From contig JAJQBX010000018.1 in NCBI GenBank assembly GCA_021203065.1, forward strand, positions 1 to 64,000: a DNA stretch of 64,000 nt, given 5' to 3'. Origin of the DNA: Oscillospiraceae bacterium. GTDB lineage: Bacteria > Bacillota > Clostridia > Oscillospirales > Ruminococcaceae. The notes below the pieces were generated by a model that was given only the letters and a program-made list of their open reading frames with translations, was not told the origin of the DNA and did no database searches. Below, piece after piece: positions 1 through 64,000 of the stretch; the stretch's first letter is position 1; each line of letters begins with the position of its first letter. The translations under genes and the position numbers were made by a program.

Positions 1-29
1 ATTATATCACACGTTCTTGCTCTTGTCAA
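1..29 (-). promoter_or_regulatory. Sigma-A promoter reading out of the left edge
   Basis: On the minus strand TTGACA (24-29) and TATAAT (1-6) are separated by exactly 17 bp, a perfect vegetative consensus. Transcription would start outside the window, so the gene served is unknown. It is the second of two tandem leftward promoters. Confidence 0.75.
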
Positions 30-121
30 GCCCTTTTTTCAAATTTTTTTCGAAAAGTTTTTCAGAGCTTTTTAAGAGGACATTTTTTATCCGCTCGGTT
101 TCCCTTGCGGACAGTGTTAAT

Positions 122-150
122 AATATACCACATGGCGAGTGCGTTGTCAA
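122..150 (-). promoter_or_regulatory. Upstream tandem sigma-A promoter, leftward
   Basis: TTGACA (145-150) and TATATT (122-127) with a 17-bp spacer on the minus strand. It lies about 120 bp upstream of the edge promoter. The stretch between them (30-121) has no open reading frame of note and only a short GTCCGC/GCGGAT inverted repeat near 90-115, so it is either a long leader or a very short RNA. Confidence 0.65.
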
Positions 151-263
151 GAGGTATTTTGCAAAAAATTCGAGGAAATTTTTAGCCGAAATTTGTCTTC
201 GGCTTGTCTATGTTAAAATCGGCACATTTCGGCTGTATCTCGAGCACTTTCTTCTCAACAGTT

Positions 264-294
264 CAAAAAAAGAAGCCCGAAAATGAGCTTCTTT
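264..294 (-). terminator. Rho-independent terminator after rplS
   Basis: On the minus strand a GAAGC...GCTTC stem (271-292) is followed directly by a run of seven T, 14 bp past the rplS stop codon. It separates rplS from the two leftward promoters at 1-150. Confidence 0.8.
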
Positions 295-307
295 TCTGAG
301 TCGATTA

Positions 308-652
308 TTATCTGATGGCGTCCTTGGTCTTGGCAGCCTTACCAACTCTGTCTCTGAGATAGTAGAGCTTGGCTCTTCTGACCTTAGCGAGTCTGACGAC
401 CTCAACCTTTTCAACGACCGGAGAATGGAGAGGAAATACTCTCTCAACGCCGCAACCATGCGAAAGTCTGCGAACCGTAAAGGTTTCGCTGATGCCACCG
501 TGCTTGCGGGCGATTACAGTTCCTTCAAAGACCTGAATTCTCGACTTGTCACCCTCCTGAATTCTGACGTGTACCCTTACGGTATCACCGACAGCAAACT
601 GAGGAACCTCTGATTTCATGCTCGACTGAGCGATTGTTTTTAAAGCGTCCAC
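308..652 (-). CDS. rplS: 50S ribosomal protein L19
   Basis: A 114-residue protein of the usual L19 length. It contains the family's central beta-barrel pattern ([14 protein letters not shown], then [13 protein letters not shown]) and the basic C-terminal segment [19 protein letters not shown]19 sits at the 30S-50S interface of the ribosome. The start is taken as GTG at 652 because AGGAGG lies 8-9 bases before it; the ATG 10 codons upstream has no ribosome site and would add a non-conserved extension. The gene is monocistronic in this window, with its own promoter, a leader of about 155 nt and a terminator. Confidence 0.96.
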
Positions 653-809
653 TTTAAAACTCCTCCTGTTAATTTCAGACATTCATACACTTCTATCAGT
701 CTCCTTGGACTGCTTGCCGAAGTCAGAGGACTATCCGCTTTAATGTCATGTTATTAAAACCGGCATTAACCCCCAATTGCGTTCGGAAAACGCAACGGAA
801 TTCAAATGC
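653..809 (-). promoter_or_regulatory. Candidate structured leader of rplS
   Basis: The roughly 155-nt untranslated leader holds a 7-bp hairpin (TTGCGTT/AACGCAA, about 775-796), a TTTAAT/ATTAAA stem further down and a nested AGTC...GACT structure at about 692-728. L19 mRNA leaders that bind L19 are known in Firmicutes; assignment to that family is inference, since the Rfam model was not run. Confidence 0.35.
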
Positions 810-815
810 TTTAAT

Positions 816-844
816 ATTATATCACATCGGGCATTGCGTTTCAA
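816..844 (-). promoter_or_regulatory. rplS promoter
   Basis: TTGAAA (839-844), 17-bp spacer and TATAAT (816-821) on the minus strand, upstream of rplS and just downstream of the M50 protease stop codon. It makes rplS independent of the long operon before it. Confidence 0.8.
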
Positions 845-912
845 TAGTGAGAATCGTAAAATTCACAGTTTCCAAGACTTTCGATTCTGTTAAATTTGCA
901 CAAACGCTGTCC

Positions 913-1461
913 TCATGCTTCTCTGTCTATCAGCTCTGAAGCGACTATTACGAATAGTGTCATGAGCTGAGAAATTGAAATTCCCTCCGGTGCAGTCATT
1001 GCAGAGGCAAAGAAAACTGAAATCAACGCAAATATTGTGATTTCTGAAACTGCCTTAAGCGGTTTTTCGCTGTTTGGGAGAAGAAGCCGGAGGATCATTC
1101 CTCCATCGAAATAGCTCACGGGCATCAGATTGAAAAGTGCAATTGCGAGATTTATAGGGTCTCGTAAAATCAGAGCGAATGCAAGGTTTGTGAGACAACC
1201 GGCGGAGTAAATTATGAGCCTTGCGGGCTTGCTCAGCTCTTCAATGTCAGCTGAGATGCCGATTCCGCCGCCGTAGAAGCGGATAGCCGTTACTTCTGCT
1301 CCTGTGAGCCTCATTGCGAGAAGATGCCCGAGCTCGTGGACGAAGCAGAAAAGGAGGCATATTCCGGTTATTCCGTTCGGCTCAAGAAAGCTTACAGCTG
1401 TAACCAGCAGGAAACCGAAGCCGATGCGGAAGTCTGTTTTTAGAATTCTGAATGATAACAT
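913..1461 (-). CDS. M50 site-2 protease, SpoIVFB-like
   Basis: A 182-residue, very hydrophobic protein with the zinc motif HELGH at about residues 42-46 and the second M50 motif, NLMPVSYFDGG, at about 111-121, whose Asp supplies the third zinc ligand. Intramembrane proteases of this family cut membrane-bound regulators; SpoIVFB cuts pro-sigma-K. At 182 residues it is clearly shorter than SpoIVFB of Bacillus (about 290) and has no CBS domain. It directly follows spoVM, which supports a sporulation role, but a general M50 protease is equally compatible. The ATG at 1461 has no good ribosome site, so the start is the weakest part of the call. Confidence 0.8.
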   Translation of the reverse strand: MLSFRILKTDFRIGFGFLLVTAVSFLEPNGITGICLLFCFVHELGHLLAMRLTGAEVTAIRFYGGGIGISADIEELSKPARLIIYSAGCLTNLAFALILRDPINLAIALFNLMPVSYFDGGMILRLLLPNSEKPLKAVSEITIFALISVFFASAMTAPEGISISQLMTLFVIVASELIDREA

Positions 1462-1522
1462 ACTGAATTCTATTTGCGATTTTTCAAGAAAATGTCCCCC
1501 GATTTCTCAAGGGACACAGTTT

Positions 1523-1609
1523 TCAGCATCCGATTTCTTTTTTGATACCGAAGATAGCTCTCAGAATGCCTCTTATAGGCTTTGACGGCTTGACGATTAC
1601 AACTTTCAC
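1523..1609 (-). CDS. spoVM: Stage V sporulation protein M (tiny amphipathic peptide)
   Basis: A 28-codon gene: GTG at 1609, AGGAGGG ending six bases before it (1616-1622), TGA at 1523. The peptide starts MKVVIVKPSK and continues GILRAIFGIKK. Aligned without gaps to Bacillus SpoVM, Lys2, Ile/Val6, Lys7, Lys10, Gly14, Ile15, Arg17, Ala18 and Gly21 match. SpoVM is an amphipathic helix that marks the convex forespore membrane and anchors SpoIVA, the spore-coat ATPase. The place agrees too: Bacillus has prpC-prkC-rsgA-rpe-thiN-spoVM; here rpe and thiN are missing and spoVM follows rsgA by 54 bp. The Bacillus Pro9 is Ser here, with prolines at 8 and 11 instead. Confidence 0.88.
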   Translation of the reverse strand: MKVVIVKPSKPIRGILRAIFGIKKEIGC

Positions 1610-1663
1610 TTCGTTCCCTCCTACTATGTATTTCTATATAGTATTCGGTTTGAGAGAAAGTTG

Positions 1664-2563
1664 CTAACGCTTCTTTCCGTCCTTGAGCTCCCATGGCTTG
1701 ATGAGGGAGGCTTCACGATACATCTCGCAATAGCTTCTGTGGCGGCTTTCGGATATTTTGCCGTCACCTAAAGCTTCCAGAATCGCACAACCGGTCTCTT
1801 TTGTGTGCGAGCAGTCCTGAAAACGGCAGCTGCCGAGGTATTCACGGAATTCAGGGAAGCAGTCTGCGAGCTCGTCTTTAAAAATGGTGTCGTACTTTCC
1901 GGTCTCGAATGTCGAGAAGCCGGGAGTGTCAGCTATGTAACCGCCGCAGTCGAGCTTGAAAATATCTACTCTGCGTGTGGTATGCTTGCCTCTTCCAAGG
2001 CTTTTACTTATCTCGGCTGTTGCAAGCCCAAGCTCCGGGCAGATATTATTGATGGTGGAGGACTTTCCCGAACCGGAATTTCCGCAGAATGCGGAAAACT
2101 TGCCCCGAAGAGCCTCTTTCACCTCATCACAGCCATCGCCGGTTTCATTATTGACCTCGAAAACGGGGTAAACTCCCCGATAGATCTTCACATAGTCGTC
2201 AGCAGGCTGCTTGTCCGTCTTCGTGAATACTATCACCGAATCTATTCCCTTATACTGAGCTACAGCGGAAAACTTGTCGAGCATCAGAAGATTCGGCGGA
2301 GGCTCGCAGGTCGACATTATGAAAACCATCTGATCGAGGTTCGCAAGCGGCGGTCTTATAATCTCGTTACGCCGGGGCTTGATTTCTGTGATAAGCGGTT
2401 CTGCGCTCTCTGCCGTCTCAAAAATGACATTATCGCCACAGCAAGGAGAGATATTCCTTTGCCGGAATATCCCTTTTGCCTTGCAGGTGTAAATTTCTCC
2501 ATCAAGTGACGCTACCTTGTAGCCTGTGCCGAAAGCACTTATTATAACTCCGTCCAAAATCAT
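1664..2563 (-). CDS. rsgA: Ribosome small-subunit GTPase RsgA
   Basis: A 299-residue circularly permuted GTPase that helps mature the 30S subunit. Visible in order: an N-terminal OB fold, the G4 motif FTKTDK (about 113-118), the P-loop GNSGSGKSS (about 161-169), G3 DTPG (about 215), and the C-terminal zinc site C-x4-C-x-H-x5-C (about 245-258). Length and motif order fit RsgA/CpgA/YloQ. Its stop lies 54 bp before spoVM and its start overlaps the end of prkC by one base. In Bacillus this protein is a substrate of PrkC, which agrees with the shared operon. Confidence 0.95.
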   Translation of the reverse strand: MILDGVIISAFGTGYKVASLDGEIYTCKAKGIFRQRNISPCCGDNVIFETAESAEPLITEIKPRRNEIIRPPLANLDQMVFIMSTCEPPPNLLMLDKFSAVAQYKGIDSVIVFTKTDKQPADDYVKIYRGVYPVFEVNNETGDGCDEVKEALRGKFSAFCGNSGSGKSSTINNICPELGLATAEISKSLGRGKHTTRRVDIFKLDCGGYIADTPGFSTFETGKYDTIFKDELADCFPEFREYLGSCRFQDCSHTKETGCAILEALGDGKISESRHRSYCEMYREASLIKPWELKDGKKR

Positions 2564-4740
2564 CAGGAATCAATAATTGTGAACGCAGTCGTCAGATAAG
2601 TAGTGCGATAGTATGTGCCGGTGTCGAAATCGATCTCATACTCGGCGAACGTCATCTGAAGTCCCGTTCTCGGGCTCTTTGCCATGACATAAACGGTCAT
2701 TGAGCCCTCACCGGTGAGCGTTACAGAAAGCGTTCCTCCGGCGTACTGTGCGCCGTTCATTGTGATTGTGCTGGTGAGTGCTTCACCGTTGTCGCTGTTA
2801 TATACAGTTATATAATAGGTGTTGGTTGCCTTTGCCGGAATGTCGATATTGAGCACAACTGTATTTCCGGTGGTGGTTGTGTCGGTATTATCCGTATCGG
2901 TTGTTCCTCCATCGATGATGATTCCGGGATATGTGGTAGTAGTATCGCCGCCAAGATCCTCCTCGTCGAGGTCTACCTCCTCTTCCTCGGTTACAGTTCC
3001 GTCGGAGACATAGATTGTGACTGTTGTGTTTCTCGTTACCGTTTCACCGGCTTCAACGCTCTGGTCGATTACCGTTCCGGCTTCTTCGCTCGATTCAACA
3101 TACTGGGTCTTTGCGACGAGATAGTTATCCTCAAGAAGCGTCTGGGCTTCGGATGCGGTCTTTCCTACAAGCGAGGGAACTGTTGTATCCTCAACAGAAG
3201 GACCGATACTGACATAGACCTTGACGGTTGTCCCCTCTTCAACAGTTGAGTAAGCAACAGGGTCGGTCTTGACGACATAGCCGGATGAAATATCGTCGCT
3301 TTCAATCTCGACTCGCTGAACTGTGAGCGATTCGCCTGTCAGTGCGGCGTAAGCGGATGAATAATGATAATTGACGACGTCGGGGATTGTAACGGTTCGA
3401 GTACCCTTACTTACAGTAACCTTTATGGCGTCGCCGACCTTGACAATTCTGCCCTCAGCCTTTTCCTGCTCCATGATAATGCCAGACTCATATTCTGAGC
3501 TGTATTCTTCCGAAGCGACAAGCTGGATTTCCGGATAAAGCGAACGAGCTTCATAGTAGTTTAGCCCTATGAGATTTGGCATTGTGTAGTCATTCGATGA
3601 AGATGCAGTTGTCTGGAATGCGCCCATGATGACATTTGCCATGAATAGCGTAGCTACGATGATGGCGGTTACTGTCATTGCCGCAAGAATCGGGAGGATA
3701 TAGTTGTGGCGTGGACGATCGTCATCGTCGTCATCGTCATCCTCTTCGGGATATTCCTCCGGTTCTTCCTGAATCGGCTCTGGCTTTGGCTTTTCTTTTT
3801 TGACCTTCGGCTTCGCTGTGCGCTTTTTGGTGACAGAAGCGATGAGCTTTCCTGTTCCCGACTGCTGTTCCGGTCTCTTGACCGGCTCGTCGAAGTAGCC
3901 GAATGTAACGCTCTGGTCGTTCTTGAAAGCCTCGATGTCACGGATCATACCGGACGCTGACTGGTATCTCTTTGTCGGGTCCTTCTCCATAGCACGGAGG
4001 ACTATTTCCTCAAGACCCTTATAGATTGACGAGTTATATTCTGACGGTCTTACCGGCTCTTCGTTCATGTGCTTCAGGGCTACTGCAACGGGAGTTTCGC
4101 CGTCAAAGGGCTTTCTTCCGGTGAGCATTTCATACATCATGGCACCAACAGAATAGATGTCTCCACGCTCGTCGGTGCGCTCGCCCCTTGCCTGTTCGGG
4201 AGAGACGTAGTGAACAGAGCCCATGGTGCGCTCGGTGTTCGAGCCGGCGTTCTGGCGTGAGAAGCAAGCGATTCCGAAGTCCATCACCTTGATTGTGCCG
4301 TCGGCAAGGAGCATCACGTTCTGCGGCTTGATGTCACGGTGGATGATTCCCCTGTCGTGGGCAAGCTGCAAAGCCCTCAGAATCTGGATGGTATAGTGGA
4401 CACATTCACGCCACTGGAGCATTCCTTTCTGCTCAATGCACTCCTTGAGGGTGATGCCGTTGATATACTCCATTACTATATACTGGAGGTCATGCTCATA
4501 ACCGACATCGAAAATCTTTACTATATTAGGATGAGACAGAACGGCGATGGCTCTGCTCTCATTTCTGAAATATCTGACGAATTCCTCGTTCTCGGAAAAT
4601 TCCCGCTTAAGTATCTTTACAGCGACGGTTCTGTTTTCCATTATGTCTACGCCTTTATAGACGTCAGACATTCCGCCGACACCGATAAGCTCGGTGATCT
4701 GGTATCTTCCGTCAAGCTTCAGACCGATGAATTTATCCAT
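2563..4740 (-). CDS. prkC: Ser/Thr protein kinase with PASTA domains (PrkC)
   Basis: A 725-residue membrane kinase. The cytoplasmic kinase domain (about 10-270) has the Gly loop GVGGMSDVYKG, the VAVK lysine, HRDIKPQN and DFG. A basic/acidic linker with a run of eight Asp (about 333-340) leads to one transmembrane helix (about 347-370). Outside follow three PASTA repeats (about 387-590), which bind muropeptides in this family, then an Asp/Glu/Thr-rich spacer and a beta-rich C-terminal domain of about 100 residues. PrkC senses cell-wall fragments and, in spore formers, triggers germination. It lies 21 bp after the prpC phosphatase gene, its usual partner. The number of PASTA repeats is read by eye. 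Confidence 0.95.
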   Translation of the reverse strand: MDKFIGLKLDGRYQITELIGVGGMSDVYKGVDIMENRTVAVKILKREFSENEEFVRYFRNESRAIAVLSHPNIVKIFDVGYEHDLQYIVMEYINGITLKECIEQKGMLQWRECVHYTIQILRALQLAHDRGIIHRDIKPQNVMLLADGTIKVMDFGIACFSRQNAGSNTERTMGSVHYVSPEQARGERTDERGDIYSVGAMMYEMLTGRKPFDGETPVAVALKHMNEEPVRPSEYNSSIYKGLEEIVLRAMEKDPTKRYQSASGMIRDIEAFKNDQSVTFGYFDEPVKRPEQQSGTGKLIASVTKKRTAKPKVKKEKPKPEPIQEEPEEYPEEDDDDDDDDRPRHNYILPILAAMTVTAIIVATLFMANVIMGAFQTTASSSNDYTMPNLIGLNYYEARSLYPEIQLVASEEYSSEYESGIIMEQEKAEGRIVKVGDAIKVTVSKGTRTVTIPDVVNYHYSSAYAALTGESLTVQRVEIESDDISSGYVVKTDPVAYSTVEEGTTVKVYVSIGPSVEDTTVPSLVGKTASEAQTLLEDNYLVAKTQYVESSEEAGTVIDQSVEAGETVTRNTTVTIYVSDGTVTEEEEVDLDEEDLGGDTTTTYPGIIIDGGTTDTDNTDTTTTGNTVVLNIDIPAKATNTYYITVYNSDNGEALTSTITMNGAQYAGGTLSVTLTGEGSMTVYVMAKSPRTGLQMTFAEYEIDFDTGTYYRTTYLTTAFTIIDS

Positions 4741-4761
4741 TCAAAACCTGCTCCTTTCCTT

Positions 4762-5490
4762 TTAAACCGATATGAGTACGGCTGTTATGTTATCCTTGCC
4801 GCCCCGGGAGTTTGCCGCATCGATGAGCTCGTTTACGGCATGTTCGATTGGCTGTTTGTAAGATAACTCGTATATCTGCTCGTTTGTCAGATAGTTGGTG
4901 AGTCCGTCGGTGCAGATGAGAATATATTCACCGCCGGTGAGGTCAAGCTCAAAGTAGTCAGTCTCAACCATTTTATCCACTCCCACAGCACGTGTGATGA
5001 CGTTTTTCATCTTGTGACTGCGCATCTCGTCCTCACTTATCATTCCGTTTGAGTAGAGATATTCTACAACCGTATGGTCGTTTGTTATCTGGGTGATGCC
5101 ATTATCGTCCATGAGATACGCCCTTGAATCGCCGACACTCGTTATACTTAAGAGATTCTTATGTACCAGTGCGGCGACACAAGTCGTTCCCATTCCGGCA
5201 TCGTGTTCGTCCTCGAGGCTCTTGTTGTAGACAATTGAGTTTGCCGCCTCAACAGAGGTTATAAGAAGCGATTTGACGCTCTTTGGCTCCATATCCGGTC
5301 TGTAACTGAGCTGGACACGCTCGTAGACAGCGTTTGAGGTCATCTCGCTGGCAAGACCGCCGGATGCCGCTCCGCCCATGCCGTCACAGACGACAGCGAA
5401 AACCGTGTTGTCATCTATTGCACAGATTCTGAATTTATCCTGATTTTCTTCCCGAAGCTTTCCTATATCGGTTTTTCCAGCTGCAAACAC
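4762..5490 (-). CDS. prpC: PP2C-type Ser/Thr phosphatase PrpC (Stp)
   Basis: A 242-residue metal-dependent phosphatase. PP2C motifs in order: REENQD near 13-18, CDGMGG near 35-40, GDSRAYLMD near 118, CTDGLTN near 193 and GGKDNITAV near the C-terminus; the aspartates bind the Mn/Mg pair. It removes phosphates placed by PrkC, whose gene follows directly. No membrane segment, so cytoplasmic. rlmN ends 17 bp upstream, so it is read as part of the yicC operon. Confidence 0.95.
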   Translation of the reverse strand: MFAAGKTDIGKLREENQDKFRICAIDDNTVFAVVCDGMGGAASGGLASEMTSNAVYERVQLSYRPDMEPKSVKSLLITSVEAANSIVYNKSLEDEHDAGMGTTCVAALVHKNLLSITSVGDSRAYLMDDNGITQITNDHTVVEYLYSNGMISEDEMRSHKMKNVITRAVGVDKMVETDYFELDLTGGEYILICTDGLTNYLTNEQIYELSYKQPIEHAVNELIDAANSRGGKDNITAVLISV

Positions 5491-5507
5491 ATTGTCACCT
5501 CCAATTG

Positions 5508-6539
5508 CTAAATTTCGTATTCCCGCCTGAGTTGTCCGCAGGCGGCGTCTATATCTGCGCCAAGAGTCCTTCTTACTGTCGCATTCACGCCAAGACCCGT
5601 CAGCTTTTTACAGAAGCTTTCGGCGGCTGGTCGTGACGAGTGGAACTCCCGCTCTTTTATCTTATTGACTGGTATTATATTTATATGCGACGGCATTCCG
5701 CTTACTAATTTAGCAAGGGCTTTTGCGTCCTCCATCGTATCGTTAGTGCCGTCTATGAGGGCATATTCAAATGAGATTCGTCTGCCGGTTGTAGCGAAAT
5801 AGTCACGACAGGCTTTCATCAGCTCTTCGATGTGGTATCGGTTATTGACCGGCATCAGCTCGCTTCGCTTTTCATCAGTAGTTGCGTGAAGAGAGATTGA
5901 AAGGGTGAGCCCGAGATTAAGTGAAGCCAAGTCATATATCCTGTCTACAAGCCCGCAGGTTGAAAGGGAAACGTGCCGCAGGCTCATATTCGTGCCCTTT
6001 TCACTCGAAAGAAGCATAAGAAATCTTACGACATTATCGAAATTGTCAAGCGGCTCGCCGATTCCCATCAGGACTATGCTTGAGACCTTGCGTCCGGATA
6101 TTCTTTCTGCTTCATAGAGCTGCAAGAGAATTTCTGAGGGTTTGAGGCTTCGCTTGAAGCCGGCAATAGTTGAAGCGCAGAACCTGCAGCCCATCTTGCA
6201 ACCGACCTGAGTTGAGACGCAGAGAGAATCGCCATGCTCATAGCTCATGAGGACTGTTTCAATATGGTTGCCGTCGGAGAGCTCGAACAGGAACTTTTCG
6301 GTTTCATCGAGGCTTGATTTGAGGTTTCGCACACATGAAAGCTTTTCTATATAGAATTCGCCCGAGAGCTTTTCACGGAGCGGAAGCGAAAGATTAGTCA
6401 TCTCTGAGAAATCGGTTACCCGCTTTTTGTGAAGCCATTCGTAAATCTGCGATGCCCTAAAGCTCTTTTCGCCGAGGGCTTTCATACTTTCCGTCAGCTC
6501 TTCAAGGCTCATTGATAGTATATCGGTCAAGATTTTCAC
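5508..6539 (-). CDS. rlmN: 23S rRNA/tRNA adenine-C2 methyltransferase RlmN
   Basis: A 343-residue radical-SAM enzyme that methylates C2 of A2503 in 23S rRNA and A37 of some tRNAs. The iron-sulphur motif C-x3-C-x2-C (CKMGCRFC) is at about 112-119, and the catalytic mono-cysteine of the family lies in DAACGQLR near 335. The GEPLDN motif is present. Its start overlaps the end of rsmB by four bases (ATGA type), so the two RNA methyltransferases are translationally coupled. Confidence 0.96.
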   Translation of the reverse strand: MKILTDILSMSLEELTESMKALGEKSFRASQIYEWLHKKRVTDFSEMTNLSLPLREKLSGEFYIEKLSCVRNLKSSLDETEKFLFELSDGNHIETVLMSYEHGDSLCVSTQVGCKMGCRFCASTIAGFKRSLKPSEILLQLYEAERISGRKVSSIVLMGIGEPLDNFDNVVRFLMLLSSEKGTNMSLRHVSLSTCGLVDRIYDLASLNLGLTLSISLHATTDEKRSELMPVNNRYHIEELMKACRDYFATTGRRISFEYALIDGTNDTMEDAKALAKLVSGMPSHINIIPVNKIKEREFHSSRPAAESFCKKLTGLGVNATVRRTLGADIDAACGQLRREYEI

Positions 6540-7834
6540 CTTATTCTTAAGAATTTCGCCATGAAGAATCCGTCGCCGCCATAGGGACAGGTTGCGGGGG
6601 TTATGGTTACCTTGTAGTCGTCGAAGTGACTGAGCTTACAGCCCTCGAAATCAGGGTTTTCCTGCAGGAATTTCTCTGCAATCATGTCGTTCTCGGCACG
6701 ATTCAGTGTACAGGTTGAGTAGACTAATATGCCTCCCGGCTTCACATAACGTGATGAAGTCTTCAGTATTTCATACTGCACTGCCGGGAACTGACTCAGG
6801 TCTCTCTCCGATGAGTAGTTATATTTGATCTCCGGCTTGCGCCCTATCACTCCGAGACCGGAGCAAGGGACGTCGCAGAGGACTCTGTCAGCCATAGGGA
6901 TATTATCATTAAATAGCTTTGCGTTGTTTGTAGAGGCTGAGATTATACCAAGCTTCAGCCTTTTTGCGCCCTCTGTGATTAACTTAGCACGCTTTTCGTG
7001 AAGATCAAAGGCTAAAACTCTACCGGTATCATTCATGATTTCGGCTGTTGTAAAAGCCTTTCCTCCGGGCGCGGAACAGACATCCAAGACGGTTTCGTAT
7101 TCTTTTGCGCCGAGCTCAGCGGCACATAGCTGGCAGGAGGCGTCCTGAACGTGGAGCATGCCTTTTTTGTAGGCTGAGAGCTTTTCGGCGGTGCTGCAGT
7201 TTTTAAGGTCGTAGCAGTCTCTGATTGCTTCATTCGGAACGGCTTCTATGCCGTCATTGGCAAGCTCAGCAATTATATCTGAAATATCGAATTTACAGGT
7301 GTTGAGCCTGACGGTTGTCGGAGGTCTTCCAAGTGAAGACTTGAGAATAGAAAGTGCAACCTCTTCGCCATAGTCCCGAAGCCACATATTGACGAGCCAT
7401 TCGGGGCAGGAATACTCAAGGGATAAGCTACCGTCCGGAAGCTTCTTTCCGTCACGGATGAAGCTTCTGAGAACTGCATTTACGAAGCCGGAAGCAGACT
7501 GATTATTAAGCTTTGCAAGCTTTACGCTCTCGTCGACGGCGGCACTGTCGGGGACTGAGTCCATATATAGAAGCTGATATACTCCCATCCGGAGGATTTC
7601 CCGGACTTCGAGAGAAAGCTTTTCTATAGGTCTGCGGGAATACTTCGCTATCACTGCATCAAGGGTGATTCTTCTTTCGATTACGCCGTAGTATAGTGCC
7701 GATATGAAGCGTCGGTCGATGTCGGAAAGGTCACGGTTCTTTGATAAGGTATTGTCGAGGGCTAACCCGGAAAAGCTCGAATTTTTCTCTACCTTGACAA
7801 GTAGCCCCAAACAAATCTCTCTCGGTGTCTGCAT
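6536..7834 (-). CDS. rsmB: 16S rRNA m5C967 methyltransferase RsmB
   Basis: A 432-residue protein: an N-terminal NusB-like RNA-binding domain (about 1-140) and a SAM-dependent Rossmann domain with DVCSAPGGK (about 245-253), DVPCSG (about 318-323) and the catalytic YSTCTLNR (about 369-376). The two cysteines are those of m5C methyltransferases. It matches the Sun/RsmB family in length and domain order. It sits between the YugP peptidase gene and rlmN, as in many Clostridia. Confidence 0.94.
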   Translation of the reverse strand: MQTPREICLGLLVKVEKNSSFSGLALDNTLSKNRDLSDIDRRFISALYYGVIERRITLDAVIAKYSRRPIEKLSLEVREILRMGVYQLLYMDSVPDSAAVDESVKLAKLNNQSASGFVNAVLRSFIRDGKKLPDGSLSLEYSCPEWLVNMWLRDYGEEVALSILKSSLGRPPTTVRLNTCKFDISDIIAELANDGIEAVPNEAIRDCYDLKNCSTAEKLSAYKKGMLHVQDASCQLCAAELGAKEYETVLDVCSAPGGKAFTTAEIMNDTGRVLAFDLHEKRAKLITEGAKRLKLGIISASTNNAKLFNDNIPMADRVLCDVPCSGLGVIGRKPEIKYNYSSERDLSQFPAVQYEILKTSSRYVKPGGILVYSTCTLNRAENDMIAEKFLQENPDFEGCKLSHFDDYKVTITPATCPYGGDGFFMAKFLRIR

Positions 7835-7858
7835 TTATATTTCTACTTTCGTTATGAT

Positions 7859-8566
7859 TTATCTTCTTCTCGAACCCCTGCCGCCGACTATCAGAAGAAG
7901 CCTCAGTATAGTTGCAAGGGTTGAAACCAGCGATGCAACATAGGTCAACGCTGCCGCGGAAAGAACCTTTCTTGCCATCGGGAGTTCGTTTTCTGTAAGA
8001 ATCGCTTCGCTCTCGAGGGTATGAAGAGCACGACTGCTTGCGTTGAATTCAACCGGCAGAGTTACCGCCTGAAATACAGCCATCAGGCAATAGAGCAGAA
8101 CTCCGAACATGGCGATATAGTAGCTTCCGAACAAGAGTCCTACGGCTAAAATTATAAAGCCGAATGTCGAACCGATATTTGTTACCGGGACAAGCATTGA
8201 GCGGATTCTTATCGGCGCATAGTCCTGAGCATACTGGACTGCGTGACCGCATTCGTGGGCGGCGATTCCTATTGCCGCAACCGATGTTGAAGCATAGGTG
8301 GTGTCGGAGAGTGAAACCACTCCCGTTTTCGGGTTGTAGTTGTCGGTCATGCTCCCTTGGATATGAACGACCTGAACATTATAAAGACCATTATGGTCGA
8401 GGATTCTTCTTGCTACCTCTGCGCCTGTGAGCCCCCGGGCATTTCTTACCTCGGAATATTTCCGGACGGTGGAATTCACCCTGAACTGGGCATAGAGCGC
8501 AAACAAAAGTGCAGGAAGAAGTATTATCAGATATGAAAAATTATAGCTGTAATAGTAGTAGGGCAT
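7859..8566 (-). CDS. YugP-family zinc metallopeptidase
   Basis: A 235-residue membrane protein of the neutral zinc metallopeptidase family (YugP). It has an N-terminal membrane segment after a tyrosine-rich start (MPYYYYSYN), the zinc motif HECGH at about 104-108 and two or three further membrane helices. The physiological substrate is unknown. It is commonly found next to fmt and rsmB in Clostridia, as here (14 bp after fmt, 24 bp before rsmB). Confidence 0.9.
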   Translation of the reverse strand: MPYYYYSYNFSYLIILLPALLFALYAQFRVNSTVRKYSEVRNARGLTGAEVARRILDHNGLYNVQVVHIQGSMTDNYNPKTGVVSLSDTTYASTSVAAIGIAAHECGHAVQYAQDYAPIRIRSMLVPVTNIGSTFGFIILAVGLLFGSYYIAMFGVLLYCLMAVFQAVTLPVEFNASSRALHTLESEAILTENELPMARKVLSAAALTYVASLVSTLATILRLLLIVGGRGSRRR

Positions 8567-8579
8567 TTTCAGTTCCTTT

Positions 8580-9524
8580 CTATGAGGGGTTACTGTCGAG
8601 CTTTGCTCCTTTTCTGACCGGTCTGCCTCTTAAATAGTCGGAAACGCTCATCCGCTTTGAGCCCTCAGCCTGAATCTCTGTGAATCTGACTGCACCGCAG
8701 CCGCAGGAAACGGTGAAGTCCTGTTCATTTATTATCGTTCCCGGCTCTGAGTCTGATTTTTCTGTAGTCACAAGCTCGCTCCGGTATACTTTCAGGCGTT
8801 TGCCGTCAAGATAGCAGCATGCTCCGGGAGAATCGGACAAGCCTAAAATTTTGTGGTGGACTTCGGAGGCGGCTTTACTGAAATCAATTGCGCACATGTC
8901 CTTTGTGAGCATCGGGGCATAGGTTGCTTCGGCTTCGTTCTGCTTCACAGGCGTGATTTCGCCTGCAATAAGCCCATCTATTGTTCTGATGAGAAGCGAT
9001 GCGCCGACGTATGAAAGGCGGTCGTAGAGTTCACTGGCGGTTTCATTTTCTTTGACAGCTACTTTTTCGCTTAAGAGCATGTCGCCGGTGTCGAGACCCT
9101 CCGCCATCTGCATGGTGGTGATTCCGCCGAATTCGTCACCATTCAGAACCGTCCACTGGATGGGGGCAGCTCCACGGTATTTCGGGAGAAGAGAGCCGTG
9201 GACGTTGATACAGCCATACTTCGGAAGCTCTAAGATCTCCTTGGGAAGAATCTTTCCGTAAGCAGCGACAACTATCATGTCGGGACTCAGATCTTTCAGT
9301 ATCGGAAGATACACTTCGGTCTCTTTTTTGAGGGAATTCGGCTGATATACCGGGATATTATGCGAAAGGGCATACTCCTTGACCGGAGAGAATGCTATCT
9401 TATTTCCCCTGCCCTTTGGCTTATCGGTCTGGGTGAATACTGCCGGGATTTCGTGTCCGTTCTCAAGAAGTGCCTTGAAAGACGGGATTGCAAAGCTGGG
9501 AGTTCCCATGAAAACTATATTCAA
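8580..9524 (-). CDS. fmt: Methionyl-tRNA formyltransferase
   Basis: A 314-residue enzyme that formylates initiator Met-tRNA with 10-formyl-THF. It starts MNIVFMGTPSFAIPS and carries the formyl-THF signature HGSLLPKYRGAAPIQW near 109-124, with the catalytic Asn-His-Asp residues around it; the C-terminal tRNA-binding barrel follows. It lies just after def, the enzyme that removes the formyl group, a near-universal pair; seven bases part the genes. Confidence 0.97.
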   Translation of the reverse strand: MNIVFMGTPSFAIPSFKALLENGHEIPAVFTQTDKPKGRGNKIAFSPVKEYALSHNIPVYQPNSLKKETEVYLPILKDLSPDMIVVAAYGKILPKEILELPKYGCINVHGSLLPKYRGAAPIQWTVLNGDEFGGITTMQMAEGLDTGDMLLSEKVAVKENETASELYDRLSYVGASLLIRTIDGLIAGEITPVKQNEAEATYAPMLTKDMCAIDFSKAASEVHHKILGLSDSPGACCYLDGKRLKVYRSELVTTEKSDSEPGTIINEQDFTVSCGCGAVRFTEIQAEGSKRMSVSDYLRGRPVRKGAKLDSNPS

Positions 9525-9530
9525 GGTGTG

Positions 9531-9998
9531 TTATTCCTCCTCGGGCTCTTCGTAGACCTCTTCTATATTCTGAGGTAGTGTTACGCCGTCGAGATGGTCG
9601 AGCTCGTGGCAGACGCATCTTGCGAAAAGGTCGCTGACCTCTTTTTCATACCACTCGCCGTGGCGATCCTGAGCCTTGAATCTGACGATCTTAGGTCGTG
9701 TGACATAGCCGGCGATGTCGGGATACGACAAACACGCCTCGACTCCACGCTGGGTTTCTTCGGAGCGACAGGTTATCTCGGGGTTGACAAGTTCAAAAAG
9801 CCCTTCACCAGTATCTATGACAACTGCACGTCTTATTATGCCCACCTGAGGTGCGGCAAGTCCTACTCCCTCAGCTTTGTACATGGTATCTTTCATGTCG
9901 TCCAAAAGATCCCAAAGACGCTGGTCAAATTTTTCTACCGGCTTGCAGGTTTTTAAGAGTACCGGATCGCCGTCAATTACTATTTTCCTGAGTGCCAA
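9531..9998 (-). CDS. def: Peptide deformylase
   Basis: A 155-residue metalloenzyme that removes the N-formyl group from new proteins. The three motifs are GVGLAAPQ (44-51), EACLS (87-91, cysteine as metal ligand) and HELDH (131-135). Motif 2 has Ala where most deformylases have Gly (EGCLS), a variant still compatible with activity. Followed at once by fmt and preceded by priA. Confidence 0.96.
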   Translation of the reverse strand: MALRKIVIDGDPVLLKTCKPVEKFDQRLWDLLDDMKDTMYKAEGVGLAAPQVGIIRRAVVIDTGEGLFELVNPEITCRSEETQRGVEACLSYPDIAGYVTRPKIVRFKAQDRHGEWYEKEVSDLFARCVCHELDHLDGVTLPQNIEEVYEEPEEE

Positions 9999-10022
9999 GT
10001 GGCATTCCTCCTGTGAATGTAT

Positions 10023-12482
10023 TTAATTGCCGTTGATGTCGGCATAGACTTTTACGTTTGAAAAGCTTTTATTTTTGTATGTCTCCTTGAGAAGCTCCGC
10101 CATGTAGGCTCTGAAAGCGTTTGAAAGGCGGCACTTGATGGTGAGAGCATATTTATATTTTCCGCCGATTCTACCATATCCGGATTTTGCAGGTCCCAAA
10201 ACACGAAGAGGGAACTTCTTGTCGACAGTGCCAAGACTGAGGCGCATCATCGTGACGAATTCGTTTGCCGCTCTTAAAGCATCAGACTCTATCGTCGACG
10301 AGAAATTGACTGTGCAGATGTCGCAGAACGGAGGGCAGATGAGCTCTTTACGAAGCGATGCCTCCTGCTCATAGAAGCCCTTGTAATCCTGCTGTGATGC
10401 GAGCCTTATGATGTGGTGGTCGGGGAAAAAGGTCTGTATGTAGGCAACAGCTTCACTGTCTCCCCTACCTCCTCTGCCGCAGACTTGAGTAAGAAGCGAA
10501 AATGTTCTCTCGTAGCTTCGGTAATCTCCTGCGAAAAGGGAATTGTCAAGGGAAATTACACCGACGGTTGTGACGTTCGGAAAATCCAAGCCCTTGGCTA
10601 TCATCTGGGTGCCGAGCATTATGTCATACTTTCCCGATTCAAAATCCGAAAACTTCTCTTCGTAGGCGTATCTTGAATAGGTGGTGTCGGCGTCCATCCG
10701 AAGAATCCGGGCATCCGGGAAAGTGGCTGTAAGTTCCTCTTCGAGCCTTTGCGTTCCCAAGCCGGTGAGCCTTACCCTGTCGCCTCCGCATTCTGGGCAT
10801 TTGCCGGTGAATGAGGCGTAATAGCCGCAGTAGTGGCAGATGAGCTTACCGCTTGATTTATGGTATGTCAGCGGCACGAGACACTTTGGACACCTGACGG
10901 CAGATTTGCAGTCAAGGCAGGTGGCATGGGTGTTGAAGCCACGGCGGTTGAGAAGAAGAATTGTCTGCTTGCCCTTTTTCGTTTCCTCTGAGATTCTTCT
11001 CACCATATCGGTGCAGAAGATGCCGGGGTTTCCCTCCTCCGCTTCAAGTAGCATATCAGCGACAACTACCTGTGGGAGCTTTGAATCTCTGAAACGGTGA
11101 TTCAGTTCAAAAAGATGGTATCTTGAATTCTTTGCGTAGTAATAGCTTTCAAGTGACGGTGTGGCGGACGCCATGAGGAGAAGTGCGTTATGATTGCCGC
11201 ATCTTTTGATTGCGACGTCACGGGCGTGGTATCTCGGCGAAGAGTCGGATTTATAGCTGCTCTCGCCCTCTTCATCCATGATTATGAGCCCGATATTCGG
11301 CATCGGTGCGAAGACTGCGCTTCTTGTTCCTATGACTATCTTTGCGTCTCCACGTGAAATTCGCTTGAATTCGTCCATTCTCTGTCCCAACGACAGGCTT
11401 GAATGAACGACTGCAACAGTATCCCCGAAATAGGCGCAGAATTTCGAGACCATCTGCGGAGTCAGGGAGATTTCCGGGAGGAGAAGTATACAGCCTTTGC
11501 CGGATTTTATCGTTCTTTCAATGAGCTTTATAAAAACTGCTGTTTTGCCGCTTCCGGTGACTCCGTGGAGGAGCGCACCTGCCGGCTTTCCCTCATCAAC
11601 GAGCTTTGAAATGCCGTCATAGACTTCTCTTTGCTCATCTGAGAGGACTATATCATCAAGCGATAGCTTTCTTTCGGTTATGTTTTTCGGTGTGCGTAGC
11701 GATTCGTATCTGTACTCTTCGAGGATGCCCTTTTTCAGCATCGAGGTGACTATTGTCTGGGTGACGCTTAAAATGTAGCAGAGCTCTTTTAGGGATGCGG
11801 ATTCGTTTTCCTCAAGGAAATCGACCACAAGCTGTTGCTTCGGGGTGAACGATTTGCCATCGTTTCTTGTCATGTAGTCGGGAGAAAGCTTCACCATTCT
11901 GATTGTTTCGTCTCCCACACGGCGTTTGAACTCGTCTTCCTCCTCAAGGATGCCCTTGTCTAAAAGCGAGCCGACAAGAGAGACCTTTTCCTCGTTGCCC
12001 CAGTCGTCTAAAATCCGGTCGAACTCTTTCTGGGACTGTGCGCCCAGAAGTGCCTGATAGAGCTTATCTTCCTCATCGCTGAGGCTAACGTCCGGCTTAT
12101 GGTTTGCAAGGGTGTAGACGGTTTTCCGGATGACAGTGTAGCCAGCCGGGACTATCGTGCGATATGCCTCAAAATAGGTGCAGAAAGTGTGCTCCTTGAG
12201 CCAGAAAACCATGTCAAGAAGCTCGTCATTTATCAGCGGTTCACGGTCGATAAGGCTTATTATCGGCTTTATGACCGTTTCCTCGGTCAGTTCTTTCTCG
12301 TACACACGGGTTATAAGACCGATTCTTTTGGTGTTTGCCCTGCCAAATGGGACGAGGACACGCATGCCGGGGCGGACTGTCCCGAAAAGTATCTCGGGAT
12401 AGCGATAGGTATATTCATTGTCATAGCCGTAGACGGCGTTTGACAGGACTACCTTTGCCGCATGGACACTGGTGCCACTCAT
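10023..12482 (-). CDS. priA: Primosomal replication-restart helicase PriA
   Basis: An 819-residue DEAH-type helicase that reloads the replisome at stalled forks. Visible: the N-terminal DNA-binding region, Walker A GVTGSGKTA (about 306-314), Walker B IIMDEEGESSYKSD, and the inserted zinc region with eight cysteines in C-x2-C pairs (about 521-562), ending in LTGLGTQRLEEEL. Its start overlaps rpoZ by four bases. In Bacillus coaBC lies between rpoZ and priA; that gene is absent here. Confidence 0.96.
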   Translation of the reverse strand: MSGTSVHAAKVVLSNAVYGYDNEYTYRYPEILFGTVRPGMRVLVPFGRANTKRIGLITRVYEKELTEETVIKPIISLIDREPLINDELLDMVFWLKEHTFCTYFEAYRTIVPAGYTVIRKTVYTLANHKPDVSLSDEEDKLYQALLGAQSQKEFDRILDDWGNEEKVSLVGSLLDKGILEEEDEFKRRVGDETIRMVKLSPDYMTRNDGKSFTPKQQLVVDFLEENESASLKELCYILSVTQTIVTSMLKKGILEEYRYESLRTPKNITERKLSLDDIVLSDEQREVYDGISKLVDEGKPAGALLHGVTGSGKTAVFIKLIERTIKSGKGCILLLPEISLTPQMVSKFCAYFGDTVAVVHSSLSLGQRMDEFKRISRGDAKIVIGTRSAVFAPMPNIGLIIMDEEGESSYKSDSSPRYHARDVAIKRCGNHNALLLMASATPSLESYYYAKNSRYHLFELNHRFRDSKLPQVVVADMLLEAEEGNPGIFCTDMVRRISEETKKGKQTILLLNRRGFNTHATCLDCKSAVRCPKCLVPLTYHKSSGKLICHYCGYYASFTGKCPECGGDRVRLTGLGTQRLEEELTATFPDARILRMDADTTYSRYAYEEKFSDFESGKYDIMLGTQMIAKGLDFPNVTTVGVISLDNSLFAGDYRSYERTFSLLTQVCGRGGRGDSEAVAYIQTFFPDHHIIRLASQQDYKGFYEQEASLRKELICPPFCDICTVNFSSTIESDALRAANEFVTMMRLSLGTVDKKFPLRVLGPAKSGYGRIGGKYKYALTIKCRLSNAFRAYMAELLKETYKNKSFSNVKVYADINGN

Positions 12483-12697
12483 CTCTTGAGGCTTTTCTTG
12501 AGGGACGGATCTTCTATAAGTCTGTACTCGCCGTTTGCGAACTGGTCGACGGCGGTCTTGACCGGCTTTACGTCGATTACCTCCTTGTTCTCATAGGCGT
12601 TGTCAAGAATCTCTCTTGCACGCTTTGCAACTGCTATGACGAGGGAATAAACGCTCTCGCCGCTCTTCAAAATCTGTGAACTTGACGGTCTTAACAT
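12479..12697 (-). CDS. rpoZ: RNA polymerase omega subunit
   Basis: A 72-residue protein with the omega core: YSLVIAVAKRAREI followed by KPVKTAVDQFANGEYRLIED. Omega assists folding of the beta-prime subunit. The place between gmk and priA is the usual one. AAGGAGTATTATCAAA precedes the ATG; the start overlaps the gmk stop by seven bases and the stop overlaps priA by four. Confidence 0.93.
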   Translation of the reverse strand: MLRPSSSQILKSGESVYSLVIAVAKRAREILDNAYENKEVIDVKPVKTAVDQFANGEYRLIEDPSLKKSLKR

Positions 12698-13299
12698 TTT
12701 GATAATACTCCTTTTATAAGGTCTTGGTTTATTCTTGTAAGATTTTTGGAAGCTGTCATTATGCCATATAGGGTGTCGACTGCCTCCGAAACATCATCGT
12801 TTACGAATACATAATCGTAGTTTTCTGCAAGAGCTATTTCCCGGACTGCCTCTTTAACTCTGCCGTCTATTACCTCTTCGGTCTCTGAATTGCGGTTTTT
12901 AAGGCGGGCTCTGAGCTCTTCAACAGACGGCGGAAGCATGAATATCATCACCGCTTCTGGATAAGACTCCTTCACCATCATTGCGCCCTTGGTTTCTATC
13001 TCCAAGATGACATCTATGCCATTGTCGAGGCACTCGAAAACCTTTTCTTTCGGAGTGCCATAGGAATTGCCGCAGAAAACTGCATGCTCGAGCATTCCTC
13101 CGGTTTCGACAAGCTCGTCAAAACGCTCCTTTGAGACGAAATAGTAGTGAACGCCGTCTATCTCGCCATCTCTCGGTGCACGGGTTGTGGCGGAGACGGA
13201 ATACTTTAGCTTCGGCATGCGCTTTCTTATCTCGGTAAGTACTGTTCCCTTGCCGCAACCGGACGGTGCGGAAAAGACGTATAAAACACCTTTAGTCAT
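12691..13299 (-). CDS. gmk: Guanylate kinase
   Basis: A 202-residue GMP kinase (GMP + ATP to GDP + ADP). The P-loop SAPSGCGKGT is at about 9-18, the GMP-binding region SATTRAPRDGEIDGVHY at about 37-53, and the lid segment R-x-K-N-R near 135. Located between remA and rpoZ, the standard Firmicutes order; start overlaps the end of remA by eight bases. Confidence 0.97.
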   Translation of the reverse strand: MTKGVLYVFSAPSGCGKGTVLTEIRKRMPKLKYSVSATTRAPRDGEIDGVHYYFVSKERFDELVETGGMLEHAVFCGNSYGTPKEKVFECLDNGIDVILEIETKGAMMVKESYPEAVMIFMLPPSVEELRARLKNRNSETEEVIDGRVKEAVREIALAENYDYVFVNDDVSEAVDTLYGIMTASKNLTRINQDLIKGVLSKC

Positions 13300-13537
13300 T
13301 TCTTTCCCCTTTTTCTGCCCCTAAAATATACTCAGCTGTTCTTGAAGAGAGTATGACGTGGTCACTTACGGTGATTATTACCGACTTGTTTTTCTTTCCA
13401 AAGGTGCAGTCGATGAGCGAACCACGGTCTCTGGCTTCTTGGATGATTCTCTTTATCGGGGAGGTGTCAGGAGACGTCACCGCTACTATCTTGTCAGTCG
13501 AGACGTAGCAGGAATATCCGATGTCAACTACATTCAT
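13292..13537 (-). CDS. remA: RemA family regulator (DUF370)
   Basis: An 81-residue protein with the DUF370 pattern: MNVVDIGYSCYVSTDKIVAV, then P-I-K-R-I-I-x2-A and G-K-K-N-K-S-V-I-I. In Bacillus RemA is a DNA-binding activator of biofilm matrix genes; in Clostridia its targets are mostly unknown and the place before gmk is conserved. AGGAGAG lies before the ATG. Confidence 0.92.
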   Translation of the reverse strand: MNVVDIGYSCYVSTDKIVAVTSPDTSPIKRIIQEARDRGSLIDCTFGKKNKSVIITVSDHVILSSRTAEYILGAEKGERND

Positions 13538-13549
13538 GCTAATTCTCTC

Positions 13550-14428
13550 CTATTCAATATTCTGAATCTGCTCTCTTATCTTCTCAACCATACTCTTGAG
13601 GTCGACAACTATTTTGGTTATTGCAAGGTCTGAGCACTTCGAGCCGGTTGTGTTTATCTCACGGTTTATTTCCTGAACGAGGAAGTCGAGCTTCTTGCCG
13701 ATGGGTTCATTCTGCTGAAGTAGCTCCCTGAAAGCAGCAATGTGGCTGTGAAGCCTTACTGTCTCTTCGTCGACTGCCGTTTTATCTGCGAAGATTGCTG
13801 TTTCTGTCAGAATTCTTGCTTCGTCGATGTTCTTGCCGTCCAAAAGATCCTGCAGCTTTGCGTATAGTCTCTTCTGGTACTCCTCGGTGACGGTCGGAGA
13901 ACGCTTTTCTATCTCGAAGATCATCGACTCAATCTGATCAAGCTTTGTGAGAATATCGGATTTGAGGCGTTCGCCCTCGGCTTTTCTCATGGATATAAAA
14001 CCGGCTAACGCCTCTGACGCAACTTCCGAAACCTCCTGCCATATCTCAGCTTCATCCGCTTCCTGCTTGGTAACTGCAAATATGTCGGGAATCCGGAAAA
14101 GCTGGGACAAAGTCAGGTCGTCACGGAGCTCAAGCTCAGCTCCCGCTTCACGGAGTGCGGTGATATAGTTTCTTGCGAGTTCAGTATTTACGTTGACGCT
14201 CACGTCTGAACCGTCGGTTGTGACTATCGTAATATAGGTCTCAACCTTGCCACGGTTGATTTCGGTGGCGTAAAGGGCTTTCAGCTTGTCCTCGATGAAA
14301 GCGTACTGGCGGGGATACTTCGCCGAAAATTCGAAGAATCTGTGATTGACGGCTCTTAGCTCTACGGTTATCTCTCTTGAGCCAAAGGTCTTCTTGGCTC
14401 GTCCATAGCCGGTCATGCTTCTCGGCAT
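13550..14428 (-). CDS. yicC: YicC family endoribonuclease-like protein
   Basis: A 292-residue protein with the family's hallmark start MPRSMTGYGRAKK, the segment ELRAVNHRFFEFS and the C-terminal DFLVQEINREINTTGSKC. YicC proteins of E. coli and Bacillus act as endoribonucleases. The start at 14428 is chosen because AGAGGT lies seven bases upstream and the family begins at MTGYGR; an ATG 13 codons upstream has no ribosome site. First gene of the long operon. Confidence 0.94.
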   Translation of the reverse strand: MPRSMTGYGRAKKTFGSREITVELRAVNHRFFEFSAKYPRQYAFIEDKLKALYATEINRGKVETYITIVTTDGSDVSVNVNTELARNYITALREAGAELELRDDLTLSQLFRIPDIFAVTKQEADEAEIWQEVSEVASEALAGFISMRKAEGERLKSDILTKLDQIESMIFEIEKRSPTVTEEYQKRLYAKLQDLLDGKNIDEARILTETAIFADKTAVDEETVRLHSHIAAFRELLQQNEPIGKKLDFLVQEINREINTTGSKCSDLAITKIVVDLKSMVEKIREQIQNIE

Positions 14429-14490
14429 TATGGTTACCTCTTTTCGTTTATTATACAGTAGGCACACTGCGCTACATTACTATCTATGAT

Positions 14491-14519
14491 ATTATAGCAC
14501 CTTTTCCCGTTTAGCGCAA
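14491..14519 (-). promoter_or_regulatory. Promoter of the yicC-to-spoVM operon
   Basis: TTGCGC (14514-14519), 17-bp spacer and a perfect TATAAT (14491-14496). No other promoter of this quality was seen between here and 913, so it probably drives some 13 kb. Confidence 0.8.
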
Positions 14520-14560
14520 GGTCTTTGAGGGCGAAAATCTATTACAGTTTGGAAACATAG

Positions 14561-14589
14561 TTGAAATCTCGGGGATTTTATGATACAAT
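14561..14589 (+). promoter_or_regulatory. Promoter of the HD-domain gene
   Basis: TTGAAA (14561-14566), 17-bp spacer and TACAAT (14584-14589). Divergent from the yicC promoter, 41 bp apart at their -35 boxes. It also rules out translation from the ATG at 14580, which lies within the -10 region. Confidence 0.75.
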
Positions 14590-14621
14590 TGAGGCAAGAA
14601 AACTGCAGGAGGGAAACCAAA

Positions 14622-15236
14622 GTGACTTTGGATGCACAGGAATATAAAAACAGGTTCATAGAAATTTATACAACCAACATCAGGCGTGAGGGCTCAGACA
14701 AGCTCCTTGAATATCTGCAGTCAAGAAACTGCGACTTCTTCACTGCTCCGGCTTCGACGAAGTTTCACAACTCCTTTGAGGGCGGGCTTTGCGAGCACTC
14801 TATCAACGTTTATCAGTGCCTGAAATCCTATCTTGAGACGGACAGAGCGAAAAACGAGTTCGGGCTTTCGTTTTCGGATGAGTCGATCGCTATCGTTGCC
14901 CTTTTGCACGACGTCTGCAAAACGAATACATACGTTGTGAGCACACGAAACGTCAAGAACGACAAGACCGGAATGTGGGAAAAAGTGCCCTATTACGACT
15001 ACAATGACACTCTACCCTATGGTCACGGCGAGAAGTCGGTTTACATTGTCTCGGGATTTATGAAGCTCACCCGGGACGAAGCTATGGCTATAAGATGGCA
15101 TATGGGGTTCTCGATGGGAGAGGACACGAGGCTTGTCGGAAATGCTTTAAGAGAATATCCCTTGGCTCAGGCTTTAAATATTGCGGACGCTGAGGCGACG
15201 AACTTTATCGAGGAAAGACGGAATAAGTCGAGATAA
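14622..15236 (+). CDS. HD-domain phosphohydrolase
   Basis: A 204-residue protein with HD-superfamily metal ligands: H in FHNSFEGGLCEHS (about 49-61), HDVCK near 96 and a later H in IRWHMGF. HD proteins are metal-dependent phosphohydrolases of nucleotides or RNA; the C-terminal domain of YhaM exonuclease is of this type. Substrate here is unknown. The GTG at 14622 is preferred over an upstream ATG because AGGAGG lies nine bases before it. Monocistronic, with its own promoter and terminator. Confidence 0.88.
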   Translation: MTLDAQEYKNRFIEIYTTNIRREGSDKLLEYLQSRNCDFFTAPASTKFHNSFEGGLCEHSINVYQCLKSYLETDRAKNEFGLSFSDESIAIVALLHDVCKTNTYVVSTRNVKNDKTGMWEKVPYYDYNDTLPYGHGEKSVYIVSGFMKLTRDEAMAIRWHMGFSMGEDTRLVGNALREYPLAQALNIADAEATNFIEERRNKSR

Positions 15237-15241
15237 AAATA

Positions 15242-15264
15242 AGCGGAGTGGGGTTCACTCCGCT
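15242..15264. terminator. Bidirectional terminator between HD gene and degV
   Basis: A perfect 9-bp stem AGCGGAGTG/CACTCCGCT with a 5-base loop. T-rich on both sides (TATTATTT on plus, TATTTTTAT on minus), so it can end both convergent transcripts. Confidence 0.8.
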
Positions 15265-15275
15265 ATTATTTGCAA

Positions 15276-16157
15276 TTATCTGTCGCCCCAGTTGACTACT
15301 GTGGTCATCCCGGGACCGACGTGGGCACCGATTACCGGTCCTATGTCGGTTATTCTTATATCGGAATTCGGGTAGAGCTGCTTGAGCTCATCACGGATTT
15401 CCTCTGCGGCGGCTAAATTGTCGGCATGTCCGACATAGATGAATGTTCCGAGCTCCGGACGAATCGAATTTTTGACATGATCGATGAGGGCGGCTGTCGC
15501 CTGCTTTCTTCCACGGGGCTTGGCTATTGTCTCAAGCTTGCCCTCGTCGTCGACTGTGAGAAGAGGCTTGACCTGCAGGACTGTGCCCATTGCGGCGGTT
15601 GCTCCGGAAACTCTTCCACCACGCTTGAGGTGCTCAAAAGTGTCAACTGTGAACCAGTGGCAGACGTGGAGCTTGTGCTCCTCTATCCAGTTAAGAAGCT
15701 CGTCCATACTGAGTCCGGCTCTCATCTCTCTTACTGCTTCATAAAGGAGGAAGCCCTGTCCCAAGGAGGCATCGAACGGGTCGACTATCTCGATTCTTCT
15801 GTCCGGGTACTGCTCCATAAGATTTCTGGCGGCGACTCTTGACGAATTCAGGGTCTGCGAAAGACCGGACGTCAGACCTATGTAGATGATGTCGTTGCCA
15901 GCTTTGAGCTCCGGCTCGAAATATTCTTCATACACTTCGGGATTTATCTGGGATGTGGATGCGAAAAGACCGGAACGAAGCTTCTGGTAGAACTCCTCTA
16001 CTGTTATTGTGCCGTCGTCCCCGTAGCTATAGACATAGCCCTCGTCGCCGACGGTGATATTCATAGGGACAAATGTGACCTCGGATAAATCCGCAAGCAT
16101 TTCCTTATCTATATCGCTGGTGACGTCTGAAAACATCTTGTAATTCTGTGTAGGCAT
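15276..16157 (-). CDS. DegV family fatty-acid-binding protein
   Basis: A 293-residue protein of the DegV/FakB family. N-terminal domain with the pattern SDVTSDI and a later F-A-S-T-S-Q-I-N-P segment (about 65-73); C-terminal H-A-D-N and V-I-G-A-H-V-G-P-G near 277-285, both typical lipid-pocket motifs. FakB proteins present fatty acids to the FakA kinase; no fakA lies in this window. GGAGG five bases before the ATG; monocistronic. Confidence 0.92.
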   Translation of the reverse strand: MPTQNYKMFSDVTSDIDKEMLADLSEVTFVPMNITVGDEGYVYSYGDDGTITVEEFYQKLRSGLFASTSQINPEVYEEYFEPELKAGNDIIYIGLTSGLSQTLNSSRVAARNLMEQYPDRRIEIVDPFDASLGQGFLLYEAVREMRAGLSMDELLNWIEEHKLHVCHWFTVDTFEHLKRGGRVSGATAAMGTVLQVKPLLTVDDEGKLETIAKPRGRKQATAALIDHVKNSIRPELGTFIYVGHADNLAAAEEIRDELKQLYPNSDIRITDIGPVIGAHVGPGMTTVVNWGDR

Positions 16158-16193
16158 ATTTTCCTCCTTGAGATTTCGATTACTTTACATTCA

Positions 16194-16222
16194 ATTATAC
16201 ACGCTTGTTGCAAAAAAAGCAA
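16194..16222 (-). promoter_or_regulatory. degV promoter
   Basis: TTGCTT (16217-16222), 17-bp spacer and TATAAT (16194-16199), 37 bp before the start codon. Confidence 0.75.
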
Positions 16223-16256
16223 TAGCAGTTGTCGGACAGTTTTCCCGATTTGTGTT

Positions 16257-16292
16257 TAAAAGCCGACCATGTTTGCACACGATCGGCTTTTT
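16257..16292 (-). terminator. Terminator after asnS
   Basis: On the minus strand AAAGCCGATC pairs with GGTCGGCTTT around a 12-base loop, starting within five bases of the asnS stop codon. The following sequence is TTTTAAAC, so the T-run is short. Confidence 0.7.
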
Positions 16293-16295
16293 GTA

Positions 16296-17687
16296 TCAGA
16301 ATTTGAGGCTCTTCGGGGTTCTTGCATAGGGAATTACGTCACGGATGTTGGCGACACCGGTGATGTACATGAGGATTCTTTCAAGACCCAAGCCAAAGCC
16401 GGAGTGAACCACTCCACCATACTTACGAAGATCCAGATACCACTCAAGGCTGCTTCTGTCCATATGCATGTCCTCCATCTTTTTAACGAGGACGTCATAG
16501 TTCTCCTCACGCTGAGAGCCGCCCATCAGCTCGCCCACTCCGGGTGCGAGGAGATCGCATGCGGCAACCGTCTTTCCATCGGGATTAAGCTTCATATAGA
16601 ACGCCTTGATGTCCTTCGGGAAATCTATCAGGAATACAGGTCCCTTGGCGACATGATCGCAGATATAGACCTCATGCTCCTTGAAGAAGTCCATTCCCCA
16701 CTCTACCGGGTTCTCAAACTTGACGTCGGCATGCTGGAGGTAGTCAACAGCCTCAGTATAGGTGATGACCTTGAAGTCGGAGTTCATTACGTGCTCGAGC
16801 TTATCTATAAGGTCGTGCTTTTCGGAAACGAAGTCGTTCAAGAACTTCATCTCGTCGGGGGCACTCTCCAAAACATCTTTTATAATATACTTGATGAGTG
16901 CTTCCATGACTGCCATGTCGCCCTTGAGGTCGCAGAATGCCATCTCAGGCTCTATCATCCAGAATTCGTTGAGGTGATAGGGGGTGTTGGAGTTTTCGGC
17001 ACGGAATGTAGGACCAAACGTATAGACCTTGCCAAGAGCCAGTGCGAACGGCTCGACATGGAGCTGACCGGAAACGGTGAGGCAGGCATGCTTGCCGAAG
17101 AAATCGTTCTGATAGTCGCCGTCTTCACGGGTTGTGACGGTGAATGTCTCGCCTGCGCCCTCGGCGTCATTGCCGGTGATAAGCGGCGTGTGGATATAGC
17201 TGAAGCCGTTCTCACGGAAGAACTGATGAATCGACTGAGAAACGATTGAGCGGATCTTGAATACCGCCATAAATGTATTGGTTCTCGGTCTTAAGTGCGG
17301 GATTTCTCTCAAAAATTCAAGGGAATGACGCTTTTTCTGCAAGGGATAGCTGGCGTCGCATCCGCCAAGAAGTGTAATCTCGCTGGCATTTATCTCAAAA
17401 GGCTGCTTAGCCTCGGGAGTATGGATAAGCTTGCCGGTGACGCTTACTGCGCACCCGGTCAGAAGCTTTGAAATTTCAGCATAATTCGAAAGCTTTTCAG
17501 CCTCATAGACAACCTGACAGTTTGAGAAGCATGAGCCGTCATTAAGAGAGATGAAGCCGATGTTGTTATTTGAGCGGTTAGTCCTCATCCAGCCCTCGAC
17601 GGTAACAGTAGCCCCATCAGCGGCATTCTCGTCAGGCAGAAGCCCTTTCACGCTCTTATATATCTCGTCAATCAGAAGTTTTGGCAT
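16296..17687 (-). CDS. asnS: Asparaginyl-tRNA synthetase
   Basis: A 463-residue class II synthetase that charges tRNA-Asn. N-terminal OB-fold anticodon domain (about 20-120, with VTVEGWMRTNRSNNNIGF), class II core with motif 2 region FGPTFRAENSNTPYHLNEFW and motif 3 GFGLGLERILMY near the C-terminus. Length equals the long E. coli-type AsnRS rather than the 430-residue Bacillus one. The start at 17687 follows AAGGGGA; an ATG seven codons upstream lies before this site. No T-box leader precedes it. Confidence 0.96.
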   Translation of the reverse strand: MPKLLIDEIYKSVKGLLPDENAADGATVTVEGWMRTNRSNNNIGFISLNDGSCFSNCQVVYEAEKLSNYAEISKLLTGCAVSVTGKLIHTPEAKQPFEINASEITLLGGCDASYPLQKKRHSLEFLREIPHLRPRTNTFMAVFKIRSIVSQSIHQFFRENGFSYIHTPLITGNDAEGAGETFTVTTREDGDYQNDFFGKHACLTVSGQLHVEPFALALGKVYTFGPTFRAENSNTPYHLNEFWMIEPEMAFCDLKGDMAVMEALIKYIIKDVLESAPDEMKFLNDFVSEKHDLIDKLEHVMNSDFKVITYTEAVDYLQHADVKFENPVEWGMDFFKEHEVYICDHVAKGPVFLIDFPKDIKAFYMKLNPDGKTVAACDLLAPGVGELMGGSQREENYDVLVKKMEDMHMDRSSLEWYLDLRKYGGVVHSGFGLGLERILMYITGVANIRDVIPYARTPKSLKF

Positions 17688-17722
17688 AGCATATGTCCCC
17701 TTTAACATTATTTGCTCTGTTT

Positions 17723-17751
17723 ATCTTATACCTTTCGGGGGTGTTTGTCAA
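17723..17751 (-). promoter_or_regulatory. asnS promoter
   Basis: TTGACA (17746-17751), 17-bp spacer and TAAGAT (17723-17728) on the minus strand. Confidence 0.65.
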
Positions 17752-17789
17752 GGGTTCATAAAGAAAAAGGCTGTGCCTTCTCTGTCGTC

Positions 17790-17976
17790 TTACGGCGGAA
17801 GTTCGCTTTCAGCGAACTTCTGTGCTCGCCTGCGGCTCGCACACCCCTCCACCACCGGCTTCGCCGGCGGTCCCCCTCCCCTTTCAGGGGAGGCTTTGAA
17901 TGCCCCTTTAAAAGCTTTCGAGAGAATACATATAGGCTCCCCTGAAAGGGGAGCTGTCAGCGAAGCTGACTGAGGG
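17790..17976. repeat. Palindromic MITE-like element 1
   Basis: A dense set of inverted repeats without coding pattern, filling the gap between the first SPxTG gene and asnS. It holds GAAGTTCGC/GCGAACTTC (about 17800-17822) and a pair of opposed copies of CTCCCCTTTCAGGGGAG (about 17876-17893 and 17936-17953). At 17951-17974 lies GCTGTCAGCGAAGCTGAC, which recurs in opposite direction at about 18955-18975. This suggests a non-autonomous mobile or dispersed element of gut Clostridia. Confidence 0.6.
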
Positions 17977-17985
17977 GTTCCCAAA

Positions 17986-18018
17986 AGAAAAAGACCGCAA
18001 GCCTCAGCCTACGGTCTT
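17986..18018 (-). terminator. Terminator of the first SPxTG gene
   Basis: AAGACCG/CGGTCTT stem with an inner GGCT/AGGC-type loop, followed by TTTTTCTTTT on the minus strand. Almost identical in sequence to the terminator at 19102-19134. Confidence 0.85.
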
Positions 18019-18037
18019 AGTCGGTCACAAAAAGTGA

Positions 18038-18757
18038 TTATCTTCTCTTAGAAGAAACTACAGCGATACCAGCGATTGCCATCGGAACGAGGGCAAGTGC
18101 AACACCGGTGTCAGGGGAAGAAGATGAAGAAGATGAAGAGCTGGACTCAGTAGAAGTCTCAGTTGCATCCTCAGAAGCCTCAGCGGTCTCAGAAGAAGAA
18201 TCATCCTCAGAAGTCTCCTCAGTAGTCTCAGGAAGGATTACAGAGATAGAAGAAACCTTGTAAGCGTTAGTCTCAGAAGTGTTGATTACGAGAGTGATAG
18301 TGCCGCCAGAAAGTGCACCCATCTCCTCATAACGAGCATAAACAGCATTTGCATCATAGGTTACGGTGATACCGTCATCAGACAAGCAGTCGATGATACC
18401 CTTGTCAGGCTCATCAGAAGATGAATGACCAGCAGTGCCGAGCCAGCATCTCTCGTCGCCAGTTGAATACCAGCTATCGATGAAGCAGAAGTTCTCATAA
18501 GTGCCATCAGCTTCTTCGGTGTTCTCAGTGTACTGGATATGAACTTCGGTATCTCTTGTGATAACGAGAACAGCACCCTCTACCTGAAGAGCCTCAAGGA
18601 AGCCCTCGGGATCATCGATTTCCTGAGTTGCCCAAGAACTAGAGTTGAAGAAGACGTGCTCCTCGGGACCCCAGATAACTTCGTCATCAGCAAAAGCAAC
18701 GACGCTTACTGAGAGAACCATGACTATCGCCAAAACGATTGACAATACTTTTTTCAT
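18038..18757 (-). CDS. Secreted SPxTG-anchored surface protein, paralogue A
   Basis: A 239-residue protein of unknown function. Signal peptide of about 24 residues (MKKVLSIVLAIVMVLSVSVV, cut after AFA). The middle (about 25-180) is rich in beta-type and aromatic residues and fits no family I recognise. A Ser/Glu/Thr-rich linker leads to SPDTG, a hydrophobic stretch and the tail SSKRR. This is the layout of a sortase substrate; SPxTG-type signals are used by Clostridioides SrtB. The ends are nearly identical to those of the three next genes while the middles differ. Own promoter, leader and terminator. A role at the cell surface is inference. Confidence 0.82.
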   Translation of the reverse strand: MKKVLSIVLAIVMVLSVSVVAFADDEVIWGPEEHVFFNSSSWATQEIDDPEGFLEALQVEGAVLVITRDTEVHIQYTENTEEADGTYENFCFIDSWYSTGDERCWLGTAGHSSSDEPDKGIIDCLSDDGITVTYDANAVYARYEEMGALSGGTITLVINTSETNAYKVSSISVILPETTEETSEDDSSSETAEASEDATETSTESSSSSSSSSSPDTGVALALVPMAIAGIAVVSSKRR

Positions 18758-18769
18758 TTGTGAATTCCT

Positions 18770-18785
18770 CCAAAATATATTTTGG
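18770..18785 (-). promoter_or_regulatory. 16-bp palindrome at the ribosome site, gene A
   Basis: CCAAAATATATTTTGG, a perfect palindrome whose last GG is the start of the GGAGG ribosome site (18767-18771). The same element lies before all four SPxTG genes. In RNA it can fold as a 6-bp stem with a UAUA loop; in DNA it is a perfect dyad. Confidence 0.75.
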
Positions 18786-18801
18786 TGTTGAAACCATATC
18801 T

Positions 18802-18830
18802 ATAATAACACACCGGGTTGGATTTGTCAA
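18802..18830 (-). promoter_or_regulatory. Promoter of SPxTG gene A
   Basis: TTGACA (18825-18830), 17 bp, TATTAT (18802-18807). The sequence just downstream, AGATATGGTT, recurs at the same place in the sister promoters. Confidence 0.8.
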
Positions 18831-18944
18831 TAAATATCCGGGAATTCGTAAAAACTTTTTTGACGGCGATGAAAAAGACCGCTGGTTAGTTGGCGGCTCG
18901 CACACCCCTTAGTCAGCTTCACTAACCGCACTCCCTGCGGTCGT

Positions 18945-19067
18945 GCGCCCTCTCAGTCAGCTTCGCTGACAGCTCCCCCAGAGGGGGAGCCAAGAGTTAC
19001 GTTCCTTGCAAATCTCGGCTCTCCCTCTGGGAGAGCTGGCGCACCACAGGTGCGACTGAGAGGGCGC
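18945..19067. repeat. 123-bp MITE-like element 2
   Basis: Bounded by perfect 14-bp terminal inverted repeats GCGCCCTCTCAGTC (18945-18958) and GACTGAGAGGGCGC (19054-19067). Inside are a second pair, AGCTCCCCCAGAGGGGGAGCC-type against GGCTCTCCCTCTGGGAGAGCT-type, and AGCTTCGCTGACAGCT, which is shared with element 1. No coding potential. It lies between the terminator of gene B and the promoter of gene A. Confidence 0.75.
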
Positions 19068-19101
19068 GAGCGAAGCGAGCGTATTGTTTAACTGACCCTA
19101 A

Positions 19102-19134
19102 AGAAAAAGACCGCAAGCCGAAGCCTACGGTCTT
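19102..19134 (-). terminator. Terminator of SPxTG gene B
   Basis: AAGACCG (19107-19113) pairs with CGGTCTT (19128-19134); TTTTTCTTT follows on the minus strand. Nearly the same sequence as the terminator of gene A, so the two 3' ends appear duplicated. Confidence 0.85.
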
Positions 19135-19154
19135 AATCTATGACAGAAAAGTGA

Positions 19155-19817
19155 TTATCTCTTCTTGGAGCTTACTACTGCGAAGCCAGCGATTGCCATC
19201 GGAACGAGAGCAAGTGCTACACCGGTAGCAGGAGAAGTAGAAGTAGTGGTCTCCTCAGCAGCCTCGGTGGTCTCTTCGGTAGCATCAGTAGTGTCAGCCT
19301 CAGCAGCTTCGGTGGTCTCTTCCTCAGCAGAAGCATCAGCAGAATCAGGAACGGTAACAGCAACGTTCAGAAGAAGCTCGCCGCCGCAGATGAACTGATA
19401 CCAGTCAGAAGTGGAAACGATGTCATAAACGGTCTGACCGTCGATGGTAAGAACCTGATTGTCGCCGTCAGTCTCGAGAGTGTAAGCAACGTATCCATCA
19501 GTACCCTCAGTGTTGCCGCTGAAGCAGATAGCAGTGGTGCTAGCATTGAAGCCTACTTGGAACCAGCCAGCAGTGTTGCTAAGGGTCAAAACAAGCTTTG
19601 AACCTTCCTGATTGAGAGCCTCGTAGATAGCAGCCATATCCTCGAGAGAGATAAGAGCTGTATCATCCTCGTAAGAGTAGCCGTAGTTATCCCAGCTGCC
19701 TGCTGACTCAAGAGCACCGGTGAGATCAACAGAAATAACAGTGGTGTCAGCGAATGCAACACAAGTCAGGGAGAGAACCATAACGAGTGCTACAGCGATT
19801 GATAAGAATTTCTTCAT
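19155..19817 (-). CDS. Secreted SPxTG-anchored surface protein, paralogue B
   Basis: A 220-residue protein. Signal peptide MKKFLSIAVALVMVLSLTCV, cut after AFA; central domain of about 140 residues with several Trp/Tyr and the phrase SKLVLTLSNTAGWFQVGF, which resembles strands of a beta-sandwich binding module (weak inference); Ala/Glu/Thr linker; SPATG, hydrophobic stretch and SSKKR tail. The start at 19817 follows GGAGGAATTC; the ATG five codons upstream lies between the ribosome site and this start and is not supported by the sister genes. Confidence 0.82.
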   Translation of the reverse strand: MKKFLSIAVALVMVLSLTCVAFADTTVISVDLTGALESAGSWDNYGYSYEDDTALISLEDMAAIYEALNQEGSKLVLTLSNTAGWFQVGFNASTTAICFSGNTEGTDGYVAYTLETDGDNQVLTIDGQTVYDIVSTSDWYQFICGGELLLNVAVTVPDSADASAEEETTEAAEADTTDATEETTEAAEETTTSTSPATGVALALVPMAIAGFAVVSSKKR

Positions 19818-19828
19818 TTCGAATTCCT

Positions 19829-19844
19829 CCAAAATATATTTTGG
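19829..19844 (-). promoter_or_regulatory. 16-bp palindrome at the ribosome site, gene B
   Basis: Perfect copy of CCAAAATATATTTTGG, running into GGAGG as in gene A. Confidence 0.75.
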
Positions 19845-19859
19845 TTTAAAACCTCTTCT

Positions 19860-19888
19860 ATCATACCACTAATATCTTCGGTTGTCAA
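19860..19888 (-). promoter_or_regulatory. Promoter of SPxTG gene B
   Basis: TTGACA (19883-19888), 17 bp, TATGAT (19860-19865), followed by AGAAGAGGTT. Confidence 0.8.
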
Positions 19889-19927
19889 CCGAAATCTCGA
19901 AATTTACCGGGAATTTACACAAAGATA

Positions 19928-19962
19928 AAAAATCGAGGCGTGCCATAAAGCACACCTCGAAA
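19928..19962 (-). terminator. Terminator of SPxTG gene C
   Basis: TCGAGGTGTGC pairs with GCACGCCTCGA on the minus strand, followed by TTTTTTATC. Sequence differs from the A and B terminators. Confidence 0.85.
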
Positions 19963-19978
19963 TTTTACTCAAAGGAAA

Positions 19979-20590
19979 TTATCTTCTCTTGGAGCTTACA
20001 ACAGCGATGCCAGCGATTGCCATCGGGAGGAGGGCAAGAGCAACACCGGTGGAAGGAGAAGTGGTGGTGGTTTCCTCAGCAGCCTCGGTGGTCTCCTCGG
20101 TAGCCTCGGTAGTGTCAGCCTCTTCGTCAGCAAAGGTGTCCTCAGTAGCAGCAACTTCGTCAGAAGTGGACATCAGAGCGACGCCGGTAAGGTTTGCATA
20201 GTCCTGACTGTCAGCCCACCAGTTAAGAACGATACCGTCAGCAGGATCAACGCCTGAAGCCTCGAAAGCTTCTGCAATGGTGGTCAGCGGAACGGTGATA
20301 ACGCCGTCTTCGTTAACCTGATGGATGTCGTAAGCGGTGCCGTAGCCAGTGTAGCTGACCCAGTCGGAATCGCAGAGAGCCATAGGACCATAGCCGATCT
20401 TGGAGCTGTCGGTTACTTCAAAGTAAATAGCGAGATAAAGGGTTTCATCAGTGAAGTCAACGCCTTCAAGAAGAGTAAGAGTTCCGGAAGCGGTGAGATC
20501 CTGAGTAGCAACTGTGGTGTCAGCGAAAGCAACGACGCTCAGGGAGAGAACCATTGCGAGGGCGACAGCGATGGATAAAAATTTCTTCAT
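19979..20590 (-). CDS. Secreted SPxTG-anchored surface protein, paralogue C
   Basis: The shortest paralogue, 203 residues. Signal peptide MKKFLSIAVALAMVLSLSVV (16 of 20 or more positions as in B), cut after AFA; central domain of about 120 residues with no recognised family, containing LYLAIYFEVTDSSKIGYG and a Trp pair; Glu/Thr linker; SPSTG, hydrophobic stretch, SSKRR. The linker and C-terminal 60 residues are close to identical with paralogue B, the middle is not. Confidence 0.82.
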   Translation of the reverse strand: MKKFLSIAVALAMVLSLSVVAFADTTVATQDLTASGTLTLLEGVDFTDETLYLAIYFEVTDSSKIGYGPMALCDSDWVSYTGYGTAYDIHQVNEDGVITVPLTTIAEAFEASGVDPADGIVLNWWADSQDYANLTGVALMSTSDEVAATEDTFADEEADTTEATEETTEAAEETTTTSPSTGVALALLPMAIAGIAVVSSKRR

Positions 20591-20600
20591 TAGAATTCCT

Positions 20601-20616
20601 CCAAAATATATTTTGG
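20601..20616 (-). promoter_or_regulatory. 16-bp palindrome at the ribosome site, gene C
   Basis: Perfect copy of CCAAAATATATTTTGG, running into GGAGGAATTC. Confidence 0.75.
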
Positions 20617-20631
20617 TTTATAACCATCTCT

Positions 20632-20660
20632 ATAATAACACTCCTGAAAGCATTTGTCAA
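20632..20660 (-). promoter_or_regulatory. Promoter of SPxTG gene C
   Basis: TTGACA (20655-20660), 17 bp, TATTAT (20632-20637), followed by AGAGATGGTT. Confidence 0.8.
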
Positions 20661-20681
20661 CCGGAAATGCGAAATTTCCGC

Positions 20682-20719
20682 AAAAAATCAAGGCGCACCC
20701 ACAGTGGGCACGCCATGAT
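20682..20719 (-). terminator. Terminator of SPxTG gene D
   Basis: ATCATGGCG pairs with CGCCTTGAT, with a further GCCCAC/GTGGGT stem inside; TTTTTTG follows on the minus strand. Confidence 0.85.
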
Positions 20720-20736
20720 CTTAAACTAAGAAGAAA

Positions 20737-21483
20737 TTACTTTCTCTTGGAGCTTACAACTGCGATACCTGCGATTGCCATCGGGAGAAGTGCCAATGCA
20801 ACGCCGGTGTCAGGAGAAGAAGCGGACTCGGTGGACTCGGAGGACTCAGAAGCCTCAGAGGTCTCGGAGGAAGCTTCCTCAGAAGTAGTGTCAGCCTCAG
20901 CGGAAGAATCATCAGAGGAAGAACCGGTGGTGATTACATAAACGCCATAGGTCTTTGCGCCGGAGCAAGCACCGTCAACCCACTGGAAAGAGCAGGTGGA
21001 AATGTCGTCGCCGTGCTCAGCCATAAGAGCAACGAACTCAGCAGCATCGATGATGATGTAAGCATAATCGCCCTCGATAACAACGTCCTCAGCAGCCATC
21101 AGATAGATGGTATCGGAAGCAGGCTCTTCATCAGGATAGTTGAAGTGAGCAAGGTAGGTCTGCCAAGAATCGGTGGTCTGGATACCATACTGGTAGCCGT
21201 AGCCGTCCTCGCTAGAACCCGCAATGGCGTCAGCCTTGACAACAATCTTAGCACCATCAACGACAACAGCTGCTGCAAACTCAGTGCCATAATCGTAATC
21301 GGTGGTAAGCTCGGAATCGGTGCTCCACCAGCCGTTGTCCATCGGGAAGAGATGCTCATAAACAGAGAGAATTTCAGAAGCAGTACTGTTGATGTACTCA
21401 TCATCGGTCTCAGCTGCAAATGCGCATACGCTTACAGAAAGCATCATGACGATCGCCAGAGCGATTGATACAAATTTTTTCAT
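20737..21483 (-). CDS. Secreted SPxTG-anchored surface protein, paralogue D
   Basis: The longest paralogue, 248 residues. Signal peptide MKKFVSIALAIVMMLSVSVC, cut after AFA; a middle of about 170 residues rich in Tyr/Trp/Asp with GAKIVVKADAIAG, again beta-type but of no recognised family; Ser/Glu linker; SPDTG, hydrophobic stretch, SSKRK. First in the direction of transcription. The nearest polysaccharide-related gene is the GH10 xylanase at 22211-23431, which makes glycan binding a possible but untested role. Confidence 0.82.
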   Translation of the reverse strand: MKKFVSIALAIVMMLSVSVCAFAAETDDEYINSTASEILSVYEHLFPMDNGWWSTDSELTTDYDYGTEFAAAVVVDGAKIVVKADAIAGSSEDGYGYQYGIQTTDSWQTYLAHFNYPDEEPASDTIYLMAAEDVVIEGDYAYIIIDAAEFVALMAEHGDDISTCSFQWVDGACSGAKTYGVYVITTGSSSDDSSAEADTTSEEASSETSEASESSESTESASSPDTGVALALLPMAIAGIAVVSSKRK

Positions 21484-21493
21484 TTGAATTCCT

Positions 21494-21509
21494 CCAAAAT
21501 ATATTCTGG
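21494..21509 (-). promoter_or_regulatory. Palindrome at the ribosome site, gene D (one mismatch)
   Basis: CCAGAATATATTTTGG on the minus strand: the same element with one substitution in the arm away from the ribosome site. The GGAGG side is intact. Confidence 0.7.
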
Positions 21510-21524
21510 TATAAAACCATATCT

Positions 21525-21553
21525 ATGATAACACCAACCCGTCAAAATGTCAA
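21525..21553 (-). promoter_or_regulatory. Promoter of SPxTG gene D
   Basis: TTGACA (21548-21553), 17 bp, TATCAT (21525-21530), followed by AGATATGGTT. Confidence 0.8.
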
Positions 21554-21666
21554 CTACAATGGCACTATTTTCGAGGAAAATTTTTGTGAAATTTTTTATA
21601 TCGGAGGGGTGGGATAGGAGGATTTGAAACAAATATAAAGAGAAACGTGGAACGTGCAAATAGGTG

Positions 21667-21695
21667 TTGATTTTTTTGGCGAAATGGATTATAAT
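21667..21695 (+). promoter_or_regulatory. Promoter of brnT
   Basis: TTGATT (21667-21672), 17 bp, TATAAT (21690-21695), 31 bp before the start codon. Confidence 0.75.
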
Positions 21696-21726
21696 ATAAG
21701 TACAAAGAGTTTTAGGGGCTTATAAC

Positions 21727-22005
21727 ATGCAATTTGAATGGGACGAAAACAAAAACCTGATCAACAAAGAAAAGCACGGAATCTCGTTTGAGGTCGCTTC
21801 GCTAGTTTTCAGCGACCCATACTACATCGAGATGTACGACTTTGAACATAGTCTTGACGAAGACAGATATATGGCAATCGGTAAGGTTGACGACATACTT
21901 TTTGTCGTGTTTACCGAGCGCAAGGAGTCAATAAGATTGATTTCCGCCAGAATTGCAACCCCGACTGAAAGGAGACTTTATTATGACCAGAACAGTAACT
22001 CTTGA
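21727..22005 (+). CDS. brnT: BrnT family toxin (DUF497)
   Basis: A 92-residue protein with the BrnT pattern: start MQFEWDENKNLINKEKHGISF, then D-E-D-R-Y-M-A-I-G near 48-56, and the C-terminal R-L-I-S-A-R-x-A-T-x-x-E-R-R-x-Y. BrnT toxins are RelE-fold ribonucleases that stop translation. The partner gene starts within the last 23 bases of this one. Own promoter; a shared terminator follows. Confidence 0.9.
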   Translation: MQFEWDENKNLINKEKHGISFEVASLVFSDPYYIEMYDFEHSLDEDRYMAIGKVDDILFVVFTERKESIRLISARIATPTERRLYYDQNSNS

Positions 22006-22168
22006 AGAATTGAAGCCATTGACGGATGAACAGCGTGAAGAAATCAGGGCGGCGGCTAAGAAGCCGATTGTGTTTGACGAGGATTGCCCGGAGCTCTCTC
22101 CGGCTATGGTAAAGGCTTTCCAATGTTCTGTGGCTCAGAGGAACAGACGGATGGCGGCAAGAAACTAA
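21983..22168 (+). CDS. Short putative antitoxin of the BrnT pair
   Basis: A 61-residue acidic-then-basic protein (TLEELKPLTDEQREEI, then FDEDCPELSPAMVKAF, and a basic end RNRRMAARN). Standard BrnA antitoxins have about 100 residues with a C-terminal ribbon-helix-helix DNA-binding domain; that half is not visible here. The D-E-D-x-P-E-L-S phrase resembles the toxin-facing half of BrnA. The start at 21983 is set by AGGAG eight bases upstream; translation is coupled to brnT by a 23-base overlap. Function is assigned from context. Confidence 0.7.
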   Translation: MTRTVTLEELKPLTDEQREEIRAAAKKPIVFDEDCPELSPAMVKAFQCSVAQRNRRMAARN

Positions 22169-22182
22169 GCTCAGAATAATTT

Positions 22183-22212
22183 GACCCGACAGATGATGTC
22201 GGGTCGTTTTTT
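22183..22212 (+). terminator. Terminator after the BrnT pair
   Basis: Perfect 9-bp stem GACCCGACA/TGTCGGGTC with a 5-base loop, then GTTTTTTAT. On the minus strand the same hairpin follows the xylanase stop at once, but without a T-run, so it is stronger in the plus direction. Confidence 0.85.
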
Positions 22213-23431
22213 ATGACTTCGATTCCGCCAGATCAATCAGGCTCCAATAGGCGGATTTGAGTTTGTAGTCACGGTCGATGAGGAGGGGGTAGTTGGTTCT
22301 GCCGGAGACGGGGTAGCCGTTTAGCCAGCTCATGCCGTCGTAGTAGCCCCAGAAGACTACTGAGTCGAGGTAACCGGCTTCGGAGAATTCTATGAACATT
22401 TCGAAGATGTCAGAGTAGAGGCTGTCGAACTGCTCGAGGAATTCGTCGGTGAGCTCGACTTCTGTTGAGGTGTCGCTCCATGTGAAGCAGCTGAGGTCGA
22501 GCTCGGTGACTTCAATGACGAAGTCGGGGTCGATGGACTTGAGCTTCATGAGGATTTCGACGTTATTCTTGCAGGTTTCAACGTCAAAGCCGATGTCGAC
22601 GTGCATCTGTAAACCGATGCCATCGATGGGGATGCCCTCTTCGAGCATGCTCTTGACCATCATGTACATGCTGATAGCCTTTGACTCAGACGATTCAAGG
22701 CTGTAGTCGTTGATTATAAGGCGGGCGTCGGGGTCGGCTTCGTGGGCGGCAGTGAATGCAATTTCGATGTAGTCGTAGCTGTCGCCGTCGCCGTCGTAGT
22801 CGCCGATAATCTGATACCACATGGAATCACGGAGTCCGCCGCTGTCTCCCAAAACCTCGTTGCAAACGTCCCAGACGTCGACTTCGCCCTTGTAGTGGCT
22901 GACTATTGTCGTGACATGCTCAATAAGGCGTTCGACGAGGACATCAGCGGAAACGGTGTTGCCGTCATCGTCATAGAAGAACCAGTCGGGGCACTGGGAG
23001 TGCCAGACAAGGGTGTGCCCACGGACGGTCTTGTCATACTCGTTGGCAAACTCGACAAGCTGATCGAGAGCGTCGAAATTGTAGACGTCCTCAGATGGGT
23101 GCATGGCGTCCGGCTTGGATTCGTTTTCGAGGGTGAAGACGTTGTACTGCTTAACGAGGATTTCGAATTCCTCTGTGCCCTCGACAAGGTCGCTTATGTT
23201 CATGGCTGTTCCCACCTTGAACCACTGCGCAAAGGCTTCGTAGAGCGACGGGGCGTCCTCGTCATAGGCATAGGTGTTGTCACGGTCGACGGTGACTGCT
23301 TCCTCCTCGGCTTCTGTTGAAGAAGTCGTTACGGCTGAGTCAGGCTCGTCCGACGTGCTTCCGCATGCTGTCATCACGGAAAAGAGAACCGTGAAAGCAA
23401 GCAAGACGGAAAGAAGTTGCTTGAGTTTCAT
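22211..23431 (-). CDS. GH10 endo-1,4-beta-xylanase lipoprotein
   Basis: A 406-residue secreted xylanase. The N-terminus has a lipoprotein signal with SVMTAC as lipobox (Cys about 22), so it is likely tethered to the outer face of the membrane. The GH10 barrel follows: FKVGTAMN, HTLVWHSQCPDWFF (substrate-binding His/Trp), the acid/base Glu in WDVCNEV (about 190) and the nucleophile Glu in EVTELDLS (about 305), then VVFWGYYDGMSW. No carbohydrate-binding module is attached. Start at 23431 is set by GGAGG eight bases upstream. No promoter of its own was found, so it may be read from the pcrA operon. Confidence 0.93.
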   Translation of the reverse strand: MKLKQLLSVLLAFTVLFSVMTACGSTSDEPDSAVTTSSTEAEEEAVTVDRDNTYAYDEDAPSLYEAFAQWFKVGTAMNISDLVEGTEEFEILVKQYNVFTLENESKPDAMHPSEDVYNFDALDQLVEFANEYDKTVRGHTLVWHSQCPDWFFYDDDGNTVSADVLVERLIEHVTTIVSHYKGEVDVWDVCNEVLGDSGGLRDSMWYQIIGDYDGDGDSYDYIEIAFTAAHEADPDARLIINDYSLESSESKAISMYMMVKSMLEEGIPIDGIGLQMHVDIGFDVETCKNNVEILMKLKSIDPDFVIEVTELDLSCFTWSDTSTEVELTDEFLEQFDSLYSDIFEMFIEFSEAGYLDSVVFWGYYDGMSWLNGYPVSGRTNYPLLIDRDYKLKSAYWSLIDLAESKS

Positions 23432-23489
23432 ATAGTGTTCCTCCAAAAATTTATATTCAAAGCGGGTAAATGAACCGCCTTAAACCGGA

Positions 23490-24629
23490 TTATATGATGC
23501 CGCCTGCGGCGTAGTAGTCCATGAGAAGCTCGGTTACCTCGTAGTAGATTTCGATTCCCTCTTCAACCTCGTTGAACTTGAGGTTGGCGTCTGTCAAGGC
23601 TTCAGAGACGGCTTGTACCGTTTCTGTCGGGATTATCTCCTTGTCCTCGTTTTCCTCCCAATAGGTGGATTTGAATGAATAGAGGTCGTAGCTCCAGACC
23701 TCGTCGGGGACATTTGCTATGGCTTCCCGGAGAGCGTCTTCATAGGAAGTGCCGATAAGCTCCTTAGCGTCAGAATAGAGATAGTAGAAAGCGTCAAGAA
23801 GACCGCTGTAGCGGACTGCGGCGCAGTCGGAATTGAAGCACGCCACCATGGCGACAAAACTCGCTTCGTCCTCCTGAATTATGCCCTTGAGATGGGCAAG
23901 CTCGTGACAGATGGTTGCGGGCTTCGAAATGTCCTGAGTGTCACGGTTATATGTAGCTTCAAACGCAAAGGGGATGTATAAGCCGATGATGCTCTCCTGT
24001 GACATGAAATAGGAGAAGAAGATGCCCTTCGGGTTCGGATAATAGCCGGAAAGCTGGGAATAGTCCTCAGAAATCTCCTGCAGTGCGGCTTTGCACTCGT
24101 CTATATAGTCGTCGTCAAGAACTATGTAGCCGTCCTCTCCCCTGTCAAACTCTGTGTAGAGCTCCGCAAGACCGTCGGCAACTGCACCTATTGTTTCTAT
24201 GAGGAGCTCTTCGGTGTGCTCTGTTTCCTCAAAGTATCTCTCAGAAAACGGAGTGCATTGGTACATCACGAAGCAGTTGAGGGTTTCGGTCATGAGGATA
24301 TACGCCACTATCCATGCGACAAACCGAAGAGAAAATCTGCTGACTTTTGAGGTGAGCTTCTTGTTCTTGCGCTTTACTATCATGAAAATAATAAATACAG
24401 GAAGCCCGACGAGAACGAGAATCACTCCGAGAACTATCATAACCTCGCCCACTGAAAACGGGAAGAGTCCCGAAAGCCAGATGAACGGGGTTGAGATTAC
24501 GGGATATATCTTCTGGACGTAAAAGTCGGAAATTGTGACCGACAATCGGGCGATCACATTGAAAAGAATCGCCAGAACGAAAACGGCTATGAGGGCAATA
24601 TCGGATTTTTTGAATTTTGTTTTTTTCAT
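23490..24629 (-). CDS. DUF3810 membrane metallopeptidase-like protein
   Basis: A 379-residue protein with three N-terminal membrane helices (about 10-30, 55-85, 100-120) and a large outer domain. The zinc motif HELAHLKG at about 230 and the downstream EDEASF give a HExxH plus Glu pattern, as in gluzincin-type peptidases. The family is known as DUF3810; the substrate is unknown. It overlaps the CDF transporter gene by one base. Confidence 0.85.
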   Translation of the reverse strand: MKKTKFKKSDIALIAVFVLAILFNVIARLSVTISDFYVQKIYPVISTPFIWLSGLFPFSVGEVMIVLGVILVLVGLPVFIIFMIVKRKNKKLTSKVSRFSLRFVAWIVAYILMTETLNCFVMYQCTPFSERYFEETEHTEELLIETIGAVADGLAELYTEFDRGEDGYIVLDDDYIDECKAALQEISEDYSQLSGYYPNPKGIFFSYFMSQESIIGLYIPFAFEATYNRDTQDISKPATICHELAHLKGIIQEDEASFVAMVACFNSDCAAVRYSGLLDAFYYLYSDAKELIGTSYEDALREAIANVPDEVWSYDLYSFKSTYWEENEDKEIIPTETVQAVSEALTDANLKFNEVEEGIEIYYEVTELLMDYYAAGGII

Positions 24630-25795
24630 CAGTCCATCTTCTTATCTACGTTGATGACAAAGTAGTACTTGGTGGGGGCATGTTCCTCAAGATACTTCTC
24701 TGTCAAAAGGGTTTCGATGCGGGTAAGGTCATAGTGTTCACCGAACGGCTCTACAATGTCAAATAAAATGTTGGTATGGGTAGGACCTGCAACGATGCGG
24801 AAATCGTGGATTCCAAGGTCGCTTCCGAATTCAGCTTTCAGAGCTTCTATTGTGATGTCATGAAGCTTGGCTCTCAGCGGGTCTTTCATGTCGACGGGGT
24901 CCATGTGGACGGTAAGAAGTATCCTGAGCTTTTCTCTTGCTTCACGCTCGATGGTGTCGATCATGTCGTGAAGAAGAAAGATGTCCTTTGAGGCGTCGAC
25001 CTCGATGTGAAGCGAAGCATAGCACTTCCCTGCCCCGTAGCTGTGGATGATGAGGTCGTGATAGCCGACAACATTTTCCCTGCCTCTGACAAGCGAGTAG
25101 ATGGATTCGACAAGCTTTTCATCAGGGTGCTCGCCTAGCATCGGGCTGATGACCTCCGAAAGGGTTCTCACAGCGGAAACTATCACGAAAACCGAGATTA
25201 TCAGTCCGAACCAGCCGTCAAGGTTGACCTTGAAAATCTGCATTACCGCCATGCTGAGAATGATGGAAGAGGTCGTTATGATGTCGTTACGGGAATCGAC
25301 TGCGTCGGCTTTGAGTGCATCGGAGTCTATGGCTTTCGAGAAGTCAAGGTAGGTGAAATACTGCCAGAGCTTCACTGCGACTGCGGCGATGAGGATGACA
25401 TAGGTCACGACGCTTATTTCAAGATCCGTAGGTGTGATTATCTTGTCAATTGAGCTTTTTGCAAAGAGAACTCCGACGCAGAGGACTAAAAGTGCGACAA
25501 TAAGCGCAGTTATCTCTTCGTATCTTGCGTGACCATAGGGATGGTCTTTGTCAGCAGGGCGGCTTGAAAGCCTGAAGCCTATCATCGTGAGGACTGACGA
25601 ACATGCATCGGACAGGTTGTTTACAGCATCGGCGATGACGGTGATACTGTGTGACATCAGCCCTACTAAAAGCTTGAACAGGAACAGAACTACATTTGTA
25701 AGCACACCGAAGATTCCTGCAACAATGCCGTATCTGATTCTGACTGCCGGATCACTGGTATTCTGGTAGTCCCTGATAAAAAGCTTTTCAAGCAA
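24629..25795 (-). CDS. Cation diffusion facilitator transporter
   Basis: A 388-residue CDF-family protein: six membrane helices in the first 210 residues with the metal-site pattern DAVNNLSDACSS in helix 2 and a matching D-A-V-D-S-R-N-D in helix 5, then a cytoplasmic C-terminal domain of about 170 residues with HxxIHSYGAGK. CDF proteins export Zn, Mn or Fe in exchange for protons. The start is taken as TTG at 25795, eight bases after AAAGGG; the GTG at 25804 directly abuts the ribosome site and is unlikely. Metal specificity cannot be told. Confidence 0.9.
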   Translation of the reverse strand: MLEKLFIRDYQNTSDPAVRIRYGIVAGIFGVLTNVVLFLFKLLVGLMSHSITVIADAVNNLSDACSSVLTMIGFRLSSRPADKDHPYGHARYEEITALIVALLVLCVGVLFAKSSIDKIITPTDLEISVVTYVILIAAVAVKLWQYFTYLDFSKAIDSDALKADAVDSRNDIITTSSIILSMAVMQIFKVNLDGWFGLIISVFVIVSAVRTLSEVISPMLGEHPDEKLVESIYSLVRGRENVVGYHDLIIHSYGAGKCYASLHIEVDASKDIFLLHDMIDTIEREAREKLRILLTVHMDPVDMKDPLRAKLHDITIEALKAEFGSDLGIHDFRIVAGPTHTNILFDIVEPFGEHYDLTRIETLLTEKYLEEHAPTKYYFVINVDKKMD

Positions 25796-25816
25796 TATGA
25801 TCACCCTTTGTGATGG

Positions 25817-26398
25817 TTAAGCCTGCTCGTCAAGAGTAAGCTCGTATGCGGGCAGGAATTCGTCAAGGAACATGTCAGCCTCGGGAATTCCCATCGCCCT
25901 GATTGATTCGATTGTCTGCTTTTCCGCTTCCTCGAAGTCACGGTTGCCGGATTTGCGTTCCTCGATGCACTTTATCAGTGCGGAAATCTTGTCGGCGGCT
26001 TTCACGAGACTATGGAGTTCCTTGTCCTCAGATTTGAATATTCCGTCATACTCTTCTCTTATATCCTCAGGAATACAGCCAAGGAGCTTTTCGACTGCGG
26101 CGGCTTCGACGTCTTTATAGGCGGTCCTTATCTCGGGATTGAGGTATTTTACGGGTGTCGGCAGGTCGCCGGTTATAATTTCGGTTGTATCGTGGAAGAT
26201 GGCGAGAACCGCTGCACGGTCGGGGTCAACGTTTCCGCCGAAGCGATCGTTTCGCAGGACACAGAGGAGGTGCGCCAATATTGCAGTGTCAAGCGAGTGC
26301 TCGGCGATATTCTCGTTTCGGGTATTGCGCATCAGTCCCCAACGGTTTATGTACTTCATTCGGGATGTGAGTGCGAAAAAGCTGTTATTTTCACTCAA
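25817..26398 (-). CDS. YfbR-like 5'-deoxynucleotidase (HD domain)
   Basis: A 193-residue HD-domain protein with RWGLMRNTRNENIAEHS (substrate and metal ligands near 19-35), FHDTTEI (about 68-74) and a C-terminal Asp in VKAADK. These are the YfbR family features; YfbR removes phosphate from deoxynucleoside 5'-monophosphates. It starts at a TTG whose first bases overlap the TGA of the upstream gene, with GGAGG nine bases before it. Confidence 0.9.
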   Translation of the reverse strand: MSENNSFFALTSRMKYINRWGLMRNTRNENIAEHSLDTAILAHLLCVLRNDRFGGNVDPDRAAVLAIFHDTTEIITGDLPTPVKYLNPEIRTAYKDVEAAAVEKLLGCIPEDIREEYDGIFKSEDKELHSLVKAADKISALIKCIEERKSGNRDFEEAEKQTIESIRAMGIPEADMFLDEFLPAYELTLDEQA

Positions 26399-26991
26399 AG
26401 ATCGTCGACCTCCTTTACCTCCGGCTGATACTCTTCATTTTCGGTGGCGATGTCTATCACTTTGGCATAGAAATCGGTCGGGTTCAGCCTGATTTTTTCA
26501 GCAAGAAGCTTTGCCTGCTCCTCATCGGGAGCATAGATTTTCAGATCCATCAGGGTTAAGCCGCTATCCTGACAGGTGATGCCAACAAGATAGCCTTTCT
26601 CCTGCTCTGAGACGGCTACTTTCACGTCGTTTTCGTTCTTGAGACGGGCGAAGAACTTGAGCCCTGCTGAAAGGATTTTGTTGCGGAATCTCTTTGGAAC
26701 CTGCTGCTTGAAGCTGTCTGCACCGGCTCTTGCTGCCTCTGAAAGGACATAGTATTCCTCATCGCCATTTTTCTCAAGCGAGAGCATACCGCTTTCAAGC
26801 ATGCTTTCGACTACTGAGGAGTAGACAAAGTAGTTGACTGTGCCATCGGTTGTGGCTATCTCAGCGAGCTGGGTCGGGGTTATCGGGCGGTTTATCTGCC
26901 TTAAAAAGTAGCAGATGAGGATTTTTACGGACATCTCGTCGTGGAGACTCAGCATATCCTCTGTAAGGTAATCATCGTATGTATATGCCAT
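26395..26991 (-). CDS. DUF4364 family protein
   Basis: A 198-residue cytoplasmic protein, by pattern of the clostridial family DUF4364: a helical N-terminus that looks like a winged helix (KILICYFLRQINRPITPTQL and a following recognition-type helix), then a mixed alpha/beta C-terminal domain. A regulatory role is likely by fold but the target is unknown. Between pcrA (12 bp) and the YfbR gene (4-base overlap). Confidence 0.8.
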   Translation of the reverse strand: MAYTYDDYLTEDMLSLHDEMSVKILICYFLRQINRPITPTQLAEIATTDGTVNYFVYSSVVESMLESGMLSLEKNGDEEYYVLSEAARAGADSFKQQVPKRFRNKILSAGLKFFARLKNENDVKVAVSEQEKGYLVGITCQDSGLTLMDLKIYAPDEEQAKLLAEKIRLNPTDFYAKVIDIATENEEYQPEVKEVDDL

Positions 26992-27003
26992 TGGTATCCT
27001 TCT

Positions 27004-29343
27004 TTATATCTTCGTTATTCTGGCGAATGTCGCCATTATCTTTTTCGTGCCTACCGTGTCGAATGCGACCTCAAGAAGGCTGTCGTTTGACATCTTTGTG
27101 ACCTTTAAGACTGTACCGTCGCCGAAAACGTTGTGGTGAACCCTGTCGCCGGCGGAGAAGTCGATGTTTACGGGCTTACTCGTCTGCGGCTTTCTTGCGT
27201 TCTGGAGATACGTTGAGGTCTGTGGCTTGGAAGAGGGTCTTCTCTCATATTCGTCGGAGGTTCTTTCGGTGCGCTTTTCTATTGCGCTGTCGGGAAGCTC
27301 ATTTATGAACCTTGATGGGCGATTGAAGTTGGTCGAACCGAACAGGAGGCGTTGGCGGGCATAGCTGAGGCTCAGGTGCTTACGGGCTCTGGTTATCGCC
27401 ACATAGGCAAGCCTGCGCTCCTCTTCGACGTCTTCCTCTGAATCAAGACTGCGGGAGCTCGGGAAGATGTTTTCTTCAAGCCCGACCACAAAAACGTTAT
27501 TGAATTCGAGACCCTTTGCGGAGTGAACGGTCATAAGGGTGACGCTGTCGGAGGAGTCCATTGAATCTATGTCTGAGATGAGAGCGACATCCTCCAAAAA
27601 TCCGGAAAGGGACGGCTCTTCGGCTTCGTCGATATAAGTGACCATCGAGGATTTGAGTTCGTTGATGTTCTCAAGGCGGGTTATGCCCTCGTCGCCTTGG
27701 GTTTCAAGAAATGCCCGATAACCGGATTTGTTCATCAGTTCATCCAAGAGTTCAGGAAGAGGGATCAGCTCTGAGTGGTCTCTCAGTTCATCAAACATGT
27801 CGGCAAGTGTCATAAGCTTCGGTGCGGAGCGTGAGAGAATCGGATAGTCCTTAGCCGTGCGCATGACCTGCAGTGGCGATTCACCAAGGTCCCTTGAGAT
27901 GCTCTCGAGGGCGTCGACGGTAGCGTTTCCTATTCCCCTCTTTGGCTCGTTGATGATTCGCTTGAGCCTGAGGAGGTCGTTTTCGTTATTGATAACAGAA
28001 AAATATGCTAAAATGTCCTTGACTTCTTTTCGATCGAAGAACTTCAAGCCTCCGATGACTTTGTAAGGGATTCCGCTTCGCATGAAAGTGTTTTCAATCG
28101 AATTTGACTGGGCGTTCATGCGGTATAAAACTGCGTTGTCGGAATATTTGCCGCCGTCCTTGATATAGCCCAAGACCGTTTCGGCGACATATTTCGACTC
28201 GGAAGATTCATTTGATGCTCCGTAGACGGTAACCTTTTCGCCGTCGCCTGCTGATGTCCAGAGCTTTTTGCCTTTGCGGCTACGGTTGTTTCTGATGACT
28301 TCGTTTGCGCAGGTGAGGATATTCTGGGTTGAGCGGTAGTTCTGCTCGAGGCGGATGACCTTGGCGTTCTCATACTGATGCTCAAAAGAGAGGATATTCT
28401 CGATTGTTGCGCCACGGAACTTATAGATGCTTTGGTCGTCGTCACCTACCACGCAGAGATTCTTCCTTTTTGCGCTGAGCATCGAGATGAGGCGATACTG
28501 CACCATGTTGGTGTCCTGATACTCGTCGACAAGTATGTATTTATACAGGTTCTGATAGTGCTCAAGAACGTCCGGGAACTGCTCGAAAAGTCTGACGGTC
28601 AGTAAAATTATGTCGTCAAAGTCGAGGGCGTTGGCGTTTTTGAGCCTTTGCTGATATTCGGAGTATATCTTTGCGATGGTCTGCTTGCGGTAGTCGCCCA
28701 TTGAGAGCTTTGCGTATTCATTTTCGTCCACCTGAGACTCCTTTGCGGAGGAAATCTCACGCATAATCTCCTTTGGCGGGAAACGTTTATCTGAAATATT
28801 ATAGTCCTGCAAGCAGGCTTTTATCACTCTCTGGGTGTCGTCGGTGTCATAAATTGTGAAGCTTGAGGAATAGCCAAGCTTGTCAATCTCTCTCCGAAGA
28901 ATTCTGACGCACGCCGAATGGAAGGTTGCGGCTGTTATGCCGTCGGCGGTCGAGCCAAGCATCTGATGAAGCCGTTCCTTAAGCTCCCCTGCCGCTTTGT
29001 TTGTGAATGTTATGGCAAGGATATTCCAAGGGTTTACGCAGTTTACGGCGGTTATTCTTCTCAGGCGTTCTGAGTCGTCGGTCACGCCGGCGGCGTAGTC
29101 CGAAAGAAACTTCTCGTCATCGGGGGTGACTCCCGAATACTTAAAGGTGTCCTGATAGGCGTTGCCGAAATAAATCATGTTGGCAACCCGGTTTACAAGC
29201 ACTGTCGTTTTGCCGCTTCCGGCTCCTGCCAGAATCAGAACCGGTCCGTCAACAGTGAAAACAGCTTCACGCTGCATGTCATTGAGGTGCGAAAAATATT
29301 TTGTAAGAGCCTTTCTTTTCAGCTCAGTAAAATTGTCTGCCAC
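27004..29343 (-). CDS. pcrA: ATP-dependent DNA helicase PcrA/UvrD
   Basis: A 779-residue SF1 helicase. Q-motif LNDMQREAV, Walker A AGAGSGKTT (about 38-46), motif II VDEYQD (about 270), motif III VGDDDQSIYKFRGA, motif V TVHSAKGLEF and motif VI VAITRARKHL. A linker leads to a C-terminal Tudor-like domain (GDRVHHNVFGDGTVL), which in PcrA contacts RNA polymerase. Acts in repair and conflict resolution. GTG start after GGAGG. First gene of a five- or six-gene minus-strand run. Confidence 0.95.
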   Translation of the reverse strand: MADNFTELKRKALTKYFSHLNDMQREAVFTVDGPVLILAGAGSGKTTVLVNRVANMIYFGNAYQDTFKYSGVTPDDEKFLSDYAAGVTDDSERLRRITAVNCVNPWNILAITFTNKAAGELKERLHQMLGSTADGITAATFHSACVRILRREIDKLGYSSSFTIYDTDDTQRVIKACLQDYNISDKRFPPKEIMREISSAKESQVDENEYAKLSMGDYRKQTIAKIYSEYQQRLKNANALDFDDIILLTVRLFEQFPDVLEHYQNLYKYILVDEYQDTNMVQYRLISMLSAKRKNLCVVGDDDQSIYKFRGATIENILSFEHQYENAKVIRLEQNYRSTQNILTCANEVIRNNRSRKGKKLWTSAGDGEKVTVYGASNESSESKYVAETVLGYIKDGGKYSDNAVLYRMNAQSNSIENTFMRSGIPYKVIGGLKFFDRKEVKDILAYFSVINNENDLLRLKRIINEPKRGIGNATVDALESISRDLGESPLQVMRTAKDYPILSRSAPKLMTLADMFDELRDHSELIPLPELLDELMNKSGYRAFLETQGDEGITRLENINELKSSMVTYIDEAEEPSLSGFLEDVALISDIDSMDSSDSVTLMTVHSAKGLEFNNVFVVGLEENIFPSSRSLDSEEDVEEERRLAYVAITRARKHLSLSYARQRLLFGSTNFNRPSRFINELPDSAIEKRTERTSDEYERRPSSKPQTSTYLQNARKPQTSKPVNIDFSAGDRVHHNVFGDGTVLKVTKMSNDSLLEVAFDTVGTKKIMATFARITKI

Positions 29344-29458
29344 TTTCTTTCCTCCGTGTTCAAAATCTATACACGAGACAAGTATACCACAAACCGACGA
29401 AAAAGAAAATACCGGGGAGACGATTTTTATCTTTTTCTAAAAATTTCACTTTTGGGTA

Positions 29459-29488
29459 TGGACATTTAACACCGGTATGGTTTATACT
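29459..29488 (+). promoter_or_regulatory. Promoter of the AI-2E-type transporter
   Basis: TGGACA (29459-29464), 18-bp spacer and TATACT (29483-29488). The leader that follows contains the 24-bp tandem repeats listed separately. Confidence 0.55.
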
Positions 29489-29493
29489 ATAAG

Positions 29494-29562
29494 CAAATGC
29501 TCCGCATTGGCTTAAATCAAATGCTTCGCATTGGCTTAGGTTAAAGCTGTCGCTTTAGCCGA
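29494..29562 (+). repeat. Tandem mini-hairpins in the AI-2E-type gene leader
   Basis: Two 24-bp units (29494-29517 and 29518-29541); their first 21 bases differ at one position. Each contains AATGC-TCC/TTC-GCATT, a 5-bp stem with a 3-base loop. A third stem, AAAGC-TGTC-GCTTT, follows at about 29543-29556. They lie between the -10 box and the ribosome site. Confidence 0.65.
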
Positions 29563-29587
29563 CAGGCAATAACTTGGAGGGATAGAA

Positions 29588-30880
29588 TTGAGATTCTTTG
29601 ACAACAAACGATACAACAAAATTTTCGGCTACTGCTTTGCTTTTATCACTGTGGTGCTGCTGGTGGTGCTGTTCCTGTTCCAGTGGGACACCGTAAGCTC
29701 TTTCTTTAAGAATATCCTTAATGTTCTGGAGCCAGTGCTCTGGGGGCTGGTCATCGCATTCATCATGAATTCGATGGTCAAAAGAACCGAGATTATTCTC
29801 AGCAAAACCGTCTTCAGGAAAAAGGCTCATCCAAAGATTTCAAGAGCTATAGGAATTGCAGTTGCATCTGTAATCATAATCGCCGTTATCACACTTGTCA
29901 TCATGGCAGTTATACCGCAGATTATTTCGAGCATTCCGGGCATCTATGATGGGCTTATCAATGAGGTTTACCCTGCTGTCGAGACATGGCTCACCAAGCT
30001 TTTGGATGACTACCCGAGCATTGCATCGGTTGTCAGTAGTGAGCTCGACAACATCACATCGTACCTGAGTAGCTTTGTTTCTAACCTCGCTTCACAGCTG
30101 TCGACGCTTCTTACAAGTTTACTCAGCTTTGCAAATTCGGTCAAGAACTTTATCTTAGGATTCTTCGTTGCAATATACTTCTTGGCGAGCAAGGAAGTCC
30201 TGCAGATGCAGGCTAAGAAGCTTATTGTAGCTCTCTTCCCGGAAAGGATTTATCATCCGATATTTACATTCACTTCAAGTACTAATCACGCACTCCTTGG
30301 ATTCATCTATGGCAAGATTCTTGACTCAATTATTATAGGATGCCTCTGCGCTGTGGGAATGCTGATTCTTCAGATGCCCTATGGAATGATTATCTCCATC
30401 ATAATCGGAATTACAAATATCATACCGATATTCGGTCCGTTTATCGGAGCGATTCCCTCGGCGATACTCGTTCTCATTGCAGAGCCGAATAAGGTCATCT
30501 GGTTCGTGATATTCATTCTGGTTCTGCAGCAGATTGACGGAAACATCATCGGTCCGAAGATTCTTGGAAACAGCATCGGCATATCGTCGTTCTGGGTTCT
30601 TATCTCTATCATCGTATGCGGAAATCTCTTCGGAATTGTCGGAATGATTATCGGCGTTCCGCTCTTTGCGGTTATATTCGATCTGCTGTCGGCGATTGTC
30701 AGAAGAAACCTGACAAGAAAGAATATGCCTACCGAAACATCATATTACTCGATGGCGGGAGTGAATATTGGCTCGGAGGGCACTATCATCCCTGCTGTTG
30801 AAGTGACTGAGAGCACACAAGATGTTGCCATAGCGGATGGAACAGAAGGTAACTCAACTGAGGCTTCGGGTGAGGACTAA
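29588..30880 (+). CDS. AI-2E family transporter (PerM/YdiK-like)
   Basis: A 430-residue membrane protein with about eight helices. The family pattern is clear in the second half: KILDSIIIGCLCAVGM, the proline/glycine-rich ITNIIPIFGPFIGAIPS and QQIDGNIIGPKILGNSIG. Members export autoinducer-2 or ions (some are Na+/H+ antiporters); which applies here is unknown. The N-terminal 120 residues and the acidic C-terminal tail are less conserved. TTG start six bases after GGAGGG. Confidence 0.9.
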   Translation: MRFFDNKRYNKIFGYCFAFITVVLLVVLFLFQWDTVSSFFKNILNVLEPVLWGLVIAFIMNSMVKRTEIILSKTVFRKKAHPKISRAIGIAVASVIIIAVITLVIMAVIPQIISSIPGIYDGLINEVYPAVETWLTKLLDDYPSIASVVSSELDNITSYLSSFVSNLASQLSTLLTSLLSFANSVKNFILGFFVAIYFLASKEVLQMQAKKLIVALFPERIYHPIFTFTSSTNHALLGFIYGKILDSIIIGCLCAVGMLILQMPYGMIISIIIGITNIIPIFGPFIGAIPSAILVLIAEPNKVIWFVIFILVLQQIDGNIIGPKILGNSIGISSFWVLISIIVCGNLFGIVGMIIGVPLFAVIFDLLSAIVRRNLTRKNMPTETSYYSMAGVNIGSEGTIIPAVEVTESTQDVAIADGTEGNSTEASGED

Positions 30881-30921
30881 AATTTAATATCGGGATTCTC
30901 AAAAAAATTTCAAAAAAGGTC

Positions 30922-30950
30922 TTGACAAATCGGTCCGAATGGTCTATAAT
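30922..30950 (+). promoter_or_regulatory. tRNA-Thr promoter
   Basis: Perfect consensus on the plus strand: TTGACA (30922-30927), 17 bp, TATAAT (30945-30950), 36 bp before the tRNA. Confidence 0.9.
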
Positions 30951-30986
30951 ATCAAATCGTGACACGGACAAATCGTGTCGGATGGT

Positions 30987-31062
<76 letters not shown>

Positions 31063-31094
31063 CTTTTTTATCTTGAAGAGTCTCCTAAGCATGC

Positions 31095-31130
31095 AAAATC
31101 GCCCTTTCGTTACCTGAAAGAGCGATTTTT
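31095..31130. terminator. Terminator between tRNA-Thr and comEA
   Basis: AAATCGC...GCGATTT stem with an inner CTTTC/GAAAG pair and TTTTTG on plus; on minus the arm starts nine bases after the comEA stop and AAAATCGC is followed by TTTTGC. Works for both convergent transcripts. Confidence 0.8.
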
Positions 31131-31522
31131 GTTATGCTTTTATTCTTCACTTTCCGTTTCGTCACTATAGAAGTACTCAATTATACTCTCTAAAATCGAA
31201 TCGGAAATGCCGTCGATATATGTAATCTGATTTATGTCGGTGAAGCCGCCTATCGATTCCCGGAAGTTTACGATTGCGGTTGCCCTCACCTCGCCTATTC
31301 CGTCAATCTCCATGAAATCCTCGACTGTTGCGGAATTTATGACGCTGAGGTCATATTGCTCCGTCTCATCCGCCACAAGCAGGCTGAACGAGTCTGACTT
31401 ATGGTTTTTCACTGCGAATATCCCGACTATCGAGAAGAGCAGAAGCAGGATGACCGCCGCAAGAAATATCTTCTCACGGGGCTTGAGGGTTCTGTCCTCG
31501 TCAGGCGAATTTACACTCAGGT

Positions 31523-32695
<1,173 letters not shown>

Positions 32696-32720
32696 GTGTA
32701 TTGTCCTTTCATAGAATTAT

Positions 32721-32749
32721 AAAAACCGCGCTCGGATAGCCGAACGCGG
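32721..32749 (-). terminator. Riboswitch-controlled terminator of metK
   Basis: CCGCG-TTCGG-CTAT-CCGAG-CGCGG stem followed by TTTTTAT on the minus strand, directly after the S-box aptamer and before metK. Confidence 0.9.
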
Positions 32750-32765
32750 ATAAACTACTAAGTCT

Positions 32766-32858
32766 ACCTCATCTTTCGGTTAAACCGCTGGATTTGGCAC
32801 CTTGAAAACAGGTTGCCGGGCTTCACAGGACCAGATTCCTCCGCCGCTCTTGATAAGG
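32766..32858 (-). promoter_or_regulatory. SAM-I (S-box) riboswitch aptamer
   Basis: The conserved S-box series is readable in order: CTTATCAAGAG at the 5' end, GGAGGAATCTGG, TGAAGCCCGGCAACC, AAGGTGCCAAATCC and CCGAAAGATGAG. With high SAM the downstream terminator forms and metK is switched off. Confidence 0.95.
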
Positions 32859-32874
32859 GTTTTATTATGTTTTG

Positions 32875-32903
32875 ATTATAACAGGATGACTACAGCTTGT
32901 CAA
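32875..32903 (-). promoter_or_regulatory. metK promoter
   Basis: TTGACA (32898-32903), 17 bp, TATAAT (32875-32880), just upstream of the aptamer. Confidence 0.88.
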
Positions 32904-32941
32904 GACTTAAAGCATGGACAAACTCAGCCTTATGTCGAAAT

Positions 32942-34153
32942 TTAAAGATTTGGAGTTATAACTTTCGGGTTGAAGCCGCCGTCTTCGAGAGCTTTTACAA
33001 TTCTCTGCTTGTGGTCAGTCCCGAATGCTTCCATCGTGATCTTCAGCTCAACTGCCGCATTACGGTTGGTGCTGACAAACTGGTTGTGGTCGAGCTTGAT
33101 GACGTTGCCCTGCTCGTTTGCAATGACCGTAGCCACCCGAACGAGCTCGCCTGCTCTGTCGGGGAGAAGTACGGAAACGGTGAAGATTCGATCCCGCTGG
33201 ATAAGCCCATGCTGGACGACTGAGGACATTGTGATGACGTCCATATTGCCGCCGCTCAGGACAGAAACGACCTTCTTGCCCTTGAAATCAAGGTGATTAA
33301 GTGCCGCCACAGACAGAAGTCCCGAATTCTCGACTATCATCTTGTGGTTTTCGACCATGTCGAGGAACGCTACTATCAGCTCGTCGTCTTCGACGGCGAT
33401 GATGTCGTCGAGGTTCTTCTGCAGGTATGGGAATATCTTCTTTCCGGGGGTCTTGACCGCTGTGCCGTCGGCAATGGTGCTGACGGTCGGGAGGGTTACA
33501 ACCTCTCCTGCTTTGAATGAAGCTGTCAGGCATGCCGCTCCTGCCGGCTCTACGCCGATTACATGGATATTCGGATTGAGAAGCTTTGCAAGGGTTGAAA
33601 CACCGGTGGCAAGTCCGCCGCCGCCGATCGGGACTAAAATGCAGTCTACCAACGGAAGCTCTTTCACTATCTCCATGGCGATTGTGCCTTGACCTGTTGC
33701 TACTGTCAGGTCATCGAACGGGTGGATGAACGTATAGCCCTCTTTTTCAGCCAATTCAAGCGCATAGTCGCAGGCTTCGTCATAGACGTTGCCATAGAGG
33801 ACTACCTCTGCGCCATAGCTCTTGGTGCGGTTTACCTTGATAAGCGGGGTAGTCGTCGGCATGACGATAACAGCTTTACAGCCATAGGCTTTTGCGGCAT
33901 AGGCTACGCCTTGGGCATGGTTGCCGGCGGAGGCGGTTATCAGACCTTTGGCTCTCTCCTCCTGCGTCAGCGTGCTTATCTTGTAGTAAGCTCCTCTGAC
34001 CTTGTATGCGCCTGTTACCTGCATATTCTCGGGCTTCAGGTAGACTTTATTGCCGGTTCTCTCGCTGAAGTAGGGGCTGTAGACCAGTTTTGTCTCTTGG
34101 GTCGCCTGCTTTACTACTTCGGAGGCTTCTTCAAACTTATCAAGGGTTAACAT
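32942..34153 (-). CDS. ilvA: Threonine ammonia-lyase (threonine dehydratase)
   Basis: A 403-residue PLP enzyme that turns threonine into 2-oxobutyrate. The PLP lysine is in TGAYKVRGA (Lys51), the phosphate loop is GGGGLATG (about 180-187), and a single C-terminal ACT-like domain (about 325-403) is present. With one ACT domain and 403 residues it resembles the TdcB/IlvA short type common in Clostridia. The start at 34153 follows AAGGAAAG; the ATG 24 codons upstream overlaps the glucosidase gene. Symbol is tentative between ilvA and tdcB. Confidence 0.92.
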   Translation of the reverse strand: MLTLDKFEEASEVVKQATQETKLVYSPYFSERTGNKVYLKPENMQVTGAYKVRGAYYKISTLTQEERAKGLITASAGNHAQGVAYAAKAYGCKAVIVMPTTTPLIKVNRTKSYGAEVVLYGNVYDEACDYALELAEKEGYTFIHPFDDLTVATGQGTIAMEIVKELPLVDCILVPIGGGGLATGVSTLAKLLNPNIHVIGVEPAGAACLTASFKAGEVVTLPTVSTIADGTAVKTPGKKIFPYLQKNLDDIIAVEDDELIVAFLDMVENHKMIVENSGLLSVAALNHLDFKGKKVVSVLSGGNMDVITMSSVVQHGLIQRDRIFTVSVLLPDRAGELVRVATVIANEQGNVIKLDHNQFVSTNRNAAVELKITMEAFGTDHKQRIVKALEDGGFNPKVITPNL

Positions 34154-34169
34154 GTTTCTTTCCTTCTTT

Positions 34170-35702
34170 TCAGATATGATAGAATCCGCAGGATTTTGCG
34201 GGTAGAGCAGCCTGCTTGCCGTCAAACTTGGCAGGGTTGCCCTGAGTGTAAACAGCTTCGCCGGGGATATATCTGCAATCGATTGTCTTCGGCTTGTCGG
34301 ATGTATTTATCACAACAAGGAGCTTTTCTGATTCGCTATTGCGGATATATGCGACAGCAGGATCGTTCTTCTCTACGTAAATGAGCTCGAAATCGCTTTC
34401 GGAGCTGAGGGCAGGATGGCTCTTTCTGACTGCCAAAATGCGCCGGAGCTCTCTTAAAATCGAATTTTCGTCAGCTTCCTGCTTCGAAACGGTCGGGCGG
34501 TTTTCGTCCGGATCTATTGAGATATAGAGCTTATCCGGCTCGGCAGTGCTGAAGCCTGAATTCTTCGTTTCGTCCCACTGCATGGGCGAACGTGCCGCAG
34601 TTCTGCCATAGCCGCCCTCGACGGAAACAAGACCGTCAAGGTTTCTCATGCCGATTTCGTCGCCATAGTAGATGAACGGTGCTCCGGGCATCGAGAGAAT
34701 AAATGCGAATGCGAGCTTTATTTCATCCTTGGTCAGGTCATGAGAGATTCTCTGCATATCGTGATTTCCCGACGGAATGCAGATAAGACCCTTGCCTTTG
34801 GCTTTATTGTAGCTCTCCATGTACTTTCCGAAGAATTCGGAGATGTCGCCATGTCCGGAGAAGAACGCCTTATCGCCACGGAAGAGCTCCCAGTATTTCA
34901 TCGGTCCGAAATGGAGGAGGAAATCCATATGGAATCCGCCCGCAAGCGATTTGTCGGGGTCGCCCCACTCGGAAACTATCGCCGCTTCGGGGAATTCTCT
35001 GTCAAGAAATTTACGGACATTCTGCCAGAGGCGGATCGTGCCTTTGCTTTCGGGGTCGTTCTTGACAAGCGAGCCTGCCATGTCAACACGGAAGCCGTCA
35101 CAGCCCATATTGAGCCAGAAGCGCATGATGTTTTTCATCTCTTCAAGCGTGGCTTTCGGTCCTTCAGCGTCGGTTGGCTGCTGCCATGGGCGGGTTATCT
35201 CCTCATAGCCGTAGTTCAGTGCAGGCTGGTGGGAGAAGAAGTTTACGGCACAGCAACCGTCCCTTGGTGCGATTCCGGCGAGGCATGCGAGATCCTTAGG
35301 CTGCTCCCAGATAGAATCTGTCCAGATATATCTGTCCGAATACTCGTTATGCTCCGGTTCGCAGGAGCGTTTGAACCACTCGTGATCCCAAGAGGTGTGA
35401 CCGGGTACTAAGTCAAGGAGGACATGCATATCGAGCTTATGTGCCTCTTCGAAAAGGTGCTTTAAATCGTCGTTTGTGCCGTATCTGGGCGCAACCTGAT
35501 AATAATCTGACACGTCATATCCTGCATCGCCGAACGGAGACTTGAAGCAGGGATTTATCCAGATAGCATTACAGCCGAGGTCTTTTATGTATGATAGTTT
35601 TGATATGATACCGTTGAAATCGCCGATCCCATCGCCATTCGTATCCTTGAACGACTGCGGGTATATTTCATAGAAAACGGCGTTACTGAGCCACTTTGGC
35701 AT
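34170..35702 (-). CDS. GH13 alpha-glucosidase (oligo-1,6-glucosidase-like)
   Basis: A 510-residue cytoplasmic enzyme of glycoside hydrolase family 13: FYEIYPQSFKDTNGDGIGD at the N-terminus, nucleophile Asp in GFRVDMAG (about 204), acid/base Glu in VSEWGD (about 243) and Asp in SGNHDMQR (about 313). The domain order fits oligo-1,6-glucosidase, alpha-glucosidase or trehalose-6-phosphate hydrolase; the substrate cannot be settled by eye. No signal peptide. 16 bp downstream of the RibU-like gene. Confidence 0.92.
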   Translation of the reverse strand: MPKWLSNAVFYEIYPQSFKDTNGDGIGDFNGIISKLSYIKDLGCNAIWINPCFKSPFGDAGYDVSDYYQVAPRYGTNDDLKHLFEEAHKLDMHVLLDLVPGHTSWDHEWFKRSCEPEHNEYSDRYIWTDSIWEQPKDLACLAGIAPRDGCCAVNFFSHQPALNYGYEEITRPWQQPTDAEGPKATLEEMKNIMRFWLNMGCDGFRVDMAGSLVKNDPESKGTIRLWQNVRKFLDREFPEAAIVSEWGDPDKSLAGGFHMDFLLHFGPMKYWELFRGDKAFFSGHGDISEFFGKYMESYNKAKGKGLICIPSGNHDMQRISHDLTKDEIKLAFAFILSMPGAPFIYYGDEIGMRNLDGLVSVEGGYGRTAARSPMQWDETKNSGFSTAEPDKLYISIDPDENRPTVSKQEADENSILRELRRILAVRKSHPALSSESDFELIYVEKNDPAVAYIRNSESEKLLVVINTSDKPKTIDCRYIPGEAVYTQGNPAKFDGKQAALPAKSCGFYHI

Positions 35703-35718
35703 TTTTATCTCCTTTAAA

Positions 35719-36432
35719 TCAGCCTGAAATCCTCATCCAGACAGCCACCCCTATTGCGACTAACAATAGTATTGCCATGACTATATTCAACGTAACGGCA
35801 GTGCTCGTTTTCGGAGCTGTGCCGACAGACTGAGGCATAACCTTCGCATGTCTGAGTGCAGTCATAACGGGCTTATACAAGATGAACGTGAGGCAGGCGT
35901 TTATTGTGCCTTTTATAAAATTGAACGGGAAAAATACTGGTAGCAAATAGGATGCTATAACCTCTCTGGACATTCCCGTTGTATACAAGGGGGTGATGAA
36001 ATAGTTCCAGATAAGCATCCACCCTGTTTCATTAAAAACGCCAAGTACCAGTCCCAGCACTGCTCCAAACAAATTGTGGCAGTACTTATAAACTATTGTC
36101 GACGGTAATACAAATGCCAGAGTGGAAATAATATTCATGATGGCACCAATAAATCCCGAAGTGCTGATGGTTACCATCTCAACCAAAGAGACAACAACGG
36201 TTGTTGCTATCGCATACCATGGTCCCAGTATAAATCCCTCAAGTGCTATTATTACATCCTTGGCATCATATTTAAGAAATGTAAACGTCGGAATAAGAGG
36301 AATTCTTATTAAAAGCGAAACGATAAATGCAATGGCAGCAAAAAGTGCCGCTAAAACAAGCTTTTTTGTATCTATGCGGTTAGCCGCGCGGTTAGCCGCA
36401 CGGTTAGCCGCATTTTGAGTTGAAGTAGACAT
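35719..36432 (-). CDS. ECF transporter substrate-binding subunit, RibU-like
   Basis: A 237-residue membrane protein with about six helices. TFTFLKYDAKDVIIALEGF and the preceding IPLIPTF are typical of the riboflavin-binding RibU branch of ECF S components. The S component needs the EcfA-EcfA'-EcfT module, not present in this window. Before the first helix is a threefold Ala-Asn-Arg repeat encoded by 12-bp tandem units (about 36380-36415). No FMN riboswitch precedes it. The start at 36432 is chosen since the earlier part is non-conserved; ribosome site weak. Confidence 0.85.
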   Translation of the reverse strand: MSTSTQNAANRAANRAANRIDTKKLVLAALFAAIAFIVSLLIRIPLIPTFTFLKYDAKDVIIALEGFILGPWYAIATTVVVSLVEMVTISTSGFIGAIMNIISTLAFVLPSTIVYKYCHNLFGAVLGLVLGVFNETGWMLIWNYFITPLYTTGMSREVIASYLLPVFFPFNFIKGTINACLTFILYKPVMTALRHAKVMPQSVGTAPKTSTAVTLNIVMAILLLVAIGVAVWMRISG

Positions 36433-36460
36433 AAATTTTACCCATATTCTTTCATTCAAA

Positions 36461-36490
36461 GCTCTCCCGTAAGAATTCCTACGGGAGAGC
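36461..36490 (-). terminator. Hairpin between the His-rich gene and ribU-like gene
   Basis: GCTCTCCCGTA pairs with TACGGGAGAGC around an 8-base loop; only CTTTGAATG follows, so it may attenuate rather than end transcription. Confidence 0.6.
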
Positions 36491-36522
36491 ATTCTTTGGT
36501 TTAAATTGCCGTTAAACGAAGA

Positions 36523-37056
36523 TTACTCTTCGGTTTTCTCCTCGTTGTCTGCCTCAGCCTCGTCCTCGCTGACGTCCTCTTCATCGGAAATGACTCCTTC
36601 TTCGTCGTCATCCCAGACAGGAAGCGGGTCGTCGTCATCAAAGAACGGGAAGTCATCCTCAAAAGGGAGATCATCGTCCTCCCCGGGATGATGATGGCAG
36701 CAGTGGTCGTGAGGACCATGATGGTCATGAGGTCCATGATGATCATGAGGACCGCACGGACCATGAGGATCACACGGACCATGAGGTCCATGATGAGGAC
36801 CATGAGGTCCACCATGAGGCGGTTCGTCACAGGGTTCATCAAAAACTGCCTCTTCAACATGGTGAAGATCCTCATCGATAGCATTGCAGAAGTCGACAAT
36901 GTCGTCGACATCACTGTCAATTCCGTCGACAGCCTCGCAAATCTCGTCCAGAACGTCCTTCATAGCAAGGAGCACCTTGCCGGTGTCGGTTGAATCATCA
37001 ATTCCCAAGCCGTCCATAAGACCATTGAGATATTGTACCTTTTCTGATAAGTTCAT
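36523..37056 (-). CDS. CD1247-type N-terminal domain protein with His-rich insert
   Basis: A 177-residue soluble protein. The first 70 residues (MNLSEKVQYLNGLMDGLGID... CNAIDEDLHHVE) match the clostridial CD1247 N-terminal domain as I know it: a helical, acidic module of unknown function. Next (about 78-128) comes a Gly-Pro-His repeat with 17 His and several Cys (such as GPHDHHGPHDHHGPHDH), a strong candidate metal-binding stretch. The last 50 residues are almost all Asp and Glu. Other members carry a zinc ribbon rather than a His repeat at this place (recollection, not checked). Good ribosome site (GAGGAGG). It follows efp. Confidence 0.75.
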   Translation of the reverse strand: MNLSEKVQYLNGLMDGLGIDDSTDTGKVLLAMKDVLDEICEAVDGIDSDVDDIVDFCNAIDEDLHHVEEAVFDEPCDEPPHGGPHGPHHGPHGPCDPHGPCGPHDHHGPHDHHGPHDHCCHHHPGEDDDLPFEDDFPFFDDDDPLPVWDDDEEGVISDEEDVSEDEAEADNEEKTEE

Positions 37057-37105
37057 AACAAATCCTCCTCTGGTATAAATTTTGATATTGCGTTTTTCTG
37101 CTGAC

Positions 37106-37146
37106 TAATCAATGTACATTGTACACTGTACATTGTACATTGATTA
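37106..37146. repeat. 41-bp near-perfect palindrome at the efp stop
   Basis: Two 20-base arms differing at one position around a single central base, built from repeated TGTACA/AATGTACA units. It overlaps the efp stop codon (37144-37146). T-run absent, so not a usual terminator. Confidence 0.75.
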
Positions 37147-37701
37147 AGCTCTGCCCATGTATTCACCGGTTCTGGTGTCGATTCTTATCGTTTCGCCTTC
37201 GTTGATGAAGAGCGGAACCTTGATCTCTGCACCTGTTTCGAGAGTTGCCGGCTTCTGGGCGTTGGTTGCGGTGTTGCCAGCAAAGCCGGGATCAGTCTGG
37301 GTGACAACGAGGTCTACGAAGAACGGGGGCTCTACGCCGAATACCTTGCCCTTGTAGGAAAGGATGGTGCAGACCATGTTCTCCTTGACGAACTTGAAGT
37401 TGTCGCCTACGTCGTTGGGGCTTACGGGAATCTGCTCATAGGTTTCGGTGTCCATGAAGTAGTAGAGCTCTCCATCAGAATAGCTGTACTCCATGTCTCT
37501 TCTTTCGATATACGCTGTCGGGAACTTTGCTGTTGGGTTGTAGGACTTCTCAACTACTGCTCCGGTAAGTACATTCTTTGTCTTTGTTCTGACGAACGCC
37601 GCTCCCTTGCCGGGCTTGACGTGCTGGAACTCTATTACCTGCATGACGTTGCCGTCTTCTTCAAAAGTTACTCCGTTGCGGAATTCTCCTGCGGAAATCA
37701 T
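37144..37701 (-). CDS. efp: Elongation factor P
   Basis: A 185-residue three-domain translation factor that helps ribosomes through polyproline stretches. The domain I loop tip is [10 protein letters not shown] (about 30-39), with Lys at the position that carries modification in other bacteria; the C-terminal signature is [26 protein letters not shown] before the ATG. It follows pepP, as in Bacillus, with its own promoter. Confidence 0.97.
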
Positions 37702-37752
37702 TGTTGGTTTTCCTCCATTTCTTATTTTAGGTCTTGCCTACTGTGTAATCTT

Positions 37753-37781
37753 ATTTTAACCGATAATTGCCGATAATGCAA
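37753..37781 (-). promoter_or_regulatory. efp promoter
   Basis: TTGCAT (37776-37781), 17 bp, TAAAAT (37753-37758). Confidence 0.55.
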
Positions 37782-37824
37782 GTACTAATTCGAAATATAT
37801 GCAATTTGCACCGAATTTTTTCTC

Positions 37825-38892
37825 TTACAGCACTATAAGTGACTTCTTTGCCTCGGTCATGTCTATGCAGCCATCATTCTTGACTATGACAAAGTCCTCG
37901 ATTCTGACGCCAAACTCTCCCGGAAGATAGATTCCCGGCTCATCAGTAACTATCATGTTCTCCTTGAAGACGTGCTTGCTCGTCGAGGCGCATGCGGGAG
38001 CTTCGTGGATTTCGAGTCCTACTCCATGACCTAAGCTATGTCCGAATTTATCACCATAGCCAGCCTCGGTGATGATGTCACGGGCGACCTTGTCGACATC
38101 GGCGGCATTTACGCCCGCCTTGATATGCTTCATTGCCTCAGTCTGGGCTTTCAGGACTATGTCATAGACCTCCGCCATCTTGTCGGTGGGTGTGCCTACG
38201 CAGACGGTACGGGTCATGTCGCTGTGGTAGCCGTCATAGGTTGCGCCGTAGTCCATGAGAACGAAGCTGTGCTCGGTGACCTTGGTGTCGCCGCCTACGC
38301 CGTGAGGACGGGAGGTGTTTGCGCCGGTCAGGGCAATAGTCTCAAACGAGAGGTCCTCTGCACCGTTATTTAACATGAAGTAGTCGAGGCAGAGACCGAC
38401 TTCTCTTTCGGTGACGCCGACCTTGATGAAGTTCAGAACGTTGTCGAATGCTTTTTCAGCAATTCTCTGCGCCTTGATCATTTTGTCGATTTCGTCCTGA
38501 GTCTTGACGATTCTGAGCTCTCCGATTGCCTTGCTAAGGTCATTGGATGAGACAACCTCGGCAGCTGTAATCTTTTCCTTGAACGAATTCAGCTGGGAAA
38601 CGGTGACATATTCGCTTTCGATGGCGACGGTCTTTGCTGAGTGCTTCTTGAGAAGCTCATTGACCTGCTCGAAGAGCTTGCCCTGAAGTATTACTTCTGC
38701 ATCCTTGACTGTAAGAGAAGCTACCTCGAAATATCTTGAGTCGATGATGAGGTATGCCTTGTCCTTGAATGCAAGGATTGTTCCGGCTGATGACTTCATG
38801 CCGGTGAAGTATCTGCGGTTGACATCTGCGGTTATAAGTGCGCAGTCAATGCCAGAGGGCATCACTTCAAACAGCTTTTCAAATTTGCTCAT
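37825..38892 (-). CDS. pepP: Xaa-Pro aminopeptidase (M24)
   Basis: A 355-residue metallopeptidase that removes N-terminal residues before proline. N-terminal creatinase-like domain (1-125), then the pita-bread domain with metal ligands Asp in MDYGATYDGYHSD (two Asp), His in GHSLGHGVGLEIHE, Glu in TDEPGIYLPGEFG and Glu in GVRIED. GGAGG upstream. Upstream of efp in the usual order; both relate to proline-rich proteins. Confidence 0.94.
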   Translation of the reverse strand: MSKFEKLFEVMPSGIDCALITADVNRRYFTGMKSSAGTILAFKDKAYLIIDSRYFEVASLTVKDAEVILQGKLFEQVNELLKKHSAKTVAIESEYVTVSQLNSFKEKITAAEVVSSNDLSKAIGELRIVKTQDEIDKMIKAQRIAEKAFDNVLNFIKVGVTEREVGLCLDYFMLNNGAEDLSFETIALTGANTSRPHGVGGDTKVTEHSFVLMDYGATYDGYHSDMTRTVCVGTPTDKMAEVYDIVLKAQTEAMKHIKAGVNAADVDKVARDIITEAGYGDKFGHSLGHGVGLEIHEAPACASTSKHVFKENMIVTDEPGIYLPGEFGVRIEDFVIVKNDGCIDMTEAKKSLIVL

Positions 38893-38905
38893 ATAAAATT
38901 CCTCC

Positions 38906-39757
38906 CTATAGGTAGTTATTATAGACTTGTTTCATGGTAAGTGCGTCGACATCCTGCGTTCCTGCGCTCTCGCAGATGAACGTTGGCGTCAGATTTTTCT
39001 TTGCGATGAGCTCCATAAGCGGCTCGCATTCGGGACCGTAAACTGTGTCCTCGAACGTCAGGTGTCTTTTTTCCCCTCCCGGAGTGGTGTACTCGATTTT
39101 CGAGAAATGGGAGTGGAAGACCTTAAGGCGGTCGCTTCCGAGCTCGTTTCCGATTTTATCCAATATCTCTTCGAACGCTTCACGTGAATTGACTGCTCCG
39201 AAGGTTCTTGCATTAAGGTGTCCGAAATCGACTGTCGGCAGGAATGTGTCATCAAGCTTGCAAAGAGTCAAGACCTCGTCAAGAGTTCCAAGCTGGTTTA
39301 CCTTGCCCATCGTTTCGGGGCAGAAGTGAATGTCCTCGAAGCCCTCGGCGATTGCCGCCTGTCTTGCACGGGTAAGGGTTTCGCAGGCGAGCTCAAGGGC
39401 GTATTCCCTTGTGATTTTGGCGCATGATCCGGAGTGAATGACTATCCTGTCAGCACCTATTAGTTTCGCTGCACGGCAGGACTGCAATATGTAGTCTATG
39501 CTCTTGTCACGCTTTTCAGGCTCTATGCTTGAAAGCGAGATGAAGTAGGGCGAATGAAGCGAAAGCCTGATTCCCCACTTTTCAGCTTCTGCTCTGAGTG
39601 CCATGCCGGATGACTCGCTTACTCTGACTCCCTGTCCGCATTGGTATTCGAATGCGTCAAGACCCATTTCGCTCAGGTATTTCGGCATGTCGGATGACTT
39701 TTTATATTTTTTGGAAAAAGCTTCGGAGCTGCCGGCTGGTCCAAAAAGTGCTGTCAT
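38906..39757 (-). CDS. Endonuclease IV-like TIM-barrel protein
   Basis: A 283-residue protein of the AP endonuclease 2/xylose-isomerase-like barrel fold: LSLHSPYFISLSS, ADRIVIHSGSCAK, HFCPETMGK, TVDFGHLNAR and VFHSHFSKIE hold the His/Glu/Asp metal ligands at the places of endonuclease IV. The sequence is shorter and more divergent than Nfo, so DNA repair activity is likely but not sure; a sugar-type isomerase is the alternative. The start at 39757 overlaps the yqeG stop as ATGA. Confidence 0.8.
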   Translation of the reverse strand: MTALFGPAGSSEAFSKKYKKSSDMPKYLSEMGLDAFEYQCGQGVRVSESSGMALRAEAEKWGIRLSLHSPYFISLSSIEPEKRDKSIDYILQSCRAAKLIGADRIVIHSGSCAKITREYALELACETLTRARQAAIAEGFEDIHFCPETMGKVNQLGTLDEVLTLCKLDDTFLPTVDFGHLNARTFGAVNSREAFEEILDKIGNELGSDRLKVFHSHFSKIEYTTPGGEKRHLTFEDTVYGPECEPLMELIAKKNLTPTFICESAGTQDVDALTMKQVYNNYL

Positions 39758-40248
39758 TTGAGTGCCCTCTCTTTCTTGGGTAATAAAGGCTTTTCGAGGG
39801 TTCTTTTGACCCTGAACCAGAAGCCGGTTTCGTAGACTATCGGAAATGTGAAGATACAACGGATTCCGTGGAGGTTTGAGCCAAGGACATCGGTGTATAT
39901 CTGGTCGCCTACCGTGGCGACTTCGGTCTTACTCAGCCCAAGTCGGTCGACGGCTTCTTTATAGCCTTTGCCAAGCGGCTTTCCGGCATCACAGACGAAA
40001 TCAAGACCCAGTGAATCCGAAAATGGCTTTACCCGGTCATAGTGGTTGTTGGACATTATCAGCATCGGGACGCCCCCGGCTTTCATGCCCTCCAGCCACT
40101 GTCCTATTCTCTCATTCGGGATGGGGTTGTTGTGGGTGGTCAGGGTGTTGTCAAGGTCCAATATCAGTGCCCTGATATTCTCCTGCTTAAGAAAGTCTGT
40201 ATCGATGTCGGCTATGGTGTTGAATACGTATTTGGGTTTAAAAAGCAT
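39754..40248 (-). CDS. yqeG: YqeG family HAD phosphatase
   Basis: A 164-residue HAD-superfamily IIIA phosphatase: nucleophile motif LILDLDNTLTTH (about 29-40), motif II MSNN, Lys in KPLGKGY and motif IV VGDQIYTDVLG. In Bacillus yqeG begins the yqeG-yqeH-aroE-nadD cluster, here split off. It begins directly after the rpsU terminator with no promoter of its own, so it depends on read-through. Confidence 0.92.
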   Translation of the reverse strand: MLFKPKYVFNTIADIDTDFLKQENIRALILDLDNTLTTHNNPIPNERIGQWLEGMKAGGVPMLIMSNNHYDRVKPFSDSLGLDFVCDAGKPLGKGYKEAVDRLGLSKTEVATVGDQIYTDVLGSNLHGIRCIFTFPIVYETGFWFRVKRTLEKPLLPKKERALK

Positions 40249-40266
40249 TAATTTTCCTCAACGAAA

Positions 40267-40311
40267 AACAAAAGCGGGCAGACCGATATGCTATCGGCAA
40301 CTGCTCGCCTT
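40267..40311 (-). terminator. Terminator after rpsU
   Basis: GGCGAGCAG...CTGCCCGC long stem with an inner GCCGATA/TATCGG(T) helix, followed by TTTTGTTTTTCG. The yqeG ribosome site starts within about 15 bases of the T-run. Confidence 0.85.
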
Positions 40312-40326
40312 TGATTTTCTTACTGA

Positions 40327-40500
40327 TCAGTACTTACGCTTACGAGCAGCTTCCGACTTCTTTTTACGCTTTACAGAAGGCTTTTCGTAGTGTTCTCTTT
40401 TACGTACCTCGGCGATAACACCGTCACGAGCGCATGATCTCTTAAAACGCTTAAGTGCGGTGTCCAAAGATTCGTTTTTACCGACGTGTATTTCTGCCAT
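40327..40500 (-). CDS. rpsU: 30S ribosomal protein S21
   Basis: A 57-residue basic protein: [20 protein letters not shown], then [20 protein letters not shown] at the end. This is the full length and pattern of bacterial S21, which helps 30S select mRNA starts. GGGAGGG lies seven bases before the ATG. Own promoter and terminator; three-hairpin leader upstream. Confidence 0.96.
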
Positions 40501-40615
40501 TTGATGTTCCCTCCCTTTGCCACTGGGGCAGACAGTAAGCCTACCACTGGCTGAGGATATGCGTTACAGCATTACTCCCATAACGCTTTACATTGCGTTT
40601 TTGCACAATGCTACT
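40501..40615 (-). promoter_or_regulatory. Candidate structured leader of rpsU
   Basis: The leader of about 115 nt can fold into three hairpins: CATTGTG/CGCAATG (about 40587-40609), GCGTTA/TAACGC (about 40561-40587) and a long GCCA-GGTAGGC/GTCTGCC-TGGC helix (about 40519-40552) just before the ribosome site. No Rfam family is claimed. Confidence 0.4.
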
Positions 40616-40621
40616 TCCTAC

Positions 40622-40650
40622 ATTATAGAACAATTGCCCGGCTAAGTCAA
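40622..40650 (-). promoter_or_regulatory. rpsU promoter
   Basis: TTGACT (40645-40650), 17 bp, TATAAT (40622-40627), starting 23 bp after the leuS stop codon. Confidence 0.85.
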
Positions 40651-40673
40651 GAGAAATTTGCAACTTTCTGAAA

Positions 40674-43076
40674 TTATTTTGCAACGATGTTGACAAGCTT
40701 GCCCTTGACGTAGATTTCCTTGACAATATTTTTGCCCGCAAGCTCACTTGCTATCTTATCCATAGCTTTCACCTGCGACAAAACTTCGTCGGAAGTGGCA
40801 TCTGTGAGAACCATTGCTTTGTCCTTGATTTTGCCGTTGATCTGTACGGCTATCTCGACCTCTGAGTCCTTGCAGAGTGCTTCGTCATAGGTTGACCACT
40901 TTGCATCGTGGATATACTCGCCGTAGTTCGCAAGATACATCTCCTCTGTAATGTGAGGAGCGAACGGATAGAGCATGATGAGGAAATCCTTGAGCTCGGC
41001 ACGGTTTATCGAGCCTGCTGCTGCAAAGTCGTTTAAGATTGTCATCATTGCGGCGATTGCGGTGTTATACTTCATCGTGTCTATGTCGGAGGAGACCTTC
41101 TTGATGAGCTTATGCATCTTGGAGGTGAACTGCGGGCGGTAGCTGTCGCCGCCGATGAGGGTGTCCTGCAAAGCCCAGACACGCTCAAGGAATCTCTTGC
41201 AGCCTCTTACGCTCGACTCGCTCCAAGGAGCTGCCTTTTCGTAGTCGCCCATGAAGAGAGTATAGACTCTTAAGACGTCTGCGCCGTACTCGTTTATTAC
41301 GTCGAGTGGGTCGACAACGTTGCCCTTTGACTTACTCATCTTCTCGCCGTCGAGCCCTAAGACCAAGCCCTGAGCGGTTCTCTTGATATAGGGTTCGGAG
41401 GTGTTTACTGCTCCGATGTCATAGAGGAACTTGTGCCAGAATCTTGAGTAGATAAGGTGTCTTGTGACATGCTCCATTCCGCCGTTATACCAGTCTACCG
41501 GCATCCAGTAGTCAAGAGCTTCTTTCGAAGCAAGTGCCTCGCTGTTGTGCGGGTCGCAATAGCGGAGATAGTACCACGACGAGCCTGCCCACTGGGGCAT
41601 GGTGTCGGTTTCTCTCTTTGCGGGTCTGCCGCATTTCGGGCAGGTGCAGTTTACGAAGCTGTCAATCTTGGCAAGAGGGCTTTCGCCGTCTGAGCCGGGG
41701 ACGAAATTCTCGACCTCAGGAAGCTTCAAAGGCAGTTCATCATATGGAACAGCAACCATTCCGCAGTGGTCACAGTAGATTATCGGAATTGGTTCGCCCC
41801 AATAACGCTGGCGGTTGAATGCCCAGTCCTTCATCTTGTACTGAACGCCCTTTTCGCCTATACCTTTAGCTTCGAGGACTTCTATCATCTTTTCGATGGA
41901 ATCTTTTTTGTTTGTCAAGCCGTTGAGCTCGCCTGAGTTGACCATCTCGCCGTCGCCGGTGTAGGCTTCCTTTGAGATGTCGCCGCCCTTGATGACTTCG
42001 ATTATATCGATGCCAAACTTCTTCGCAAATTCATAGTCTCTCTGGTCGTGCGCAGGAACTGCCATGATTGCGCCTGTGCCGTAGCCCATCATTACATAGT
42101 CGGATATGTAGACGGGGATTTCGGTGTTGTTTACGGGATTGATTGCGCTGATGCCCTCGAGTCTGACGCCGGTCTTGTCCTTGACAAGCTGGGTTCTCTC
42201 AAACTCGGTCTTCTTTGCGCACTCGTCACGGTATGCCTTGACGGCATCGAAATTGGTGATCTTGTCCGCATACTCATCAATAATCGGATGCTCGGGTGCC
42301 ATTACCATGAATGTAACGCCATAGAGAGTGTCGGGACGGGTTGTATAGATTCTGAGCTTTTCGGGGATGTCCTTAAGCTCGAAGTTGACGAATGCACCGG
42401 TTGACTTTCCTATCCAGTTCTGCTGCTGGAGCTTGATGTTCGGGAGATAGTCGACCTCCTCGAGTCCCTCAAGAAGCTTGTCGCAGTAATCGGTTATTCT
42501 TAAGTACCAGACGTCCTTTGGCTTCTGGATTACGTCGCTGTGGCAGACGTCGCACTTGCCGCCCTGCGAATCTTCGTTAGACAAAACGACCTTGCAGCTC
42601 GGGCAATAGTTCACGAGGGTCTTGTCTCTGAAAGCAAGACCATGCTCGAACATTTTTAAGAATATCCACTGCGTCCACTTGTAATAGTCCTCATCAGTTG
42701 TATCAACAGTGCGTGACCAGTCGAACGAGAAGCCGACCTTCTTGAGCTGCTCGGAGAAGTGGTGGATGTTCTGATCTGTAGAGATTCTCGGGTGAACGCC
42801 AGTTTTGATGGCGTAGTTCTCAGCCGGCAGTCCGAATGCGTCGAAGCCTATCGGGAAGAGGACATTATAACCCTCAAGTCTCTTCTTGCGGCAGACTACT
42901 TCAAGACCGGAAAAAGCCTTGACGTGTCCGACATGGAGACCTGCTCCTGAGGGGTACGGGAACTCCACGAGAGCATAAAACTTCTCCTTCGAGTGGTCTA
43001 TTTTCACATCGAAAGTGTGGTTTTCTTCCCAGTAATCCTGCCATTTCTTCTCGACGGCTGCAAAATCATATTTCAT
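40674..43076 (-). CDS. leuS: Leucyl-tRNA synthetase
   Basis: An 800-residue class I synthetase. HVGH in place of HIGH (about 47-50), zinc-type pair CPSC...CDVC (about 158-180), the inserted editing domain with TTRPDTLYGVTFM (about 247) and GYGTGAIMAVPAHDQRD (about 332), and KMSKSKGN (about 580). Last gene of the trmH-to-leuS run. It has no T-box leader; 54 bp separate it from rsfS. Confidence 0.97.
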   Translation of the reverse strand: MKYDFAAVEKKWQDYWEENHTFDVKIDHSKEKFYALVEFPYPSGAGLHVGHVKAFSGLEVVCRKKRLEGYNVLFPIGFDAFGLPAENYAIKTGVHPRISTDQNIHHFSEQLKKVGFSFDWSRTVDTTDEDYYKWTQWIFLKMFEHGLAFRDKTLVNYCPSCKVVLSNEDSQGGKCDVCHSDVIQKPKDVWYLRITDYCDKLLEGLEEVDYLPNIKLQQQNWIGKSTGAFVNFELKDIPEKLRIYTTRPDTLYGVTFMVMAPEHPIIDEYADKITNFDAVKAYRDECAKKTEFERTQLVKDKTGVRLEGISAINPVNNTEIPVYISDYVMMGYGTGAIMAVPAHDQRDYEFAKKFGIDIIEVIKGGDISKEAYTGDGEMVNSGELNGLTNKKDSIEKMIEVLEAKGIGEKGVQYKMKDWAFNRQRYWGEPIPIIYCDHCGMVAVPYDELPLKLPEVENFVPGSDGESPLAKIDSFVNCTCPKCGRPAKRETDTMPQWAGSSWYYLRYCDPHNSEALASKEALDYWMPVDWYNGGMEHVTRHLIYSRFWHKFLYDIGAVNTSEPYIKRTAQGLVLGLDGEKMSKSKGNVVDPLDVINEYGADVLRVYTLFMGDYEKAAPWSESSVRGCKRFLERVWALQDTLIGGDSYRPQFTSKMHKLIKKVSSDIDTMKYNTAIAAMMTILNDFAAAGSINRAELKDFLIMLYPFAPHITEEMYLANYGEYIHDAKWSTYDEALCKDSEVEIAVQINGKIKDKAMVLTDATSDEVLSQVKAMDKIASELAGKNIVKEIYVKGKLVNIVAK

Positions 43077-43130
43077 TTTTATCAGTCCTTATAATTTACT
43101 TGGGTGACCCTTTTGTCAATCTACTGTATT

Positions 43131-43484
43131 TTAGCACAGCATGCCCGAGATGTCAATAACTTCGCCGTCGCTCCAGAGCTTTTCAAGCGAATATTGCGCC
43201 CTCGTATCCTTGCAGAAGACATGCACGATGATGTCGCCAAAGTCCATAGCTATCCAGCTTGCGCCGTCGACGCCCTCGATGTGGTCGGGCTTGATGCCGA
43301 GCTCTCCAAGCTTGAATTCGGTCTCATCTGCGAGAGCCTTTGTGTGGGTGGTGGAGGTGCCGCCGGCGATAACGAAATAGTCCGCAATGATGGTCAGGTC
43401 GGTTATCTTGATGACGGTGATTTCCTCAGCTTTCTTTGAGTCGAGTGCTTTCACGATTGCCGTGATTTTTTCTAATTCTGTCAT
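43131..43484 (-). CDS. rsfS: Ribosomal silencing factor RsfS
   Basis: A 117-residue protein of the Iojap/RsfS family (YqeL): DLTIIADYFVIAGGTSTTHTKAL and the C-terminal SWIAMDFGDIIVHVF are the two family signatures. It binds L14 and blocks subunit joining in starvation. AAAGGAG precedes the ATG; 11 bp after the LCP-like gene. Confidence 0.95.
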   Translation of the reverse strand: MTELEKITAIVKALDSKKAEEITVIKITDLTIIADYFVIAGGTSTTHTKALADETEFKLGELGIKPDHIEGVDGASWIAMDFGDIIVHVFCKDTRAQYSLEKLWSDGEVIDISGMLC

Positions 43485-43495
43485 TTCTGGCTCCT

Positions 43496-44368
43496 TTACT
43501 TTGAATTTTCTATTGTTGTCAATTGGATATTAATGTTCTCTGTATCTGTCTCGTTCAGGAGGTTTATAAGCTCTATAATCTCGCTTATGGTCATATCGGT
43601 TTCAACACGGTTTACGATGAGGTCAACCGTGAGGCTAACCCATTCGACTGCGCCCTTTTCCTTGAGAGTTGAGATTATCGAGGCTAAAAGATTATGGTAG
43701 GCGGTGATTCTGCCAGTGTCGCCATCAGTATAAGCCTGACTGTTTGAAACGATGATTCCGGCGACGCTACCCATCACAGTTCTTTCGCCCTTACTTAATA
43801 TATTTTCGCCGATTTTTACCTCTTTGTCAAGAGTAAGTTTCACTCCGCCCAAAAGATTTACGCAGTCACGCACTGTTTCCACACTGAAAGACATGCATCC
43901 GTCAAGCTGCAGATCAAGTGCCATTGCGACTATTTCCTGATATACCTCAGTTTTATAGGCTTCGCTGAGCGTTCCGTCAAAGCCTCCGCAGGAAACGAGG
44001 GTTTCTGGTGGTGTATCGAGAATATCGAGGGTATGCTTGTCCTCGTCAAAAACCAAAACATGGGCACGGCAGAGCTCGTCCTCGTCGATTACAGAGAGAA
44101 GAATATTTCGCTTGGTGGTTGCCGGTTCATAGGAGTAGCCTTGGAGGCTGTAGTCTTCGCTTTCAGGCGTGGATGCCCTGATGGCAACGAGCTTTTTTGC
44201 GTAGGCTTCTGCGCCGCTCAGGACGATATAGGTCGCCGCCGCTGTTATGATGCAGGCAATCGCCATCAACAGAGGCAGCTTGTCTCCACGGCGAAGCTTA
44301 AGCCTTGGACGCTCTTCTCTTTCGAATCTGGATATGATGGTTTTCAATCGCTCTTTCATAGTCATCAT
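43496..44368 (-). CDS. LytR-CpsA-Psr-like membrane protein, degenerate active site
   Basis: A 290-residue protein with a basic cytoplasmic start, one membrane helix (about 33-53) and an outer domain of LCP type (segments HTLDILDTPPETLVSCGG, then L-S-E-A-Y and CVNLLGGVKLTLD). LCP enzymes attach glycopolymers to peptidoglycan and need Arg-Asp in the phrase IPRDT; here the phrase is TPPET, so that Arg and Asp are missing. The genomic place, between yqeK and rsfS, is typical for a clostridial LCP protein. A catalytic role is doubtful. Confidence 0.72.
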   Translation of the reverse strand: MMTMKERLKTIISRFEREERPRLKLRRGDKLPLLMAIACIITAAATYIVLSGAEAYAKKLVAIRASTPESEDYSLQGYSYEPATTKRNILLSVIDEDELCRAHVLVFDEDKHTLDILDTPPETLVSCGGFDGTLSEAYKTEVYQEIVAMALDLQLDGCMSFSVETVRDCVNLLGGVKLTLDKEVKIGENILSKGERTVMGSVAGIIVSNSQAYTDGDTGRITAYHNLLASIISTLKEKGAVEWVSLTVDLIVNRVETDMTISEIIELINLLNETDTENINIQLTTIENSK

Positions 44369-44393
44369 AAAAGGGCGTTGAATCCTTTGGTTC

Positions 44394-45587
44394 CTACTTC
44401 TTTGTCTCGCCTTTGAGGCTCAGCTTGTAGAGGGTGTATTCGTTATAAGCGTCGAGCGTCAGTGTCGGGATTGTTCTCGTTTTCGAAATCGAATCCTCAA
44501 TGGAGAACTTCATCGCTTCGTAAAGACCTAAGTCTAAATCCTTATGGGTCACGTCTCTGTAATACTCAACGTCGGGATAGTGACGCTCTTTTGAAATAAG
44601 ATCCGCCATGTAGATTATCTTCTCGAGAAGATTCATCCCGCCCTTGGCTACTGTGTGGTAGCGGACGGCTGACAGAATGTCGGGGTCAGTTATCCCGAAC
44701 TGCTCTTCTAAGAATACCGAGCCTGCGATTCCGTGATAGGTTTTCGGAGCGTTCAGCTCGACGTCGGTGACGTTAAGTGGGCTTCTTAAGGTCAGTGCGT
44801 ACTGCTCCTCAATCGGAAGCTCTTTACAAATATCATGGACGAGTCCGGCGAAGTAGGCTTTCTCGCGGTCGCAGTCATAAAGGACGGCAAGCTTCAAAGC
44901 TTCGTCGGCTACGTTGAGAGAGTGGTTGAACCGCTTTTCGGAAAGATGCAAAGCTAAATATTCCCTGTAGCTATTATACTTCGTTTTGTCAAAATTATAA
45001 AGACCATTTTCCGAAATATAGCTTTCAACATTTCCGGGAATCCGTCCGAAAGAGGTGTTATAGGCGATTAAATCTGCCCTTATCTCGGTTGAGGATGCCT
45101 CGACGGCTTCGCAGTCGATGATAGTGCACCTGCCGCCATGTGCCATAATCTCTTCGGCGTTTTCTTTGGCTGACTTCCTGTCAGCCTCCGAACGGCAGAC
45201 GCAGACGAGGGTGCAGAGCTCCATTATTCTTTCTGGCTGATACCAGCTGAGAAAAGTTTTAAGCATGTCACTTCCCATGACGAAGTACAAATTGTCGTCG
45301 GGATATATGCTTTTAAGGTGCTCCATCGTTGTGACGGTGTAGCTCTTGCCCTCGGCTTTCAGCTCGAAATCGCTGACGAGGACGTTTTCGTAGAGCGACG
45401 CCGCAAGCCGGCACATTTCGAGCCTTGCTTCATCAGATGCTAAATCTTTCACCGCCTTGTGTGGTGGGATATGGGTTGGCATGAGAATCAGCTTGTCAGG
45501 GTTCAGGACTTTCTGCACGTTTTCTATTACATTCAGGTGTCCGTTATGGATGGGGTTGAATGTGCCCCCGAAAATTGCTATCTTCAT
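44394..45587 (-). CDS. nadD: NadD-YqeK fusion: nicotinate-nucleotide adenylyltransferase + HD hydrolase
   Basis: A 397-residue two-domain protein. Residues 1-200 are NadD, making deamido-NAD from nicotinate mononucleotide: GGTFNPIHNGHL (about 8-19) with the T/HxGH motif, and SSTEIR near 167. Residues 205-397 are YqeK, an HD hydrolase of Ap4A-type dinucleotides: HSLNVADEAL (about 222), GLVHDICKE (about 246), and later YHGIAG and RYHTVA with further His ligands. In Bacillus these are neighbours, not one gene. Overlaps rdgB-yhbY by four bases. Confidence 0.93.
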   Translation of the reverse strand: MKIAIFGGTFNPIHNGHLNVIENVQKVLNPDKLILMPTHIPPHKAVKDLASDEARLEMCRLAASLYENVLVSDFELKAEGKSYTVTTMEHLKSIYPDDNLYFVMGSDMLKTFLSWYQPERIMELCTLVCVCRSEADRKSAKENAEEIMAHGGRCTIIDCEAVEASSTEIRADLIAYNTSFGRIPGNVESYISENGLYNFDKTKYNSYREYLALHLSEKRFNHSLNVADEALKLAVLYDCDREKAYFAGLVHDICKELPIEEQYALTLRSPLNVTDVELNAPKTYHGIAGSVFLEEQFGITDPDILSAVRYHTVAKGGMNLLEKIIYMADLISKERHYPDVEYYRDVTHKDLDLGLYEAMKFSIEDSISKTRTIPTLTLDAYNEYTLYKLSLKGETKK

Positions 45588-46477
45588 GATTTAAAGTCTA
45601 TTACCGGCTTCTTCGGGTTTCTGCGATAGAGAACCGCCTTTGAACCAATTGTGATTACGACCTCCGAATTGGTCTTGTCGGCAAGCTCCTCGGCGGCTTC
45701 ACGGGCTGTATAGAGCGAGTTTTCAAGGCACTTGACCTTGATTATCTCGTGTGCTGTGAGGTAGTCATTTATAGACTTGACCTGAGCTTCGCTGATGCCG
45801 CCTTTTCCTATCTGAAATGATGGCTCAATGTTGGCGGCGTAGGCTTTGAGGTAGCTGCGCTGCTTGGAGTTAAGAGTTGATGCTTTCTTTGGCTTTTGGG
45901 TTTCTTTCAAGTAATTTTCCAGCTTTCTTAGTGCGTTGCCACGATGGCTGACGCTGTTTTTCTCGTCATCGGTATACTCCGCAAGTGATCGGTCGCCGAC
46001 CATGAAAAGCGGGTCATAGCCGAAGCCGTTTGAACCAATCATCTCATAGCCGATTTTGCCCTCTATTTTGCCGTCGAACTGGTGCTTTTCGCCTTTTTCA
46101 TCGAAATAGGTTATCACGCAGACGAAACGGGCAGTGCGCTCTTCATCCGGGACGCCTTCCATATTTTTGAGCAATAGATGGCACCTGCCGACATCGTCAA
46201 GACCCTCTCCGCCGTAACGGGCTGAATAGATTCCCGGCTCACCGTTCAGGGCGTCGACTGCGATTCCGGAGTCATCGGCGATTGTGGGGGTATGTGTCAA
46301 ATCATATACTGCTCTTGCTTTCAGTTCAGAATTCTCGGCAAACGTTGTGCCGGTTTCCTCGACTTCGATCCTGATTCCGGCTTCTGACTGGGAGATAACT
46401 GTAATTCCATAGGGCGTTAAAATCTCTTTTACTTCACGGAGCTTTTCGGGGTTGTTTGAAGCTAAAATCATCTTCAT
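45584..46477 (-). CDS. rdgB: RdgB-YhbY fusion: XTP/dITP pyrophosphatase + CRM RNA-binding domain
   Basis: A 297-residue two-domain protein. Residues 1-195 are RdgB/Ham1, which cleans non-canonical purine triphosphates: ILASNNPEKLREV, TIADDSGIAVDALNG (about 63-77) and NGFGYDPLF (about 148). Residues 200-297 are a YhbY/CRS1-type domain with LNSKQRSYLKAYAA and QIGKGGISEA, an RNA-binding fold seen in ribosome assembly. Elsewhere these are separate, often adjacent genes. No frameshift or stop interrupts the join. It abuts ftsY by one base. Confidence 0.92.
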   Translation of the reverse strand: MKMILASNNPEKLREVKEILTPYGITVISQSEAGIRIEVEETGTTFAENSELKARAVYDLTHTPTIADDSGIAVDALNGEPGIYSARYGGEGLDDVGRCHLLLKNMEGVPDEERTARFVCVITYFDEKGEKHQFDGKIEGKIGYEMIGSNGFGYDPLFMVGDRSLAEYTDDEKNSVSHRGNALRKLENYLKETQKPKKASTLNSKQRSYLKAYAANIEPSFQIGKGGISEAQVKSINDYLTAHEIIKVKCLENSLYTAREAAEELADKTNSEVVITIGSKAVLYRRNPKKPVIDFKS

Positions 46478-47394
46478 TACCGCTCCCCTCCCTCGTCAAA
46501 GAGTGCGTCAACGAAATCCTTTGCCACAAATGGCTGGATGTCGTCGATCTTTTCACCGACTGTTACCAGCTTGACGGGGACTTTGAGCTCGTTTACTATC
46601 GGGATGACTATGCCGCCCTTGGCGGTGCTGTCGAGCTTTGTTAAGATTATTCCGGTGATGTCGGCGGCTTCGTTGAACTCACGTGCCTGATTTACTGCGT
46701 TCTGCCCGGTGGTGGCGTCGAGGGCTATCAGCACTTCAAGGGCGCAGTTCTCAGCCTTTGTATGCACGATTCTTGAGATTTTTGAGAGCTCCGCCATCAG
46801 GTTTTTCTTCGTCTGAAGTCTGCCGGCTGTGTCGACTATGACTACATCGACATTTCTTGCCTTTGCGGCGTCCATGGCGTCGAAGACAACTGCAGCAGGG
46901 TCGCTTCCCTCGGCGTGCTTGATAATATCTACTCCTGCCCGGTCGCACCAGACCTGAAGCTGGTCTACTGCCGCCGCTCTGAATGTGTCTGCGGCTGCTA
47001 CGAGGACCTTCTTGCCCTCATTTTTTAGCTGGTTCGAGAGCTTGCCGATGGTGGTCGTCTTGCCTGCGCCGTTTACGCCTATAACGAGGATTACCGACGG
47101 CTTGGTCGAGAGGTCAAGCGGCACATCCTCGCCAAGCATTTCTTGGATGATGTCTTTGAGAGCTTGGCGTGCTTCCATCGGGTCTTTTATCTTTTGCTCT
47201 TTTACCCGGTCTTTGAGGGACTCTACTATTTCTTCTGAGGTCTTGCCGCCCAAATCGGACAGAATAAGAAGCTCTTCGAGCTCGTCATAGAAGTCATCGT
47301 CGAGGCTGCCTCCTCTGAACAGCTGGTTTATTCCGCTCATAAGACCTGTTTTCGTTTTCGAAAGTCCTGCTTTCAGCTTATCAAAAAAGCCCAT
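46477..47394 (-). CDS. ftsY: Signal recognition particle receptor FtsY
   Basis: A 305-residue SRP GTPase without the long acidic A domain: MGFFDKLKAGLSKTKTGL helix, G1 GVNGAGKTTTIGKL, RAAAVDQLQ, DTAGR (about 193), TKLDSTAKGG (about 247). It docks SRP-ribosome complexes at the membrane. The start at 47394 is set by AAGGAGA five bases upstream; the earlier ATG 11 codons upstream overlaps the end of smc. Confidence 0.96.
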   Translation of the reverse strand: MGFFDKLKAGLSKTKTGLMSGINQLFRGGSLDDDFYDELEELLILSDLGGKTSEEIVESLKDRVKEQKIKDPMEARQALKDIIQEMLGEDVPLDLSTKPSVILVIGVNGAGKTTTIGKLSNQLKNEGKKVLVAAADTFRAAAVDQLQVWCDRAGVDIIKHAEGSDPAAVVFDAMDAAKARNVDVVIVDTAGRLQTKKNLMAELSKISRIVHTKAENCALEVLIALDATTGQNAVNQAREFNEAADITGIILTKLDSTAKGGIVIPIVNELKVPVKLVTVGEKIDDIQPFVAKDFVDALFDEGGER

Positions 47395-47407
47395 ATTATT
47401 CTCCTTT

Positions 47408-50400
47408 TTAGTTAATTTCTTCGTCACTGAATGAGACGTCGTGTACGTCCATCTTTAAAAGCTTTGAAACACCCTTTTCCTGCATGGTGACGCCATAGAG
47501 GACGTCTGCCTCCTCCATCGTTCCACGGCGGTGGGTGATAAGTATAAACTGGGTTGTATCGGTGAAGTGCCGCAGATACTGGGCATACTTCGTGACATTC
47601 ACGTCGTCGAGTGCCGCCTCTATCTCGTCCAAGATACAGAACGGGGACGGACGAAGCATCAGAATTGCGAAGTATATCGCTATCGCTACGAATGCCTGCT
47701 CTCCGCCTGAGAGAAGCGAAAGATTCTTTATCACCTTTCCGGGAGGTGCGACGTTTATCTCAATTCCCGATTCGAGGACGTTTTCGGGGTCGGTGAGGGT
47801 GAGCTCGCCTCTTCCTCCTCCGAAAAGCTCGGAGAATGTAAGCTTGAAATTCTCGTTTATCTTCTCGAAGCTTTCAGAGAACATTCTGCGCATATTGACG
47901 GTGAGGTCATCGATGAGAGCTTCGAGCTCGGTTTTCGACTTGGTCACGTCGGCGAGTTGCTTGGAAAGGAATTCGTATCTCTCCGACACCTCTTTATACT
48001 CGTCAATAGCGTCGGTGTTGACTGAGCCTAATGCCCGGATTTTATTCCTGATTTCGGTCAGGTGCTTGTTGGCTTCAGAGACATCGGTGAGCTTTTCAGC
48101 CTGAGACGCCGCTTCGTCGGCAGTCATCGAATAGGACTCCCAGAGGCTTCCTATGATGTCGGAACTGTCACGGCGGATGGTTTCGAGACGCTCGGAAAGT
48201 CGGGAAATCTCGCTCATGACAGATTCCTTCAACGATGACGTTTCTTTCGATTTCGCTCTTGCCAAGTTCTCCTGACGCTCGTATTCAAGTGAGCTGTCGG
48301 TTTCCTGACGGATGCGCTCGCTATATCTTTCGGCTGTGAGCTTTGATTCTTTTGCTTCACGCTCACGCTCTGAGATGTTCTCCTGTTCGGCAGCTATTGC
48401 GAGCTCAAGCTCAGCTTTCTTGTCGAGATACTCGCCAGCTGTTGCACGGGAGCTTTCGATGCCTGATCTTAGCTGCTCTACAAACTGGTTCGCCGCCTCG
48501 ATGTCCTTGGCAAGCTCTGCCACATGAAGACGCTTTTCGGAAATGCTGTTCGAAATTTCCTCACGGCGATTTCTGAGGGCGGCTGTTTCTTCGCCGGCGG
48601 CACTGATCTTCCCTTCTGTTACTGAGATTTCTGCCTCAAGCTGGGCAAGTTTAATCTCGGATGAAGACTTGGTTTTCTCAGAAGCTGAGATTTTATTCTG
48701 GTTCCACAGAACAGATTTCTCAATATCTGAGATGCGCTCTTTGAGCTGGTCTGCTGATAGCCTCAGGCGTTCGGCTTCGGTCTCAAATCTTATTTTGTCC
48801 GACTCCATCGAGGAGATGATTTCTTTTTCACCCTCCACATCATAGCCAAGCTTTTCTGCTTCGGCGTTGGCAGTGGAAAGGCGTTCCTTGAGCCTTGAGA
48901 GATCGGTTTCGAGCTTATCGAGCTGGACACTAATCTTTGAAATCTCGTTCTTTCTTGAGAGGACGCCCGAATTTTTGGAAGAACTTCCTCCGGTGAATGA
49001 GCCTCCGGAATTGATGACCTGACCGTCAAGGGTTACTATCTTGAAGCGGTAGCCGTGCTTTTTGGCGATATTGGCAGCAAGGTCGATATTCTCGGCGACT
49101 GCCGTTCTTCCTAAGAGTGAACGGATTATTCCGGAATATTCTTCGTCACATTCGAGGAGCTCATAAGCCATTGCAACGAAGCCCTCTTCCATGTCAAGAC
49201 CTCTCTCGTTAAGCACGTTGCCTTTGACTGAGGTTATCGGAAGAAAAGTCGCTCTGCCGCCGTTGGTTTCTTTCAAGTAACGGATGCAGGCTTTTGCAGA
49301 CTCTTCGTTTGAAACAACGATATTCTGCATTGCGCCGCCAAGGGCTGTCTCTATAGCAAGGCTGTACTTTGAATCGGCTGAGACGAGCTGGGAAACTGTG
49401 CCCCGGACGCCCCCGATTCTACCCGATTTGCCTGCTTTTACGACGCTTTTGACGCTTCCGGCGAAGCCCTCCATGCTGTTTTCGAGGTCGATAAGCATCT
49501 GGCGGTGGGATTCAAGAGAGCGTTTGTTGAGTTCACATTCGTTAAATTCCGCCGAAAGCCTCTTCTGGAGCTCGGTTTTCTTCTGATAGAGCATGTTGAA
49601 GCCTGATAAGCGGTTCTGGTGCTCAGAAATCTGTTTTAATATGTCCGAAACGCCGTCAAGTGCCGACTGCTCGTCGTTTTCGGTTTTGGTTATCTGTAAT
49701 TTCAGGGTGTCTATCTGGGCTGAGGCGTCTTTTATCTCGTTTTCTGCGTCGCTCTTGTCCCGGAGGGCGTTTGCGATTGCGAATTTGAGCTCAGAACGCT
49801 CCACATAGGCATGGTTGAGCTTTTCACGGGAGGCGTTAAGGTCGCTCTCGTGCTCGTTCTCTTCTGAATTCAAGCCAATGAGTTCTTTTTCCAAAGAGGA
49901 AACCTCTTCATTGAGTGACGCAAGCTGAGACCTGATTTTATCGGCTTCTGAGAGCCTGACAGATATGCTCTTTTCGACCTCTGCTTCGGCAGAAATAAGC
50001 TCCATACGCTTCTTTTCAGCCTCGGCTATTTCGGTCTCATAGTGCATGATGTTGTTCTTATAGACGGCAATATCCGATGCGGCTTCGGAGCTTTTTTCGG
50101 TGAGTTCCGATATTTTTGCCCGGTATTCCTCTGCCGCAAGAGCTGATTGCCTGCGCTTGGCGGCAAGCTCTTCTATCTCAGCTTCAAAACGGGAAATCTC
50201 GTTTGTTAAGTGCTCATATTCGCCCTGTGAGGATAAAAGAAGATTTCCGGTGTCAGTTTCGCTTGAGCGGAGCTCTTCGAGCTTATTAGTCCAGACGGAA
50301 ATTTCGAGGAGCTTTCTTTCTTCGGCAAGCTTGAGATACTTCTTCGCCTTTTCGGACTGAATCCGAAGTGGCTCTACTCTTCCCTCAAGCTCTGAAAGTA

Positions 50401-50980
50401 TGTCTTTTAAGCGCAGGATATTTTCTTCTGCAGAGGCAAGTCTACGCTCCGACTCTGCTTTTTTATAGCGGAACTTCGAGATTCCTGCGGCTTCATCGAA
50501 TATCTCACGGCGGTCGCCCGATTTCGAGCTGACTATGTCGGCTACCTTGCCTTGCCCGATTATCGAATAGCCGTCACGACCAAGACCGGTGTCCATAAAG
50601 AGCTCTACGACATCCTTGAGCCTTACCTGTGCTCCATTCAGGAGATATTCGCTTTCGCCACTTCTCCAAAGCCTGCGCATGACGCTGACTTCATCGGAGT
50701 CTATTTCAAGGGTGCGGTCTTCGTTTGATATATTCAAGGTGACGGAGGCGAAGCTCATTGGGCTGCGCTTTTCTGTGCCTCCAAAGATGACGTCCTCCAT
50801 CTTGCCGCCACGAAGAGTTTTTGAGGATTGTTCGCCCAAAACCCATCTGACGGCGTCGCCTATATTGCTTTTTCCGCTTCCATTGGGACCCACAACGGCT
50901 GTCAGACCTTTTCCGAATTCAAGCTTGACCTTGTCCGGAAAGGACTTGAAGCCGTGGAGCTCTATTGATTTCAAATACAC
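47408..50980 (-). CDS. smc: Chromosome segregation protein SMC
   Basis: An 1190-residue condensin ATPase. N-terminal head with Walker A GPNGSGKSN (32-40), long coiled coil, hinge at about 510-640 (GGVRGTVSQL ... GGSFTGGSS), return coil and C-terminal head with the signature LSGGEQ (about 1092) and Walker B CILDEIEAALDD. GTG start with a weak ribosome site, four bases after the radical-SAM gene. Upstream of ftsY as in most Firmicutes. Confidence 0.97.
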   Translation of the reverse strand: MYLKSIELHGFKSFPDKVKLEFGKGLTAVVGPNGSGKSNIGDAVRWVLGEQSSKTLRGGKMEDVIFGGTEKRSPMSFASVTLNISNEDRTLEIDSDEVSVMRRLWRSGESEYLLNGAQVRLKDVVELFMDTGLGRDGYSIIGQGKVADIVSSKSGDRREIFDEAAGISKFRYKKAESERRLASAEENILRLKDILSELEGRVEPLRIQSEKAKKYLKLAEERKLLEISVWTNKLEELRSSETDTGNLLLSSQGEYEHLTNEISRFEAEIEELAAKRRQSALAAEEYRAKISELTEKSSEAASDIAVYKNNIMHYETEIAEAEKKRMELISAEAEVEKSISVRLSEADKIRSQLASLNEEVSSLEKELIGLNSEENEHESDLNASREKLNHAYVERSELKFAIANALRDKSDAENEIKDASAQIDTLKLQITKTENDEQSALDGVSDILKQISEHQNRLSGFNMLYQKKTELQKRLSAEFNECELNKRSLESHRQMLIDLENSMEGFAGSVKSVVKAGKSGRIGGVRGTVSQLVSADSKYSLAIETALGGAMQNIVVSNEESAKACIRYLKETNGGRATFLPITSVKGNVLNERGLDMEEGFVAMAYELLECDEEYSGIIRSLLGRTAVAENIDLAANIAKKHGYRFKIVTLDGQVINSGGSFTGGSSSKNSGVLSRKNEISKISVQLDKLETDLSRLKERLSTANAEAEKLGYDVEGEKEIISSMESDKIRFETEAERLRLSADQLKERISDIEKSVLWNQNKISASEKTKSSSEIKLAQLEAEISVTEGKISAAGEETAALRNRREEISNSISEKRLHVAELAKDIEAANQFVEQLRSGIESSRATAGEYLDKKAELELAIAAEQENISEREREAKESKLTAERYSERIRQETDSSLEYERQENLARAKSKETSSLKESVMSEISRLSERLETIRRDSSDIIGSLWESYSMTADEAASQAEKLTDVSEANKHLTEIRNKIRALGSVNTDAIDEYKEVSERYEFLSKQLADVTKSKTELEALIDDLTVNMRRMFSESFEKINENFKLTFSELFGGGRGELTLTDPENVLESGIEINVAPPGKVIKNLSLLSGGEQAFVAIAIYFAILMLRPSPFCILDEIEAALDDVNVTKYAQYLRHFTDTTQFILITHRRGTMEEADVLYGVTMQEKGVSKLLKMDVHDVSFSDEEIN

Positions 50981-50984
50981 GCTT

Positions 50985-51989
50985 TTACCATTCCTTAATG
51001 AGAATATTTTCAGTCTGAGCTGGGTCTGCCTTGATGGTAACCTCTGTCCCCTTTTCCCGGAAATATTCTATGTTGCTTTTCTTATGTCCAAGTGCTTTCG
51101 ACAGGTAGTCGGGGCGGACGGTGAAAGTATAAGACGTCCCTTTGCCCATAAGCTTTTCCATAGTGTTTCTCGCCCGGACTCCCTCGCAGAGCTCCCTGAA
51201 TGCCGGGTGATAGATTCCGCCAAGCATCGAGTTCTCAACATCTGTTGATGAATGAAGACCAAGCTTGATGACGTTGATTCCCCTGCTCTCGAACAGGTCG
51301 AGGAGCTTTGCCGAAAGCTCAACCGCTTCGGATAAATCGTAGGTTTCATATTTGCCCTCGGTGTAGAGCTCGCCCAATTTTGTATCTTTCAGTACCACTG
51401 TCGGGTAGATTCTGACCTCTTTGGGCTGTAAATCGGCTATTCTGAGGGCGGTTTCATAGTCCTTTTCAGGGGTTGAACCGTAGAGACCGAGCATCATCTG
51501 GAGACCAAGATCGAAGCTGTACTCTTTTATCAGCTTCGAAGCGTTAACGACGTCCTGAGCGGTGTGACCACGCTCATTAAGTGTGAGGACATCGTCAAAC
51601 ATCGACTGTGCACCGAGCTCTATGGTGGTGACGCCATGGCGGTATAATATCTCAAGAACCGGTCTGTTGATGGCGTCCGGTCGGGTCGAAACCCGGATTC
51701 CCCGGAAGCCTCGACTGACATATCTTCTTGCCGCCTCTAAAAGCTCTATCATGTAGTTAAGCGGGATTGCGGTGAAGCTTCCGCCAAAAAAGGCGATTTC
51801 GGTGTTACCCATGTCAACGCCATCGGCTATTGCTTTCTCGCAGATTTCTTTTACATCACCGGCATGAGGTATGAATGTCTGCCCGGTGATGGTGTTCTGG
51901 TTGCAGAATGTGCACTTGTGCGGGCAGCCGATATGCGGGACGAAGATACTCAGGTTTGCATGTTTATGCTGGCGCATGTCAGTGCTCAT
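50985..51989 (-). CDS. Radical SAM protein (Elp3-like, without acetyltransferase domain)
   Basis: A 334-residue radical-SAM protein with CPHKCTFC (about 22-29), GGSFTAIP (about 69-76) and S-T-R-P-D-A-I, as in the Elp3/YhcC group. The GNAT acetyltransferase half of Elp3 is missing. A gene of this kind between rnc and smc is common in Clostridia; its reaction is not known to me. The start overlaps the end of rnc by 11 bases, with GGGAG upstream. Confidence 0.87.
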   Translation of the reverse strand: MSTDMRQHKHANLSIFVPHIGCPHKCTFCNQNTITGQTFIPHAGDVKEICEKAIADGVDMGNTEIAFFGGSFTAIPLNYMIELLEAARRYVSRGFRGIRVSTRPDAINRPVLEILYRHGVTTIELGAQSMFDDVLTLNERGHTAQDVVNASKLIKEYSFDLGLQMMLGLYGSTPEKDYETALRIADLQPKEVRIYPTVVLKDTKLGELYTEGKYETYDLSEAVELSAKLLDLFESRGINVIKLGLHSSTDVENSMLGGIYHPAFRELCEGVRARNTMEKLMGKGTSYTFTVRPDYLSKALGHKKSNIEYFREKGTEVTIKADPAQTENILIKEW

Positions 51990-52683
51990 CGGGAAGTGCT
52001 CCCATCAGCTTTAGAGCTTCCTTTGCCGCAAGCTGTTCGGCACGCTTCTTGGAGCTTGCTGTGCCTGTTCCTATTACATTTGAGTTGAGCATGACGTCAA
52101 CTGTGAACGTTCTTCTGTGAGCCGGTCCCGATTCGGAAACGAGCTCATACTCAACCGATTCCTCCGGGTTTTTCTGGATTATCTCCTGCAGGACGGTTTT
52201 ATAGTCGTCGTACTCCTTTGCGGCGGCTTCCTCTACATTCTCAGGGATGAAGCGGAGGACGTATTTCTTTGCCGCTTCAAAGCCTCCGTCGAGGTATACT
52301 GCGGCGATAACCGCTTCAAAAGCGTCGGAGATTATCGACGGACGGTTTTTGCCGCCGTTCGAAAGCTCGCCTTTTCCTAAGAATATATACTCTTTCAGAT
52401 CTATCTGCTCGGCAAATTTTGCAAGGGATTTCTCGCAGACGAGGGTGGCACGGGTCTTGCTGAGCTCTCCCTCGGGATAGTCGGTGCACTCCTCGAAAAG
52501 ATACTCGGAAACGACTATCGACAAAACTGAGTCGCCAAGGAATTCGAGGCGTTCATTTGAGTTTCTCGTGTGATGGGACTCGTTGGCATAGGAGGAGTGA
52601 GTGAGAGCTTCGATGAGAAGATCCTTATCCTTGAAAGTATAGCCCAATTTCTGTTCAAATTCTTCTAATCTTGTAAGTTCCAT
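51979..52683 (-). CDS. rnc: Ribonuclease III
   Basis: A 234-residue double-strand RNA endonuclease. Catalytic signature NERLEFLGDSVL (about 43-54), second Asp/Glu site ISDAFEAVIAAVYLDGG (about 114-130), and a C-terminal double-strand RNA-binding domain (about 160-230, with GTASSKKRAEQLAAKEAL). Two bases after plsX; in Bacillus fabD, fabG and acpP lie between them. Confidence 0.96.
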   Translation of the reverse strand: MELTRLEEFEQKLGYTFKDKDLLIEALTHSSYANESHHTRNSNERLEFLGDSVLSIVVSEYLFEECTDYPEGELSKTRATLVCEKSLAKFAEQIDLKEYIFLGKGELSNGGKNRPSIISDAFEAVIAAVYLDGGFEAAKKYVLRFIPENVEEAAAKEYDDYKTVLQEIIQKNPEESVEYELVSESGPAHRRTFTVDVMLNSNVIGTGTASSKKRAEQLAAKEALKLMGALPDEH

Positions 52684-53706
52684 TTACTTTTCCTCTGCCT
52701 CCTTTGCTTTCATTTCCTCAAGTGCTGTCGCTATCTCTTCGGTTACGTTCCGGTTTATGTAGAGCTTCGCCTGACGGATGGCGTTGAAGAATGCGTTTGC
52801 ATTCGATGAGCCGTGAGCCTTGATTACCGGTTTTGATGCACCCAAAAGCGGTGCTCCGCCGTATTCGGAGTAGTCGAGCTTCTTTCTCATTGCGTTGATT
52901 CTTTTAAGTACAAACAGCCCGGCTATCTTTCCTGTCACTCCGCTGAACATATCTTTTAAGTATGCTGAAATCAGCTTGCCCATTCCCTCATAGGTTTTGA
53001 GGACGAGGTTTCCGGAAAAACCGTCGGTTACGGCGACATCTGCGCCGCCCAAAGGAATTTCACGGGCTTCAATATTTCCGATGAAGTTTACGGGGGCGTT
53101 TCCGAGAAGCTTATAGGTTTCGACCTCCTGATCCCTGCCCTTGGTGGGCTCTGCGCCGATATTGATGAGAGCTGTTCTCGGATTCTCTACGCCCTGAAGC
53201 TTATTCATATATGCTGAACCCATTATTGCGAACTGTACGAGCATGTCTGGGCGGCATTCGGAGTTTGCACCGATGTCCAAAACCATGCAGGGCTGTTTTG
53301 TTGTCGGGAGAACCATTCCTATTGCGCATCGTTTGATGCCTTTCATTCTCTTGACGATGAACGTCGCACCGACTGTAAGAGCACCTGTTGAGCCGCCGGA
53401 GACGAAGGCGTCGCCCTCGCCGTCGTGGAGCATCTTGAGACCGACTGCCATTGAGCTGTCGGAATACTCCTTGAGAATCTTTGTCGGCTCGGTTTCGACC
53501 GCCATGACTGTCGGGGCATGGTGAATGGCTAACCCTGAAATATCGAGCTCGTTTTCCTTGGCACAGGTCTTGATTTTCTCCTCGTCGCCGACAAGGGTTA
53601 TGTCGACATCGAGCTCGCTCACAGCCCTGATTGCGCCCTTTATCACCTCGAGAGGAGCATTGTCCCCGCCGAAAGCGTCAACTATAACACGGATTTTTTC
53701 AGCCAT
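52684..53706 (-). CDS. plsX: Phosphate acyltransferase PlsX
   Basis: A 340-residue enzyme making acyl-phosphate from acyl-ACP, the first step of phospholipid synthesis in Firmicutes. Start VDAFGGDNAPLEVIKGA, GGSTGALTVGATF (about 103-115), ADVAVTDGFSGNLVLKTYEG (in the second third) and PLLGASKPVIKAHGSS. Located 3 bp after trmFO and right before rnc. Confidence 0.96.
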   Translation of the reverse strand: MAEKIRVIVDAFGGDNAPLEVIKGAIRAVSELDVDITLVGDEEKIKTCAKENELDISGLAIHHAPTVMAVETEPTKILKEYSDSSMAVGLKMLHDGEGDAFVSGGSTGALTVGATFIVKRMKGIKRCAIGMVLPTTKQPCMVLDIGANSECRPDMLVQFAIMGSAYMNKLQGVENPRTALINIGAEPTKGRDQEVETYKLLGNAPVNFIGNIEAREIPLGGADVAVTDGFSGNLVLKTYEGMGKLISAYLKDMFSGVTGKIAGLFVLKRINAMRKKLDYSEYGGAPLLGASKPVIKAHGSSNANAFFNAIRQAKLYINRNVTEEIATALEEMKAKEAEEK

Positions 53707-53708
53707 TT

Positions 53709-55034
53709 TTAAGCCTCCTTGGTCTCGGTCAGTGCCTGTTCAAGAGCGTTCATTGCACGCTCAGAAAGTGCCTGATATTTAAGTTGTTTGTTCTTTATCC
53801 TCTCCGGCAGCTCCGGCAGGATTCCCATATTTGCGCCCATCGGCTGAAATCCTGAGGGTGAACCGGTTTCGACATAGTCTGCAAGTGCACCAATCATAGT
53901 CTCTTTGGGAAGAGCTATCTCGGGAAGTCCCTTGAGCTTTCTTCCGAGGCTGAGCCCGGCATAGATTCCGCTTGCCGCTGATTCGGTGTAGCCCTCGACT
54001 CCGGTCATCTGACCAGCAAAATAGATTCTCTGGTCTTTTTTAAGGCAGAAATGCTTGTCCAGTAGCATCGGAGAATTCATGTAGGTGTTTCTGTGCATGA
54101 CGCCATAGCGCATGAATTCAGCATCCTTGAGTCCCGGAATCATCGAGAATACCCGCTTCTGTTCGCCGAACTTGAGATTTGTCTGGAAGCCGACGAGATT
54201 GTACATCCTGCCCTCCACATTCTCTTTTCTCAGCTGAACTACCGCATAGGGACGCCTGCCGGTGTTCGGGTCGATAAGCCCAACCGGCTTCAAGGGTCCG
54301 AAGCGCATTGCGTCCTCGCCACGCTTGGCAAGTGCCTCTATCGGCATACAGCCCTCATAGACCTTATAATTGTCCGAACCCGATTTCTCAAAATCGTGAA
54401 GAGGGGCGGTTTCGGCACTGATGAGCTCGTTGTAGAATGCCAAATACTCCTCTTTGTCCATCGGACAATTGAGGTAGTCGGCTTCGCCCTTGCCGTATCT
54501 TGAAGCCTCAAAAATGCGGGACATGTCGAGGCTGTCGGCAGTCACAATCGGTGCGGCGGCGTCGTGGAAATAGAGATAATCTTCACCGATGAGGGATTTT
54601 ATACTCTCGGAAAGAGCGTCGCTCGTGAGCGGTCCCGTTGCAATTATGACGTAGCCGTCGGGAATTTCGGTTATCTCTTCCGAAATGAATTCTATATCCG
54701 GGTGGCTTAAAATCTTTTCGGTGACCTTATCGGAAAAGTCCTTTCTCGAGACGGCTAATGCTCCGCCTGCCGGAACCCGGGTTTCGTCGGCTACCGGCAT
54801 TGTTACTGAGCCTAAGCGGCGCATTTCGAGCTTCAGAAGTCCTGCCGCAGAGTCCGGTCTTTCGGCTTTAAGGGAGTTTGAGCAGACGAGCTCGCAAAGA
54901 CCGGTGTACTTATGCGCAGGCGTGAATTTCCCCGGTTTCATGTCGTAAAGCCTGACGGGGATTCCCATATTTGCAAGAGTCCATGCCGCTTCACAGCCGG
55001 CAAGACCTCCGCCTATTACTGTTACCTTATTCAC
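53709..55034 (-). CDS. trmFO: Folate-dependent tRNA U54 methyltransferase TrmFO
   Basis: A 441-residue flavoprotein that methylates U54 in the T loop with methylene-THF. FAD motif GGGLAGCEAAW (8-18), then LVCSNSLKAERPDSAAG, CPMDKEEYLAFYN and TGVEGYTESAASGIYAG. GTG start overlapping the topA stop by eight bases. Order dprA-topA-trmFO as in Bacillus. Confidence 0.97.
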   Translation of the reverse strand: MNKVTVIGGGLAGCEAAWTLANMGIPVRLYDMKPGKFTPAHKYTGLCELVCSNSLKAERPDSAAGLLKLEMRRLGSVTMPVADETRVPAGGALAVSRKDFSDKVTEKILSHPDIEFISEEITEIPDGYVIIATGPLTSDALSESIKSLIGEDYLYFHDAAAPIVTADSLDMSRIFEASRYGKGEADYLNCPMDKEEYLAFYNELISAETAPLHDFEKSGSDNYKVYEGCMPIEALAKRGEDAMRFGPLKPVGLIDPNTGRRPYAVVQLRKENVEGRMYNLVGFQTNLKFGEQKRVFSMIPGLKDAEFMRYGVMHRNTYMNSPMLLDKHFCLKKDQRIYFAGQMTGVEGYTESAASGIYAGLSLGRKLKGLPEIALPKETMIGALADYVETGSPSGFQPMGANMGILPELPERIKNKQLKYQALSERAMNALEQALTETKEA

Positions 55035-57108
55035 CGCTCAAGTCCTTTTCGTAGTCGCAATTCCTCTGGTGGCAGAGGAGCTTGCCCGTCTTTGCTGAGC
55101 CTTTCTGGAAGAGGGTTGAACCGCACTTCGGGCAAATCTCAGCTGTCGGAGTGTCCCATGTCATGAATTCACAACTGGGGTTATCCTCACAGCCGAAGTA
55201 CTTCTTGCCTCTCTGGGTCTTCTTCTGAAGGAGCTTCTTGCCGCAGTAGGGGCACTTTCCGGGGGCTTCTATAACAAGTGTCTTGGTATTCGTGCACTCA
55301 GGGAATCCGGAGCACGCCAAGAATTTACCGTATTTGCCTATCTTTATCACCATCGGCTTGCCGCAGAGCTCGCAGATCTGGTCTGTCGGTTCATCGGGGA
55401 CTCTGACACGCTTTCCGTCAAGGTCTTTTTCAGCCTGCTGGAGGGATTTATCGAAGCCGTCATAGAAATTCTTAAGGGTTTCGTGCCAGTCGGCTTTGCC
55501 AAGCTCGATGTCGTCAAGATTTGACTCCATCTGGGCGGTGAAATCGACGTCAACTATGTCCTCAAAGTGCTCTTTCATCAGCTCGGTTGTGACCTCGCCT
55601 AACGCTGTCGGCTTGAGCTGTTTGCCCTCACGCTCGACGTAGGAACGCTGTAAAATCGTTGTAATTGTTGTGGCATAGGTTGATGGGCGGGCGATGCCAT
55701 ACTCCTTGAACGCCTTGATTAGGGTTGCCTCGGTGTATCTTGCCGGAGGCTGGGTGAAGTGCTGGATACCGTCGACCGACTTTACCTTGAGGACGTCTCC
55801 CTTTGCTAAAATCGGGATTTTCTCAGAATCGTCATCCTTTGACTCTTCATATAAAACGGTGAAGCCGTCGAACCTGACTGCAAAGCCGGAAGCCTTGAAC
55901 GTGCAACCGTTCACCTCGGCGGTTACACTCTGGGTGTCCATTATGCAGTCAGCCATCTGGCTGGCAAGAAATCTTGACCAGATGAGTTTATATAGCTTAT
56001 ATTGGTCGTTTGTGAGGCTCGGCTTAGCCCTTTCAGGCGTCAGCTCTATCATCGTGGGTCTTATAGCCTCGTGGGCATCCTGAACGTTGTTGCCGCCGGA
56101 TTTATAATTTCTCGGCTTTTCGGGAAGATACTGTGTGCCATAGTTATCGGTGATGAACTGTGCGGCTGACGCTTTCGCCTCGTCGGAGATACGAAGCGAA
56201 TCGGTACGCATGTAGGTGATAAGACCGACCGCTCCCAAGCCCTCTATTTCGACACCCTCATAGAGCTCCTGAGCGATATTCATGGTTCTTCTTGAATTGA
56301 AGTTGTAACGCTGTGCGGTGTCCTGTAGCAGCGATGCCGTCGAGAACGGTGCGGCAGGGGCTTTTGAGCGTGTGCCCTTTCTGAGGGCGGTTACAACAAA
56401 GTCTCCGCCATCAATTTTGGCTAATACAGCGTCGGTTTCGTCTTTAGTTTTAAGCTCAGCCTTTTTGCCGTCAACGGCAGTGAGACGGGCAGTGAACGCT
56501 TTTCTTGAGGACTTGCCCAAGAGCTTTGCCTCGATTGACCAATATTCCTCGGGAGTGAATTTCTTTATCTCCTCTTCCCTGTCGACTATCATTCTGACGG
56601 CGACCGACTGGACACGTCCGGCGGAGAGACCCTTGCGGACCTTTCTCCAAAGGAACGGAGAGAGCTTATAGCCGACGATTCTGTCTAAAATCCGCCTTGT
56701 CTGCTGGGCGTTTACTATATTCATATCTATCTGCCGGGGCTTGGCGATTCCCGCTTCCACACCGGTTTTGGTTATCTCGTTGAAAGTAATTCTGTTTTTC
56801 TCGCTCGGGTTGAAGCCAAGGATTGTTGCCAAGTGCCACGATATGGCTTCTCCCTCACGGTCGGGGTCGGTTGCAAAATAGACGTGCCCCGCTTTTTTAG
56901 CACGCTTTTTTATGTCGTCGATTACCTTTTCCTTGCCTTTTATATCGACATAGGTAGGCTCGAAGTTATGCTCAATATCTACGCCAAGCTTTGACTTGGG
57001 GAGGTCCCTTACATGACCGACGCATGCGACCACATCGTAGCCGCTTCCGAGAGTCGACTTGACTGTGTGAATCTTTGAGGGCGACTCTACTATAATTAAA
57101 TCTGACAT
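55027..57108 (-). CDS. topA: DNA topoisomerase I
   Basis: A 693-residue type IA topoisomerase. Toprim domain at the start (LIIVESPSKIHTVKS ... ATDPDREGEAISWHL), catalytic Tyr in GLITYMRTDS (about 300), and three C-terminal four-cysteine zinc modules (about 575-690): CELCGKP..., CPYCGKK..., CPKCGST.... It relaxes negative supercoils. 46 bp after dprA. Confidence 0.97.
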   Translation of the reverse strand: MSDLIIVESPSKIHTVKSTLGSGYDVVACVGHVRDLPKSKLGVDIEHNFEPTYVDIKGKEKVIDDIKKRAKKAGHVYFATDPDREGEAISWHLATILGFNPSEKNRITFNEITKTGVEAGIAKPRQIDMNIVNAQQTRRILDRIVGYKLSPFLWRKVRKGLSAGRVQSVAVRMIVDREEEIKKFTPEEYWSIEAKLLGKSSRKAFTARLTAVDGKKAELKTKDETDAVLAKIDGGDFVVTALRKGTRSKAPAAPFSTASLLQDTAQRYNFNSRRTMNIAQELYEGVEIEGLGAVGLITYMRTDSLRISDEAKASAAQFITDNYGTQYLPEKPRNYKSGGNNVQDAHEAIRPTMIELTPERAKPSLTNDQYKLYKLIWSRFLASQMADCIMDTQSVTAEVNGCTFKASGFAVRFDGFTVLYEESKDDDSEKIPILAKGDVLKVKSVDGIQHFTQPPARYTEATLIKAFKEYGIARPSTYATTITTILQRSYVEREGKQLKPTALGEVTTELMKEHFEDIVDVDFTAQMESNLDDIELGKADWHETLKNFYDGFDKSLQQAEKDLDGKRVRVPDEPTDQICELCGKPMVIKIGKYGKFLACSGFPECTNTKTLVIEAPGKCPYCGKKLLQKKTQRGKKYFGCEDNPSCEFMTWDTPTAEICPKCGSTLFQKGSAKTGKLLCHQRNCDYEKDLSGE

Positions 57109-57154
57109 TACTTATATTGCCTTTCTTCTTTCAGTCCGGATGCAAAATGCGCAA

Positions 57155-58384
57155 TCAGACTGTGTATCTGTTTCCGGAGAGTGAACGGATTATTCCGTCG
57201 AGTTCAAGCTCGGTAAGAGCTGTTTCGAGATCCAAAGTATCCTCGACATTTTCGGCTATCTCGTCAAACAGAACTATCCCGTTACTTAGGATATATTCGA
57301 CGATTTTGCGCCTGTCGTCCGAAAGCCCGGACATATCCGGAAGCGGTCTTGGTTCGATTACCTGCTCTGCCGGCTCAGAATCCTGAGGCTTGGGACGGGA
57401 ATTCTTTTTTGTTGGTCTTATCGGGGTGGGCTCGGGGTTCTTATTGATTCCGAAAAGCCCGCTCTGGCTTCTCTGGGAAAATACGTCTGCGCTGTAGTTG
57501 AGGCGGTGGGCATAGACGCTGTAGTACTCGTTCAGGATGTCCCTTGAGTCGAACACAGGAATTGCACCGTCACGCAAAAGCGAGATGACGCCTGAATAGG
57601 AATCATCATACAGATTATGCGGCGGAACGCAGAAAATGTCCTTACCCTGAGAGAGTGCGAATGCCGCTGTGCTCAGTGAACCGCTGGTTGAACCTGCCTG
57701 CAGGATAAGCGTTCCCAAGCCGATTGCGGACAAAATCCTGTTTCTCATCCGGAAATTGAGCGCATTTGAACCGGAATGAGGGAGACATTCACTGATGACT
57801 GCGCCATGTGCGGAAACTGCCCTCTTCATTGCGGTTGAATTCTTCGGGTAATCATAGAGAAGCCCACATGGCATGACAGTGTAGACCTTGCCGCCAGCCT
57901 TTATTGCGGAGACCAGAGACACCGAATCGAGCCCTGAGGCGCATCCGCTTGCTATGGTGACTCCTGCCTGCGCAAGCTCGCCTATAAGTCTTGAAGATAT
58001 GGCTCTTGAATAGTCGTCCGGCTTTCTTGTTCCGACTGCAGTGATTATTACGCTTTCGTCAATCCGGTCAAGTCTGCCTAATGTAAATATTACCGACGGA
58101 GGATTGTAGATTTCTCTTAATCTGTCGGGAAAGTCGGGATCGTCATAGGAATAGATTGTGATTCTTTGCTTCTCGCATTCTGAGATAAGCTCACTTACCT
58201 TATCCATCGTGGCGAGCTCGAACGCCTTTTTATCCTGAGGAAGAACGTTGCTATAGTCGCCGGAGGAGATATGCTCATACGCCTCGTCGACAGAACTATA
58301 GTGGCTCATGAGATTCCACTTTCTCGAGTTTGCAGGTCCATAGACCAATGTCAGCCAGAGCCAGTATTTCGTCGATTCGGTCAT
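57155..58384 (-). CDS. dprA: DNA-processing protein DprA
   Basis: A 409-residue protein that loads RecA on incoming single-strand DNA in transformation. N-terminal helical domain, Rossmann core with VGTRKPDDYS (about 112), SGCASGLDSVSLVSA, and the signature NFRMRNRILSAIG (about 210), a proline-rich linker (about 305-345) and a C-terminal winged helix (about 350-409). GGAGG before the ATG. Together with comEA-like this hints at a competence system; other com genes are not in the window. Confidence 0.94.
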   Translation of the reverse strand: MTESTKYWLWLTLVYGPANSRKWNLMSHYSSVDEAYEHISSGDYSNVLPQDKKAFELATMDKVSELISECEKQRITIYSYDDPDFPDRLREIYNPPSVIFTLGRLDRIDESVIITAVGTRKPDDYSRAISSRLIGELAQAGVTIASGCASGLDSVSLVSAIKAGGKVYTVMPCGLLYDYPKNSTAMKRAVSAHGAVISECLPHSGSNALNFRMRNRILSAIGLGTLILQAGSTSGSLSTAAFALSQGKDIFCVPPHNLYDDSYSGVISLLRDGAIPVFDSRDILNEYYSVYAHRLNYSADVFSQRSQSGLFGINKNPEPTPIRPTKKNSRPKPQDSEPAEQVIEPRPLPDMSGLSDDRRKIVEYILSNGIVLFDEIAENVEDTLDLETALTELELDGIIRSLSGNRYTV

Positions 58385-58405
58385 TATAAGGTGTCCTCCC
58401 TTTGT

Positions 58406-59200
58406 TTATTTTGTCATTTCCCAGAGTGTTATTGCGGCGGCTGTTGCGGCGTTGAGGGATTCGGTTGAGCCTTTCATCCTGATAGTTATGCGCTTGCGGC
58501 AGAGTGCGACGTCTTCTTCCGAAAGACCATTTCCCTCATTTCCGATTACAACGCAGGAGCTGCCGCAGAATATCGTTTCACGGATGCTCTCGGCGTCCTG
58601 ATCGACCACTGCGGCGTAAAGCGTTACTCCACAGTCCTGAAGAAGCTGTGCGGCTTCCGGGAAGCTCAGGTCGTCAATGAACGGGACTCTGAATATTGAA
58701 CCCATTGTGGAGCGGATGGTTTTTGGATTGTACACATCACAGCAGTTGCACAGAAAAACTCCGTCCAAGCCCACGGCGTCGGCGACTCTCAAGATAGTTC
58801 CGACGTTTCCGGGGTCCTGAAGTCCATCCAAAACCGCAAAACGACTTCCGCTTTTTATTTTACCAACGCTGAGATTTTTGTCAAGTACCGGAGCGACAGA
58901 AAAAATTCCTTGGGAGGTTTTTGTGTCCTCAAGAATGCCTGAAAGCTTGTCTGTGATAAGATATATTTTGCCGCCGGAGCTCTCCTTGAGGAGCTCTATA
59001 TCATCAAAATATTTCTCAAGAGCATCCTCGGTTATGAAGATGCCGTCAAGGCTGACGCCCGATTTTGCAGCGTCGAGAGTCAGACGTGCGCCCTCAAGGA
59101 CGAATTTATGCTCAGAACTGCGGTATTTCTTGTTGTCCCGCAGTTTAATATATTCTTTTACGAGAGGGTTATCCTTACTTGTTATGAATCTTAATTCCAT
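58406..59200 (-). CDS. TrmH/SpoU family RNA 2'-O-methyltransferase
   Basis: A 264-residue SPOUT methyltransferase. N-terminal L7Ae-like RNA-binding part (1-95) and knot domain with motif 1 DGLQDPGNVGTILRVADA (about 140-157), motif 2 VVIGNEGNGLS (about 215) and motif 3 IRMKGSTESLNAATAAAI. The rRNA or tRNA target is unknown. The start at 59200 fits the family; the ORF could extend 25 codons upstream without a ribosome site. Confidence 0.9.
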   Translation of the reverse strand: MELRFITSKDNPLVKEYIKLRDNKKYRSSEHKFVLEGARLTLDAAKSGVSLDGIFITEDALEKYFDDIELLKESSGGKIYLITDKLSGILEDTKTSQGIFSVAPVLDKNLSVGKIKSGSRFAVLDGLQDPGNVGTILRVADAVGLDGVFLCNCCDVYNPKTIRSTMGSIFRVPFIDDLSFPEAAQLLQDCGVTLYAAVVDQDAESIRETIFCGSSCVVIGNEGNGLSEEDVALCRKRITIRMKGSTESLNAATAAAITLWEMTK

Positions 59201-59266
59201 TTTTTCTATTATTTCTCCGTTATTCCTTAATTTCTTCGCCTGAAAACGAATTCGCCCAAATGCGAA

Positions 59267-59298
59267 TATAACCACGCCCGCATGGGAGCGTGGTTATA
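59267..59298 (-). terminator. Hairpin after rplT
   Basis: Perfect 11-bp stem TATAACCACGC/GCGTGGTTATA with a 10-base loop, starting 10 bases after the rplT stop. The following sequence is TTCGC, so the T-run is weak; part of the transcription may pass on to trmH. Confidence 0.65.
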
Positions 59299-59307
59299 GA
59301 TTTTTAA

Positions 59308-59664
59308 TTAGTTAAGTGCTGCCTTAGCCTTTTCAGTGATTGCGGTGAAGCCTGCAGGGTCGTTGATTGCGATTTCTGAAAGCATCTTGCGGTTGATGGT
59401 GATGCCAGCTTTCTTCAAGCCGTTCATCAGAGTTGAATAGTTCATTCCGTTTGCCTTGGCTGCTGCAGAGATTCTTGCGATCCAGAGTTGTCTGAACTGA
59501 CGCTTTTTCTGCTTTCTGCCGATATATGCATAGTTGCCACTCTTCATGACAGCCTGTTTTGCCATCTTGAAGTGCTTGCTCTTTGCGCCCCAGTAGCCCT
59601 TTGCGAGCTTCAAGGTCGAATTTCTCCTTTTACGGGTCATCATTGCGCCCTTTACACGAGCCAT
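59308..59664 (-). CDS. rplT: 50S ribosomal protein L20
   Basis: A 118-residue basic protein with [33 protein letters not shown] and a C-terminal globular part, all as in L20. L20 starts 50S assembly and represses its own operon. GGAGG before the ATG; 25 bp after rpmI. Confidence 0.97.
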
Positions 59665-59689
59665 ATCTGTTTACCTCCAGTATTTTCGA

Positions 59690-59893
59690 TTATTTGTAAG
59701 GAATGGTCTTCTTGAGTGCTTCGACGTTTGCGCTTGATGCATATGCCGTGCCTCTGGCGATTCTCTTTGCCTTATGATCCTTAGAGACCAAACGATGTCT
59801 CTTGTTAGCGTGCTGGAACTTAACCTTGCCAGTTCCGGTCAGGCTGAAACGCTTTTTGGAACCGGAATGGGTCTTAATCTTATTCTTTGCCAT
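59690..59893 (-). CDS. rpmI: 50S ribosomal protein L35
   Basis: A 67-residue basic protein: KIKTHSGSKKRFSLTGTGK and HANKRHRLVSKDHKAKR are L35 signatures. AAGGAGG before the ATG. Second gene of infC-rpmI-rplT. Confidence 0.97.
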   Translation of the reverse strand: MAKNKIKTHSGSKKRFSLTGTGKVKFQHANKRHRLVSKDHKAKRIARGTAYASSANVEALKKTIPYK

Positions 59894-59921
59894 TTTTGGA
59901 TTGTCCTCCTTAATGAATTAT

Positions 59922-60446
59922 TTACTTACTCGCCTTGGGGGAAATCATCAGAGTGATGTTTCTGCCCTCGACCTTGCTGGGCTTATCGAATGTGCCATAT
60001 TCGGCGACCGCTTCCTTGAACTGGTCAAGAAGCTTATCGCTGAGCTCGGAATGAAGTGGGACGCCCTTGCGGAACTGGAGACGGACGGACACCTTGACCT
60101 TGTCGCCACCTTTCAGGAACTTGATTGCCTGATTGACTTTCGTGTTGAAGTCGCCTCCGTCGATCTTCGAGGTCATTCTGACTTCTTTGATTTCGACTAT
60201 CTTCTGGTTCTTTCTGGCTTCCTTTTCTCGCTTGGACTGCTCGAAGCAGTACTTGCCGTAATCCATGATTTTGCATACCGGCGGATTTGCCGTGGGCGCA
60301 ATTTTAACAAGATCAAGCTCTTTCTGGTTCGCAATCTTCTGCGCTTCCTTTGAGGAGATGATCCCTAATTGTGTGCCGTCTGAGTCGATGACTCTGACCT
60401 GCGGGTCACGGATTTCTTCATTGATCTGATGAGCTATGTTAGCTAT
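59922..60446 (-). CDS. infC: Translation initiation factor IF-3
   Basis: A 174-residue factor: N-domain with INEEIRDPQVRVIDSDGTQLG, linker with P-V-C-K-I-M-D-Y-G-K-Y, C-domain with K-E-V-R-M-T-S-K-I and PSKVEGRNITLMISPK. It checks the start codon on the 30S subunit. The start is placed at an ATA (60444-60446), nine bases after GGAGG; no ATG, GTG or TTG is present in frame between this ribosome site and the conserved domain. Rare starts such as ATT or ATA are known for infC and let IF-3 repress itself. A TTG at 60500 lies before the ribosome site. Confidence 0.92.
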   Translation of the reverse strand: MANIAHQINEEIRDPQVRVIDSDGTQLGIISSKEAQKIANQKELDLVKIAPTANPPVCKIMDYGKYCFEQSKREKEARKNQKIVEIKEVRMTSKIDGGDFNTKVNQAIKFLKGGDKVKVSVRLQFRKGVPLHSELSDKLLDQFKEAVAEYGTFDKPSKVEGRNITLMISPKASK

Positions 60447-60481
60447 GGTGCTACACCTCCGAAAATTATTCTGGTCTTGCT

Positions 60482-60529
60482 TTGCAAATTGCTCTTGCAA
60501 ATCGCTTCTGCAAATTGCTCTGCAAATTT
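60482..60529. repeat. Four 13-bp tandem repeats before infC
   Basis: Units of the type TTGCAAATTGCTC begin at 60482, 60495, 60508 and 60521, the last one cut short; the second and third carry one to three changes. They lie between the attenuator and the ribosome site. Confidence 0.8.
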
Positions 60530-60535
60530 ACCCAG

Positions 60536-60566
60536 CAAAAAAGCGCAAACACATGGTTTACGCTCA
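60536..60566 (-). terminator. Attenuator in the infC leader
   Basis: GAGCGTAAAC pairs with GTTTGCGCT around a 5-base loop and TTTTTT follows, about 90 bases before the infC start. A terminator ahead of the first gene implies control by attenuation. Confidence 0.8.
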
Positions 60567-60676
60567 CAAAATCACTCACGGCAGGGCTGAGCCCAACCGA
60601 AAATCATCTTTATTGACCTCTTCACGATAGCTTGAGGTGAGAACGTAAACGTTGCTACTTTCTTTACGGTTGACAT

Positions 60677-60705
60677 TATATACCGTGAGTGTGGATTTGT
60701 CAAGA
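60677..60705 (-). promoter_or_regulatory. infC operon promoter
   Basis: Perfect consensus: TTGACA (60700-60705), 17 bp, TATAAT (60677-60682). It starts 18 bp after the addA stop codon. Confidence 0.9.
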
Positions 60706-60722
60706 GTTTTTCTGAAAAAATT

Positions 60723-63700
60723 TTAAATTACGATTTCTGAGCCCTCTGCGAGCCTCAGGGAGTAGATGTAGCAGGACTTGACCGGCTTATCAAGAAGCAC
60801 ATCGAATGCCGCTTTATAGAGGGACAGCTGCATGGAATATCGTCCGGCAAGCTCCTCTATCGTCTGAACCCTGTCGGTCTTGTAATCGACGATGACATAG
60901 CCGTCAGGCTCATCGAAAATGCAGTCTGCGATGCCCTGCATCATGCCGTCGGTGTTGCCATAGATGGCTTTTATCTCCTCCGGCTCTTCTATGTCAGAAA
61001 ATTTGACGATGAAGCTTCTTTCACGGCTGACATTCGGGCTTACACTCATTCTTTCATATATGTCGCTTTCGAAGAACTGCGAGAGTGAAGATGCGTCAAG
61101 TGACTTAGCCTCGAGCTCGCTGAAAATGCCGGAGTCGGTGAGACGGCTGATTTCTCCCGCAACGTCCTTGGCGGCAAGCGAATAGTCGGCGCACTGCATA
61201 AAGCGGTGCATGAGAGTTCCTTTCTGTGCGGCTGTCAGCTCTGTGACTGTCTCCTTTAGCCTCGGAACCTTCGGGAAGAAGCTGACCGGGTCGTCGGCGG
61301 CAAGCTCCGAAACGGTGACTTTGGCTTCGGTTGATGTGAGAATCGGGTCGTTTTTATACTCAAATGAGTGAAGAAGCTTCGCTTTCAGATCTTCGTCCGG
61401 TTGTATTTCTCCCAAAAGGCGGTCTGACGCTGTGAGCTGGGACTCCTCAAGAGGGATTTCCTCGGAAATATCGGGGACTTTTCCCGAGTCGGTATAGGCA
61501 TCATCAGGCAGTACTTCACGAAGAAGCCTGAATTTCGGGTGCTTGCAGAGAGCCATGGCGAGCCAGTCCTGCATGCTGTTTGCCCTGCTCGAGAGCGAAG
61601 ACGGAATTCTTGCTCCGTCAATCTCATAGGAGAACTGGGCGGCACGCTCGGCGGTCTTCTCGTCGATGTCATAGACGATGAAAAGGCGTTCCTTGGCTCT
61701 TGTCACGGCGACATAGAGAAGCCGGAGCTCTTCTGAAAGCATTTCAGACAGGTTCTTAGACTCAACATACTCTGAAAAGATGGTTTTTCGCTTGGTGAGG
61801 CTTCCGTAGTCAAGAAAGCTCATTCCTACTCCGGCATCGGTGTTTAAAATCAGTCTGCCGTAGAGGTCCTTCTTATTGAACTTCTTCGAAAGGCGGCAGA
61901 TGAATACAAACGGGTATTCAAGACCCTTTGATTTATGGATGGTCTTGAAGCTGACGGCATCAGAGGATTCTGTTACGGTGACTGCTTCGTTGAAGTCTCC
62001 GCCGTTTTGGGATATGTAGTCGATGTATCTTAAGAAGCCGTTAAGACCGTCCTTTGAGGACTCCTCATAGCTCTTTGCATATTCGAGCATGAGATACAGG
62101 TTTGCGCACTTCTTGTCGCCGTCTTCATAGGATGCAGCAAGGCTCATGAGATCTGTTACGTCGTATATCTTCTTTATCAGTCGTGAAAGCGTCATACTCG
62201 ACGAATAGAGACGGAGCTTCTTTATGAGGGCGACCGCATAGCGGCATTTGTCCCTCAGGATGGGGTCGGAATTGTCCTTTGAAATATCAAGCATGTTGCG
62301 ATAGAGCCTGTGCTTCTTCTGATAAAGCTTGACACGGGCGAGATCGTCATCAGTGAATCCCATTATCGGGGAAAGCATGATGCTTGACATCGGAATGTCC
62401 CGCATCGGGCTGACGGTGATTGAGAGAAGATTTATAAGAAGCGAGATTTCACGTGAGCCCAAATAACCGGAAACGCTGGTTGAAGCTATCTTCAAGCCTT
62501 CTTTCTCGAAGCACTCAACAGCTAATTCGCCATCGGGATTATTTCTTGACAGAACGCAGAAGTCACCCGCTCTGCATGGTCTCCTGATTCCCCCATCGGT
62601 TACGATTACACCATCATTAATCATCCTGCGGATACGTCTGGCGATGGCGGTGTATTCGAGCTCTTCCGTTTCGGCGGAGTTCTTGCCCTCGCAGTCGACC
62701 TCTATAATCGTACACGGTTCGTCTTCACCCTGATACTCCGCTCCCGGGACGAGCTCTTCCTCTTTCGTATAATCTACCTCTCCAAGTTCGTTGGTCATAA
62801 GGGATGAAAAGATGTAGTTCGAGAAATCGAGGACATTGGCACGGCTTCGGAAGTTACGGGACAGTATGATTTCTCTGACCGGGCTGTCGGGAGACTTGCC
62901 CTGAAGCCGGGTATTCATGAAAATCATCGGGTTCGCCTGACGGAAGCGATATATCGCCTGCTTTACGTCGCCGACGGCGAAGACGTTTGAACCGATTTCA
63001 CCCAGATTATCGGTATCCGAAATCGACTTGAAGATGACCTCTTGGAGATTGTTGACATCCTGAAACTCATCGATGAGAATAAGGCTATATCTTCCGCTCT
63101 CACGGATTTCTTCTGAGAGCTTGGTTCTATGAAGCTTGCCGCCGGTATCACATTCAGCAAGCAATCTGACAGTTATAAGCTCGGTGTCGGCGAAATCTAC
63201 GGCGTTTTTCTCGACCTTCATGCGCAGGACTTCGTCCCATAGCTCACCCACAAGCTTAAGAAGCGATTCAAAGCTGTCGGCAGTCAGTGCGGCGTCCTTT
63301 TCGGCGTCTGATTCTGTGCAGAAGTATATATCCGCTATTTCGGCGGCGACCTCTTTCATGCGGTTGTAGCAATCCTTGGCGGACTCGTAGAGGGCGTCTT
63401 CACTGGCTGTACTCTCAGCCTTTTCCGTTTTTGTCTGACGGGCGGACTGCAAGCCTTTCCATGTGACGTCTGAGAAAATCTCCCGGCATTCGTCCCAAGA
63501 ATAGCCATTTGGAATAGTGCAGAGTGAATCGGCTTGGTCGCAGGCATTTATGAAGATTTCTTTTGCGGATTTGTGACACCCGAGGCTTTCGGCAAGACTG
63601 CGGAGTCTCAGGCTGACGGTTCTTAAGTTTTTGCAGAGGTTTATGGCGTCTGCGGTTCTTCCGGCTATGACGCTTTTCACGGACGAGCCGTCTCTGAAAG

Positions 63701-64000
63701 AACTGAGGATTTTATCCGTCCAGATGTCCTTGAACGGGAGCGTACGGAGGAAGTCATAGAGCTTCAGAATTATAGTTCTCAGTGATGCGTCGTTTTCCTT
63801 GCAGAAAAGCGAAATGAGGCGTTCTGTCTCTTCGGGACGGTCACGGTAGGCGTTCTCTAAAACTGCGGTCAGTGCTCGCTCGGTCATCATTCCGGACTCG
63901 TTTTCCTCCATTATGCGAACGCCACTCTGGAAATCGGTTTCTTCGAGGTGATTTCTGACCATATCGAAGCAGAAAGAATTGATGGTGCAGATGTCGGCAA
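60723..64000 (-). CDS. addA: ATP-dependent helicase/nuclease subunit AddA (5' end cut by window)
   Basis: At least 1092 residues of AddA, the helicase-nuclease of the AddAB break-repair complex. The frame stays open to the right edge (CTINSFCFD just before the first Met at 63962, equal to the family's TIHSFC motif), so the Walker A part lies outside. Visible: IDEFQDVN (motif II), VGDVKQAIYRFRQANP (motif III), TIHKSKGLEYPFVF (motif V), VAVTRAKERL (motif VI) and the C-terminal nuclease motif VIVDYKTDRV. The usual partner addB would precede it. The Met at 63962 is internal, not the start. Confidence 0.93.
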   Translation of the reverse strand, partial: ADICTINSFCFDMVRNHLEETDFQSGVRIMEENESGMMTERALTAVLENAYRDRPEETERLISLFCKENDASLRTIILKLYDFLRTLPFKDIWTDKILSSFRDGSSVKSVIAGRTADAINLCKNLRTVSLRLRSLAESLGCHKSAKEIFINACDQADSLCTIPNGYSWDECREIFSDVTWKGLQSARQTKTEKAESTASEDALYESAKDCYNRMKEVAAEIADIYFCTESDAEKDAALTADSFESLLKLVGELWDEVLRMKVEKNAVDFADTELITVRLLAECDTGGKLHRTKLSEEIRESGRYSLILIDEFQDVNNLQEVIFKSISDTDNLGEIGSNVFAVGDVKQAIYRFRQANPMIFMNTRLQGKSPDSPVREIILSRNFRSRANVLDFSNYIFSSLMTNELGEVDYTKEEELVPGAEYQGEDEPCTIIEVDCEGKNSAETEELEYTAIARRIRRMINDGVIVTDGGIRRPCRAGDFCVLSRNNPDGELAVECFEKEGLKIASTSVSGYLGSREISLLINLLSITVSPMRDIPMSSIMLSPIMGFTDDDLARVKLYQKKHRLYRNMLDISKDNSDPILRDKCRYAVALIKKLRLYSSSMTLSRLIKKIYDVTDLMSLAASYEDGDKKCANLYLMLEYAKSYEESSKDGLNGFLRYIDYISQNGGDFNEAVTVTESSDAVSFKTIHKSKGLEYPFVFICRLSKKFNKKDLYGRLILNTDAGVGMSFLDYGSLTKRKTIFSEYVESKNLSEMLSEELRLLYVAVTRAKERLFIVYDIDEKTAERAAQFSYEIDGARIPSSLSSRANSMQDWLAMALCKHPKFRLLREVLPDDAYTDSGKVPDISEEIPLEESQLTASDRLLGEIQPDEDLKAKLLHSFEYKNDPILTSTEAKVTVSELAADDPVSFFPKVPRLKETVTELTAAQKGTLMHRFMQCADYSLAAKDVAGEISRLTDSGIFSELEAKSLDASSLSQFFESDIYERMSVSPNVSRERSFIVKFSDIEEPEEIKAIYGNTDGMMQGIADCIFDEPDGYVIVDYKTDRVQTIEELAGRYSMQLSLYKAAFDVLLDKPVKSCYIYSLRLAEGSEIVI

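Follow-up and report, generated by a model that had tools for sequence, protein, structure and literature searches.

Probable exchange of cores between constant ends in an array of small sortase-type surface proteins from a Ruminococcus-like Oscillospiraceae genus

Surface proteins that combine a constant frame with an exchangeable core are best known from pathogens, and proteins targeted by phages or antibodies typically have exposed parts that are swapped while their two ends stay constant. The MASP proteins of Trypanosoma cruzi are not known to be anchored by a sortase. The slpA cassette of Clostridioides difficile is described as variable and as probably swapped at one fixed locus through homologous recombination (PMC6254364, citing Dingle et al. 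2013), the T. cruzi MASP family combines conserved flanks with a variable mature middle (PMC5636173), and the Streptococcus pyogenes serum opacity factor gene, sof, specifies a sortase-anchored protein, part of which is hypervariable and recombined (PMC1782043).

Here we analyse a locus of an Oscillospiraceae bacterium that lies within a window of 64,000 nucleotides (positions 1 to 64,000 of contig JAJQBX010000018.1, assembly GCA_021203065.1). A sequence-only reading of this DNA had picked out four consecutive genes with like ends and unlike middles, and our end alignments and core searches confirm this. The genes, g1 to g4, are consecutive minus-strand ORFs with promoter, leader, signal peptide and SP[D/A/S]TG tail in common; by eye, each appears to lie behind its own sigma-70-type promoter. 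The features are as follows.

18038-18757, minus strand: g1, SPDTG protein of 239 aa, slot A; core 18224-18688
19155-19817, minus strand: g2, SPATG protein of 220 aa, slot D; core 19344-19748 (start taken as the ATG; the mechanical ORF opens at TTG 19832)
19979-20590, minus strand: g3, SPSTG protein of 203 aa, slot C; core 20153-20521
20737-21483, minus strand: g4, SPDTG protein of 248 aa, slot B; core 20914-21411
18041-18139, minus strand: constant sorting tail of g1, from the tail alignment
19158-19256, minus strand: constant sorting tail of g2, from the tail alignment
19982-20080, minus strand: constant sorting tail of g3, from the tail alignment
20740-20838, minus strand: constant sorting tail of g4, from the tail alignment
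18767-18785, minus strand: leader palindrome and Shine-Dalgarno of g1 (CCAAAATATATTTTGGAGG), from leader alignment and pattern search
19826-19844, minus strand: leader palindrome and Shine-Dalgarno of g2, from leader alignment and pattern search
20598-20616, minus strand: leader palindrome and Shine-Dalgarno of g3, from leader alignment and pattern search
21491-21509, minus strand: leader palindrome (single A to G change) and Shine-Dalgarno of g4, from leader alignment and pattern search
22211-23446, minus strand: GH10 glycoside hydrolase gene, conserved neighbour on one flank (Pfam Glyco_hydro_10, E 2.7e-84)
16296-17708, minus strand: conserved neighbour on the opposite flank and our divergence yardstick, which from its sequence appears to be asparaginyl-tRNA synthetase-like (asnS)

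The GH10 gene is present in nine of the ten other cluster loci. The same holds for asnS; the contig of the tenth locus (G001) ends before this gene, and asnS comparisons therefore cover ten species. By eye, the product of the GH10 gene has a lipoprotein-like start.

The four genes have their ends in common. Signal peptides and 5′ regions align closely, 21 of the last 33 residue columns are invariant, and each protein, as judged by eye, carries an N-terminal signal peptide and a C-terminal xPxTG motif followed by a hydrophobic stretch and a basic end; an acidic, Ser/Thr-rich stalk separates core and tail. Across the 2.36-Mb genome the leader word CCAAAATATATTTTGGAGG is confined to the positions ahead of g1 to g4, where three of the palindromes also match when read in reverse; the one stray match elsewhere has three mismatches, and a reversed control pattern yielded two matches, both with three mismatches. 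Among the 31 genomes of the genus it occurs 34 times at no more than one mismatch, once ahead of each of 34 cluster genes from 11 species. The palindrome is perfect in 29 of these genes; in four an A to G change would still permit a G-U pair, and in one a T to C change disrupts pairing. When the four leaders of 59 nt were examined for an RNA hairpin, they folded no better than shuffled sequences (z from +0.33 to -0.55); judged from sequence, an RNA switch and a DNA operator are equally possible roles for the palindrome. Residue x of SPxTG goes with the core family: it is D in families g1 and g4, A in g2 and S in g3. This holds for all 33 genes from 11 species with a readable tail, the g1 gene of G006, whose tail reads N, being omitted.

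No sortase is encoded in the window, as had been noted from the sequence alone, and a genome-wide search shows that the genome is by no means devoid of them: it encodes four, two of which are best matched by class B models and lie elsewhere, away from the array. Against the class B model TIGR03064 this pair scores 116.6 and 119.4 bits, below the NCBIfam equivalog cut-off of 153.75, which is exceeded in one of the 31 genus genomes. Class B-like matches are found in all 31, and by coordinates two of them lie side by side in 30. C. difficile SrtB is reported to cut (S/P)PxTG peptides, including SPSTG, the motif of g3, while leaving NPQTN and NVQTG uncut (PMC4155245). Nine of the 12 other sorting tails in this genome read NPTTG. 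As a side observation, NPTTG is of a motif type near those left uncut by C. difficile SrtB.

We then compared slots, which were defined by promoter similarity at a clustering distance of 0.28 (at 0.30, slots A and B fuse). The four genes are not carried unchanged in relatives, since the same slot holds different core families depending on the species. Slot B carries family g4 in six species and g1 in five; slot D carries g3 in eight and g2 in three. At slot B, G025 and G030 differ at 2 of 80 promoter bases and 4 of 150 downstream bases and have cores of different families, and families at this slot differ between species that are only dS 0.12-0.20 apart at asnS. The promoter tree of slot B places four of its five g1 holders apart from the g4 holders (82/85), and thus the clear cross-family replacement at this slot is that of G030 alone. 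The clearest case at slot D is G002, a g2 holder amid g3 holders (80/97). Sliding identity drops within the signal peptide and recovers in the stalk or tail.

The cores themselves, of 123-166 residues, are mutually unlike. Core-against-core BLASTP and phmmer searches, run among seven sequences, gave no useful E-value (best about 0.01-0.2). Profile comparison by hhalign aligned the g1, g2 and g4 cores colinearly at probabilities of 48-78, which suggests that these three are remote homologues, and found no sequence link between g3 and the others. The cores therefore do not align in the manner of ordinary paralogues. Unlike cores do occupy the same slot, but they form a few recurring families and do not vary freely. 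Pfam and NCBIfam scans of the g1 to g4 proteins returned sub-threshold matches only, bearing out the earlier remark that the cores belong to no recognised family. The g1 core family is also found in four further proteins of this genome. Large secreted proteins contain modules related to the cores, and so do kinase-like proteins, which have a g3-type end. A phage origin was considered and rejected: three viral-contig stretches fit a g1 peptide pattern, and none encodes a relative. The 23-base leader has no exact copy in the viral contigs.

What might the cores do? The sequence-only reading had likened them to beta-rich binding modules. The predicted models of the g1 and g3 cores are indeed confident and beta-rich, while "binding" is an interpretation of predicted structure and domain company. 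With somewhat less than even probability, we suggest that the cores are glycan-binding modules, a carbohydrate-binding-module (CBM)-like surface set next to a xylanase-family gene, with exchange tuning fibre specificity. This would fit the conserved GH10 neighbour and the recurrence of the modules in large secreted and kinase-like proteins. It would also fit the PDB matches: those of the g3 model are headed by CBM65 from Eubacterium cellulosolvens and a surface glycan-binding protein from Bacteroides, and those of the g1 model include CBM15 at rank 16. However, all fold matches are weak. Foldseek searches with the g1 and g3 models gave nothing at E 0.001 or better (E 0.005 or worse, top-rank TM-scores about 0.4 or lower), profiles of g1 and g3 searched against PDB sequences found no relative below E 0.4, and g1 mostly matched other proteins, capsids among them. 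The top-ranked solved structure for g3, CBM65 of Cel5A, matches at E 0.029 and a TM-score of 0.39 and has no sequence match, and on such evidence we do not count g3 as a member of that family. Furthermore, no Pfam CBM matched the g1 to g4 proteins above cut-off, and Pfam scans of 18 proteins that bear such modules found no glycoside hydrolase domain.

By analogy with what may hold for C. difficile SlpA, the proteins could alternatively be targets of phages or host antibodies, with escape driving exchange, a reading that we hold to be plausible although it falls well short of an even chance. SlpA is reported to be a general phage receptor (PMC10100898). Core dN/dS, on the other hand, was below 1 in every measured pair, which counts against escape as the driver.

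Divergence at synonymous sites bears on whether cores were exchanged. Among four close species, the core dS has a median of 1.26 (0.51-2.02; 15 same-slot, same-type pairs), a rough value since it derives from alignments of 46-89% amino-acid identity, as compared to 0.07 for the signal peptide (15 pairs), 0.025 for the tail (12 pairs, the N-masked tail of G006 being omitted) and 0.11-0.64 for neighbouring genes (38 pairs). A dS rise that is confined to the core is not expected from selection on amino acids alone. For the g1 cores of G000 and G014 dS is 0.52, and for asnS of the same pair 0.98. The asnS tree supports the species clade at 99/99, and this clade is rejected by the core trees of g1 (AU p 4e-5), g4 (2.6e-8) and g3 (1.5e-61, which we take only as strong rejection), all of which carry long-branch warnings. 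By contrast, the 5′ ends (promoter, leader and first 14 codons) do not reject the clade at slots B (p 0.51) and A (p 0.10), with alignments of about 163 columns that have little power to reject; at slot D the species already form one clade. The slot swaps, the core-only rise in dS and the conflict of the core trees, but not of the 5′ ends, with the species clade together lead us to conclude that cores were replaced between constant ends and between species. Going by the core trees, the sources lie in other species of the genus. Diversification by recombination or domain swap, as had been proposed, is thereby upheld for swapping between species, each represented by one genome.

A rival account would have the genes be old tandem paralogues that arose by duplication, with cores evolving faster than ends and without exchange. 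It gains from the fact that families g1 to g4 are recognisable across species and tracked by the x residue, from the remote resemblance of the g1, g2 and g4 cores, and from the ends, which on average resemble one another more among genes of one core type than among genes of one genome (all pairs, 11 species), as is expected under plain inheritance. That summary by core type excluded, by name, one unrelated ORF of G023, as well as outer-locus ORFs whose tails did not match (at least one each of G012 and G008). It had at first suggested that ends are merely inherited together with their cores, a picture that the comparison of slots refined. We nevertheless regard this account as improbable: divergence of the cores far exceeds that of ends and neighbours at synonymous sites, too, the history of the cores, unlike that of the ends, conflicts with the species tree, and slot B families differ between species that are close at asnS. 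The G025/G030 pair, the dS values and the trees contradict it, unless the contigs of the relatives are misassembled. Such misassembly, with contigs of co-occurring species joined via near-identical ends, is very improbable. In its favour, nine of the ten array-bearing relatives are titled metagenome assemblies, and the ends of close pairs share 90-100% identity over stretches of at least 100 bases. However, false joins would yield identical cores, whereas the closest cross-species same-type core pair has 93.1% DNA identity, and the same pattern recurs at three slots.

We return to exchange and consider it probable that the locus encodes a row of small surface proteins, each with a single exchangeable module set in a constant frame. 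In this account each gene combines an apparent promoter of its own, the leader shared by all, an invariable signal peptide, a single, presumably beta-rich core that can be swapped, a stalk and the constant SPxTG tail. At fixed slots between the GH10 gene and asnS, the core has been replaced, either by another allele of its family or by a member of a different one, and promoter, leader, signal-peptide start, tail and 3′ flank have stayed in place. Imported DNA would enter by ordinary homologous recombination in the conserved ends, and the class B-like sortase pair would attach the proteins to the wall. The cores would bind outside ligands, with glycans the leading guess. Imported cores would be retained by selection that favours new specificities or disfavours being recognised by phages or antibodies. 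As a speculative extension, for which we see only a modest chance, a genus-wide pool of ligand-binding modules might move among wall slots, multi-module secreted proteins and the outer parts of receptor Ser/Thr kinases, with the palindrome and the near-identical ends kept partly for core trade. If so, surface binding and sensing specificities would come from the community and not from the parent species alone.

In the library covered, literature searches on SPDTG or variable sortase-type surface proteins of Oscillospiraceae gave analogues or unrelated papers. The pattern described here spans species of a Ruminococcus-like Oscillospiraceae genus, with clear slots and breakpoints and core families that have no Pfam or NCBIfam match above cut-off. 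The host bacterium is likely of gut origin, judging from its family, and the array exemplifies how such bacteria may re-dress their surface. Through it, the drivers of surface diversification (food, phage, antibodies) become testable, as does the question whether modules of the wall proteins have found their way into receptor kinases to act as sensors.

How, then, does the array compare with the known systems? With T. cruzi MASP it shares constant flanks and a variable middle, but MASP is a huge eukaryotic gene family. With sof it shares a sortase-type protein with a recombined variable part; however, sof is one long gene, hypervariable at its start, without slots and common leader. The C. difficile SrtB system pairs SPxTG signals with a class B sortase (PMC4155245), for which the class B-like proteins are the candidates here; strain 630 encodes just one sortase, in contrast to the side-by-side pair of this genus. 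Finally, the slpA cassette resembles the array in being a variable surface-protein cassette that is probably exchanged at a fixed locus. In C. difficile this is an S-layer gene cassette within one species, whereas here several small sortase-type slot proteins with a common leader and tail are involved, and the exchange is cross-species.

The genes for surface proteins with like ends and unlike middles, predicted by the sequence-only reading, are present in the window, followed on one side by a toxin gene:

18038..21483, minus strand: four adjacent SP[D/A/S]TG surface protein genes, g1-g4
21727-22168: BrnT toxin gene (Pfam BrnT_toxin, E 3.3e-26) and small overlapping ORF, between the array and a GH10 glycoside hydrolase gene

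All four genes encode a signal peptide, an acidic Ser/Thr-rich stalk and an SP[D/A/S]TG tail (21 of 33 columns invariant across the four proteins), and they have in common a TTGACA / TATNAT promoter, its elements read by eye, as well as a leader palindrome, CCAAAATATATTTTGG, which continues into the Shine-Dalgarno sequence. The cores between these ends, 123-166 residues long, give no mutual matches by BLASTP or phmmer. The small ORF overlapping brnT has no Pfam match and could be the toxin's partner; brnT itself is present in 2 of the 10 other loci with the array. Two identical 22-base sequences, inverted relative to each other (17948-17969 and 18957-18978), lie within longer intergenic stretches next to g1 and may belong to a mobile palindromic repeat.

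The array is present in 11 species with 34 genes in total. The window's genome belongs to the same genus group as the relatives compared, nine of the ten relatives being titled metagenome assemblies, with one genome per species. Of the ten other loci, 9 have the neighbouring asnS (asparaginyl-tRNA synthetase-like) gene and 9 have GH10. On the sense strand of 31 genomes, the leader word (palindrome plus Shine-Dalgarno sequence) has 34 matches at 0-1 mismatch, one for each cluster gene; the remainder of the 47 rows obtained comprises 11 readings of the palindrome in reverse and two strays with 2 mismatches, and a reversed control pattern gave 3 matches. When the 80 bases preceding the leader are clustered at a distance of 0.28, four promoter slots result (at 0.30, slots A and B merge); they hold the following core families, each named after the window gene that carries it:

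Slot A: g1 in all 9 genes
Slot B: one gene in each of the 11 species; g4 in 6, g1 in 5
Slot C: g3 in all 3 genes, which split 2+1
Slot D: one gene in each of the 11 species; g3 in 8, g2 in 3

Slots B and D hold core families that differ between species, as expected of the core swapping suspected earlier. In slot B, G025 has a g4 core and G030 a g1 core between near-identical ends (promoter 78/80, leader 28/30, tail 81/84, downstream 146/150). These two species form a clade with G014 and G006, supported 99/99 in the asnS tree, within which asnS dS is 0.12-0.23. Same-slot cores of the same type in this clade have dS values, which are rough, of 0.51-2.02 (median 1.26, 15 pairs), set against 0-0.22 for the signal (15 pairs), 0-0.15 for the tail (12 pairs) and 0.11-0.64 for neighbouring genes including asnS (38 pairs).

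The trees point the same way. A constraint keeping the clade together is rejected by the g1, g4 and g3 core trees; the 5'-end trees, built on short alignments of promoter, leader and the first 14 codons, do not reject it. G014 groups with the window's genome in the g1 tree (100/99) and with G002 in the g4 tree (100/99), while G006 groups with G009 (g1, 100/100) and G025 with the window's genome (g4, 99/98). In the 5'-end trees, the clearest cross-family replacements are that of G030 in slot B, placed beside G025 (99/97), and that of G002 in slot D, which falls within the g3 holders (80/97). The remaining four g1 holders of slot B stand on their own side (82/85) and could reflect a single old difference.

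Along the genes, identity falls within the signal peptide and returns in the stalk or tail. Since the x of SPxTG tracks core family in 33/33 genes, the 3' breakpoint may often lie beyond this residue. The simplest account would be import of cores via homologous recombination in the constant ends. A search of viral_contigs with a g1 peptide pattern and the 23-base leader found no phage copy.

The families differ in spread, with g2, g3 and g4 cores in 4, 11 and 8 of the 31 genus genomes, respectively, the window's genome counted. Four further proteins of the window's genome contain the g1 core; two of these were first recognised at 39-41% identity. Against 394 genomes drawn from the order, the g1 profile matched 3 at E 1e-4, all within the genus; the full g1 protein as query matched two genomes outside it (E 6e-4 to 8e-4). 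By hhalign, g1-g2, g1-g4 and g2-g4 reach probabilities of 78, 60 and 48, and g3 has no link to the other three; a g4-like protein of G023 is also found by the g1 profile (E 1.8e-5). The anticipated beta-rich character was seen in both modelled cores, g1 (pLDDT 86.1, pTM 0.85) and g3 (pLDDT 86.7, pTM 0.80). By eye, the second halves of the two models share one order of elements, with a strand running directly into a helix, and we infer a beta-sandwich fold for both. Foldseek gave neither model a match at E 0.001 or better. The weak lead for g3 is CBM65; the g1 list is headed by Kex2 and also has viral capsids and, at rank 16, CBM15.

The same modules also occur in other proteins. g1-type cores form the end of several ~560-residue proteins without the tail, and other proteins combine g2- or g3-type modules with g1-type ones:

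L095-L108: secreted proteins, many of ~560 residues; a common segment, ..NEDYHA....CTVCKEYIG.., precedes the C-terminal g1-type module
L167-L171 (G002, G030, G025, G006, G020): kinase-like proteins; zinc-ribbon-like start, kinase-like segment, C-terminal g3-type module

A Pfam scan of ten L095-L108 proteins left nine without a match at E 0.01; the tenth had a sub-threshold match. The two L167-L171 proteins that were scanned both proved to have a protein kinase domain. A trans-membrane stretch was seen by eye. The L167-L171 proteins are possible extracellular sensors. Within the window's genome, the g3-type end of one such kinase-like protein has its sole match in the g3 gene. Separately, 2563-4740 of the window encodes a probable PASTA-type Ser/Thr kinase beside a phosphatase-like gene (by eye).

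The window lacks a sortase, as had been noted; the genome (2.36 Mb, 36 contigs) nonetheless encodes four. Two adjacent ones have class B as best match, yet fall below the equivalog cut-off; such class B-like matches occur in 31/31 genomes of the genus, with two of them side by side in 30/31 as counted from listed coordinates. The other two lie in a pilin-like region, judged by eye as are its neighbours:

L040 (window's genome, G000:C8:132000-150000): class C sortase, second sortase, pilin-like neighbours, several repeated lipoprotein-like genes

A model built from the four tails recovered 16 tails genome-wide, all with E 0.0032 or better; 12 are outside the cluster, and NPTTG accounts for 9 of these.

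Beyond the 11 species, runs of at least two small proteins with their own kind of xPxTG-type tails occur in G018, G003, G023, G017 and G008, so the layout extends beyond the array's leader. The run in G018 has the same layout in another frame:

L120 (G018), 2982-7128: five consecutive APSTG proteins, tails nearly identical, different leader
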